Shown here in pieces: positions 1 to 37,000 of a DNA stretch of 37,000 bases (position 1 is its first letter; each line of letters starts with the position of its first letter). Made by a program: the position numbers and the translations under genes. The stretch comes from Saprospiraceae bacterium (lineage in GTDB: Bacteria > Bacteroidota > Bacteroidia > Chitinophagales > Saprospiraceae), in NCBI GenBank assembly GCA_026989035.1, contig JALSKB010000210.1, forward strand, positions 1 to 37,000, read 5' to 3'. A model generated the notes under the pieces. That model did not search any database. It saw nothing but the letters and a program-made list of their open reading frames with translations, and had not been told where the DNA came from.

Positions 1-1
1 C

Positions 2-364
2 GGCCCCAAGTGGGTCATGCTGCGAGGCATCACCCAAAGCCTCGACGAAGTGCCGCTTGCCGATGTGGCCAAGAGCTACGCACAGGCCTATCCGGCGGCT
101 GTACTGGGTGTGGGAGGCTTTCTGGCCGGCTCCAGCGACTTTAGCCTGCGCATCGGCCTTCGGGTAGAATACGCCTTTACTGATTTCGTAACCGAAAGCG
201 GAAAGGCTGCGAACTATCCGGCGCCTTATGTCGTTCCTCCCTATGACGCGCTCAGCTCGACCAACCCCTTCAGCGCTTCGGTCTATCTGGAATTCAACCT
301 GCCCATAGGAGGTATAGCTAAGGCGGGCTGCGGTCAGCGAGCTTTTATTCTCGGCGGACGATAA
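2..364 (+). CDS. C-terminal fragment of a probable outer-membrane beta-barrel protein
   Basis: The reading frame is open from the left edge and stops with TAA at 362-364, so only about 120 C-terminal residues are visible and the start lies outside the window. The fragment has alternating hydrophobic and polar stretches rich in Gly, Phe, Tyr and Ser (for example SLRIGLRVEYAFTDF and FSASVYLEFNLPIGG). This is the pattern of amphipathic beta-strands separated by polar loops, as in Bacteroidota outer-membrane barrels. It does not end in the canonical terminal Phe, since the last residues are FILGGR, so the barrel assignment is an inference. It lies 28 nt upstream of sucA in the same direction but has no obvious functional link to it. 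Confidence 0.45.
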   Translation, partial: GPKWVMLRGITQSLDEVPLADVAKSYAQAYPAAVLGVGGFLAGSSDFSLRIGLRVEYAFTDFVTESGKAANYPAPYVVPPYDALSSTNPFSASVYLEFNLPIGGIAKAGCGQRAFILGGR

Positions 365-392
365 AACCAAGCCTACCTGTTAAAAAAAAAAC

Positions 393-3161
393 ATGACCGA
401 CTACTCGTTCATCACCAATGCTCACCCGAGCTACATCGAATCGCTCTACCGGCAATACCGGCAAAACCCGCATGCTGTCGAACCTTCCTGGGCCTCCTTT
501 TTTAAAGGGTTTGAATATGCGCTTTCGCAAAACAACGAAAGAAGCCCGGAGGCAAGCCAAACCCCTACCCTGCCCTCAGACGAGACCCATCTGTACAAAG
601 AGCTGCGGGTTTTCTCCCTCATCATGGCCTATCGCCTTCGCGGACACTTGCTGTCCACCACCAACCCCATCAAACAGCGCAAAGACCGCAAGCCTCACCT
701 GGACCTGGCCGACTTCGAGCTTAGCGAGACAGATCTGGATACGACTTTCCTTGCTGCTAAAGAGGTAGGCCTGCCCGCTGCCGACAGCCTGCGCAACATC
801 ATTAAACAACTCAAGCACATCTACTGCGGCAACATTGGTTTTGAATACTACTTCATCCAGGATAGAGAAAAGCGCGTCTGGTTGAGAGAGCAAATTGAAA
901 AATCTCGCCCCGATGATTACGGCCTCAGCCTGGAAGAAAAACAACGCATCCTGGAAAAACTCAATGGCGCCGTCCAATTTGAAAAGTTTTTGCACACCAA
1001 ATACGTGGGCCAAAAGCGCTTCTCTCTGGAAGGCGGTGAAACCACTATCCCCGCTTTAGACGCCCTCATCAACGAAGTGAGCGCACTGGGTGCCGAAGAA
1101 ATTGTCATCGGCATGGCACATCGCGGGCGTCTTAACGTCTTGGCCAACATCATGGGCAAAACCTACGCCCAGATTTTCAACGAATTCGAAGGCACAGCCG
1201 TGCCAGACCAGCGCTTTGGCGATGGAGATGTCAAGTACCACCTCGGCTTTTCTTCTCAGGTTGATACGCCTTCCGGCAAAAAAGTACACCTCAAACTCGT
1301 GCCCAACCCCTCCCATCTCGAGAGCGTGGACCCCGTCGTCGAAGGCTTTACGCGGGCGAAAGGCGAATTGCTGTACGACAGCCAATTCAGCAGAATACTG
1401 CCCATACTCGTCCATGGAGATGCCGCTCTGGCCGGTCAGGGCGTCGTCTATGAAACCGTTCAAATGAGCCAGTTAGACGGCTATTTCACCGGAGGGACTA
1501 TTCACTTCGTCATCAACAACCAAATTGGCTTCACCACCAACTTCGAAGAAGCCCGAAGCTCAACTTACAGCACAGGCGTTGCCGGTGTCGTACAAGCTCC
1601 CGTATTTCACGTCAACGGCGATGACCCTGAGGCTGTACTCTTCGTTTGCAAAATGGCTGTTGCCTTTCGGCAAAAATTTAAAAGCGACGTCTTTATCGAC
1701 ATGGTCTGCTATCGAAAACACGGCCACAACGAAGGAGACGACCCCCGCTTCACCCAGCCGGAGATGTACAAAATTATTGAAAAACATCCCGACCCGCGAC
1801 AGGTTTACGTCCAAAAACTCATCGAGCGCGGCGATGTGGACAAGGCCCTGGCCGAACAAATGGAAAAGGAGTTCTGGGCCGAGCTGCAAGAGCGCTTTGA
1901 CGAAGTCAGGGAAAAGCCCCTCCCCTACGAATACCAGGAATATGAACAGGCTTGGAGAAACCTCAAAAAAAACACGACTCCTTCCGATTTTGAAAAATCT
2001 CCTCCTACGGGTTTGCGCAAGGGCCAAACTGCCCTGCTGATGGAAAAACTGCTCTTGCTGCCGGAAGGCTTTGCCCCCCATGGAAAAGTGAATAGGCTGC
2101 TGAAGCAAAAGCAAAAACTTCTCCATTCCGGCAAACTCGACTGGGCCATGGCCGAATGGCTGGCCTATGCCAGCTTGCTGCTCGAGGGTTACGATGTGCG
2201 CATCAGCGGACAAGACGTGGAGCGGGGCACCTTCTCGCATCGTCATGCCTTCTTCTTCGATGCCAAAACCTACCAGGCTCACAATCGGTTTGCCAGGCTA
2301 GCCCCCAAACAAGGTCGCTTCAGCATTTACAACTCCCTGCTCTCGGAATTCGGCGTCCTGGGTTTTGAGTACGGCTATTCCCTGGCAACGCCCAACACCC
2401 TGGTCATCTGGGAGGCACAGTTCGGAGATTTTGTCAATGGTGCTCAGACCATCATCGACCAGTACATCGCTGCAGCGGAAAGCAAATGGCGCCGCATGAG
2501 CGGTTTGACTATGTTTCTTCCCCACGGCTATGAAGGACAAGGACCAGAGCACTCCAACGGCCGCATGAATCGCTTCCTGCAAGCCTGTGCAGAATACAAC
2601 ATGACCGTGGCCAATTGCAGCACCCCGGCCAACTTCTTTCACCTGCTACGGCGCCAGATGCACCGGCCTTTTCGCAAGCCGCTCATCGTCATGACGCCCA
2701 AATCCCTGCTCCGACATCCGGCAGTTGTCTCAGCATTCGAAGCCTTTGAAGGGAAAAAGGGTTTCAATGAAATGCTGGATGATCCGCTGTTCTCAAACAA
2801 AAATTCAGCTAAAAAAGTCAAACGCCTACTCCTCTGCTCGGGCAAGATTTACTACGACTTGCTGGCCGAACGCGACAAAAACGGGCGCACGGACATCGCC
2901 ATAGTGCGACTCGAACAACTCTACCCCTTCCCCCGCAAGCAATGGGATGCTATCGTGCGGAAATACAACCAAGCCGAGTATTTTTGGGTGCAGGAAGAAC
3001 CTGCTAACATGGGAGCTTGGTCTTATTTGCTCACTCGGCTCTACGACGAAGATTACCGTCTCAAGCTGATCTCCCGAAAAGCTTCGGCTTCTCCGGCTAC
3101 CGGACACAAAAAAATACACGACAAAGAGCAAATGGAAATTGTTACAAAAGCTATGAGTTAA
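393..3161 (+). CDS. sucA: 2-oxoglutarate dehydrogenase E1 component
   Basis: Thiamine-diphosphate-dependent E1 subunit of the 2-oxoglutarate dehydrogenase complex. It decarboxylates 2-oxoglutarate and passes the succinyl group to the E2 lipoyl domain in the TCA cycle. At 922 aa it is close to the E. coli protein (about 930 aa). The N-terminal E2-binding segment is recognisable (NAHPSYIESLYRQYRQNP). The active-site region IGMAHRGRLN carries H243, and the ThDP/Mg motif runs from GDAALAGQG (D343) to INN (N375-N376) followed by QIGFTT. The C-terminal transketolase-like half includes WEAQFGDFVNGAQ and HGYEGQGPEHS. The start is an ATG after an A-rich run with no strong Shine-Dalgarno, which is common in Bacteroidota. 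The usual partner sucB does not follow; the next gene is an unrelated secreted protein. One copy of the iterated 13-mer (1662-1674) encodes AFRQ within the gene. Confidence 0.97.
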   Translation: MTDYSFITNAHPSYIESLYRQYRQNPHAVEPSWASFFKGFEYALSQNNERSPEASQTPTLPSDETHLYKELRVFSLIMAYRLRGHLLSTTNPIKQRKDRKPHLDLADFELSETDLDTTFLAAKEVGLPAADSLRNIIKQLKHIYCGNIGFEYYFIQDREKRVWLREQIEKSRPDDYGLSLEEKQRILEKLNGAVQFEKFLHTKYVGQKRFSLEGGETTIPALDALINEVSALGAEEIVIGMAHRGRLNVLANIMGKTYAQIFNEFEGTAVPDQRFGDGDVKYHLGFSSQVDTPSGKKVHLKLVPNPSHLESVDPVVEGFTRAKGELLYDSQFSRILPILVHGDAALAGQGVVYETVQMSQLDGYFTGGTIHFVINNQIGFTTNFEEARSSTYSTGVAGVVQAPVFHVNGDDPEAVLFVCKMAVAFRQKFKSDVFIDMVCYRKHGHNEGDDPRFTQPEMYKIIEKHPDPRQVYVQKLIERGDVDKALAEQMEKEFWAELQERFDEVREKPLPYEYQEYEQAWRNLKKNTTPSDFEKSPPTGLRKGQTALLMEKLLLLPEGFAPHGKVNRLLKQKQKLLHSGKLDWAMAEWLAYASLLLEGYDVRISGQDVERGTFSHRHAFFFDAKTYQAHNRFARLAPKQGRFSIYNSLLSEFGVLGFEYGYSLATPNTLVIWEAQFGDFVNGAQTIIDQYIAAAESKWRRMSGLTMFLPHGYEGQGPEHSNGRMNRFLQACAEYNMTVANCSTPANFFHLLRRQMHRPFRKPLIVMTPKSLLRHPAVVSAFEAFEGKKGFNEMLDDPLFSNKNSAKKVKRLLLCSGKIYYDLLAERDKNGRTDIAIVRLEQLYPFPRKQWDAIVRKYNQAEYFWVQEEPANMGAWSYLLTRLYDEDYRLKLISRKASASPATGHKKIHDKEQMEIVTKAMS
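1662..1674 (-). repeat. Iterated hairpin 13-mer, copy 1 (in sucA)
   Basis: Exact copy of TTTGCCGAAAGGC on the minus strand, read as AFRQ on the plus-strand gene. The consensus extends to the 16-nt stem-loop TTTGCC-GAAA-GGCAAA. A one-mismatch copy with a GGAA loop lies in the same gene at 1268-1280. Confidence 0.85.
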
Positions 3162-3355
3162 AACGGCTTGGTATCCTCCCAGGTATTAAAGCCGCTAACA
3201 TAATAAGCCAAGATTTACTTCATATCGGATAGAGCTTCTCCAATACCCATCTCATACATAGACCTAAACTGCATGGCATGGCCTACCCCGGTATGGCCTG
3301 CCTCTGCAAGGCAGCTGGCGTATCCCAAGCCGTTCCGCCACAGGCAGCAAAGACT
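3162..3355. other. Intergenic gap between sucA and the beta-helix gene
   Basis: This 194-nt stretch holds a weak hairpin at 3298-3314 (CTGCCT, five-base loop, AGGCAG) without a T-run. I see no TAnnTTTG box, no convincing terminator for sucA and no small gene. An in-frame upstream start at 3278 exists, but the residues it would add do not look like a signal peptide. Confidence 0.5.
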
Positions 3356-5122
3356 ATGTTTCAAACATTAAAAACTCGAATCGTGCAAAAATTTCTGCTT
3401 TTTCTTCTCTTGCCTGGTTTCAGCTTGTTTTTTCAAGCTTCTGTCAAGGCTGCCGATTACCACATAGGCCCCGGCCAGCCCTATACCGAATTGGGTGATG
3501 TGCCCTGGATCTCGCTACAAGCCGGCGATCGGGTTTTTATCCATTGGCGCAGCACCCCGTATGCTGCAAAAATTTTTCTCAGAGCTCAGGGCAGTCCGGA
3601 CAATCCCGTTCTCATCTCCGGAATACCCGATTCAGATGGAAATCTGCCCGTCATAACAGGAGAAAATGCAACAACTGATGAGCAATTTGTCGGTTATTTC
3701 AACAGTACCTGGACAGAAGACTTAGGGCTGTTTCTCATCTACAGAGGACCGGATGACGATTACTACAACTATACCCCGTCCAACATCATTTTTGAAAACC
3801 TGGAACTAACGGGTGTGAAACCGGAAAATACCTTTACGGATCAATTTGGAAACACCAGAAACTACAACACTTTCTCTTCGGCCATTCATGCACTTATCGT
3901 TCACGGTCTGACGGTCAGGCATTGCAAAATTCATGACAATGCCCAAGGTATATTTACCAACAGCTACGGTGGTGGTATGGCGCAAATGTCCACCAACCTC
4001 CTTATCGAGTACAACGAAATTTGGGATAACGGCAACTTGGATTCAGGCCATGAACACAACATTTATGCACAATCTTTGGGCACCACTATCCAATACAACA
4101 GAATAGGTCGCCTTAAAGCAGGCTCTTGGGGAGCCTCGATCAAGGATCGCTCTTCAGGTACCCTTATCCGATACAACTGGATAGAAGCTTCTGCCCGAAC
4201 GCTCGATTTGGTCGAGGCCGAAGATGGTTGGGAAATCACCACAGCTCAGCCCGATTATCACGACATCTATGTCTATGGCAATGTCTTTACCAATTATCTG
4301 GATATAGAACCCCATGGCATTGGTAACATCCATTACGGCTACGACAACTCACCGGATTTGGGCAAAGAAGGCACCCTGTACTTCTTCAACAATACCGTGT
4401 ATTTTGAGACCGACCAAGACGTCTTTTGGTACGTCTATCTCTTCGATTTGTCTTCCAATACCTGTAGCGTCGCTATGTACAACAACATCGTCCACGCCCT
4501 TCCTACTTCAACAGCTACAACACCTTCCGAGTTGAGACTTATGGCTTCTTACGGCAGCTTGTATTTGTACGCCAACAATTGGCTCCAGCAGGACTATCTG
4601 GATACTTATCCTGGTTCGGAAGCTCAGATACATGTGCTCGAACAACCCCTCGTCGGTATAGCCCCGGGGTTCATGGATGCTACCGCCGAAGATTTTACCT
4701 TGCAGAGCAACTCCAATTGTATTGATGCTGCCGGTCCTCTACCCCCGGAGCTGGAACAAAACCATCCACTTGATTACCAGTACCTGAAGCATGCCTCTGC
4801 GATAAGCAGGGAAGCTCTCGGTGCAGCTATGGATTTAGGTGCTTTTGAATACTCGGGCCCTGTTCACAGCTCTTTTACATACGTGACATCAGTGCCTTCT
4901 ATGCTATACCCAAATCCCGCACATACAACACTTTACATCAACAGCGACAAAGGAGCCATTAAAGCATGCCAAGTCTTCGACCTCAGGGGAAGACGCATTC
5001 CCATGGAGCTGATAGCCCGAAACAGAGCAATTCAAATTGCCGCGCTCAAACCGGGCATGTACTTCTTGCAGGTGGAATTTGCGTCCGGAGAAAAACAACT
5101 GCTGAAATTTCAAAAATACTGA
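3356..5122 (+). CDS. Secreted right-handed parallel beta-helix protein with T9SS sorting domain
   Basis: This is a 588-aa secreted protein. The ATG at 3356 is chosen because it gives a clean signal peptide: a basic start (MFQTLKTRIVQK), a hydrophobic core and a cut near SVKA-ADY. The body (about residues 70-470) has the repeating N-, Y- and I-rich pattern of pectate-lyase-like beta-helices, with recurring phrases such as NIIFENLELTGV, HDNAQGIF, IEYNEIWDNG, IQYNRIGRL and IRYNWIEA. The last 73 residues form a type A T9SS C-terminal domain beginning LYPNPAHTTLYIN (Y518) and ending in strands GMYFLQVEF and KQLLKFQKY, so export to the surface or outside by T9SS is expected. Such folds often bind or cleave polysaccharides, but I see no specific catalytic signature and assign no substrate. 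Its stop codon directly abuts that of truB on the other strand. Confidence 0.85.
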   Translation: MFQTLKTRIVQKFLLFLLLPGFSLFFQASVKAADYHIGPGQPYTELGDVPWISLQAGDRVFIHWRSTPYAAKIFLRAQGSPDNPVLISGIPDSDGNLPVITGENATTDEQFVGYFNSTWTEDLGLFLIYRGPDDDYYNYTPSNIIFENLELTGVKPENTFTDQFGNTRNYNTFSSAIHALIVHGLTVRHCKIHDNAQGIFTNSYGGGMAQMSTNLLIEYNEIWDNGNLDSGHEHNIYAQSLGTTIQYNRIGRLKAGSWGASIKDRSSGTLIRYNWIEASARTLDLVEAEDGWEITTAQPDYHDIYVYGNVFTNYLDIEPHGIGNIHYGYDNSPDLGKEGTLYFFNNTVYFETDQDVFWYVYLFDLSSNTCSVAMYNNIVHALPTSTATTPSELRLMASYGSLYLYANNWLQQDYLDTYPGSEAQIHVLEQPLVGIAPGFMDATAEDFTLQSNSNCIDAAGPLPPELEQNHPLDYQYLKHASAISREALGAAMDLGAFEYSGPVHSSFTYVTSVPSMLYPNPAHTTLYINSDKGAIKACQVFDLRGRRIPMELIARNRAIQIAALKPGMYFLQVEFASGEKQLLKFQKY

Positions 5123-5860
5123 TCAACTTCCCTGCCCGAAAGATTCCAAAACAGCCACCAAGTCCTGCAAAGGCCAGGCCTCTTCAAGGCGGTGCTCCCC
5201 AATGGCCGTGCGCTTTAAGGCCGTTAGGTGTGCACCGCTTTGGAGAATTTTGCCGAAATCGTGTGCCAAAGAGCGGATGTAAGTGCCCTTGCTGCAGCGC
5301 ACCTCAAAGCGCAGCTCCGGTAGTTCTATTTGCCGAAAGGCAAAGTCGTAAACCTCTACCGCTCTGGCCTTTCGCTCTATCGTTTTGCCCTTGCGAGCCA
5401 ATTTGTACAGCGGCTGCCCCTTCACTTTTACCGCCGAATACATGGGTGGAAGCTGCTCAATGCGACCCAAAAACTGCTTGCGGGCATTTTCCAGCATAGC
5501 AGGAGTAATGTGCTCCCAAGAGAAAAAAGCATCCGGTTCCGTCTCCGCATCATAGGAGGGCGTACTTGCCCCTAACAACAAAACTCCCTCATACTGCTTC
5601 GGCAAATCCTGAAAGGCCGAGATGCTTTTGGTAGCCCTGCCGGTACACAAAATGAGCAAACCGGTGGCCATGGGGTCTAAGGTGCCGGCATGCCCTACTT
5701 TTATTTTTCTATTAGCTGTTATCCTGCGTAGATAAACTCGAATCTTATTGACCACATCAAAGGAGGTCCAGCCTGCGGGCTTATCGACCAACAGGACAAG
5801 TCCGGACTGAAAGTCCGGCAGCGAATCGCCGGGGCAAAAAAAAGGAAAAGGCATGTTCAT
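5123..5860 (-). CDS. truB: tRNA pseudouridine(55) synthase
   Basis: TruB converts U55 of the tRNA T-loop to pseudouridine. The protein is 245 aa, within the short Bacteroidota range. It carries the N-terminal motif LLVDKPAGWTSFDVVNKIR, the catalytic-loop motif GHAGTLDPMATGLL (the Asp of TLDP is the nucleophile), YSAVKVKGQPLYKLARKG and the late motif RCSKGTYIRSLAHDFG. The start is set at the ATG at 5858-5860, which overlaps the TGA of the upstream MOSC gene (CTATGA), implying translational coupling. A longer frame upstream would only translate the MOSC region out of frame. One perfect 16-nt copy of the iterated hairpin (5329-5344) lies inside and encodes FAFRQ. The stop abuts the stop of the convergent beta-helix gene with no spacer. 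Confidence 0.95.
   Translation of the reverse strand: MNMPFPFFCPGDSLPDFQSGLVLLVDKPAGWTSFDVVNKIRVYLRRITANRKIKVGHAGTLDPMATGLLILCTGRATKSISAFQDLPKQYEGVLLLGASTPSYDAETEPDAFFSWEHITPAMLENARKQFLGRIEQLPPMYSAVKVKGQPLYKLARKGKTIERKARAVEVYDFAFRQIELPELRFEVRCSKGTYIRSLAHDFGKILQSGAHLTALKRTAIGEHRLEEAWPLQDLVAVLESFGQGS
5329..5344 (+). repeat. Iterated hairpin, copy 2, perfect 16-mer (in truB)
   Basis: Perfect 16-nt stem-loop; the minus-strand gene reads it as FAFRQ. Confidence 0.9.
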
Positions 5861-6333
5861 AGAACCAGGCTTACTGCATCTCCCAGGCGTATGACTCCAC
5901 CGCGAATAACGCGGGCAGTGATTCCCCCATGACCTCGCATGGCGTTGTAGCCACCTGCCCCCAGGTTTTTCTCCATGCGGGAACAGGGATGACATTTGCC
6001 GGTCATTTCCAAGATGACCTCCTCGCCTATTTGGAATTGCCTTTCGGCAAAGGCCAGTAGATTGATGCCGCTGACGACCAAATTTCTGCGAGTCAGTTGA
6101 GGCGAAATACCTTCTTCTCTGCCGAGTAAGCGAGCTACAGTTTGCAAGTGCTCGGCCTGAATCAAAGTCAACTGTCTTTTACCACTTTCACCGGCATAGT
6201 GATCGCCCGCCAAACCTTCCTCTACAGTAAGCAGGGCTTCGCCGACTTCTTGCAAAGGGGCGCGCTTTTTCGGACGCAAACCTATCCATTCCAGCTTTCC
6301 CCTTTGTGGCAGGGTGTTGAGCATTTCTTCCAT
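5857..6333 (-). CDS. MOSC domain-containing protein
   Basis: MOSC (molybdenum cofactor sulfurase C-terminal) domain protein of about 158 aa. The motifs visible are the N-terminal WIGLRPKKRAPLQ, the middle GLAGDHYAG and LTLIQAEHL, RRNLVVSGINL, and the conserved cysteine in GKCHPCSRME. Family members bind molybdopterin-type cofactors or handle sulfur; stand-alone MOSC proteins such as the YiiM type act in reductive detoxification. No molybdenum-cofactor genes are nearby. The ATG at 6333 is preferred over an upstream start at 6456 because a TAnnTTTG promoter box lies at 6348-6355, only a few bases before it. Its TGA overlaps the truB ATG, so the two form an operon. A copy of the iterated 13-mer (6039-6051) encodes FAER. 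Confidence 0.85.
   Translation of the reverse strand: MEEMLNTLPQRGKLEWIGLRPKKRAPLQEVGEALLTVEEGLAGDHYAGESGKRQLTLIQAEHLQTVARLLGREEGISPQLTRRNLVVSGINLLAFAERQFQIGEEVILEMTGKCHPCSRMEKNLGAGGYNAMRGHGGITARVIRGGVIRLGDAVSLVL
6039..6051 (-). repeat. Iterated hairpin, copy 3 (in MOSC gene)
   Basis: Exact 13-mer; 15 of 16 positions of the full stem-loop match. Read as FAER. Confidence 0.85.
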
Positions 6334-6347
6334 TGGATCATTTTGGG

Positions 6348-6355
6348 CAAAGATA
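6348..6355 (-). promoter_or_regulatory. Predicted -7 box (TATCTTTG) for the MOSC-truB operon
   Basis: On the minus strand the sequence reads TATCTTTG, a full match to the Bacteroidota primary-sigma -7 consensus TAnnTTTG. It lies 14 nt upstream of the ATG at 6333, giving a very short leader. A -33 TTG at good spacing is not evident, so only this box is supported. Confidence 0.5.
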
Positions 6356-6440
6356 ACAAGCTTTCGGGCAACGAGTTGAGAACTTGTCTGCTTCCTGACT
6401 AATGAATAAAATTCTTCATGCGATCTGCTTCTTTTTTGAG

Positions 6441-6448
6441 TACATTTG
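6441..6448 (+). promoter_or_regulatory. Predicted -7 box (TACATTTG) for the S8 peptidase gene
   Basis: This is a full match to TAnnTTTG, 26 nt upstream of the peptidase ATG at 6475. Together with the box on the other strand at 6348-6355 it makes a compact divergent promoter region. No clear -33 TTG is seen. Confidence 0.5.
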
Positions 6449-6474
6449 GAATTCATTTAACAAAATCACCTGAA

Positions 6475-9400
6475 ATGAACACCCTTAAAATCCAACTGCT
6501 AAGGAGCCTGATCTTCCTGCTCCTCATTTCATTTGCCGAAAGGCCAAAACTCTATGCACAAAGCCATAGCCTCCAACTGAGAACGGGCACTGTGGATTTG
6601 CCCGAAAACGCCGGACAATACGACCCTGCCGCCCTACCTGCTTCAGCTCGCTTAGGCGAACAATACTACGTCCTGTTGCAATTTTTTGCGCTACCCGATG
6701 CAAAGCAGCGCCAAAGCCAGGCCGAGGAGGGTATCCACTTGCTGGATTATCTCCACGCCAAAACGTACATCGCGGCCCTGTCCAAAGACGTACAGGCTGG
6801 CCTGTTGCAAGCCCGGGGCGTGCGCTCTGTAGTACCTATTCCGGCTTTCGCCAAATGGGACCCGCGCCTGGATGCATACCTAAGCTCCGGCCCAAAGCTC
6901 ACCGAAGTCATGCTGTTGACGCAAAAAAATATTCCGGAAGAACAAGTGGAGAAATACCTTCGCCAAGATGGAATGCAGCTCGTGCGTCACAGCAATCGCC
7001 TGTGGCGAGTACGCGTATTGACAAACCGCTTACCGGACTTGCTCAATTTGCCCTACATAGCCTGGATAGAACCCGTGCCGGCACGCGGAGAGCCTGAAGA
7101 TACGCGAGGTCGTTCCCTGCTCCGATCCAATGCCATCAACGGCTTGCTGCCCTCCTCCTATCACTTTGACGGAAGTGGAATTGGGGTTTTGGTGCGCGAT
7201 GACGGCGCGCTGGGCCCTCACATAGATTTTCAGGGTCGCCTGCACAATGCACCGGGATTCTCTCTCGGCGGCACCCATGGCGATGGCGTAGGCGGCATCT
7301 TGGCCGGTGCCGGAAATCTGGACCCCTACATGCAAGGTATGGCTTCAGGTGCTGAAGTGTATGCCATACCTTATCAGGCTGATTTCCTGGACAACACCTT
7401 GGATTTGCACATCGAGGAAGGTATTTTAGTCACCAATTCCTCCTACAGCAATGGCTGTAATGTCGGTTATACGGCCATCACACAGGAAGTGGATCAGCAG
7501 ATGTACGACTACCCCACCTTCCTGCACGTCTTTTCAGCCGGCAACTCCAACAATGCCGACTGTGATTACGGTGCTGGCAACCAGTGGGGTAATATCACCG
7601 GCGGGCACAAGCAAGGCAAAAACGTCATAGCCACGGCTAACCTCTACCAAAACGGCAACCTGGTCAACAGCTCCAGTCGAGGTCCTGCCTATGACGGCCG
7701 TATCAAGCCCGATATAGCTGCCAACGGAGCAGGTCATTACTCCACCACGGAGGGCAACGACTATCAGGAGTTCGGGGGAACTTCCGGTGCAGCACCCTGC
7801 ATAGCAGGCATTGCAGCACAACTGCATCAAGCTTACCAAAGCTGGAACGGAGGTCAAACCGCTCCCGCCGCCCTACTCAAAACCCTTTTGCTCAACACGG
7901 CTACAGATTTGGGCAATCCCGGGCCCGACTTCAAATACGGCTGGGGTCAGGCCCATGCTCTGCGTGCCCTGCGCGCCTTGGAAGAAGGTCGTTATGTGGA
8001 AGGAAGCCTGGATCAAGGTGAACAGAGCAGCATGCCGTTGAGCATTCCCGCCGGTTTGGCTCAGGTCAAAATCATGCTCTATTGGGCAGATGTGCCGGCT
8101 TTTCCCGATGCAGCGGTGGCCTTAGTCAATGACCTGGACCTCACCCTCGAAGCTCCCGATGGAACCATTCACTACCCCTATGTCTTAGATCACACGCCCG
8201 ACCCGACACTCTTGGATCAGCCGGCTACCACGGGTGAAGATCACCTCAACAACATGGAACAGGTCGCCGTAGAAAATCCCATGCCGGGAAGCTGGACGAT
8301 ACACATCAACGGCACGGCCGTACCCCAGGGGCCACAGACCTTTTACCTCAATTGGGACTTTCTAACTGCCGGCCCGGAAATCACCTACCCCAGCGGAGGA
8401 GAAGGCTTTGTGCCCGGCAGCATGGAACGCATCCACTGGGACGCCTACGGCTCTGACGGCAGCTTCGAACTGGAGTATTCCCTGGACAGCGGGCAGGTCT
8501 GGAATGCCCTGGCCACCGTAAACGGCGATCAGCGCATGTTCGACTGGCTGGTACCCGAAGAAATCAGCGGACAAGTCCTTTTGCGCATCAGCCGCAACGG
8601 CCAAAGCGACCTCAGTGAAGTCTTTTCCATCATAGGCGTACCTGAAAACTTACAAGTTGATGTGGCCTGCCCGGATTCCATTCAGCTCAGCTGGGATTCC
8701 GTACCCGGAGCAGTGGCTTATGATTTCTTCGTACTGGGCGATCGCTTCATGGATTCGGTGGCTACAACCTCTGCCAACAGCATCAGCATCCCCACCCTCA
8801 ACGGCAATCCCTCTCTGGACTATTGGTTTGCCGTGCGTGCCGTAACCGAAACGGGCCTGCCGGGGCAACGCTCCATCGCAGAGTTCTTCAACGAAGGGCT
8901 GGTCAATTGCCAGCTAAACAAAGACCTGGAACTAAGCCAGTTGAATGCTCCCACCGTAAACCTGGCCACGGGTTGTGAGTCCTTCTTCTCCGACGTCAGC
9001 ATTTTGCTCACCAACAACGGGCAAAATCCCGTAGAAAATCCCGTTTTGAGTTATCAGCTCAACGAAGAACCGGTGGTGGAAGAAAACCCATCTCTGACGC
9101 TTATGCCGGGACAAAGTGCGGAGTACACCTTTGATACGCCGCTTTTTATCGATGCCAATGGCGATTATCAACTCAAAATCTGGGGTTATACCGCTGATGA
9201 CGAGGCTTTTTTCAACGATACCCTCTCCCATGCTTTTTCCCTGAGCATTTACCCGGGCCAAGGCGTACAAGCCGAATACAACGAGGATTTTGAAGCCGGC
9301 GAATTGCCTCAGTATTGGGACATTTTCAATCCCGATTTGGGGCTTGGCTGGGAACTGCGAGATGGCATTTTGGGTAGTAATGGCAACCCTACGCACTGTT

Positions 9401-10542
9401 ATTACGTCAACAATTATGCCTATTCCGATCAGGGACAGGAAGATGCGCTCATCACCCTGCCCTTTGACCTGACTGCAGTGGGGCCCGATGAACACATTGC
9501 CCTGGCTTTTGACCTGGCCTATGCACGTTACAACGACATTTACCAGGACGCCTTGCGGGTGGATATTTACACCGATTGTGGCAGCACTTTTGCCGGCACC
9601 CTCTACAACAAAGCCGGCAGTGAGCTGGAAACCGACCCACCTTCCACAGCTGTTTACGAACCTTCCGGGGCAGATTCCTGGCGTAGGGAGTTTATCAATC
9701 TGGATGCCTTCAAAGGAGAGTCTGTTGTGCTGCGCTTTGTCAACATCACCGGATACGGCAATTCGCTTTTCCTCGACAACATTAGTTTGATTCAGGGTTT
9801 GCCTCCCGTAGCAGGCTTCAGTTCCTCCGCCACAACGGTTTGTCAAAACAGTGCTTTGCTTTTCATCAGCACAGCCAGTGGAGAAGACCTCAGCTATCAA
9901 TGGGATTTCGGCACGGGCGCATTGCCTTCCTCCGCTATCGGCCCGGGGCCCTATGCCGTATTCTTTACACAAGCGGGTCCTCAGGTCATCAGTCAGACCG
10001 TTACCAACGGTTTTGGTGAGGATACTTATCAACAAGTCATCACGGTAAGCCCACCGGCGCAAGCTGCCTTTTCGTATAGCTATCAGGGTTACGGACAGTA
10101 TCAGTTCACGTCCAATTCCGTCAGTGCCGACACCTACCTCTGGGATTTTGGTGACGGCAGCAGCTCCACGGAGGCCAATCCTCTGCATCAATACCAGTCC
10201 GAAGGCAACTACACCGTAAGCCTGAGCATAGACGGCCCTTGCGGCAGTGCAGAAGTTTCCGAGGAAATCGACGTCATCACAGCTTCCACAGAAGCTTACG
10301 TCCTGCCCTTTACCGTTTACCCCAATCCGAATGCAGGCCATTTTCTACTTCGCTTGCAGGCCGGGCAAGCCTGGAGCTGGACCATAAAAGATTTGCAGGG
10401 TCGCCTACTGGAACGGCCCGAAGGCAGCCTTTCGGCAAAGGAAGTCTCCGTCAAAACGGATTTACCCCCGGGTACTTATCTCTTATCTGTGGAAAGTGAA
10501 GACGGACGCAGAGGCAGTTTGTTGCTCCACATCGTGAGGTAA
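6475..10542 (+). CDS. Secreted S8 (subtilisin-like) serine peptidase, multidomain, T9SS cargo
   Basis: This 1355-aa secreted protease has a signal peptide at residues 1-29 (hydrophobic core LLRSLIFLLLISF, cut after YAQ). A propeptide-like region follows. The S8 catalytic domain is at about 235-500, with Asp in VLVRDDG (D242/D243), His in GGTHGDGVGG (H268), an oxyanion Asn in SAGNSNN (N357) and Ser in GGTSGAAPC (S437). After it come beta-sandwich modules: a convertase P-domain-like segment, a fibronectin-III-like segment (VPENLQVDVACPDSIQLSW), a CARDB-like segment, a jelly-roll/MAM-like segment (DFEAGELPQYW) and two PKD domains (YQWDFGTG and YLWDFGDG). The final T9SS sorting domain starts at YPNPNAGHF (Y1282). 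An in-frame start at 6418 would precede the promoter box, so the ATG at 6475 is chosen. It probably degrades extracellular protein. Two hairpin copies (6532, 6843) and one near the end (10427) lie inside. Confidence 0.93.
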   Translation: MNTLKIQLLRSLIFLLLISFAERPKLYAQSHSLQLRTGTVDLPENAGQYDPAALPASARLGEQYYVLLQFFALPDAKQRQSQAEEGIHLLDYLHAKTYIAALSKDVQAGLLQARGVRSVVPIPAFAKWDPRLDAYLSSGPKLTEVMLLTQKNIPEEQVEKYLRQDGMQLVRHSNRLWRVRVLTNRLPDLLNLPYIAWIEPVPARGEPEDTRGRSLLRSNAINGLLPSSYHFDGSGIGVLVRDDGALGPHIDFQGRLHNAPGFSLGGTHGDGVGGILAGAGNLDPYMQGMASGAEVYAIPYQADFLDNTLDLHIEEGILVTNSSYSNGCNVGYTAITQEVDQQMYDYPTFLHVFSAGNSNNADCDYGAGNQWGNITGGHKQGKNVIATANLYQNGNLVNSSSRGPAYDGRIKPDIAANGAGHYSTTEGNDYQEFGGTSGAAPCIAGIAAQLHQAYQSWNGGQTAPAALLKTLLLNTATDLGNPGPDFKYGWGQAHALRALRALEEGRYVEGSLDQGEQSSMPLSIPAGLAQVKIMLYWADVPAFPDAAVALVNDLDLTLEAPDGTIHYPYVLDHTPDPTLLDQPATTGEDHLNNMEQVAVENPMPGSWTIHINGTAVPQGPQTFYLNWDFLTAGPEITYPSGGEGFVPGSMERIHWDAYGSDGSFELEYSLDSGQVWNALATVNGDQRMFDWLVPEEISGQVLLRISRNGQSDLSEVFSIIGVPENLQVDVACPDSIQLSWDSVPGAVAYDFFVLGDRFMDSVATTSANSISIPTLNGNPSLDYWFAVRAVTETGLPGQRSIAEFFNEGLVNCQLNKDLELSQLNAPTVNLATGCESFFSDVSILLTNNGQNPVENPVLSYQLNEEPVVEENPSLTLMPGQSAEYTFDTPLFIDANGDYQLKIWGYTADDEAFFNDTLSHAFSLSIYPGQGVQAEYNEDFEAGELPQYWDIFNPDLGLGWELRDGILGSNGNPTHCYYVNNYAYSDQGQEDALITLPFDLTAVGPDEHIALAFDLAYARYNDIYQDALRVDIYTDCGSTFAGTLYNKAGSELETDPPSTAVYEPSGADSWRREFINLDAFKGESVVLRFVNITGYGNSLFLDNISLIQGLPPVAGFSSSATTVCQNSALLFISTASGEDLSYQWDFGTGALPSSAIGPGPYAVFFTQAGPQVISQTVTNGFGEDTYQQVITVSPPAQAAFSYSYQGYGQYQFTSNSVSADTYLWDFGDGSSSTEANPLHQYQSEGNYTVSLSIDGPCGSAEVSEEIDVITASTEAYVLPFTVYPNPNAGHFLLRLQAGQAWSWTIKDLQGRLLERPEGSLSAKEVSVKTDLPPGTYLLSVESEDGRRGSLLLHIVR
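6532..6544 (+). repeat. Iterated hairpin, copy 4 (in S8 signal peptide)
   Basis: Exact 13-mer located in the signal-peptide coding region of the S8 peptidase, where it encodes the charged FAER just after the hydrophobic core. Confidence 0.85.
6843..6855 (-). repeat. Sister-form hairpin, copy A (in S8 peptidase)
   Basis: Exact TTTGGCGAAAGCC on the minus strand, read as AFAK; 311 nt from copy 4. Confidence 0.8.
10427..10439 (-). repeat. Iterated hairpin, copy 5 (in S8 sorting domain)
   Basis: Exact 13-mer, read as LSAK, the only copy in this frame. Confidence 0.85.
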
Positions 10543-10554
10543 GTCATACAAAAA

Positions 10555-10583
10555 AACAGCCGGAGGGCAATCCTCCGGCTGTT
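10555..10583. terminator. Bidirectional rho-independent terminator
   Basis: A perfect 12-bp stem (AACAGCCGGAGG, loop GCAAT, CCTCCGGCTGTT) lies between two convergent genes. A run of A on the left gives a T tract for the minus strand, so it should stop the PorE-like gene efficiently. For the plus strand only a short T run follows. Confidence 0.9.
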
Positions 10584-10613
10584 TCTCAGCGCTTGTTTAA
10601 CTTTGTCGGCTTG

Positions 10614-13109
10614 TCAGTTTACGCGCTTGAGTTTGCCATCCTGATCGACGACCACGTAAGCCCCTTTGAAGCCCCTTTTACGGGCTTCGTATAGGGCCTT
10701 TTTGGCATCGCTGAGGCTGTCATAACCCGAAAGCAGCATGATGGTCAGGTCGCCGCGTTCCCGCTGTTCAAGCACGCCAATGTCAAGCACTTTTTTCTTG
10801 TCGAAGTACTTGGTATTGCGGTAGGCTGCCAGCTGCACCAAATAGGGAGAAGCCGTTGTTGTACTTTTCTTTTCCTCCTTTTTGCCGGAAGGCAGCGGTG
10901 TTTTGGGCTGTTGTTGAGCAGCGTCGTATTCCGTCGGCAGCTCGGAAGCTTGTTGTGCTTTTTCCCCTCCCAGGTTTACGGGTTCTTTTTGCCTGATGAC
11001 AAAGGCCGAGCTGAAGCCCGCAGCTTTAGCTTTTCGCAAAGCGTATTTGGCTTCGTCTATGGACGAAAAAATACCCACGCGAACCTTTTCCATGTTCTTC
11101 TCCTCATAGGTATAAATCGTACCCACCTCTTCCAGCGCAGAGAAAGTTTCCATCTTGTATTTCTGTCCTTTTTTAAAAGCTGCCAACTGCACGGCATAGC
11201 CTGCAGGCAAAACTTTCGGGCCACTTTCCTCTGCTGCATATTCCTCGGGTGTTTTGTGTTGAATATTTGGAGCCTTCCAGCTGCTCGTGCTGTTGTAACT
11301 ATCCGGTTGACGGGCAGCAGCCGAAGTACTGGATACTAAAGCAACCTCGCCGAGCACATCGCGCTCTTGGGTTCCGCGAATGCGCACCACTCTGCTGACA
11401 TCCATATAACCCGCACGAGAATAGCGAATCAGGTAAGAAGCATTGGGCGCCAGAGCCAGGGCGTATTCACCCCGGTAATCCGTGCTGGCCTCCATTTTAG
11501 CTCCTGTAGCCTGGTTGGTAGCCGTTACGTAAACCTGATCCAAAGGAGCCTTGCTTTCGGCATCGACAACCCTTCCGAGGTATTGCTCGTCGAGTTTGCG
11601 CAATTGCACTTCAACTTCGCGCCCCTGGCCTTGCACCAGAGAGGTCAGGTTAAAGGAATAAGGCACATAGCCGTCTTTTTTGACGGTAATGTTGCAGGTA
11701 AAGCCCGGCTTAATGCGCATGCTGTAGGTGCCCGAAAGATTGGTGCTAAAGCTGCCCAGGCCACAGGCGCTAAGATCTACGGTTGCGTCCGGAATGACCT
11801 CTCCGCTGGAAGCATTGTACACGCGAATGACCAAGTTGCCCGCAGCCTCCGACAAACGATAAATATCCTCAAAGCCTTCTCCGCCTATTCGATTGGAATA
11901 GAGGTATCCCCTGCCCTGCTCTTCGTCAAAGACCAAGCCGTAATCATCCCGGGAAGAGTTGACGCCCGGCCCCAAATTTTCCACCTGGCCGAAAGAGCGG
12001 CCGATGACTTTCGCTTTAAACAGGTCATATCCGCCAAAGCCCGGATGCCAATTCGAAGCAAAATAAAGCGTAGTGCCCAAGACAAAAGGCGATATTTCAT
12101 CGCCGGGCGTATTGACACCATCGCCCAGGTTTTCGGGCACGCTCCAGCCCGTAGGTGTTTTGTAAGAAACATAGAGGTCAAAACCTCCAAAACCTCCCGG
12201 GCGATCGGAAGCGAAATACAAGGCCTGCCCATCTGCTGAAAAACAGGGGTAACCCGTAGAGAAATCCGAGCCATTGTGCTCAAAGGGTGTGGCACTTTCC
12301 CAATCGCCTTCGCCCTTTACTTCTGCGATAAACAAGCTCAGTTCTATACCGGTACCTCGAATTTGCCGCGTACCTTCAGTAAAGTTGTTTTTGGTGAAAG
12401 CCACCCATCTGCCATCTGAGGAATAGCACAAGGGGCCTTCATTCCAACTCGTGCGCAAACTGGAATGCAAGGGCTTAGGCGATTTGAGGAAGCCATTGGG
12501 GTCCGGTTCCGTAAGGAAAAGCATGTTGCGGGAAGAGCCGGTCCAATGCGAGACATTCTTTCCCTTGGGCAGTAAATCTTCTCGAGAAGATGCAAAAACG
12601 ACTTTGCCCTTGAAAAAACTCGGGGCGAAATCTGCTGCATTGGTATTGAGGTATTCTCGCTTCACCTGATAAGCAGGCGGATCGTTTTTGTGGGTCAAGG
12701 CATAGTTGCAACTGTTGGCAAATTGGGAGCCAGCTTCGGCATAGACCATGCTGTAGCGTTCAAATTGCCGACGGGCTTCTTCGTACTTTTCAATACCCTT
12801 GAGTGCCTGTCCATAGCGAAAATAGATATCCGATGTGGTTTGGCCTGCTTCGATAGCCCTTGAATAGTAAGTACAAGCTTCGTGCAAGCGGTTCAGGTAG
12901 TAATAACAGTCGGCCAGGCGAGCCAGCGCAAAGGCGTTATTCGGCTGGCGCTCCAACACTGCTTTGTAGGTCTTTGCTGCCAAATTAAAGGCGTAGAGCT
13001 CGTACTGTTTGTTGGCCTTGTTCAAGGTGGACTGCCCGAGCAGGGCATGTGTTCCCATGTACAAAAAAGCCAGAACGGTCAACAAAAAAGCCGATTTGAA
13101 TTTTCTCAT
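10614..13109 (-). CDS. PorE-like envelope protein: TPR, PD40 beta-propeller, CRD, two SPOR domains
   Basis: This is an 831-aa exported protein. The signal peptide covers residues 1-26 (AFLLTVLAFLYMGTHALLGQ). TPR units lie at about 28-145 (KANKQYELYAFNLAAKTYKA, AFALARLADCYYYL). PD40/WD40-like propeller blades lie at about 160-410, with repeated phrases such as CYSSDGRWVAF, CFSADGQALYFASDRPGGFGG and LYFASNWHPGFGG. One or two carboxypeptidase-regulatory-like folds follow at about 415-585. The C-terminus has two SPOR domains, 635-710 (YAVQLAAFKKGQ) and 754-831 (YLVQLAAYRNTK), joined by a charged linker. TPR, propeller and CRD are the order of PorE of the T9SS, but PorE ends in an OmpA-type peptidoglycan-binding domain where this protein has SPOR domains, which bind denuded glycan strands. 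A T9SS or cell-wall anchoring role is inferred from this architecture and from the nearby T9SS cargo genes. Confidence 0.8.
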   Translation of the reverse strand: MRKFKSAFLLTVLAFLYMGTHALLGQSTLNKANKQYELYAFNLAAKTYKAVLERQPNNAFALARLADCYYYLNRLHEACTYYSRAIEAGQTTSDIYFRYGQALKGIEKYEEARRQFERYSMVYAEAGSQFANSCNYALTHKNDPPAYQVKREYLNTNAADFAPSFFKGKVVFASSREDLLPKGKNVSHWTGSSRNMLFLTEPDPNGFLKSPKPLHSSLRTSWNEGPLCYSSDGRWVAFTKNNFTEGTRQIRGTGIELSLFIAEVKGEGDWESATPFEHNGSDFSTGYPCFSADGQALYFASDRPGGFGGFDLYVSYKTPTGWSVPENLGDGVNTPGDEISPFVLGTTLYFASNWHPGFGGYDLFKAKVIGRSFGQVENLGPGVNSSRDDYGLVFDEEQGRGYLYSNRIGGEGFEDIYRLSEAAGNLVIRVYNASSGEVIPDATVDLSACGLGSFSTNLSGTYSMRIKPGFTCNITVKKDGYVPYSFNLTSLVQGQGREVEVQLRKLDEQYLGRVVDAESKAPLDQVYVTATNQATGAKMEASTDYRGEYALALAPNASYLIRYSRAGYMDVSRVVRIRGTQERDVLGEVALVSSTSAAARQPDSYNSTSSWKAPNIQHKTPEEYAAEESGPKVLPAGYAVQLAAFKKGQKYKMETFSALEEVGTIYTYEEKNMEKVRVGIFSSIDEAKYALRKAKAAGFSSAFVIRQKEPVNLGGEKAQQASELPTEYDAAQQQPKTPLPSGKKEEKKSTTTASPYLVQLAAYRNTKYFDKKKVLDIGVLEQRERGDLTIMLLSGYDSLSDAKKALYEARKRGFKGAYVVVDQDGKLKRVN

Positions 13110-13158
13110 GATTGTTCAGCATTACGTGAATACATCCGGATACAGCACCGGAATGCGA

Positions 13159-13166
13159 CAAATTTA
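13159..13166 (-). promoter_or_regulatory. Predicted -7 box (TAAATTTG) for the PorE-like gene
   Basis: Full TAnnTTTG match on the minus strand, 49 nt upstream of the ATG at 13109. No TTG at -33 spacing is visible. Confidence 0.4.
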
Positions 13167-13318
13167 CAGGCAGGGTTGCATCTCATTTCACTTTGATCTT
13201 CACCCAAGCAGCCGGAGCATACCCAAACGGGCAACCGGACTTCCAACCCGGGATTTGACAAGCTGGTTTGGTCAAACTATTTTTTTCTACGAATATAGTA
13301 CGCCATAACAACCCGTTG

Positions 13319-13337
13319 GAGTATGCACTGCATACTC
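13319..13337. promoter_or_regulatory. Perfect inverted repeat, possible operator
   Basis: GAGTATGC-ACT-GCATACTC is an 8-bp perfect inverted repeat with a 3-nt spacer in the intergenic region. The size and symmetry suit a dimeric regulator site. It could equally be an RNA hairpin in the leader. No T-run follows, so it is not a terminator. Confidence 0.35.
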
Positions 13338-13491
13338 ATTACCCCCGAGGGGAAGATAAACGCCATCATAACTTGCTGTTACACAAAGGAGAATGACCCT
13401 TGTGCCGGGGAGATTGCGCAAAGCGGTGAATTTCTCCCGTTTTTCGAAGCAGAAGCGGGTTTCTCGCTTCACTTTTCACCACAAAAATACA

Positions 13492-13499
13492 ACTTTTTT
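13492..13499 (-). promoter_or_regulatory. Predicted -7 box (TATTTTTG) at the head of the structured region
   Basis: Full TAnnTTTG match on the minus strand, immediately upstream of the foldable segment at 13425-13480. A transcript starting here would begin close to GUGGUGAA and run about 375 nt before the PorE-like start codon. Confidence 0.35.
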
Positions 13500-13539
13500 T
13501 GAAATATACCTAAACCAAGGATTTGTTCCTAATATCCCC

Positions 13540-14610
13540 TCAGTCTTTTTGCTTTTTGAGTTGCCAGGCTTTGATTAACATAGGCAGGCGGCTATAGGAT
13601 TTCAAGCCTTCTTTCACCCCCTGGCTTTTGAGATAAGTTTCGTACACGAGGTTTCTCCATTGGGGCAAAATGTCGGGATATCTGGCCATTTGGCGTTGTA
13701 TTGCCATCAAATCATTTTGGAGGCCTTTCGGCAAATGCTCTTCTGCCTGCCGAAAGGTTTCTGGACTTAAGTGCTGCAGGGCAGCCCGCACATAGCGCCA
13801 ATAGGCCAAACGGGCGGAATAGCGCAAGAGCAGATTTTCCGAACGGGTACAAGCCAGCCAAGCCCAAAAATTGCAGATGCCCTCATCGCCAAAACCGTAA
13901 CCATGTGCCATCTCATGAGCCATGACAAAGGGCTTTTGCAGGCTGTGCAGTCCACCGTCATAATGGCCCTCTCCGGACCAGGCCAGATAGACCCCGGCCG
14001 TACCCATGTGCAGCAAAGTTCCGGGATACAGCTCTCGCAAACGAATGTACAAACCTACGGGATACCCCTGTTCGCTAAGCACTTTTTCCAGGGCTTCTCT
14101 GATGAGCGTTTCGGCAACCGGAGGTACTACCCAGGTGGAAGTATCGGATAAAGGCGGATATTTTTTCAGCAGGGCCTGCCGTTCAACAGCAAGCGAATCT
14201 ACCAAGCGCTTATATTCGCTGAGTAGCTCCTCTTTGCCCAAAGGCCTTACCTGCAAGTTCAATCGCTTTTCTACCGGTTGGCGCCCGTAATTCAGGCCCC
14301 ACAACAACAGGAAAAAAAAAGCTACAGCGGAAAGGAAGGAGCAGCTACCTCTCAAAAGCAGAAGTACTTTGCGTCTTCTACCGGCGGAAACCCTTCTCCA
14401 TTGGCGAAAGCGAATGGCCAAAAACACCAGCGTACCAAATCCTAGTAAGTAGATCAGGGGGATGGGCGATATAGCCGAAACAAGGCTCAACACATGGTGT
14501 AAAAAGAGGTACAGTCCCCTGCTGTAAAAAGTTTCGAGTACCGTACTTCCGGCCATTTGCCGAAAGGCTATCAAAACCAAAAGAGCTATCGGCCAAAAAT
14601 ACTTTTTCAT
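13540..14610 (-). CDS. DUF3810 family membrane protein with HExxH motif
   Basis: This 356-aa protein is of the DUF3810 type found in Bacteroidota. Three hydrophobic segments occur in the first ~115 residues (FWPIALLVLIAF, LIYLLGFGTLVFLAI, LSAVAFFFLLLWGLNYG). A soluble domain follows with the zinc-peptidase-like motif HEMAH (H232, E233, H236) and then GYGFGDEGICNFWAW, whose GDE could supply the third ligand. A membrane-anchored metallopeptidase is therefore plausible, though no substrate is known. Its ATG overlaps the TGA of the upstream pgpH gene (ATGA), so the two are co-translated; whether they share a function is not clear. Two iterated 13-mers lie near its ends (13723 encoding LPKG, 14556 encoding AFRQ), plus a partial copy at 13748-13757. 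Confidence 0.85.
   Translation of the reverse strand: MKKYFWPIALLVLIAFRQMAGSTVLETFYSRGLYLFLHHVLSLVSAISPIPLIYLLGFGTLVFLAIRFRQWRRVSAGRRRKVLLLLRGSCSFLSAVAFFFLLLWGLNYGRQPVEKRLNLQVRPLGKEELLSEYKRLVDSLAVERQALLKKYPPLSDTSTWVVPPVAETLIREALEKVLSEQGYPVGLYIRLRELYPGTLLHMGTAGVYLAWSGEGHYDGGLHSLQKPFVMAHEMAHGYGFGDEGICNFWAWLACTRSENLLLRYSARLAYWRYVRAALQHLSPETFRQAEEHLPKGLQNDLMAIQRQMARYPDILPQWRNLVYETYLKSQGVKEGLKSYSRLPMLIKAWQLKKQKD
13723..13735 (-). repeat. Iterated hairpin, copy 6 (in DUF3810 gene)
   Basis: Exact 13-mer, read as LPKG. A 10-base partial copy in the opposite orientation lies at 13748-13757. Confidence 0.85.
14556..14568 (+). repeat. Iterated hairpin, copy 7 (in DUF3810 gene)
   Basis: Exact 13-mer, read as AFRQ. 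A 12-of-13 sister-form copy follows at 14654-14665 in pgpH. Confidence 0.85.
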
Positions 14611-16679
14611 TCCTTGGGATACTCAACCCGAATGTGGTGGATGTTTTTCAAAGTTTGGCGAAAGCTGTCTGCACATATTTTGAGTTCTTTGAAGCTCATT
14701 GCAGATTGGTCGAGTTGGCCTGTGGCCATTTTTCCGGCTATGATTTTTTCAGTCAACTCGTCGATATCCGCAGCAGATGGATTCTTCAAACTCTTGGACG
14801 AGGCCTCCAGCGAATCGGCCAGCATCAGAATGGTTTGTTCTTTTGTCGTGGGGCGTGGCCCCGGATAGCGAAATAAGTGTTCATCGATTTCTTCGTCGGG
14901 GTGTTTCTTTTTGTAAGTGCGATAGAAGTACTCCACCCTCGTGGTTCCGTGATGCGTTTTGATGAAGTCGATGATGACCCCGGGCAGGCCGTACTTTTGT
15001 GCCAGTTTAACCCCATCGGGTACATGGCTGATGATGATGCGAGCCGATTCCAGTTGATCCAGTTCGTCATGCGGGTTTTTCCCCGATTGATTTTCTATGA
15101 AATACTCGGGATGTATCGTTTTGCCCACATCGTGATAGAGGGCGCCAACTTTAACCAGCAGAGCATCGGCTCCGATAGCCCGTGCTGCGGTTTCGGCCAT
15201 GTTGCCCACCTGGAGAGAATGTTGCAGGGTGCCCGGTGCTTTGATCGCCAATTCCTGCAACAGGGGACGGTGCATATCGCTGAGTTCCATGAGGGAAATG
15301 GAAGAAACGTAGCCAAACAAACGCCCCAGAAGAGGAACCAGAGGATAAGCCAGCAGGGTCAGAAAAACGCTGATGGCTACGCGGCTGAGGAAGAGCAAAT
15401 CGCCCGTGTCCAGGCGCCCTTCCTGCAAAAGTGTAATGCCCAAATGCCCCACCAAATAGGCTAGGAAAATAAACAGCATGGACCTGAAAAACGCAGCCCA
15501 ATCCCGGCCATCCGGATTGGTCATGACGGCCACAATCCCGGCCATGAGTTGTAAGATGGTAAACTCGTATCCCTGAGCGGAAAGGATACTCACCATCATG
15601 ATGATGATGATGTGTGTGAATAAGGCCAGACGTTCGGAGAAAAAGGTCTTGATGATGATGGGCGCCACGGCAAAGGGAATGATGTAAGCGCTCAAGGAAA
15701 GGGATTGTTCTACCAGATAAACCAGGGAGCTGTACAACATCACCCACATCAAAAAGAACGACAGCTTTTTAAGGTCAAAATAGACCTCCGGTGCATGCAC
15801 GTACAAAAAGACAGCCAAAAGCCCGATGATGAAGGACGTTAACAACAGATAGCCCAAAAGGATGATGTAGGGAGACCACTGTCTGCCGTTTTTCAACTCG
15901 GCCTGCCGGAAGGAAAGCAGTTTTTGATAAATTTCAGGCGTGATCCGCTCTCCTCGAGCGACAATGGGTTCGCCTTCGCGCACGATGCCCCGAGCTATTT
16001 GGCTGTTGATCAAATGTTCTTCAATGTACTTTTGGGTTAGCGAATCGCTGTAAAAGACATTGGGCTTGATGACTTTTTCCAGGAGGGGGAGTAAAAATTC
16101 GGGCTGTAGCAAGCCGCTGGCAGGTAGGGAGTCGCTCAATCGGGCTTTGGCTTTCGCCAAATCCAACACAGCTTGTATGGTCTTTGGATACGCGGTATTG
16201 CCCCTGAGGATGGTAATTACAAAATCAGGGCCTTTGGCCCGATGCTCAGGCAACAACTCGACGATACCCGTTTCATAGAGGCTCTGCAACAGTTTTTTTC
16301 CATAACGCTTATAGATTTCCGGCTTTTGGCGGACATTCTCCATCTGATTGTTCTGCTGCACAGACGAAAGGGCGCGGTCGAAATGTTCGTCGAAAGACTC
16401 CTCTACGCGCTTTGGCCCTGCTTCGTCATAGCGGTAAATGGCCGTCTTTTCCCGAAGGGCTTGACGCTCGGCCTCTCTTTCCTCTTCCGATTTGAGTATG
16501 GGAAAATCATAAGGTGCGTATAAATCCGAATGCATCCAAAGGGCACCCTCTTCAAATTCGTATTTAAATTGTTGCTCTCTGGGGAACAAAAAACCGATGA
16601 CCACCGCCACCAAGAATATCAGAGCATAACGCAGGTAAGCCTCTCCTGATTTTGATTTGCCATGCACATTGAATTTCAT
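14607..16679 (-). CDS. pgpH: 7TM-HD family cyclic-di-AMP phosphodiesterase, PgpH type
   Basis: This 690-aa membrane protein has the PgpH layout. It has one N-terminal transmembrane helix (YALIFLVAVVIGFLF), an extracytoplasmic 7TMR-HDED domain (about residues 40-270), a block of about seven transmembrane helices (about 280-465) and a cytosolic HD domain. The HD motif is at GALYHDVGKT (H516, D517), followed by HPEYFIENQSG, IISHVPDG and a further HHGT metal-binding motif. PgpH proteins hydrolyse c-di-AMP, a second messenger for turgor, potassium and wall homeostasis. The family assignment is firm; activity on c-di-AMP is from knowledge of the family. The stop overlaps the DUF3810 start. A perfect 16-nt sister-form hairpin (16146-16161) encodes LAKAK. 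Confidence 0.92.
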   Translation of the reverse strand: MKFNVHGKSKSGEAYLRYALIFLVAVVIGFLFPREQQFKYEFEEGALWMHSDLYAPYDFPILKSEEEREAERQALREKTAIYRYDEAGPKRVEESFDEHFDRALSSVQQNNQMENVRQKPEIYKRYGKKLLQSLYETGIVELLPEHRAKGPDFVITILRGNTAYPKTIQAVLDLAKAKARLSDSLPASGLLQPEFLLPLLEKVIKPNVFYSDSLTQKYIEEHLINSQIARGIVREGEPIVARGERITPEIYQKLLSFRQAELKNGRQWSPYIILLGYLLLTSFIIGLLAVFLYVHAPEVYFDLKKLSFFLMWVMLYSSLVYLVEQSLSLSAYIIPFAVAPIIIKTFFSERLALFTHIIIIMMVSILSAQGYEFTILQLMAGIVAVMTNPDGRDWAAFFRSMLFIFLAYLVGHLGITLLQEGRLDTGDLLFLSRVAISVFLTLLAYPLVPLLGRLFGYVSSISLMELSDMHRPLLQELAIKAPGTLQHSLQVGNMAETAARAIGADALLVKVGALYHDVGKTIHPEYFIENQSGKNPHDELDQLESARIIISHVPDGVKLAQKYGLPGVIIDFIKTHHGTTRVEYFYRTYKKKHPDEEIDEHLFRYPGPRPTTKEQTILMLADSLEASSKSLKNPSAADIDELTEKIIAGKMATGQLDQSAMSFKELKICADSFRQTLKNIHHIRVEYPKE
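16146..16161 (-). repeat. Sister-form hairpin, copy B, perfect 16-mer (in pgpH)
   Basis: Perfect TTTGGC-GAAA-GCCAAA stem-loop on the minus strand, read as LAKAK. Confidence 0.85.
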
Positions 16680-16715
16680 GCAGCGAAGATAGAAAAATTA
16701 TCCGTCAAGCGAGCA

Positions 16716-16752
16716 GAAAAAAAGAGCGATACCCTCAGAGGATATCGCTCTT
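16716..16752 (-). terminator. Rho-independent terminator of the lipoprotein gene
   Basis: The stem AAGAGCGATA / TATCGCTCTT is extended by an inner CCT/AGG pairing around CAG. On the minus strand a run of seven T follows. It separates the metal-binding lipoprotein gene from pgpH downstream. Confidence 0.88.
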
Positions 16753-16779
16753 GACGATCTCAAAGAGAAAATGTGTTTT

Positions 16780-17151
16780 TTAGTGCTGATGCTCGCTGTG
16801 ATCGTGCTGTTCTTCCATAGCACCTTCTTCTTTGTAATTTTCATTCATCACGTAATCCATGCCACATTTGGGGCATTTGCCGGGTTCTGCGCTACCGCTT
16901 CCCGGGCAGTGCATGGGGCATACGTACTTAGAGGTGTATTCGGGGCCCGATTGATCCGCTTCTGTAGCCGTTTCAGTGCTTTCAGAGGTTTCAGTAGCTG
17001 TAGCTTCCGTGTTTTCTTCTTGCGTTTCCGTACTTTGTTCGGTAGCTTCTTCACCGGTAGCGTTAGATTCCGCTCCGTTGTCGCAGGCGGAGAAAGAGAA
17101 AGCCAGGCCAAAGGCCATGAAAAGGGCAAAAAACAAGTGTGCGATTTTCAT
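16780..17151 (-). CDS. Lipoprotein with heavy-metal-binding domain
   Basis: A 123-aa lipoprotein. The start at 17151 gives a short signal peptide with lipobox SFSAC (C23); an earlier frame start would place the signal peptide internally. A low-complexity Glu/Thr/Ser linker follows (about residues 27-72). The C-terminal Cys-rich module YVCPMHCPGSGSAEPGKCPKCGM resembles the heavy-metal-binding domain found in Bacteroidota copper and zinc efflux components. The protein ends in a His-rich tail (HDHSEHQH) likely to bind Cu, Zn or Ni. It probably acts as a periplasmic metal-binding protein. No efflux genes are adjacent, so the metal is not known. The CotH gene upstream ends 58 nt away. Confidence 0.82.
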   Translation of the reverse strand: MKIAHLFFALFMAFGLAFSFSACDNGAESNATGEEATEQSTETQEENTEATATETSESTETATEADQSGPEYTSKYVCPMHCPGSGSAEPGKCPKCGMDYVMNENYKEEGAMEEQHDHSEHQH

Positions 17152-17209
17152 AAGAAAAAAATTTGGGTGAGAGAAAAGGGTTTTCCGTTCAAATTGAGCT
17201 TTACAAAGC

Positions 17210-18826
17210 TCATTCCACGCGAAGGTATTCAAAAGATGCGCGCTTGGGAAACAAACAGGCGATTTTCTTTCCTTCTGCTATGATGTAATATTCCACGTTC
17301 GACTGATAGGGCATTTCGATACCCCAAATTCCGTCCTCGGCCATTTCATCACTGTGTCCGCTATCGTCGAACATTTCTACACGTTTAAACGTATGGCCCG
17401 GGCCTTTTGTTCGATAAGCCAGCCAAACGCGTTGGGCGCCTGAAGCTTTGGCTTGAAACACCAGTTCATTCTCAAAGCGCAGGGCTTCGACTTTCTCGAT
17501 TTGGGGTGCTTCGCCCTGAAAGACGGGATGTTTGCTCAGGTAAGCCTGCCGAGCTTCCATGAGTTGTCCTATACCGATGATTTTGGATTTGCCGGCCAGG
17601 GTGAGCTGATCATAACTGTTTTGAAAAGCCTCGTAAGAATAGAGTTTGTGGGGGTCTTTTTGCACTTCCTCATCGATGCGCTTGTACCAGCTTCTGGCTT
17701 GCTCTTCCAGCTTTCCACTGAGGATTTGCTCTTCCAGCATGGTTTTCAGATGAGCCAGATAAATTTTTCGATAGAGGTTATTGCGCAGCAACTTGGTGAT
17801 GAGGGGGCGTTTTTCGTTTTGTTGTTTGTAGTGTAAAAAGGGGCTGAGTTGCTGCATTTGCTCATCGCTAAGCCCCTTGCCCAAACCCGCATAGCGAAAT
17901 CCACCGAAGGAGAGGTTCATGTCCCAGACGATGGGCGTAAAGCGTCCGTCGGGCAGGCGGTACAGGTAATAGTTGTGACAAAGCCTACCGGTATAGCTGT
18001 CGAGGTTGACCAAGAGATTGTTGAAAGCCAACATCCACAGGGCCGCATCCACATCCAGCACTTCTTCTATGCGTTGCGGTTCTCTATTGAGCAGGTAACA
18101 CAATTCGATGAGTTTTTCCCAATCGTTTTTGCGATGGGATTTGCGCTCGTAGTAGGTGCTATAGCAAGCAGGTTCATCGCCGATGTACTGCAAAGAAGCC
18201 TTATCGCTCTCGGGGCAGCCCTCTTTTTGTTTGGCATGCCACTCCGGGTCGCACTTGAAGAAAGCGTTGTTGTGATCGTCAAAATAACGCTCCAAAAAAT
18301 CTTCATTGACGGATTCGGTATTGGTGTACAAGCCCAGGTATTCTCCATTGACGTAGAGCTTGGCCAAATTGGCCCGTGAAGCGGGCATATATTGTCGAGC
18401 AATTTCGTAAGAGAGCACCTCTCTGATGAAGCTGGGGTCGCGAAAACCGTTCGACAGTTTAATGGTCTCAAAACCGCCCGGAAAGCGTTGGCCATCTATA
18501 TAAGCATCGGCCTTCAGGTTGAAGGGTAGCTTTCTGTGGTGGTATTTGCGCACATTGAAATAACTGCTGTTGCCTTTATAGCGCACGCCTACTTGTTCAA
18601 AGCGCTTACCATCAATGGTAACCCCTGCAGGGATGCGCTCCTTTTGTCCTGCTCTCTTGAGCGAATCCAAGATGTAATCCCAATCCGAACGATCAAAATC
18701 GATGCGAATTTCTACGATGTGCTCAGGGTCGTACAAGGAATTTTGCTGAGCAAACAGCCCGCTCTCATACAGGCCTTGTACGAGTACAAACAAAGCTACT
18801 AAAAGAAACGAAAGGAAAGGCCTCAT
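17210..18826 (-). CDS. CotH kinase family protein (copy 1)
   Basis: This 538-aa protein has a signal peptide (MRPFLSFLLVALFVLVQGLYESGLFAQ). The ATG at 18826 is taken because it starts that peptide. The body matches CotH-type atypical protein kinases: HIVEIRIDFDRSDWDYILDSL at the start, then VGVRYKGNSSY, PFNLKADAY, KLSNGFRDPSFIREVLSYEI, LYVNGEYLGLY and the catalytic region DSYTGRLCHNYYLYR followed by FTPIVWDMNLSFGG (D302, N304). In spores CotH phosphorylates coat proteins; in Bacteroidota such proteins are secreted and their substrates are unknown. A C-terminal beta-sandwich (about 430-538) follows. It starts 5 nt after the end of copy 2, so they form an operon. The 17-20.5 kb CotH block contains no copy of the iterated hairpin. 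Confidence 0.87.
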   Translation of the reverse strand: MRPFLSFLLVALFVLVQGLYESGLFAQQNSLYDPEHIVEIRIDFDRSDWDYILDSLKRAGQKERIPAGVTIDGKRFEQVGVRYKGNSSYFNVRKYHHRKLPFNLKADAYIDGQRFPGGFETIKLSNGFRDPSFIREVLSYEIARQYMPASRANLAKLYVNGEYLGLYTNTESVNEDFLERYFDDHNNAFFKCDPEWHAKQKEGCPESDKASLQYIGDEPACYSTYYERKSHRKNDWEKLIELCYLLNREPQRIEEVLDVDAALWMLAFNNLLVNLDSYTGRLCHNYYLYRLPDGRFTPIVWDMNLSFGGFRYAGLGKGLSDEQMQQLSPFLHYKQQNEKRPLITKLLRNNLYRKIYLAHLKTMLEEQILSGKLEEQARSWYKRIDEEVQKDPHKLYSYEAFQNSYDQLTLAGKSKIIGIGQLMEARQAYLSKHPVFQGEAPQIEKVEALRFENELVFQAKASGAQRVWLAYRTKGPGHTFKRVEMFDDSGHSDEMAEDGIWGIEMPYQSNVEYYIIAEGKKIACLFPKRASFEYLRVE

Positions 18827-18831
18827 GAATG

Positions 18832-20454
18832 TCAATGGTTCAATTCTTCCAAGGTAGTGTGATAGCGCTCCCACATATAATTGGCCGGAGCATAGCTGAT
18901 CATCTCCTGCCCTTCTGCTACCAGATAATACTCGAACCTGCTCTCTCCGCTTTGAGGAGCTATGGTCGCTCCGTAAATGCCGTCTTCGGCTTCTCCGTCA
19001 TTGTTGTGACCATCATCGCGCATTCTGACAGAGCGGAAGGGTTGATCTTCCGAGAAGCGGTACATCAAATAAACTCGTTTGGGCAAGCGATCCACCTTAG
19101 CCTGAACCTGAAAGACTTCGACCCGTGTACTGGAGTATTTGGGGCGCCCCAAGACTTTAACTTCCCGAATTTCCGGAGGATAAACAATCAGGAGTTTGTG
19201 TTTTTTCAAAAAGTCGGCCCGTTTTTCCAAGAGTTGCACCAAGCCCGGAATGCGGCTGTGCTGTCCTATAGTCTCGGTCAGGCTGCGGTTAAATTGTTCA
19301 AAGGTGTAGTACTTGTTGGGGTCACTGATGAACGCCGTTTGGATAAGCTTTTGCAAAGCTTCCGCCCGTTGCTTGTACTTACCCGATACCAAGTGATCGT
19401 AGAGAATTCTGCGCAAATGGGAAAGATACATTTTGCGATACTTAGGCTCTTGCAAAAGGGTTGAGATGAGCGGTTTTAGGATATTATCTTCGTGCAGCAT
19501 CGGGTCCAATTCCTGCAGCTGTTTCAACTTGAGGTCGGAGCCAACACCCGTGTTTTTAAAAGATCCGAAGGCGAAATTCAGATCGCCTAGGATGGGCGTA
19601 AACTGCCCTGAAGGCAACTGATACAAGTGGTAGTTGTCGCTGAATTTTCCGGTATAACTGTACAAATTGACCAGTACGTTGTTAAAGGCCAACATCCAGA
19701 GGGTGTTGTCCACATCCAAAACCTGTTCGATTTTTCCGGGTTCTTCCTTGAGGATGCGGGTCAACCTTTGCAAATCATCCCAGCCGGCTCTGGCTTTCAA
19801 ATCAAAGCGATACATGTTGCACTCCGGATTGGGATCGTATTGGAGCGAACCGCCTATGCCCTGCAGACAACCCTTAGGCTCCCTTTCGTAGTAATCATGC
19901 GGACGTGCGCTAAAGAAAGCACCATCGGATGAGCCGTAATTTCGGTTCAAGAAGCCTTCGTCCAAAGGCTCCAGATTGACCATCAAGCCGTAAAGCCCGC
20001 CGTTGATAGAGACTTGGGCGTAGTTGGCTTTAGGTGCCGGCATGTATTGACGGGCAATCTCAAAGCCCAAAACTTCTCTGACCATGCTGGGATCGCGCAA
20101 GGCATCAGAGAGAACAATGTGGCTGTGCCCCTCAATGTTTTGATTTTTGTTGATGTAATCCAGCTTGATGTACAAGCCATTGCGCTTGGATTCCGGCTTA
20201 AAAGCCTTTGATTTGCGAAAGCGAACCCCCACGTATTCATACACTTGACCATTGACTTCCAAATCGGCCAACAGCATGCCATCGCCGTTGAGCCGCAGCG
20301 AATCCAACAGATATTGCCAATTGTCTTGGGCAAAGCGGATGTTGACTTCCTGAATGGAATCTATGGCGTAAAAGCCCGTATTCGAATTGTCTTGTGCCGT
20401 TAAAGCCGAAAAAGCGACCGAACAAACGGTGAACAACAGTATAATTTTTCTCAT
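18832..20454 (-). CDS. CotH kinase family protein (copy 2)
   Basis: This 540-aa paralog of the following gene shares the same layout: a signal peptide (KIILLFTVCSVAFSALTAQ), IQEVNIRFAQDNWQYLLDSL, VGVRFRKSKAF, LSDALRDPSMVREVLGFEIARQYMP, and the core YSYTGKFSDNYHLYQL with FTPILGDLNFAFGSF. Where copy 1 has VWDMN, copy 2 has LGDLN, so the Trp before the putative metal-binding Asp is lost, while the Asp and Asn remain. Activity may have changed. The ATG at 20454 is preferred over a TTG two codons upstream. The two copies are clearly diverged and probably arose by an old tandem duplication. Their shared C-terminal sandwich ends in FEYYLVAEG or VEYYIIAEG. Confidence 0.85.
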   Translation of the reverse strand: MRKIILLFTVCSVAFSALTAQDNSNTGFYAIDSIQEVNIRFAQDNWQYLLDSLRLNGDGMLLADLEVNGQVYEYVGVRFRKSKAFKPESKRNGLYIKLDYINKNQNIEGHSHIVLSDALRDPSMVREVLGFEIARQYMPAPKANYAQVSINGGLYGLMVNLEPLDEGFLNRNYGSSDGAFFSARPHDYYEREPKGCLQGIGGSLQYDPNPECNMYRFDLKARAGWDDLQRLTRILKEEPGKIEQVLDVDNTLWMLAFNNVLVNLYSYTGKFSDNYHLYQLPSGQFTPILGDLNFAFGSFKNTGVGSDLKLKQLQELDPMLHEDNILKPLISTLLQEPKYRKMYLSHLRRILYDHLVSGKYKQRAEALQKLIQTAFISDPNKYYTFEQFNRSLTETIGQHSRIPGLVQLLEKRADFLKKHKLLIVYPPEIREVKVLGRPKYSSTRVEVFQVQAKVDRLPKRVYLMYRFSEDQPFRSVRMRDDGHNNDGEAEDGIYGATIAPQSGESRFEYYLVAEGQEMISYAPANYMWERYHTTLEELNH

Positions 20455-20603
20455 ATCCAAAGCTGAGGTGTGAATGAATCAAAAAAGACACGCAATATTA
20501 AGAAATAAAAGCCGATTGCAGCACTTCGGATAGCGCTCTTTGCAGCTCATTTTACATTTGTTTTGAAACCCTGCCAAGTAAGCCTTCAGCTATATGCCGG
20601 CGG

Positions 20604-20831
20604 CTACTGAGAAGACATTAGATCCATCAGATGCAAGTAAATGTTGGCTGCCATAACAGCCATCAAGGCCAAAGACAAAATGCGAAGCCACCAGCCGTTT
20701 TTCTTTCGAAATGTATCCAACTGTTGGCGCTGCTCTTCACTTCCTGGCCGAATAAATCCCCTGACGAGTAAATACAGATAAAGCCCTAAGCCAAAAAAGA
20801 GCAGTTCAACGACTAAACCCAGGTATTCCAC
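20604..20831 (-). CDS. Small two-helix membrane protein
   Basis: A 75-aa protein with two hydrophobic helices, LGLVVELLFFGLGLYLYLLV and ILSLALMAVMAANIYL, joined by a charged loop (RPGSEEQRQQLDTFRKKNG). It starts with GTG, 3 nt after the stop of the asparaginase-like gene, so the pair is an operon. I do not recognise a family, and its function is unknown. Confidence 0.7.
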   Translation of the reverse strand: MEYLGLVVELLFFGLGLYLYLLVRGFIRPGSEEQRQQLDTFRKKNGWWLRILSLALMAVMAANIYLHLMDLMSSQ

Positions 20832-20834
20832 ACT

Positions 20835-21341
20835 TTAGCTGTTTGGTGAGGTGCCTACTTCTTCAAAGTAGCCGGTTTTCGTGTTCTTGCGGACATTGTC
20901 CCAATTGAAATAACGCCCGTTCATCGCGACATATACGCCGGGCGGAAGAATTTGAACAAAGGCCAGGGCACTCCCCAAATTAAAAAACCCGTCGGAAGAA
21001 GTGCCAAAGGCATACGGCACCATAGCCCCCGTAAGCACAATGGTCTTGTCGGGAATGCCCTTTTGGGCTAAAAATCTGGCGGTATCGACCATTCTGTCCG
21101 TGCCGTGAGTGATGATGATTTGCTTGCGTTCCGAACGCAGGCAACTGTGCGCAATGATTTCTCTATCGGCATCCGTCATATCCAAACTGTCCACCAACAT
21201 GAGGGTGCGCACATCTACGGGCAAAGTACAACGCCCCCGCTCCAACATTTTAGGGACGTGGGTTTCCTGAAAAAAAAGCCCTCCTGAAATGTAGTTGTAC
21301 TCTTTATCAAAAGTACCGCCGGTAACGAAAATTTGGATCAT
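20835..21341 (-). CDS. Single-domain asparaginase-like protein
   Basis: A 168-aa protein corresponding to only the N-terminal catalytic domain of type I/II L-asparaginases (usually about 330 aa). It has the first-Thr motif FVTGGTFDKEY (T10), the second motif IITHGTDRMVDTA (T81-D82) and the Lys region DKTIVLTGAMVP (K99) followed by SSDGFFNLGSALA. So the catalytic Thr, Asp and Lys set is present, while the C-terminal domain, which completes the active site across the dimer, is missing. The start and stop are clean and it is followed by a co-directional gene, so this looks like a stable short family and not a truncation. Hydrolysis of asparagine is not assured. Confidence 0.8.
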   Translation of the reverse strand: MIQIFVTGGTFDKEYNYISGGLFFQETHVPKMLERGRCTLPVDVRTLMLVDSLDMTDADREIIAHSCLRSERKQIIITHGTDRMVDTARFLAQKGIPDKTIVLTGAMVPYAFGTSSDGFFNLGSALAFVQILPPGVYVAMNGRYFNWDNVRKNTKTGYFEEVGTSPNS

Positions 21342-21590
21342 GAACTTGCCTGCTGCTCTTTTTTAGTTCGTTATGTTTATGGAGTACACCCTGCGTTTTG
21401 CTCCGAACAAAACGAGTTCTTCCGAAGAGCTTTTTCTTATTTGGCGAAAGCCAAAAAATCCCGTTTTATCGACAAGCTGAAAAGCCGTTCTCAACTTGCC
21501 TGCAAACCTTGCTTTTGAAGCGGGCTTTAGGACAACAAAGAGCCTGCTCTAAAGCGCTCAGGGTGTAAACCCCTTTTTGCCACGGATAGG
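21342..21590. other. Intergenic region with one perfect sister-form hairpin
   Basis: This gap of 249 nt lies between two minus-strand genes. The only notable element is the 16-nt perfect stem-loop at 21440-21455. No -7 box, small gene or strong terminator is apparent. Confidence 0.4.
21440..21455 (+). repeat. Sister-form hairpin, copy C, perfect 16-mer, intergenic
   Basis: Perfect 16-nt stem-loop between two minus-strand genes, where no protein constraint can explain it. Confidence 0.85.
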
Positions 21591-22616
21591 TCAATCAAAG
21601 AGTTGATCGTAATTTTCGGAAGAACTGCCTTTTTGCTTTTCGGGTTGAGCTGTAGGGCTGTTTAAATCCAACTGATCGTCTGAGCTCGTGTTCTCTCCCA
21701 ACAACAGCAAGGTGCTCTTTTGCTCCCACTCTTCCAACATTTTCATGCCCTGCTCTTCAAAGACGCCGTTTTGCAAGTCGATGCTTTCCATGACATTGGA
21801 GGACAATTCCATGAAGCGCTCCATCTCGCCTATTTTGTTGGCCACATCATCGGCGATGTGTTCCAAAGCGGCATCAAACATGGCCCGTTTATCGGGGTCG
21901 CCCGAAAGCACACTGCGGGCTGAACGCATAGCTGAATGAGATGCCCGGATAGCTTTCCGTTCCTGCTCTTTGAGCTTGACCTGATCTTGCGTATCGGCCA
22001 AAAGAATTTCAGAGTTTTTGTACATCTTATCCAAAATCCGGTACAAGACCTCCATCTTTTTGTACAAAACGGCATAGCGCTCGTTGGTTTCTTTCAGTCG
22101 GGCGGCCTTGCGGGTATTGAGGATGACGTGCTCGTCTTTTCCCTGCTTTTTGGCCATGCTGGCCAATTGCATGCTCTTTTCTATTTCTTTTTGGTTTTCC
22201 TGCATTAGGGTTTTCATCTTTCGCATCTGCCCTCGAATAACGCCAATCTGTTTGCTCATTTTGCGCAGATTGTCTTGGAGGCTCTCTACATAGCTTTTGA
22301 GGATACCTATGGGGTCTATCTGCACAAACAGACCGGTAATCCAGCGCATTACACTCTTATAGCCATACCAAATGAGATTGCGCATGCGCGGATCAATCAC
22401 CACGTACACCAGCGCTGCCAGAATAACCAACAGCACACCCAGATAGAGGGTGTTTTCAACCAGACCGATGATTGCCGGAAGAAATTTGTACAGCAAATAT
22501 CCACCCCCACCTATCAAGGCCGTCAGAAAAATCGCTCCTGTAACGCCTTCGGGCCTCTGCCAAAAAGATTTGGGCTTGCTCACGCCCGTGTTTTCAAAAG
22601 GGTTAGTCGTTGCCAT
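21591..22616 (-). CDS. Membrane-anchored coiled-coil protein of unknown function
   Basis: A 341-aa protein. Two transmembrane helices lie near the N-terminus (GAIFLTALIGGGGYLLYKFL and LYLGVLLVILAALVYVVI). A long charged helical region (about residues 105-310) follows, rich in Lys, Glu, Met and Gln with heptad-like spacing, and then a disordered Ser/Gln-rich tail ending in NYDQLFD. It resembles PspA-type or telA-neighbour coiled-coil proteins only in general character, and I assign no function. It begins 13 nt after another coiled-coil gene, with which it forms an operon. Confidence 0.7.
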   Translation of the reverse strand: MATTNPFENTGVSKPKSFWQRPEGVTGAIFLTALIGGGGYLLYKFLPAIIGLVENTLYLGVLLVILAALVYVVIDPRMRNLIWYGYKSVMRWITGLFVQIDPIGILKSYVESLQDNLRKMSKQIGVIRGQMRKMKTLMQENQKEIEKSMQLASMAKKQGKDEHVILNTRKAARLKETNERYAVLYKKMEVLYRILDKMYKNSEILLADTQDQVKLKEQERKAIRASHSAMRSARSVLSGDPDKRAMFDAALEHIADDVANKIGEMERFMELSSNVMESIDLQNGVFEEQGMKMLEEWEQKSTLLLLGENTSSDDQLDLNSPTAQPEKQKGSSSENYDQLFD

Positions 22617-22629
22617 AGAAATACGTTTT

Positions 22630-23193
22630 TTAGAGCACTTGTTCCATCTGTTTCAAATCGGCGGCGATGCGCTGTTTCAAAACATCACAAGCCTGAATAA
22701 AATTTTGCTCGGCTTTCACAATCTTATCGCTGGTCTTGTCCACTTGATTGGTCAGCGTTTGCAAGGTTTCGCGTTTGTTTGCAAGTTCTTGTTTTTTTGC
22801 AACCAAGGTTTCTTCCAGTTTGCGGATAGTGTTTTCCACTTCTGCAACTTCCCGTTGCAAGCGTTCTTCCTCAGCCTTCCGGGCAGCCACTTTCTCCTTC
22901 AATTTCTTCTGCGCTGCGGCTTGCAACTTGGCCTTTTCTTTGTCCAATATCTGCAGATAATGGCGGGCGGTTTTCAACAGTTTTTCTTTGTCCAAACCCA
23001 TGGTAGATGCCGTAGCAAAAGCCGATTGAAAAGCCGTGGGAACATCCATATTCATCTGCACTTGGAGGGAATGAACGGCAGCCTTGAACTCCAGGTAATC
23101 AAAGCCCGGCAAGTTGTTTTGCGCTAAAGCGGAAAAGAGCATGTTCAAAGATTTCTCGTCTAATCCACTTAAATCTCCAAAGTATTCTCGCAT
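22630..23193 (-). CDS. Soluble coiled-coil protein of unknown function
   Basis: A 187-aa protein. Residues 1-80 form a helical head (MREYFGDLSGLDEKSLNMLFSAL, then FDYLEFKAAVHSLQ). Residues 80-187 are a continuous predicted coiled coil (KEKAKLQAAAQKKLKEKVAA and onward). The ATG at 23193 is chosen over an upstream start at 23292 because a full promoter lies between them. It is first in the operon with the membrane coiled-coil protein, and the two probably assemble together. No family recognised. Confidence 0.72.
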   Translation of the reverse strand: MREYFGDLSGLDEKSLNMLFSALAQNNLPGFDYLEFKAAVHSLQVQMNMDVPTAFQSAFATASTMGLDKEKLLKTARHYLQILDKEKAKLQAAAQKKLKEKVAARKAEEERLQREVAEVENTIRKLEETLVAKKQELANKRETLQTLTNQVDKTSDKIVKAEQNFIQACDVLKQRIAADLKQMEQVL

Positions 23194-23236
23194 GATGGCT
23201 TCGATTAAAAAAGTTCCGGCTTTCCAAAGATTTGCA

Positions 23237-23264
23237 CAAAGATAGCATTTCCCCCCAAAAGCAA
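23237..23264 (-). promoter_or_regulatory. Predicted promoter of the coiled-coil operon
   Basis: On the minus strand a TTG at 23264-23262 is followed by a 17-nt spacer and TATCTTTG at 23244-23237, matching the Bacteroidota -33/-7 arrangement. The start codon is 43 nt downstream of the -7 box. This is one of the best promoter matches in the window. Confidence 0.6.
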
Positions 23265-23324
23265 AAACGCAAAAGGGACAATATGTACCCAAGCCACTTC
23301 GCCATGAATATAGTAGCGCTCTAC

Positions 23325-26300
23325 CTAGGAACGCACTTCCAGGGTACTGATGCCGCCACCCAATTTCTTCAAGACCACTTGAACGGGTATGCGTTCCTGC
23401 ATAGCTCGCACATGTGAGATGAGACCTATGGTTTTTCCCCGACCTTGCAACTGCTCGAGCGTGGATAACGCCTGATCCAGGGTGTTGGCATCCAAACTGC
23501 CAAATCCTTCGTCGATAAAGAGCGAGCGAATACGGGCCCGCTGCCCCACCATATCAGACAAGCCCAAAGCCAAAGCCAGGCTGGCCAAAAAACTTTCGCC
23601 GCCGGAAAGCGTAAAAACCGAACGGCGGTGATTGGCCAGGTGGGTATCCACGATATCCAGTTCCAAATCCGTGCTATCCACTTTGACCTCCAGAAAATAC
23701 CGCGGATTGAGCTGCTGCAAATGCCTGTTAGCTAAAACGACCAAACGGCGCAGGGTCAGGCTCTGAGCAAAAGTGCGAAATTTCTTGCCGTCAGCGGAAC
23801 CGATGAGGTCATTTAGCCGCTTCCAACGGGTAAACGTCTTTTCTTTTTCTTCCTTTTGCCTAAGTAAAGCTTCTTGCCTTTCACTCAGGGCATCCCACTG
23901 TTTTTCCTGCTCCAACAAACGCCCCTTCTGCTCCAGTGTTTCCTCCTGCCTTTTGCGGCAAGCTTCTAAAGCCAGCTGCAGTTTTTCTTCCTCCAGCTCT
24001 TTGGTCTGCAGCCGGAGTTCTTCCAAGGCTGTAGTCAGGCGTTGGCCATGCTCGTGAAGGCGAATGCCCTCCTCCTCCAAGGCAGCAAGGCGATGAGTCA
24101 AGGCAGAAAATTCGCCTTCGGACAACAAGGCTGCCTGCAATGCCTCGACCTCTGCAAAGCCCCGTTGATGAGCCGCTGCCTGCAGTTGGTCGCGCTGTCG
24201 TGCCAGGGCCAGCTCCCGATGCTCTCGGTTTTTGCGCGTTTCTGCAAGCTGCTTTTCCAGACTGCCCTGCCTGGCCTTCAAGGCTGCCAAGTCTTCTCTA
24301 AACTTTGCGAGCCGATCGCGTGCCCTGCCGACTTCCTCTGCCCGCTTTCTGCGGGCTGCTTCTACGCTTTGTGCCCCGAACAAGGCCCTGCGTTCTGCTT
24401 CTCGCTTTTTCAAATCCGCTTCCAAGCGATGCAAGTCTTGCTCTTGTTCTCTGACTTGCTCTGCTTTAGCTTGCAGGTTTTTTTGCCCATGCGTGCTATC
24501 GATTTCCAACTGCTCTATTTGTCGGGAAAGTTGCTCCAAATCCTTTCGCTTTTGCTGGAAAGCCGGAAGTTGTTCGAGCAATTTTTGTAGCCTCTCCTCC
24601 AAGCCGGAATCTTTTAAAAAATTTGGCGGAAGCCAAGCCCTCAAATCCTCTTCCAGGGCCTGCAATTCTTCCTGCAGCAAGGCCATTTTCTCTTCGGCCT
24701 GTTGCAACGCCCAGGAAGCTCGTGCGTGCTTTTCCTCCAAAGGGCTGTGTTGCCAGCGGAGTTCTTGTAGTTCTTCCCGTTCGGTCTTCCACACAGCCCA
24801 CCGAGCCACTGCTCGCCTTCGTTTTTCGTACCAAGGCTCAAGCTCTGCCCCCCTGGCCTCGCGCTCTCCAGCCAAAAGGCGATCATCCAGTTCTTTGAGC
24901 CACAGCCAGGGATCGTGTACAAAACCGGCACCAAATTCTACTGCCAACTCCCGTTCTCGCTCTTTCAATGCCTGCTCTCTTTGACTTGTTTCACGGCCCA
25001 AATCAGCCAAGGCTTCCCCCAGGCTTGCCAACTCCTCTTGGTACTTAGCTCTGTCCGTTCCTGCCTTTTGACAGGCAGATTTCAACTTCAAGTATTCTTT
25101 CTGCTTATGCGCTATAAGTTCTTCTTTATCAATGAGTTGCACCAACTCGCTATGCTTAGAAAAGAAATTGTTGAGCGCTACAGCTTGGCGATTGAGTTCC
25201 CGAAGTTGGGTCTGTAGGTACATCAAGCTTCGCTCAGCTTCTTCTTTTTCCCGGAGGGCAATGTCAAAGAGCTTTTGCAACTGCTGGAATTGCTCTTTGC
25301 CAACTTGAATTTGAGCATCCAGTTTTTCCGCTTTGGCGAAGAGGCTTTCGTAGCGTTCCTCATCGTTCAGCAAGTTTTCTAGTTTTTTCTCGGCCTCTTG
25401 TAAGGCTGTTTTCTTCGCGACAAACAGTTCTTCAGTTTCTTCCATTTCCCCAAGGAGCTTTTGCTCCTGTTGCCGCACTTCCTGCAAGCCTTGAATCAGG
25501 GTTTGCAAGGCATTCAGCTTCCGTTGCAGAGGCAAGGCGCGTTCATGGGCCTGCAAACGCTTTTGCTCAGGGGCAAAAGCGCGTTTTTCTTCTTCCAATT
25601 TTTTGCATCGCGCATGCCAGCGTTCCTGCTCTTGCTCCAGGCTGTGGAGTTGAACAAAACGGTTTTTGTGTTTTTCCAGGGTTTCCCGTTCCTCATGCAG
25701 CTGAGCAAGTCGCTCATTCAGTTGGAGCATTTGGTCGCGCAAAGCCTGGCGCTCTGCCTCGGAAGGCAACTGAAGTTTTTCGATTTCTTTTCGCACTTGG
25801 TCCAAATCTCCGGCCTCCAGCGTATAGCGTTCATAACAGTTTTTGGAGATTTCGGAATAGATTTTCGTTCCGGTGATTTGCTCCAATAAGGCACTGCGCT
25901 CGTTTTTCTTAGCCTTGAGGAAAGCCGCAAAGCCCCCTTGAGCCAGGAGGACGGAGCGAGTAAAACGGTCAAAATCCAATCCGGTGAGTTCCTCTACCTG
26001 GAGGTCCATTTCTCGGATTTTCTCTGTCAGGGCCAAAGTTTTGCCCTCCGCAGTGAGCTGAAAGAGCTTGCGCGCAGCCGGCTGGAGTCTTCCCTCCGGT
26101 TTGTTGCGGGCACGACGACGCTCATAACGAGCCAGGTAGATGTTTTCACCGACTTCAAATTCCACCTCAGCCCAGCAGAAGCCGGTACCCTGAGTCATGA
26201 CTTCATCGATTTTACTTCCGCTTTCGTAGCGGTGAATGCGCCCGTAGAGAGCCAGGGTTATGGCATCCAGCAGGGTACTTTTTCCCGAGCCGGTATCGCC

Positions 26301-26408
26301 TGTGATGGCAAACAGCCCGGTGTCCGACAAAGGCGGCCGGCCAAAATCCAGCTTGAATTCTCCCCTCAGTGCATGCAAATTGCAGAAAGTCAGCTTGCGA
26401 ATCCTCAT
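23325..26408 (-). CDS. sbcC: Exonuclease SbcCD subunit C (Rad50-like ATPase)
   Basis: This 1027-aa SMC/Rad50-type ATPase acts with SbcD to open and trim hairpin and blocked DNA ends. The Walker A motif is at 37-44 (GDTGSGKS). A long two-armed coiled coil occupies about residues 180-880. The ABC signature FTLSGGESFLASLALALGL and Walker B LFIDEGFGSLD are near the C-terminus. The ATG at 26408 overlaps the TGA of sbcD, which fixes the start. The Cys-X-X-Cys zinc hook normally found at the middle of the coil (often CPxC) is not present: the central segment has a lone KSACQKAG cysteine and a region around HDPWLWLKELDD instead. A one-mismatch sister-form hairpin with a GGAA loop lies at 24622-24634. 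Confidence 0.95.
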   Translation of the reverse strand: MRIRKLTFCNLHALRGEFKLDFGRPPLSDTGLFAITGDTGSGKSTLLDAITLALYGRIHRYESGSKIDEVMTQGTGFCWAEVEFEVGENIYLARYERRRARNKPEGRLQPAARKLFQLTAEGKTLALTEKIREMDLQVEELTGLDFDRFTRSVLLAQGGFAAFLKAKKNERSALLEQITGTKIYSEISKNCYERYTLEAGDLDQVRKEIEKLQLPSEAERQALRDQMLQLNERLAQLHEERETLEKHKNRFVQLHSLEQEQERWHARCKKLEEEKRAFAPEQKRLQAHERALPLQRKLNALQTLIQGLQEVRQQEQKLLGEMEETEELFVAKKTALQEAEKKLENLLNDEERYESLFAKAEKLDAQIQVGKEQFQQLQKLFDIALREKEEAERSLMYLQTQLRELNRQAVALNNFFSKHSELVQLIDKEELIAHKQKEYLKLKSACQKAGTDRAKYQEELASLGEALADLGRETSQREQALKERERELAVEFGAGFVHDPWLWLKELDDRLLAGEREARGAELEPWYEKRRRAVARWAVWKTEREELQELRWQHSPLEEKHARASWALQQAEEKMALLQEELQALEEDLRAWLPPNFLKDSGLEERLQKLLEQLPAFQQKRKDLEQLSRQIEQLEIDSTHGQKNLQAKAEQVREQEQDLHRLEADLKKREAERRALFGAQSVEAARRKRAEEVGRARDRLAKFREDLAALKARQGSLEKQLAETRKNREHRELALARQRDQLQAAAHQRGFAEVEALQAALLSEGEFSALTHRLAALEEEGIRLHEHGQRLTTALEELRLQTKELEEEKLQLALEACRKRQEETLEQKGRLLEQEKQWDALSERQEALLRQKEEKEKTFTRWKRLNDLIGSADGKKFRTFAQSLTLRRLVVLANRHLQQLNPRYFLEVKVDSTDLELDIVDTHLANHRRSVFTLSGGESFLASLALALGLSDMVGQRARIRSLFIDEGFGSLDANTLDQALSTLEQLQGRGKTIGLISHVRAMQERIPVQVVLKKLGGGISTLEVRS

Positions 26409-27631
26409 AGCTCTTCCCCTTTTTGCTGCATCCATTCCAACAACTCCTCAAAGGTCTGGCGGAGTTTTTCGATTTCGCCTTTCGGCAAATGCTCTTGTCT
26501 GCAACGCTCTTCAAAAACCTCCTCCGGCCTCAACTGCTCCAAAGATTTTTGCGGTTTATCTGCCGTCCAATCCGACTTTTGCGTTTGTTCCAGGCGCAAA
26601 CTGAGCACATCCATCTCGAGTCGTTGAGCCGCTTCTTGCAAACGCAAGCGCAACGCCGGTTCCATGTAATCAGCCTGCAAAACCAGTTCGAGCCAGGGTC
26701 TGAGCCGGTCGCTTTCATGGCGTTTGGCGAAAGCCTCCATTTTTTCGAGCAAAATAGCAGGGCTTCCTCCTCTAAGCGTTTTTAAACGACGGAAAACGGG
26801 TAGTCTAAAGCGCTTGCTCTCTAACAAGTGGCCTCCTTTCCAAAAAGTGAGGGTAACCGACTTTTCATCAATGGTTTCGCGAAAGCTCAGCGGAATGATC
26901 GAACCGCTGTACTGCACGCGGGAATTCCCCTCTACGGCCTGTGCCCTGTGCAAATGCCCCAGGGCCACGTATTGAAAGATGTCGGGAAAATCCGAAACGG
27001 CTATGTTTTTTTCATCGCCGAGATAGATGTTTTGCTGACGCCGGGGATCGGCCACCTGACTACCTCGCGCATACAGATGCCCCATCGCTATGATGGGCAA
27101 ATTGTGCTCCGCGTACAGCTCTGCCCTTTGACCTAAGTGTTGATAATGTTCTTTGATGCGCTGGCGCAAACGCATGATGCGTTCTTCAGGAGATTCGGCA
27201 GCCAGGCCGGCACCCAAATCTCGATCGCGCAAAAAAGGTACGGCGGCGACCACAGCCTCCGCTCGTCCTTGTCTGTCTTGTAAGACGAGAAGTTCATCCT
27301 CTCCGCTGCGCACCCTCACGTGTACATTCAAAGCTTGCAAGAGGCGCCGAGGGGCTTCGAGATGAGCCGGTGAATCGTGGTTTCCCGCCGTGATAACTAC
27401 ATGACGACAGGAGGTTCGACTCAACTCGGCCAGAAAGCGGTAGTACTGCTCTTCAGCATAGGAAGGCGGACTGCCCAGGTCAAAGACATCTCCAGATACC
27501 AACAGCACATCAACTTTTTCGTTCTCAACGAGATCGAGCAGCCAATCCAGGGCCAACCGATGCTCCTCTTTGCGATCAAAATGGGAGAACTTCTGTCCCA
27601 GATGCCAATCGGAAGTGTGGAGTATTTTCAA
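26405..27631 (-). CDS. sbcD: Exonuclease SbcCD subunit D (Mre11-like nuclease)
   Basis: A 408-aa metallophosphoesterase nuclease. The metal-binding motifs appear in order: TSDWHLG (residues 7-13), VSGDVFD, ITAGNHDSP, MGHLYARG and ALGHLHRAQ. A capping domain and C-terminal helices that bind SbcC follow. The start codon is TTG at 27631: the protein must begin MKILHTSDWHLG, there is no in-frame ATG or GTG between it and the upstream in-frame TGA, and the leader contains a CCC-TTTC-GGG hairpin. It overlaps sbcC by four nucleotides (ATGA). It carries one main-form 13-mer (26477, LPKG) and one sister-form copy (26723, AFAK) 246 nt apart. Confidence 0.96.
   Translation of the reverse strand: MKILHTSDWHLGQKFSHFDRKEEHRLALDWLLDLVENEKVDVLLVSGDVFDLGSPPSYAEEQYYRFLAELSRTSCRHVVITAGNHDSPAHLEAPRRLLQALNVHVRVRSGEDELLVLQDRQGRAEAVVAAVPFLRDRDLGAGLAAESPEERIMRLRQRIKEHYQHLGQRAELYAEHNLPIIAMGHLYARGSQVADPRRQQNIYLGDEKNIAVSDFPDIFQYVALGHLHRAQAVEGNSRVQYSGSIIPLSFRETIDEKSVTLTFWKGGHLLESKRFRLPVFRRLKTLRGGSPAILLEKMEAFAKRHESDRLRPWLELVLQADYMEPALRLRLQEAAQRLEMDVLSLRLEQTQKSDWTADKPQKSLEQLRPEEVFEERCRQEHLPKGEIEKLRQTFEELLEWMQQKGEEL
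26477..26489 (-). repeat. Iterated hairpin, copy 8 (in sbcD)
   Basis: Exact 13-mer, read as LPKG. Confidence 0.85.
26723..26735 (+). repeat. Sister-form hairpin, copy D (in sbcD)
   Basis: Exact sister-form 13-mer, read as AFAK. Confidence 0.8.
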
Positions 27632-27891
27632 AGGTCGCTGTATTTTGTCCCTTTCGGGAAAGCTGCCCGAGGGGCGTCAAAGTTAGCGGCAAAATTGCAA
27701 CCTTTTTTTCAATATTTCTGCAAGGGAATCCTTCGCAAACCGAACGGGTTTCGCACAGCGATTGATCGCCCGGGCAAAATGAGCCGGTTTGAATTCCGAC
27801 AATTTGTTGCATATTTGTCCTGCTTTTGGCCTTCAGCCCCAATCCCTGAGAGGAGGCAGCCAAGCGATAAAGAAATGGACAAACAGCTTCC
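27632..27891. other. Divergent intergenic region between sbcD and the dynamin-like gene
   Basis: 260 nt between divergent genes. The visible element is the short hairpin CCC-TTTC-GGG at 27649-27658, a possible stem variant of the iterated motif. No full TAnnTTTG match is found for either direction; CATATTTG near 27810 is one base off. Confidence 0.35.
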
Positions 27892-29610
27892 ATGAGTAAT
27901 CCGATTTTAAACAGTGAACTGCTGGCTCGCAGAGCTAAGGTCGATGAGTTGATCAAGCAATTGCACGCCTTCAGCACGGCCATTGGCCATGAAGAACTGA
28001 GCGCTACCATCAATGAGTTGCGCAACCGGCTTCACGAGCCGTTTATGTTTGTGGTTGTCGGTGAAGTCAAGGCGGGAAAAAGCAGTTTTATCAATGCTCT
28101 GCTCGATACGGGAAGGGAAATCACGAAGGTGGCACCTCAACCCATGACCGATAAGGTCTTGCAGATTCTCTATGGCGAGGAAGAGAAAATCGTAAAGGTC
28201 AATCCCTTTTTGGAAAAGATTTTTTTACCCGTTGATGTACTCCGAGAAATTGCCATTGTGGACACTCCCGGAACCAACACCATCATCGAGCAACACCAGG
28301 AAATTACAGAGCGCTTTGTACCGGCTGCAGACCTCATTGTCTTCGTCTTTGAAGCTAAAAATCCCTATCGGCAATCGGCCTGGGATTTCCTGGATTTCAT
28401 TCAGCAGGAGTGGCGCAAAAAAATCATCTTTGTCCTTCAGCAAAAGGATTTGATTTCTCCGGAAGACTTGGAAGTCAATGTAAAGGGTGTCCAGGAACAA
28501 GCCCGCAAAAAAGGCATAGAAAAGCCCCTGGTCTTTGCCGTTTCGGCCAAAGAAGAGCTGGAAGGTCATACGGATCGCAGCGGTTTTGAAGCCCTGCGCA
28601 GCTATATCCGCGAAAACATCACCGGGGGCAAGGCCGCTTACCTCAAGTTGGAAAACAGCCTGAACATCGCCTCCAACCTGGCCGAACGCTTGCAAAAAGC
28701 GCTGAAAGCTCGTCGCGAACAGTATGAGGCAGACAAAAGCTTCCGACAAGAAGTGCGCGAAATCCTCGATCGACAAACCGAACAGGCCGAACGCCAGGCC
28801 GGACGTCTGATTGAAAATGCTGCGGCTACCTATCGCGAAATCACGAGAGCCAAAGAGCGCCAACTCAGCAAGGAACTCTCCTTCTTTGCCTTGCTGCGGC
28901 GCAGTCTGACAGGGCTTTTTTCCAAACAAGCAGGGCTCAAAGAACAGCTGGACAAACTCGCCCGCGACATGGCACTGGAATTGGAAAACGGCTTACAACG
29001 CAAATTGCAGGAAGGCATCAATGACCTGGCCTTGAGCATCCAACAGATGGCCCAGCTCATCGATCTCAAACTGCAGCACAGCAGCACACCGCTCAGCCAG
29101 GACATGGACGTCTTTCGCGACATTAACGAACAGCGAAACCACGTGCTAAGCGATTTGCAAATAGCCTTTCGGCAAATGCTGGAACAGGGGGAAACTTTCA
29201 AGGCCTCTGAGCTTTTCCCCGAAAAAAAAGACCTCTCCCCTTCAGTGCTTACCGGCAGCGGCATAGCGCTCATCGGGGCCATACTCACCGCTGTTACCAA
29301 CGGCGCCGTTTTCGACATCACAGGTGGAGTGCTCACCGGTTTGGGACTGCTCTTCGCCGGGGTTTCCTCCTCAGCCCAAAAGCGCAAATTGCTGAAGGGC
29401 TATCGCGCAGAGGTCCAACGAGGATTGGAAAAACTGCAAAAAAAATTGCACGAACAGCTCTTTTCCTATATCCATGCCGTACGGCATCAAATCGAAAGCA
29501 GCTTCAGTCGCTTTGATGCCCTGCTGGAAACCGAGGGCAAAGCTCTCAAAGAACTGGAAGAAGCTTTTGCCAACATTCAACACCATTTGCTCCAAAAGCC
29601 GGACAAGTAA
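27892..29610 (+). CDS. Bacterial dynamin-like GTPase
   Basis: A 572-aa large GTPase of the dynamin superfamily. The G1/P-loop is GEVKAGKSSF (from residue 57) and G2 is the Thr in QPMTDKV. G3 is DTPGTN (D124), and G4 is the unusual LQQKD (K185-D186) instead of N/TKxD. A long helical stalk follows (about 240-450), then a hydrophobic hairpin near 453-497 (GIALIGAILTAVTNGAVFDI, GGVLTGLGLLFAGVSS) that should insert in the membrane, and a C-terminal coiled coil. Bacterial dynamin-like proteins remodel or stabilise membranes, some under phage or antibiotic stress. Here a single copy is present, not the usual tandem pair. The start overlaps the end of a tiny out-of-frame peptide (27875-27895). An iterated 13-mer at 29164 encodes AFRQ. 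Confidence 0.88.
   Translation: MSNPILNSELLARRAKVDELIKQLHAFSTAIGHEELSATINELRNRLHEPFMFVVVGEVKAGKSSFINALLDTGREITKVAPQPMTDKVLQILYGEEEKIVKVNPFLEKIFLPVDVLREIAIVDTPGTNTIIEQHQEITERFVPAADLIVFVFEAKNPYRQSAWDFLDFIQQEWRKKIIFVLQQKDLISPEDLEVNVKGVQEQARKKGIEKPLVFAVSAKEELEGHTDRSGFEALRSYIRENITGGKAAYLKLENSLNIASNLAERLQKALKARREQYEADKSFRQEVREILDRQTEQAERQAGRLIENAAATYREITRAKERQLSKELSFFALLRRSLTGLFSKQAGLKEQLDKLARDMALELENGLQRKLQEGINDLALSIQQMAQLIDLKLQHSSTPLSQDMDVFRDINEQRNHVLSDLQIAFRQMLEQGETFKASELFPEKKDLSPSVLTGSGIALIGAILTAVTNGAVFDITGGVLTGLGLLFAGVSSSAQKRKLLKGYRAEVQRGLEKLQKKLHEQLFSYIHAVRHQIESSFSRFDALLETEGKALKELEEAFANIQHHLLQKPDK
29164..29176 (-). repeat. Iterated hairpin, copy 9 (in dynamin-like gene)
   Basis: Exact 13-mer, read as AFRQ. 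Confidence 0.85.
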
Positions 29611-29629
29611 AAGTTTTGCCGGCCTATCG

Positions 29630-29645
29630 TTTGCCGAAAGGCAAA
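29630..29645 (+). repeat. Iterated hairpin, copy 10, perfect 16-mer, intergenic
   Basis: Perfect stem-loop in the 53-nt spacer between the dynamin-like gene and the S9 peptidase, ending 18 nt before the peptidase ATG. Confidence 0.9.
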
Positions 29646-29663
29646 AAAAAACAAAAACAACCC

Positions 29664-31769
29664 ATGAAAACCCGAAAATTGCTCTTCATCTTTGTGTTTG
29701 TACTCCTGGGCTTCTTCAAAACCGAAGCACAAGAAAAAAAACATCTCTCCCCCGAATTGCTCTGGCAACTCGGCCGAGTTAGTTTACAGGACGTTTCGGC
29801 TGATGGCGTGTGGGTCTTATACAGTGTCAAGCGCTACAAATTGGAGGAAAACAAGGGACAGGCCGATCTCTACATCGCCAAGGCCTGGCCGACAAAAGAA
29901 GAAAAGCCCATACAACTCACCCACACACCGGAGAGCGAATACAACGCCCGTTTCCATCCGGACGGGCAACACATCGGCTTCCTGCGCAATGGCCATCTAT
30001 ACGAAATGAAATTGGACGGTAGCGAAGAGCGACAGGTTTCCGAGATGGAAATGACGGGTTTTTCCTATTCACCCCAGGGGTATTTTTTGCTTTACACCAC
30101 AGAGGTGAAACACGAGCCCTCGCCTTCTGATATCTATCCCGATCTGGATAAGACCACCGGTTTGCTCTACGACGATCTCATGTTTCGCCACTGGACCGAG
30201 TGGGAAGACGGCTACTACAGCAACATCTTTTACGCCCCTTATCAGGATGGCCGCCTGGTTGGCGACCCCCAGCCCGTGATGAACGAAGCTTATGACAGCC
30301 CGCTCAAACCCTTCGGTGGTATGGAACAAATCACCTGGTCTCCCGATGAACGCTTTATCGCCTATACCTGCAAAAAGCTCAAAGGCGTAGAATACGCCCG
30401 CTCGACCAATTCCGACATTTACCTCTTTGACCGAAAAACCGGTTATACCTCCAACATCAGCCAGGGAATGCAGGGCTACGACATGAATCCCACATTTTCT
30501 CCGGATGGAAAAGTGCTCATCTGGAACAGCATGAAAACCCCGGGCTACGAATCGGATCGAAACCGCATCTTCGCTCACGACATGCAAAAGAAAATCCGTT
30601 GGGAAATCACGAAGGGCCTGGATCAAAATGCGGACAACCCGCAATGGGCTCCCGATGGCAGCTCCATCTATTTCACCAGCCCCTGGAGAGGCAGCATACA
30701 GATCTTTCAAATCGACTTCACCAAAAAGGGGCGACTGCGCCAACTCACGGGTGGGCATTACAACCACTATGGCGTCATCGTTCGAGAAAACAACGTCTTT
30801 ACCCTGCGCTGCTCCATGAAAAAGCCGCACGAAGTTTATCGCGTAGTGCGGCAAACGGGCAAAGCCATTCAGGTCTCCCATGCCAACGACGATTTGCTCA
30901 ACGACATCGCCATGGGGAAAGTCATCAAAAAGTGGGTAAAGACCACCGATGGAAAGCGCATGCTGGTTTGGGTCATCGTTCCACCGGATTTTGATCCTGA
31001 AAAAAAATACCCCACCCTCTTGTATTGCCAGGGTGGCCCTCAATCTACGGTCAGTCAATTTTGGTCTTACCGCTGGAATTTTGAACTCATGGCAGCCCAG
31101 GGCTATGTAGTGGTAGCACCCAACCGCCGCGGGCTGCCCTCTTTCGGCCGGAAGTGGAATGATGAAATTGCAGGCGATTGGGGTGGCCAAGCACAACAGG
31201 ACCTGCTCACGGCCATAGATGAGCTTTCCAAAGAGCCCTATGTAGATACCAGTCGCCTCGGTGCTGTGGGAGCCAGCTATGGCGGCTACTCCGTCTATTG
31301 GCTGGCCGGCCATCACCAGGGGCGTTTTAAGACCTTTATCGCCCATGCCGGCCTGTTCAATCTTGAGAGTTGGTACGGAAGCACCGAAGAACTGTTTTTT
31401 GCCGATCACGACATAGGTGGCCCCTACTGGAAAGACCCGCGACCGGAGAGCTACGACAAGTTTTCGCCTCACCTCTTCGTCCAAAATTGGGATACGCCCA
31501 TCCTCATCATCCACAATCAGCTGGACTTTCGCGTACCTCTGGAAGAGGGCTTGCAAGCCTTCACTGCAGCCCGACTGCAAGGTCTGGATGCGCGTTTGCT
31601 CTACTTCCCCGACGAAGGCCACTGGGTACTAAAACCGCAAAACGGCGTCCTCTGGCACAGGGTCTTCTTCGACTGGCTGGCTCGCTACCTCAAGGAAAAA
31701 CCCGACAAGACGAAAAACACTAAAAAAGACATCCTTCCTCCAAAGAAGACGACCATCATGGACCATTAA
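29664..31769 (+). CDS. S9 family peptidase, DPP5-like
   Basis: A 701-aa exported serine peptidase of the prolyl-oligopeptidase clan. The signal peptide MKTRKLLFIFVFVLLGFFKTEA fixes the start at 29664; an earlier in-frame codon at 29616 would bury it. A seven-bladed propeller-like domain (about residues 25-420, repeats such as FHPDGQHIGFL, WSPDERFIAYT, FSPDGKVLIWNS and WAPDGSSIYF) precedes the alpha/beta-hydrolase domain. The catalytic triad is S538 in GASYGGY, D621 in NQLDFRVP and H653 in DEGHWVL. The layout is that of periplasmic dipeptidyl-peptidase 5, which removes dipeptides from oligopeptides for uptake. A perfect 16-nt copy of the iterated hairpin lies in its short leader. It is convergent with ilvE. 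Confidence 0.93.
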   Translation: MKTRKLLFIFVFVLLGFFKTEAQEKKHLSPELLWQLGRVSLQDVSADGVWVLYSVKRYKLEENKGQADLYIAKAWPTKEEKPIQLTHTPESEYNARFHPDGQHIGFLRNGHLYEMKLDGSEERQVSEMEMTGFSYSPQGYFLLYTTEVKHEPSPSDIYPDLDKTTGLLYDDLMFRHWTEWEDGYYSNIFYAPYQDGRLVGDPQPVMNEAYDSPLKPFGGMEQITWSPDERFIAYTCKKLKGVEYARSTNSDIYLFDRKTGYTSNISQGMQGYDMNPTFSPDGKVLIWNSMKTPGYESDRNRIFAHDMQKKIRWEITKGLDQNADNPQWAPDGSSIYFTSPWRGSIQIFQIDFTKKGRLRQLTGGHYNHYGVIVRENNVFTLRCSMKKPHEVYRVVRQTGKAIQVSHANDDLLNDIAMGKVIKKWVKTTDGKRMLVWVIVPPDFDPEKKYPTLLYCQGGPQSTVSQFWSYRWNFELMAAQGYVVVAPNRRGLPSFGRKWNDEIAGDWGGQAQQDLLTAIDELSKEPYVDTSRLGAVGASYGGYSVYWLAGHHQGRFKTFIAHAGLFNLESWYGSTEELFFADHDIGGPYWKDPRPESYDKFSPHLFVQNWDTPILIIHNQLDFRVPLEEGLQAFTAARLQGLDARLLYFPDEGHWVLKPQNGVLWHRVFFDWLARYLKEKPDKTKNTKKDILPPKKTTIMDH

Positions 31770-31892
31770 CCCATAAAGCTTTTTAGCCTCTTCCCTAACC
31801 GTCAAAAGTTTGCCATGAAAAACATCGCCAAAACCATACGGCAAAAAATGACAGACGAGGGCAAGCCTGAAAAGGCCTAATCTAAAAAAGAC
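31770..31892. other. Short intergenic stretch after the S9 peptidase
   Basis: This stretch holds a 21-codon ATG-to-stop frame at 31815-31880 without an evident ribosome binding site, and an A-run that forms the T tract of the terminator for ilvE. Nothing else is seen. Confidence 0.3.
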
Positions 31893-31934
31893 GGCAGGCA
31901 GAGCCAAGATTGGACAAGCCTCTGCCTACCTACT
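31893..31934. terminator. Bidirectional terminator between the S9 peptidase and ilvE
   Basis: AGGCAGAG at 31896-31903 pairs perfectly with CTCTGCCT at 31920-31927, extended at the base by a near-match and inside by CCAA/TTGG. A T-rich stretch follows on the plus strand, and six A precede it, giving a T tract on the minus strand, so it serves both convergent genes. Confidence 0.8.
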
Positions 31935-31941
31935 TTTAAAC

Positions 31942-33036
31942 TCAGGAAATGCTGGGGTCCAACTGCGGCATGCGTACCGGAACGATCCAACCGAATTTGT
32001 CAGGACGCAGGCCCGCGCGCAGTTGATTGAGATAATTTTTGACAAAACGCCCCAGGGAATCTTCAGCCCGATCCGGTAAATTCATATCCACTTCGCCAAA
32101 GGTGATACGCACCACATCGGCAATAACGGCTGCCGTACCACTACCGAAACACTCCTTCAATTCGCCCTTGCGATAGGCCTCAACCACTTCATCCATACGC
32201 AGCGGGCGCTCCTCGACTTGATAGTCCGTTTCTTCTCGCAGGATAGTCAGAACGCTGTCGCGGGTAATGCCGTGCAGGATGGTGTCTTCGGAGATAGGAG
32301 GCGTAATGACCTTGTTTTCGATAACGAAAAAGATGTTCATCGTGCCCACTTCCTGCACGTAATTGTGATGGATGGCATCCAGCCAAAGGACCTGGTCGTA
32401 TCCTTTTTCTTGGGCCAATTTGGAGGGAAGCATAGCCGCGGCGTAATTGCCGGCCGTTTTAGCAGCGCCTACCCCACCTGGTGCAGCACGAATGTAATGA
32501 GGCTCTGCCCAGAGATTGATGCGTTTCGTGTAATAAGGCCCTACAGGACAGGTAAAAATTAAGAAGCTATAATTTTCAGAGGGCTTTACGCCCAAAAATT
32601 CATCGGAAGCGTACATCAGAGGACGAATGTACAAGGCGCTCCCCTCCTGCGGCGGAATCCAGCCGCCATCCAAGCCCACCAAAGCATGGATAGCCTCCAA
32701 GAATACGTCTTCCGGAAAAGTCGGCATGCACATGCGTTCTGCCGAGCGGTTCAAGCGCAAAGCGTGCATCTCCGGCCTGAAGAAAAGTGGACTACCATCT
32801 TGACTTTTGGTCGCTTTCATGCCCTCGAAGATGCTCTGCCCATAGTGCAGAGCCATGATGGAGGGGTGCATGGGGATGTAGTCAAAGGGAACAATGCGGA
32901 AATCACCCCACTTGCCGTCTTTGTAGTCCGCCAAAAACATGTGGTCGGAAAAGTGCTTCCCAAATTGCAAAGAAGAAAAATCGATTTCACTTAATCGCGA
33001 GTGTTGAGTCCTGCGTATTGAAATGTTAACGTCCAT
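31942..33036 (-). CDS. ilvE: Branched-chain-amino-acid aminotransferase
   Basis: A 364-aa PLP enzyme (fold type IV) that interconverts Val, Leu and Ile with their 2-oxo acids using glutamate. This is the longer class of about 360 residues. It is recognised by HYGQSIFEGMKAT, FRPEMHALRLNRSAERMCMP, YIRPLMYA, and AAPGGVGAAKTAGNYAAAM with the PLP lysine K193. It is further supported by QVLWLDAIHHNYVQEVGTMNIFF, LHGITRDSVLTI and ECFGSGTAAVI. The ATG start at 33036 is supported by a -7 box at 33062-33069, giving a leader of about 20 nt. No other branched-chain genes are adjacent. Confidence 0.96.
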   Translation of the reverse strand: MDVNISIRRTQHSRLSEIDFSSLQFGKHFSDHMFLADYKDGKWGDFRIVPFDYIPMHPSIMALHYGQSIFEGMKATKSQDGSPLFFRPEMHALRLNRSAERMCMPTFPEDVFLEAIHALVGLDGGWIPPQEGSALYIRPLMYASDEFLGVKPSENYSFLIFTCPVGPYYTKRINLWAEPHYIRAAPGGVGAAKTAGNYAAAMLPSKLAQEKGYDQVLWLDAIHHNYVQEVGTMNIFFVIENKVITPPISEDTILHGITRDSVLTILREETDYQVEERPLRMDEVVEAYRKGELKECFGSGTAAVIADVVRITFGEVDMNLPDRAEDSLGRFVKNYLNQLRAGLRPDKFGWIVPVRMPQLDPSIS

Positions 33037-33061
33037 AGAGTTCTTGTTTTTTTTCGTGGCA

Positions 33062-33088
33062 CAAAGGTATGTGAATATCGGATAGCAA
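33062..33088 (-). promoter_or_regulatory. Predicted ilvE promoter
   Basis: On the minus strand TACCTTTG at 33069-33062 matches TAnnTTTG fully, and a TTG at 33088-33086 lies 16 nt upstream, slightly tighter than the usual spacing. Confidence 0.55.
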
Positions 33089-33132
33089 GAGGATATACCC
33101 GAACTTTCCGAAAAAATTACTTCTTTTGCAAT

Positions 33133-33591
33133 ATGTCAAAAACGCAGCAAACGTTCCCTCTCCTTTACTTCCGCCTCTTCAACGCTTTTGAACGAGACGA
33201 TATTCGGAGTTGTCTAATTGGAAATAATGCTAAAAGCATACTTGTATTGGTCGCTGAAAATCAAGAGATTAGCGACGATTTGTTGGAATTCCTGAGTAAG
33301 ATACTCCAAGCCGTAAACATCAACTTGCGGCAGGATATTGCTCTTTTACAGGTAACACCTGAAAGCTCATTTGGTTTCATCCAAATGGCCCGAAAATTTC
33401 CCGTGGAAAAATTGCTGAGTTTCGGCCTTCCGGCCAAACGACTGGGTCTGCACTGGCGCTATACGCCGTACAAGCCTATAGAGAAAATTAATCGTCGCTT
33501 TTTATTTGCCGAAAGGCTCAGCCAAATTCAAAACGACAGACAACGCAAGCTTTTGCTTTGGAAGGGGCTGCAGGAAATGTTTACCTCATGA
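33133..33591 (+). CDS. Possible DNA polymerase III psi (HolD)-like protein
   Basis: A 152-aa protein not firmly recognised. Its middle (residues 35-77: SILVLVAENQEISDDLL, then FLSKILQAVNINLRQDIALL and QVTPE) resembles the central part of E. coli HolD as I recall it, where a hydrophobic strand, VANDLPALTDPL, a helix and LQLTPE occur in the same order. Both proteins end with a short helix containing LW (here RQRKLLLWKGLQEMF). HolD links the clamp loader to single-stranded-DNA-binding protein. The match is from memory and is modest. The TGA overlaps the ATG of rdgB (ATGA). An AT-rich box TTCTTTTG, one base off the -7 consensus, lies just before the start. A main-form 13-mer (33505) encodes FAER. 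Confidence 0.5.
   Translation: MSKTQQTFPLLYFRLFNAFERDDIRSCLIGNNAKSILVLVAENQEISDDLLEFLSKILQAVNINLRQDIALLQVTPESSFGFIQMARKFPVEKLLSFGLPAKRLGLHWRYTPYKPIEKINRRFLFAERLSQIQNDRQRKLLLWKGLQEMFTS
33505..33517 (+). repeat. Iterated hairpin, copy 11 (in psi-like gene)
   Basis: Exact 13-mer, read as FAER. Confidence 0.85.
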
Positions 33592-34172
33592 GAACACTGA
33601 TTTTCGCTTCGGGCAATGCACACAAATTGGTCGAAGTATCGATACTTTTGCAGGGTATAGCACAAATTCAGGGCTTACGCCAAATGGGTTTTAGCGGCGA
33701 CTTACCCGAAGAACACGACAGCCTGGAAGCCAATGCGTTGCAAAAAGCGCGCGAAGTATATCGCCTGTACGGGCGCGATTGTTTTGCCGATGATACGGGC
33801 TTGGAGGTTTATGCTTTGGATATGGCCCCGGGGGTTTATTCAGCCCGCTATGCGGGAGTTGAACACGATGACGAAGCCAATGTGCAAAAATTGCTGAAGG
33901 AGCTGGAAGGTCAGGAAGACCGCAGGGCGCGTTTTCGCAGCCTCATAGCTCTAATTCTCGATGGCCGCGAATACCTGTTCGAAGGCGTTGTACAAGGGCA
34001 AATCCTTCGAGAAAAACGAGGGGCGTTCGGCTTTGGCTATGACCCCGTTTTTCTACCCGATGGCTACGACAAAACTTTTGCAGAAATGCCCTTAACTGAA
34101 AAGAACGCCATCAGCCATCGCTATAGGGCCCTGCAAAAAATGAAGCAGTTTTTGACCAAACAGCTAGGATGA
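33588..34172 (+). CDS. rdgB: Non-canonical purine NTP pyrophosphatase (RdgB/HAM1)
   Basis: A 194-aa enzyme that hydrolyses dITP, XTP and related nucleotides to monophosphates, keeping deaminated bases out of DNA. All family motifs are present: FASGNAHKLVEV (residues 6-17), FADDTGLEV (D68-D69, general base), PGVYSARYAG, GAFGFGYDPVF and EKNAISHRYRAL. The ATG at 33588 overlaps the TGA of the upstream gene. Upstream in-frame starts are rejected because they only translate the psi-like gene out of frame and add no conserved residues. The TGA at the end overlaps the ATG of the TPR gene. Confidence 0.96.
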   Translation: MRTLIFASGNAHKLVEVSILLQGIAQIQGLRQMGFSGDLPEEHDSLEANALQKAREVYRLYGRDCFADDTGLEVYALDMAPGVYSARYAGVEHDDEANVQKLLKELEGQEDRRARFRSLIALILDGREYLFEGVVQGQILREKRGAFGFGYDPVFLPDGYDKTFAEMPLTEKNAISHRYRALQKMKQFLTKQLG

Positions 34173-35062
34173 ACGCTGAAAACTTTCCGGATTTTCTGCT
34201 CGACAACGCCAAACTCTGGCAGCTCAACTACCAGGAGTTGAAAACCTTGGCCTTGCAATACCCCTATTGCGCCAACATCGCTTTGCTGTTGCTCAAAAAA
34301 AGCCGCCTGGAAGATCTGCCGGAGGCAGAAAGCAACCTGCACAGAGCTGCGGCCTTAGTACCTGACCGAGACTTTCTCAGGCAACAACTGCAACAATTGG
34401 AAGAAGAAATCCTGCAGGAAGAAAAGTTGCTCGGAGAAGGCGTTTTGGAATTGATGGACCTGGATGCCCTCAAAGAAGTACTCCCCGCAAAGATGGAAAC
34501 TCTGGAAAACGAAGAATCGGAGGCTTTCGCCAAACAAGAACCAAGCCCTTCACCACCCGAGCGTCCCCTTGATGCCGAGGTAAAGCCCAAAGCCGAAATT
34601 CAGCCGGAAATTTCCGAGCAAGAAGAAACGGAAACCCGAGAAGAACAAGCCGAACGGGAAGCACTTCGTCCCGTAGAACCGGAGCAAAGCCCCACAGCAA
34701 GTGAGCGAGAAGAGCAAACGGAACAACCAAACCGGATCATCGCCGAAAAAGGCCTGTTGCCAACTTACCAAAAACCCGAATTGGACGACATTTTGCGCAA
34801 GCAAAAGAGCCTTTTTGCCGAAAGGCCGGATAAAGCTGAAAAAGACGAATGGGGTACTTTGGACGAACCCCGTCGGCTGGCTACGGAAAGTGTGCAACAA
34901 AAAGACGAAGTAGCTTCCGAAACCCTGGCCAAACTCTATGCCAGACAGGGCTACATCAAAAAAGCTCTGGAGATGTATGAACAACTCTGTTTGCTCAATC
35001 CCTCAAAAAGTGCTTACTTTGCGGCTCAAATTGAAACTCTGAAGAAAAAACACCGAAAATGA
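34169..35062 (+). CDS. TPR-like protein upstream of secG
   Basis: A 297-aa protein. An N-terminal helical domain (residues 1-100) is followed by a long low-complexity Glu/Gln/Pro-rich linker (about 115-235). A C-terminal TPR-like motif closes it, SETLAKLYARQGYIKKALEMYE then QLCLLNPSKSAYFAAQIETL. This C-terminal signature is typical of a conserved but uncharacterised Bacteroidota protein encoded before secG. It overlaps rdgB and secG at ATGA junctions, so the four-gene run is co-translated. It holds one sister-form (34522, AFAK) and one main-form (34814, FAER) hairpin copy 292 nt apart, both inside the linker. The function is unknown. Confidence 0.75.
   Translation: MNAENFPDFLLDNAKLWQLNYQELKTLALQYPYCANIALLLLKKSRLEDLPEAESNLHRAAALVPDRDFLRQQLQQLEEEILQEEKLLGEGVLELMDLDALKEVLPAKMETLENEESEAFAKQEPSPSPPERPLDAEVKPKAEIQPEISEQEETETREEQAEREALRPVEPEQSPTASEREEQTEQPNRIIAEKGLLPTYQKPELDDILRKQKSLFAERPDKAEKDEWGTLDEPRRLATESVQQKDEVASETLAKLYARQGYIKKALEMYEQLCLLNPSKSAYFAAQIETLKKKHRK
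34522..34534 (-). repeat. Sister-form hairpin, copy E (in TPR gene)
   Basis: Exact sister-form 13-mer, read as AFAK. Confidence 0.8.
34814..34826 (+). repeat. Iterated hairpin, copy 12 (in TPR gene)
   Basis: Exact 13-mer, read as FAER. Confidence 0.85.
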
Positions 35063-35280
35063 ATGTACTCATAGTCCTTGCAGCCCTTACCGGTATCCTG
35101 CTCATGGCCATTGTGCTCATCCAAAACCCCAAGGGTGGCGGTGTGGACCCCACCATGGGCGGTTCGGCAGCCAATCAAATGTTTGGTGCAGCCCGCTCTA
35201 CGGATTTGATTGAAAAGATAACCTGGGGCCTGGCCATAGCGCTGTTTGCCTTTTCGGTTCTTTCGGCCATCCTTGCCTAA
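35059..35280 (+). CDS. secG: Preprotein translocase subunit SecG
   Basis: A 73-aa small membrane subunit of the SecYEG channel. Two hydrophobic helices (VLIVLAALTGILLMAIVLIQ and ITWGLAIALFAFSVLSAILA) flank the conserved loop NPKGGGVDPTMGG and ANQMFGAARSTD. The length is typical of Bacteroidota SecG. The ATG overlaps the TGA of the upstream TPR gene. Confidence 0.93.
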   Translation: MNVLIVLAALTGILLMAIVLIQNPKGGGVDPTMGGSAANQMFGAARSTDLIEKITWGLAIALFAFSVLSAILA

Positions 35281-35369
35281 ACAAACTCAGCCTGGCAAAA
35301 CACCCCGGCTCCATTTCCTCCGGAGACTTTTACGTCCTCTTGGAGGTTTTGAAGAAGTACCCAAAGCAC

Positions 35370-35402
35370 AAGAGGTCGGCTATACGCCGGCCTCTTTTCT
35401 TT
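35370..35402 (+). terminator. Rho-independent terminator after secG
   Basis: AGAGGTCGGC, loop TATAC, GCCGGCCTCT pairs over 10 positions with one G-U type mismatch, and the T-rich stretch TTTTCTTT follows. Confidence 0.85.
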
Positions 35403-35446
35403 GCCAGTTTTACAGCAGAAAGTGACAAAAAGTCATTTTTTCGCGT

Positions 35447-35465
35447 TTGGCACACTATGTGCTAA
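35447..35465 (+). promoter_or_regulatory. Possible sigma-54 promoter or CIRCE-like palindrome upstream of groES
   Basis: TTGGCACACTATGTGCTAA is a near-perfect inverted repeat (TTGGCAC/GTGCTAA, one mismatch, 5-nt spacer). It also fits a sigma-54 -24/-12 element: TGGCAC at 35448 and TGC ending 35462, with the correct distance between the GG and the GC. The half-sites also resemble the HrcA/CIRCE half-site TTAGCAC, but CIRCE needs a 9-nt spacer. It lies 50 nt upstream of the groES ATG. Confidence 0.45.
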
Positions 35466-35514
35466 AGGAACAAAGAGGATAAATTTTTTAACCACCAAAA
35501 AAGAACAACTGACT

Positions 35515-35790
35515 ATGAAACCAATTGGAGATCGCGTAGTCATCAAACCTGCCCCCGCCGAGGAGAAGACCGAAGGGGGCATTTTGATTCCGGATACGGC
35601 TAAGGAAAAACCCCAAAAAGGTACTGTAGTTGCCGTAGGCCCCGGAAAAGACGGAAACCAACCCACCGTGCAAGTCGGTGATGTGGTGCTCTATGGCAAA
35701 TACGCCGGTCAAGAGCTGACCTTTGAAGGAGAAGATTACCTCATCATGCGGGAAGATGACATCCTCGTCATTCTCGAATCCGGGAAGTAA
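35515..35790 (+). CDS. groES: Co-chaperonin GroES
   Basis: A 91-aa 10-kDa chaperonin that caps GroEL. It begins [22 protein letters not shown] and has the mobile-loop region [24 protein letters not shown] and the closing [19 protein letters not shown]. The ATG at 35515 is chosen because an upstream in-frame TTG at 35401 would add 38 unrelated residues and would lie upstream of the palindromic promoter-like site. groEL follows 60 nt downstream in the same operon. Confidence 0.97.
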
Positions 35791-35826
35791 AACGAACTTT
35801 TCCCTCAGCAACACAAAACGCTTTAA

Positions 35827-37000
<1,174 letters not shown>

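Follow-up and report, generated by a model that had tools for sequence, protein, structure and literature searches.

The sbcCD locus and its ATPase head

The window, i.e. the whole stretch of DNA that was analysed, comprises 37,000 nucleotides of a Saprospiraceae genome (G000) and carries sbcC directly behind sbcD on the reverse strand. The genes of this region, together with the head motifs, the arms and one cysteine of SbcC, are located as follows.

17210-20460, (-) strand: tandem pair of CotH kinase-family genes (PF08757) with a slight overlap
20835-21341, (-) strand: gene of a 168-aa protein whose match to asparaginases is confined to their N-terminal domain (PF00710)
21591-23292, (-) strand: two coiled-coil-rich-looking genes, next downstream of sbcC, with no Pfam family over the cut-off
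23325..26408, (-) strand: sbcC (rad50 orthologue), 1027 aa, without CxxC
23505..23525, (-) strand: Walker B region SLFIDEG, residues 962-968 (translation, both species; Pfam SbcC_Walker_B)
23592..23609, (-) strand: ABC signature LSGGES, residues 934-939 (translation; common to both species)
23802..24776, (-) strand: coiled coil of the C-arm (residues 545-869), which aligns collinearly with the long relatives, median offset +193
25071..25073, (-) strand: Cys446 (KSACQKAG), not conserved; Gly in the second species, G001
25113..25865, (-) strand: proximal coiled coil of the N-arm (residues 182-432), which aligns collinearly with the long hook-bearing relatives over the span that single alignments cover
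26274..26300, (-) strand: Walker A GDTGSGKST, residues 37-45 (translation; invariant in both species)
26405..27631, (-) strand: sbcD (mre11 orthologue), the upstream gene, overlapping the sbcC start by 4 bp
27892-29610, (+) strand: dynamin-like GTPase (Pfam Dynamin_N), divergent, adjoining sbcD

The sbcC frame runs from an ATG at 26408 to a stop at 23325 with zero internal stops, and its product is recognized by the Pfam models AAA_23 (75.5) and SbcC_Walker_B (43.3), both above the gathering score of 27. The translation further contains a Q-loop (LLAQG, Q157) and an H-loop (SHV at residues 998-1000), each common to G001, such that all motifs of a split ABC ATPase head of the SbcC/Rad50 type (Walker A, Q-loop, signature, Walker B and H-loop) are present. 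Between the head halves AlphaFold2 predicts a long antiparallel coiled coil, with helices within residues 182-869. The open reading frame, the Pfam matches and the translated motifs agree with the earlier note on this DNA, which had described a 1027-aa SbcC at 23325-26408 with intact ATPase motifs. The upstream gene product matches Pfam Metallophos and SbcD_C above cut-off, as well as the NCBIfam models TIGR00619 sbcd (215.7 bits, above cut-off) and PRK10966 (328.9 bits, under the cut-off of 450).

The best NCBIfam model for the sbcC product is PRK10246 (SbcC), which aligns over residues 1-1024 with 429.7 bits, below its cut-off of 750. TIGR00618 (sbcc) scores 334.1 bits, below the curated cut-off of 478.5; as this value is reached by none of 150 family genomes, the cut-off cannot separate the present SbcC from hook-bearing kin. 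The own genome gives one match on searching with the SbcC protein, the TIGR00618 model finds a second, weaker match there (location unlisted), and several SMC_N proteins are listed for G000 and G001. E. coli SbcC (PDB 6s6v, 7yzp) is the best PDB match by sequence (338.7 bits) and the best fold match of the full-length model (E 6e-27), and resembles the present protein in its heads, motif order, SbcD partner and length (1048 aa). The two differ near mid-protein, where E. coli SbcC exhibits CPLCGSTSHP, whereas the present SbcC exhibits a WLWLK tip and no CxxC. By descent and context the protein is SbcC, and as the CxxC family feature is absent, it is filed as a hook-less SbcC variant and not as a standard zinc-hook SbcC.

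As to the surroundings, ORFs with a start closely similar to that of the dynamin-like gene occupy the same place in the other two genomes of the genus (L124 and L130, reverse strand). The 1.4 kb after sbcC in G001 holds an ORF on the opposite strand that matches nothing in the window and that we take to be Fic-like on account of an HPFxxGNGR motif.

Distribution of the zinc hook

A search of the whole protein finds no C..C pattern anywhere in the 1027 residues, which extends the earlier report of a missing CxxC in the middle region. The cysteines of SbcC are found at positions 9, 78, 191, 268, 446 and 817, and the isolated one noted before within KSACQKAG is C446, replaced by Gly in G001. The genus is represented by three genomes, G000 itself, G001 and G002. 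The sbcC of G001 is complete, encodes a protein 45% identical to the present one and is likewise without C..C, and the sbcC of G002 stops at a contig end after ∼306 residues, before the apex.

Outside this pair the hook is retained throughout the proteins examined. CxxC is found in 71 of 73 distinct full-length SbcCs (72 family members plus L005 from the order), where it is positioned at 0.49-0.54 of the protein length; the exceptions are the present SbcC and that of G001. CxxC is likewise observed in 10/10 additional proteins of the family or order whose apex is readable and which were partial or had been missed by the motif filter (L017, L021, L024, L028, L030, L078, L079, L093, L109 and L112), and in all five relatives outside the genus that came from a pattern search (a Bacteroidetes MAG whose L125 is the same gene as L017, Desulfopila, a Desulfuromonadales MAG, Desulfosediminicola and Salinibius). 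A phylum search of 109 genomes, 102 of them with a match, adds 36 SbcC-like proteins from other genomes, all with CxxC, a count that covers the stronger matches. At E<=0.001 the family search matched 146 of 150 genomes, with many weak, SMC-like matches and some moderately strong ones that lie outside the counts. Matches were obtained in 162 plasmid and 1164 phage records, and all nine of those assessed, which were picked from the top matches, have CxxC (the gene in L193 is split over two ORFs). The apex-less fragments L004, L006, L018, L038 and L080 are excluded from every count. No relatives were found in viral_contigs, or in genome_contigs with a single-protein query. Hook loss is not Bacteroidota-wide, and among the proteins examined it is confined to this genus; the lineage-wide loss in Bacteroidota that had been put forward for checking is contradicted by the 71/73 full-length relatives and the 36/36 phylum proteins with a hook.

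A profile built from 74 hook segments gave no alignment to the apex of the present protein (best domain 3.0 bits, off the apex), whereas 8/8 left-out hook proteins scored 46.7-123.3 bits at the hook with similarly built profiles, and an eroded hook was dismissed on the strength of this control. A MAFFT alignment sets AGFVHDPWLW under CGAxxHPFLH, a placement that is treated as unproven. Among hook-bearing Saprospiraceae SbcCs, L103 and L118 are altered in the sequence after the second Cys (CPLCHQTVGH and CAVCGNESIR, as opposed to the usual CPLCGSxxHP). Four short, unverified 'Bacteriophage sp.' records (L192-L195) with hook-bearing SbcC genes may be bacterial DNA.

The Saprospiraceae SbcCs with CPLCxSxxHP are collinear with the present protein in the heads and proximal arms, and identity to the listed relatives, nearly all of them long forms, is 35-62% in the aligned parts. 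Leaving the pair aside, every examined Saprospiraceae SbcC with a readable apex keeps the hook, and the long ones possess ∼193 more residues around it. These long relatives (n=33, 1202-1231 aa, with CxxC at 594-608) align collinearly with the N-arm (median offset -2, to residue 432 in the longest alignment) and with the C-arm (median offset +193, from residue 545 in the longest alignment). The long form minus ∼193 residues around the hook thus equals the present length. The short hook-bearing relatives (n=14, 1004-1027 aa) are themselves about equal in length to the present SbcC, so that a tip-only swap from a short ancestor is also possible.

Quick trees placed the genus among or beside the long hook-bearing forms. 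An AU test did not reject the genus together with the short forms (p-AU 0.81), and it showed that the quick search had missed a better tree. A careful tree of 37 rows from a thinned set placed the genus in a clade of long and intermediate forms (support 88/94), with the genus pair at 100/100 and the Saprospiraceae rows separated from two gammaproteobacterial rows at 100/99. In view of the AU test the claim is limited to the genus sitting, as far as the trees place it, among hook-bearing Saprospiraceae, and no claim is made that its ancestor was long. An N-terminal SbcC fragment from another genus (L006 of G029) groups nearest to the genus (SH-aLRT 94) and may be its nearest outside relative. 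As the L006 contig ends just before the apex, the hook loss could predate the genus; no C-terminal SbcC part was found in the G029 genome.

The replacement apex and its predicted shape

Three features define the region that stands in place of the hook.

24738..24986, (-) strand: replacement apex, residues 475-557, 59% identical between the species, with no shared Cys or His
24861..24911, (-) strand: predicted tip helix, residues 500-516 (PWLWLKELDDRLLAGER), the proposed clasp (both AlphaFold2 runs)
24915..24929, (-) strand: short predicted helix, residues 494-498, after a break at 493 (FGAxFV; AlphaFold2 block pLDDT 94, full-length 79)

The comparison between the present SbcC and that of G001 gives identities of 68.4% and 76.9% in the heads, 25.4% in the N-arm and 27.3% in the C-arm, and 59.0% in residues 475-557, with 76% in an apex core (488-512) whose consensus, FGAxFVxDxWLWLKxLDDRLL, lies at the predicted hairpin tip. 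Two complete sequences underlie these values; one belongs to a metagenome-assembled genome and the other to a draft of 215 contigs. The best-conserved 38- and 77-residue windows of the arms both begin at 475, and 0 of 5000 identity shuffles matched either window, the window lengths having been picked after the alignment had been seen. The 16-residue windows at 492, 496 and 497 contain 8 conserved bulky hydrophobics of 16, the maximum over 650 such windows. Tryptophans common to both species within 191-854 are found at 501, 503, 537, 540, 566 and 838, and the conserved surface runs ∼40 residues down the C-arm (W537, W540, EREELxELR). As the apex is 59% identical against 25-27% along the arms, the hook appears from these two sequences to be replaced, not merely eroded.

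In the two-species alignment no Cys or His within residues 289-639 is common to both proteins. Zinc at the apex is thus unlikely, and alternative zinc ligands at the tip were dismissed on the same count. A 101-residue tip query found matches in two of 398 family genomes, G000 and G001. The two-sequence apex profile, run against 395 phylum genomes, returned the own genome and one weak match (E 0.008), which was taken as chance, the long ORF at that site opening with repeats that we read as propeller-like and being no SbcC.

Two AlphaFold2 runs were made, one with residues 400-640 and the G001 sequence (two sequences; mean pLDDT 88.9) and one at full length with seven sequences (pLDDT 80.6, pTM 0.40). 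The first gives helices at 420-492, 494-498, 500-516 and 520-592, and the full-length model gives the same tip boundaries (492, 494-498, 500-516, 520-592), with block pLDDT of 79, 83, 65 and 75 from residue 491 to 530 (65 at 511-520). With two or seven sequences, such confident helices may be obtained for any coiled coil. Helix breaks of the N- and C-arm in the full-length model pair around residue 509-514 (427/597, 349/679 and 214/805), which places the hairpin tip on the WLWLK helix; for the breaks at 419, 749-753 and 761-763 no partner is evident. The segment HDPWLWLKELDD, through which the earlier note had suggested that the arms join, lies at this predicted tip, about halfway along the coiled coil and within the sole strongly conserved island of the arms. 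The segment is thus the apex, and that the arms are joined there is the part of the suggestion that we infer. With the apex fragment as query, Foldseek gave nothing at E<=0.001 and its listed entries were mostly generic coiled coils, so that no known dimerisation fold supports a clasp. A globular SMC hinge was likewise not indicated at the apex, where short helices are predicted and the Pfam scan found no hinge family; the present protein is accordingly not a hinge SMC.

How the arms may be joined

The reading we favour, at roughly even chances, is that the tip is a metal-free hydrophobic clasp through which the arms would dimerise. The N-arm helix would end at 492, helices 494-498 and 500-516 (WLWLKxLDDRLL) would cap the hairpin and the C-arm helix would start from 520. 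The hydrophobic surface so formed would consist of F492, F496, V497, W501, L502, W503, L504, L507, L511 and L512, with W537 and W540 below; part of it would pack within the hairpin, and the remainder would pair with the corresponding tip of another SbcC. Both arms would be joined without zinc, as by an SMC hinge, and ATP-driven head engagement and cleavage by SbcD would proceed as in other SbcCD. A metal-free dimeriser is preferred because the conserved island is large and hydrophobic, and because a metal-free hinge can replace the hook in yeast Rad50. The accessible passages of PMC6969161 report that fission-yeast Rad50 with the MukB hinge in place of the hook works in DNA repair, which indicates that a metal-free dimeriser can suffice. 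They also cite an earlier swap with the Thermotoga SMC hinge in budding yeast that met little success, and B. subtilis SMC with a Rad50 hook for its hinge, which supports normal growth if the arm length is proper.

The conserved hydrophobics could serve as a hairpin cap alone, and neither a tip that stays unjoined nor one with a different binding target is as likely as a clasp. The former would imply that SbcD and the ATP-bound heads hold the dimer by themselves and that tip closure is dispensable in the genus, a somewhat unlikely reading. It is in keeping with the fact that any hairpin needs some cap, with the joint absence of hook and distal arm relative to the long kin, and with the clasp dimer itself being deduced rather than observed; a review (PMC4494100, in its accessible part) moreover argues that the CxxC tip of Rad50 is no stable dimeriser and that Mre11 holds the dimer. 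Against this, several conserved Trp and an island of 80 residues, more than twice as identical as the arms, are hardly what a mere cap would require, and the hook is kept in relatives whose arms differ greatly in length. Opinions still differ on whether the hook dimerises stably (for, PMC6969161; against, PMC4494100, as far as their accessible text goes). It is improbable, though not negligibly so, that the apex is instead a binding site for a partner protein, DNA or membrane and not for another SbcC tip. The extent of the conserved surface, ∼40 residues down the C-arm, is perhaps beyond the needs of a clasp, contact with DNA has been proposed for an archaeal hook apex (review PMC10418313, accessible part), and the dynamin-like GTPase gene lies divergent beside sbcD, with ORFs of similar start there in the other two genomes; this neighbour is however tied to SbcC by position only, and gene content downstream of sbcC is not conserved in G001.

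Two further accounts carry very little weight. A lineage that dropped the hook to save zinc might be recognized by its ribosomal protein L36, which has a single Cys in 3/3 genomes of the genus, but the same is seen in 10/10 relatives outside it, i.e. in all 13 genomes of the phylum looked at (L197-L199, L208-L217), so that the single-Cys L36, which presumably lacks the usual zinc site, does not set the genus apart; zinc sparing is accordingly highly improbable. Least credible of all is removal of the hook by an assembly error, frameshift or chimera. One of the assemblies is a draft of 215 contigs, yet the same apex recurs in an independent assembly at 45% protein identity, the frame is open without stops and the arms are collinear with relatives on both sides. 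The assembly error that the earlier note had named as its possible refutation was checked against the separate G001 assembly, which is also without CxxC, and the occurrence of the same altered tip in two independent assemblies rules out a simple error of this kind.

Under the favoured reading of a metal-free clasp, the present protein would be an SbcC (Rad50) orthologue that works with SbcD and has its metal clasp exchanged for a protein-only tip, a description to which we give about equal weight for and against. CxxC has been described as an invariable motif of Rad50 (PMC1533848, accessible text), and the chance is a little short of even that a natural Rad50/SbcC lineage has swapped this supposedly invariable hook for a newly evolved, metal-free aromatic clasp. 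Such a swap could, with nearly balanced likelihood, be nature's version of the engineered Rad50-MukB-hinge, achieved via hook loss and arm-tip replacement. In both cases a metal-free module would take the place of the zinc hook; the MukB-hinge Rad50 is engineered and carries a folded hinge domain, whereas the present tip is natural and consists of a few short predicted helices (PMC6969161, accessible passages). A literature search, with most subscription journals outside its reach, brought to notice no published SbcC/Rad50 that is naturally without a hook in the text accessible to it. The nearest case is a hinge-less SMC of ocean Actinobacteria (PMC12153180), an SMC-superfamily protein described in the accessible part of that paper as being without the usual apex dimeriser and without CXXC; its authors place it with SMC and not SbcC, whereas the present gene is an sbcC beside sbcD.

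The hook-less SbcC may thus be regarded as a natural experiment on arm joining. If its tip dimerises without metal, the hook would be only one solution to the joining of the arms, and if it does not, arm joining would be dispensable in at least one lineage.
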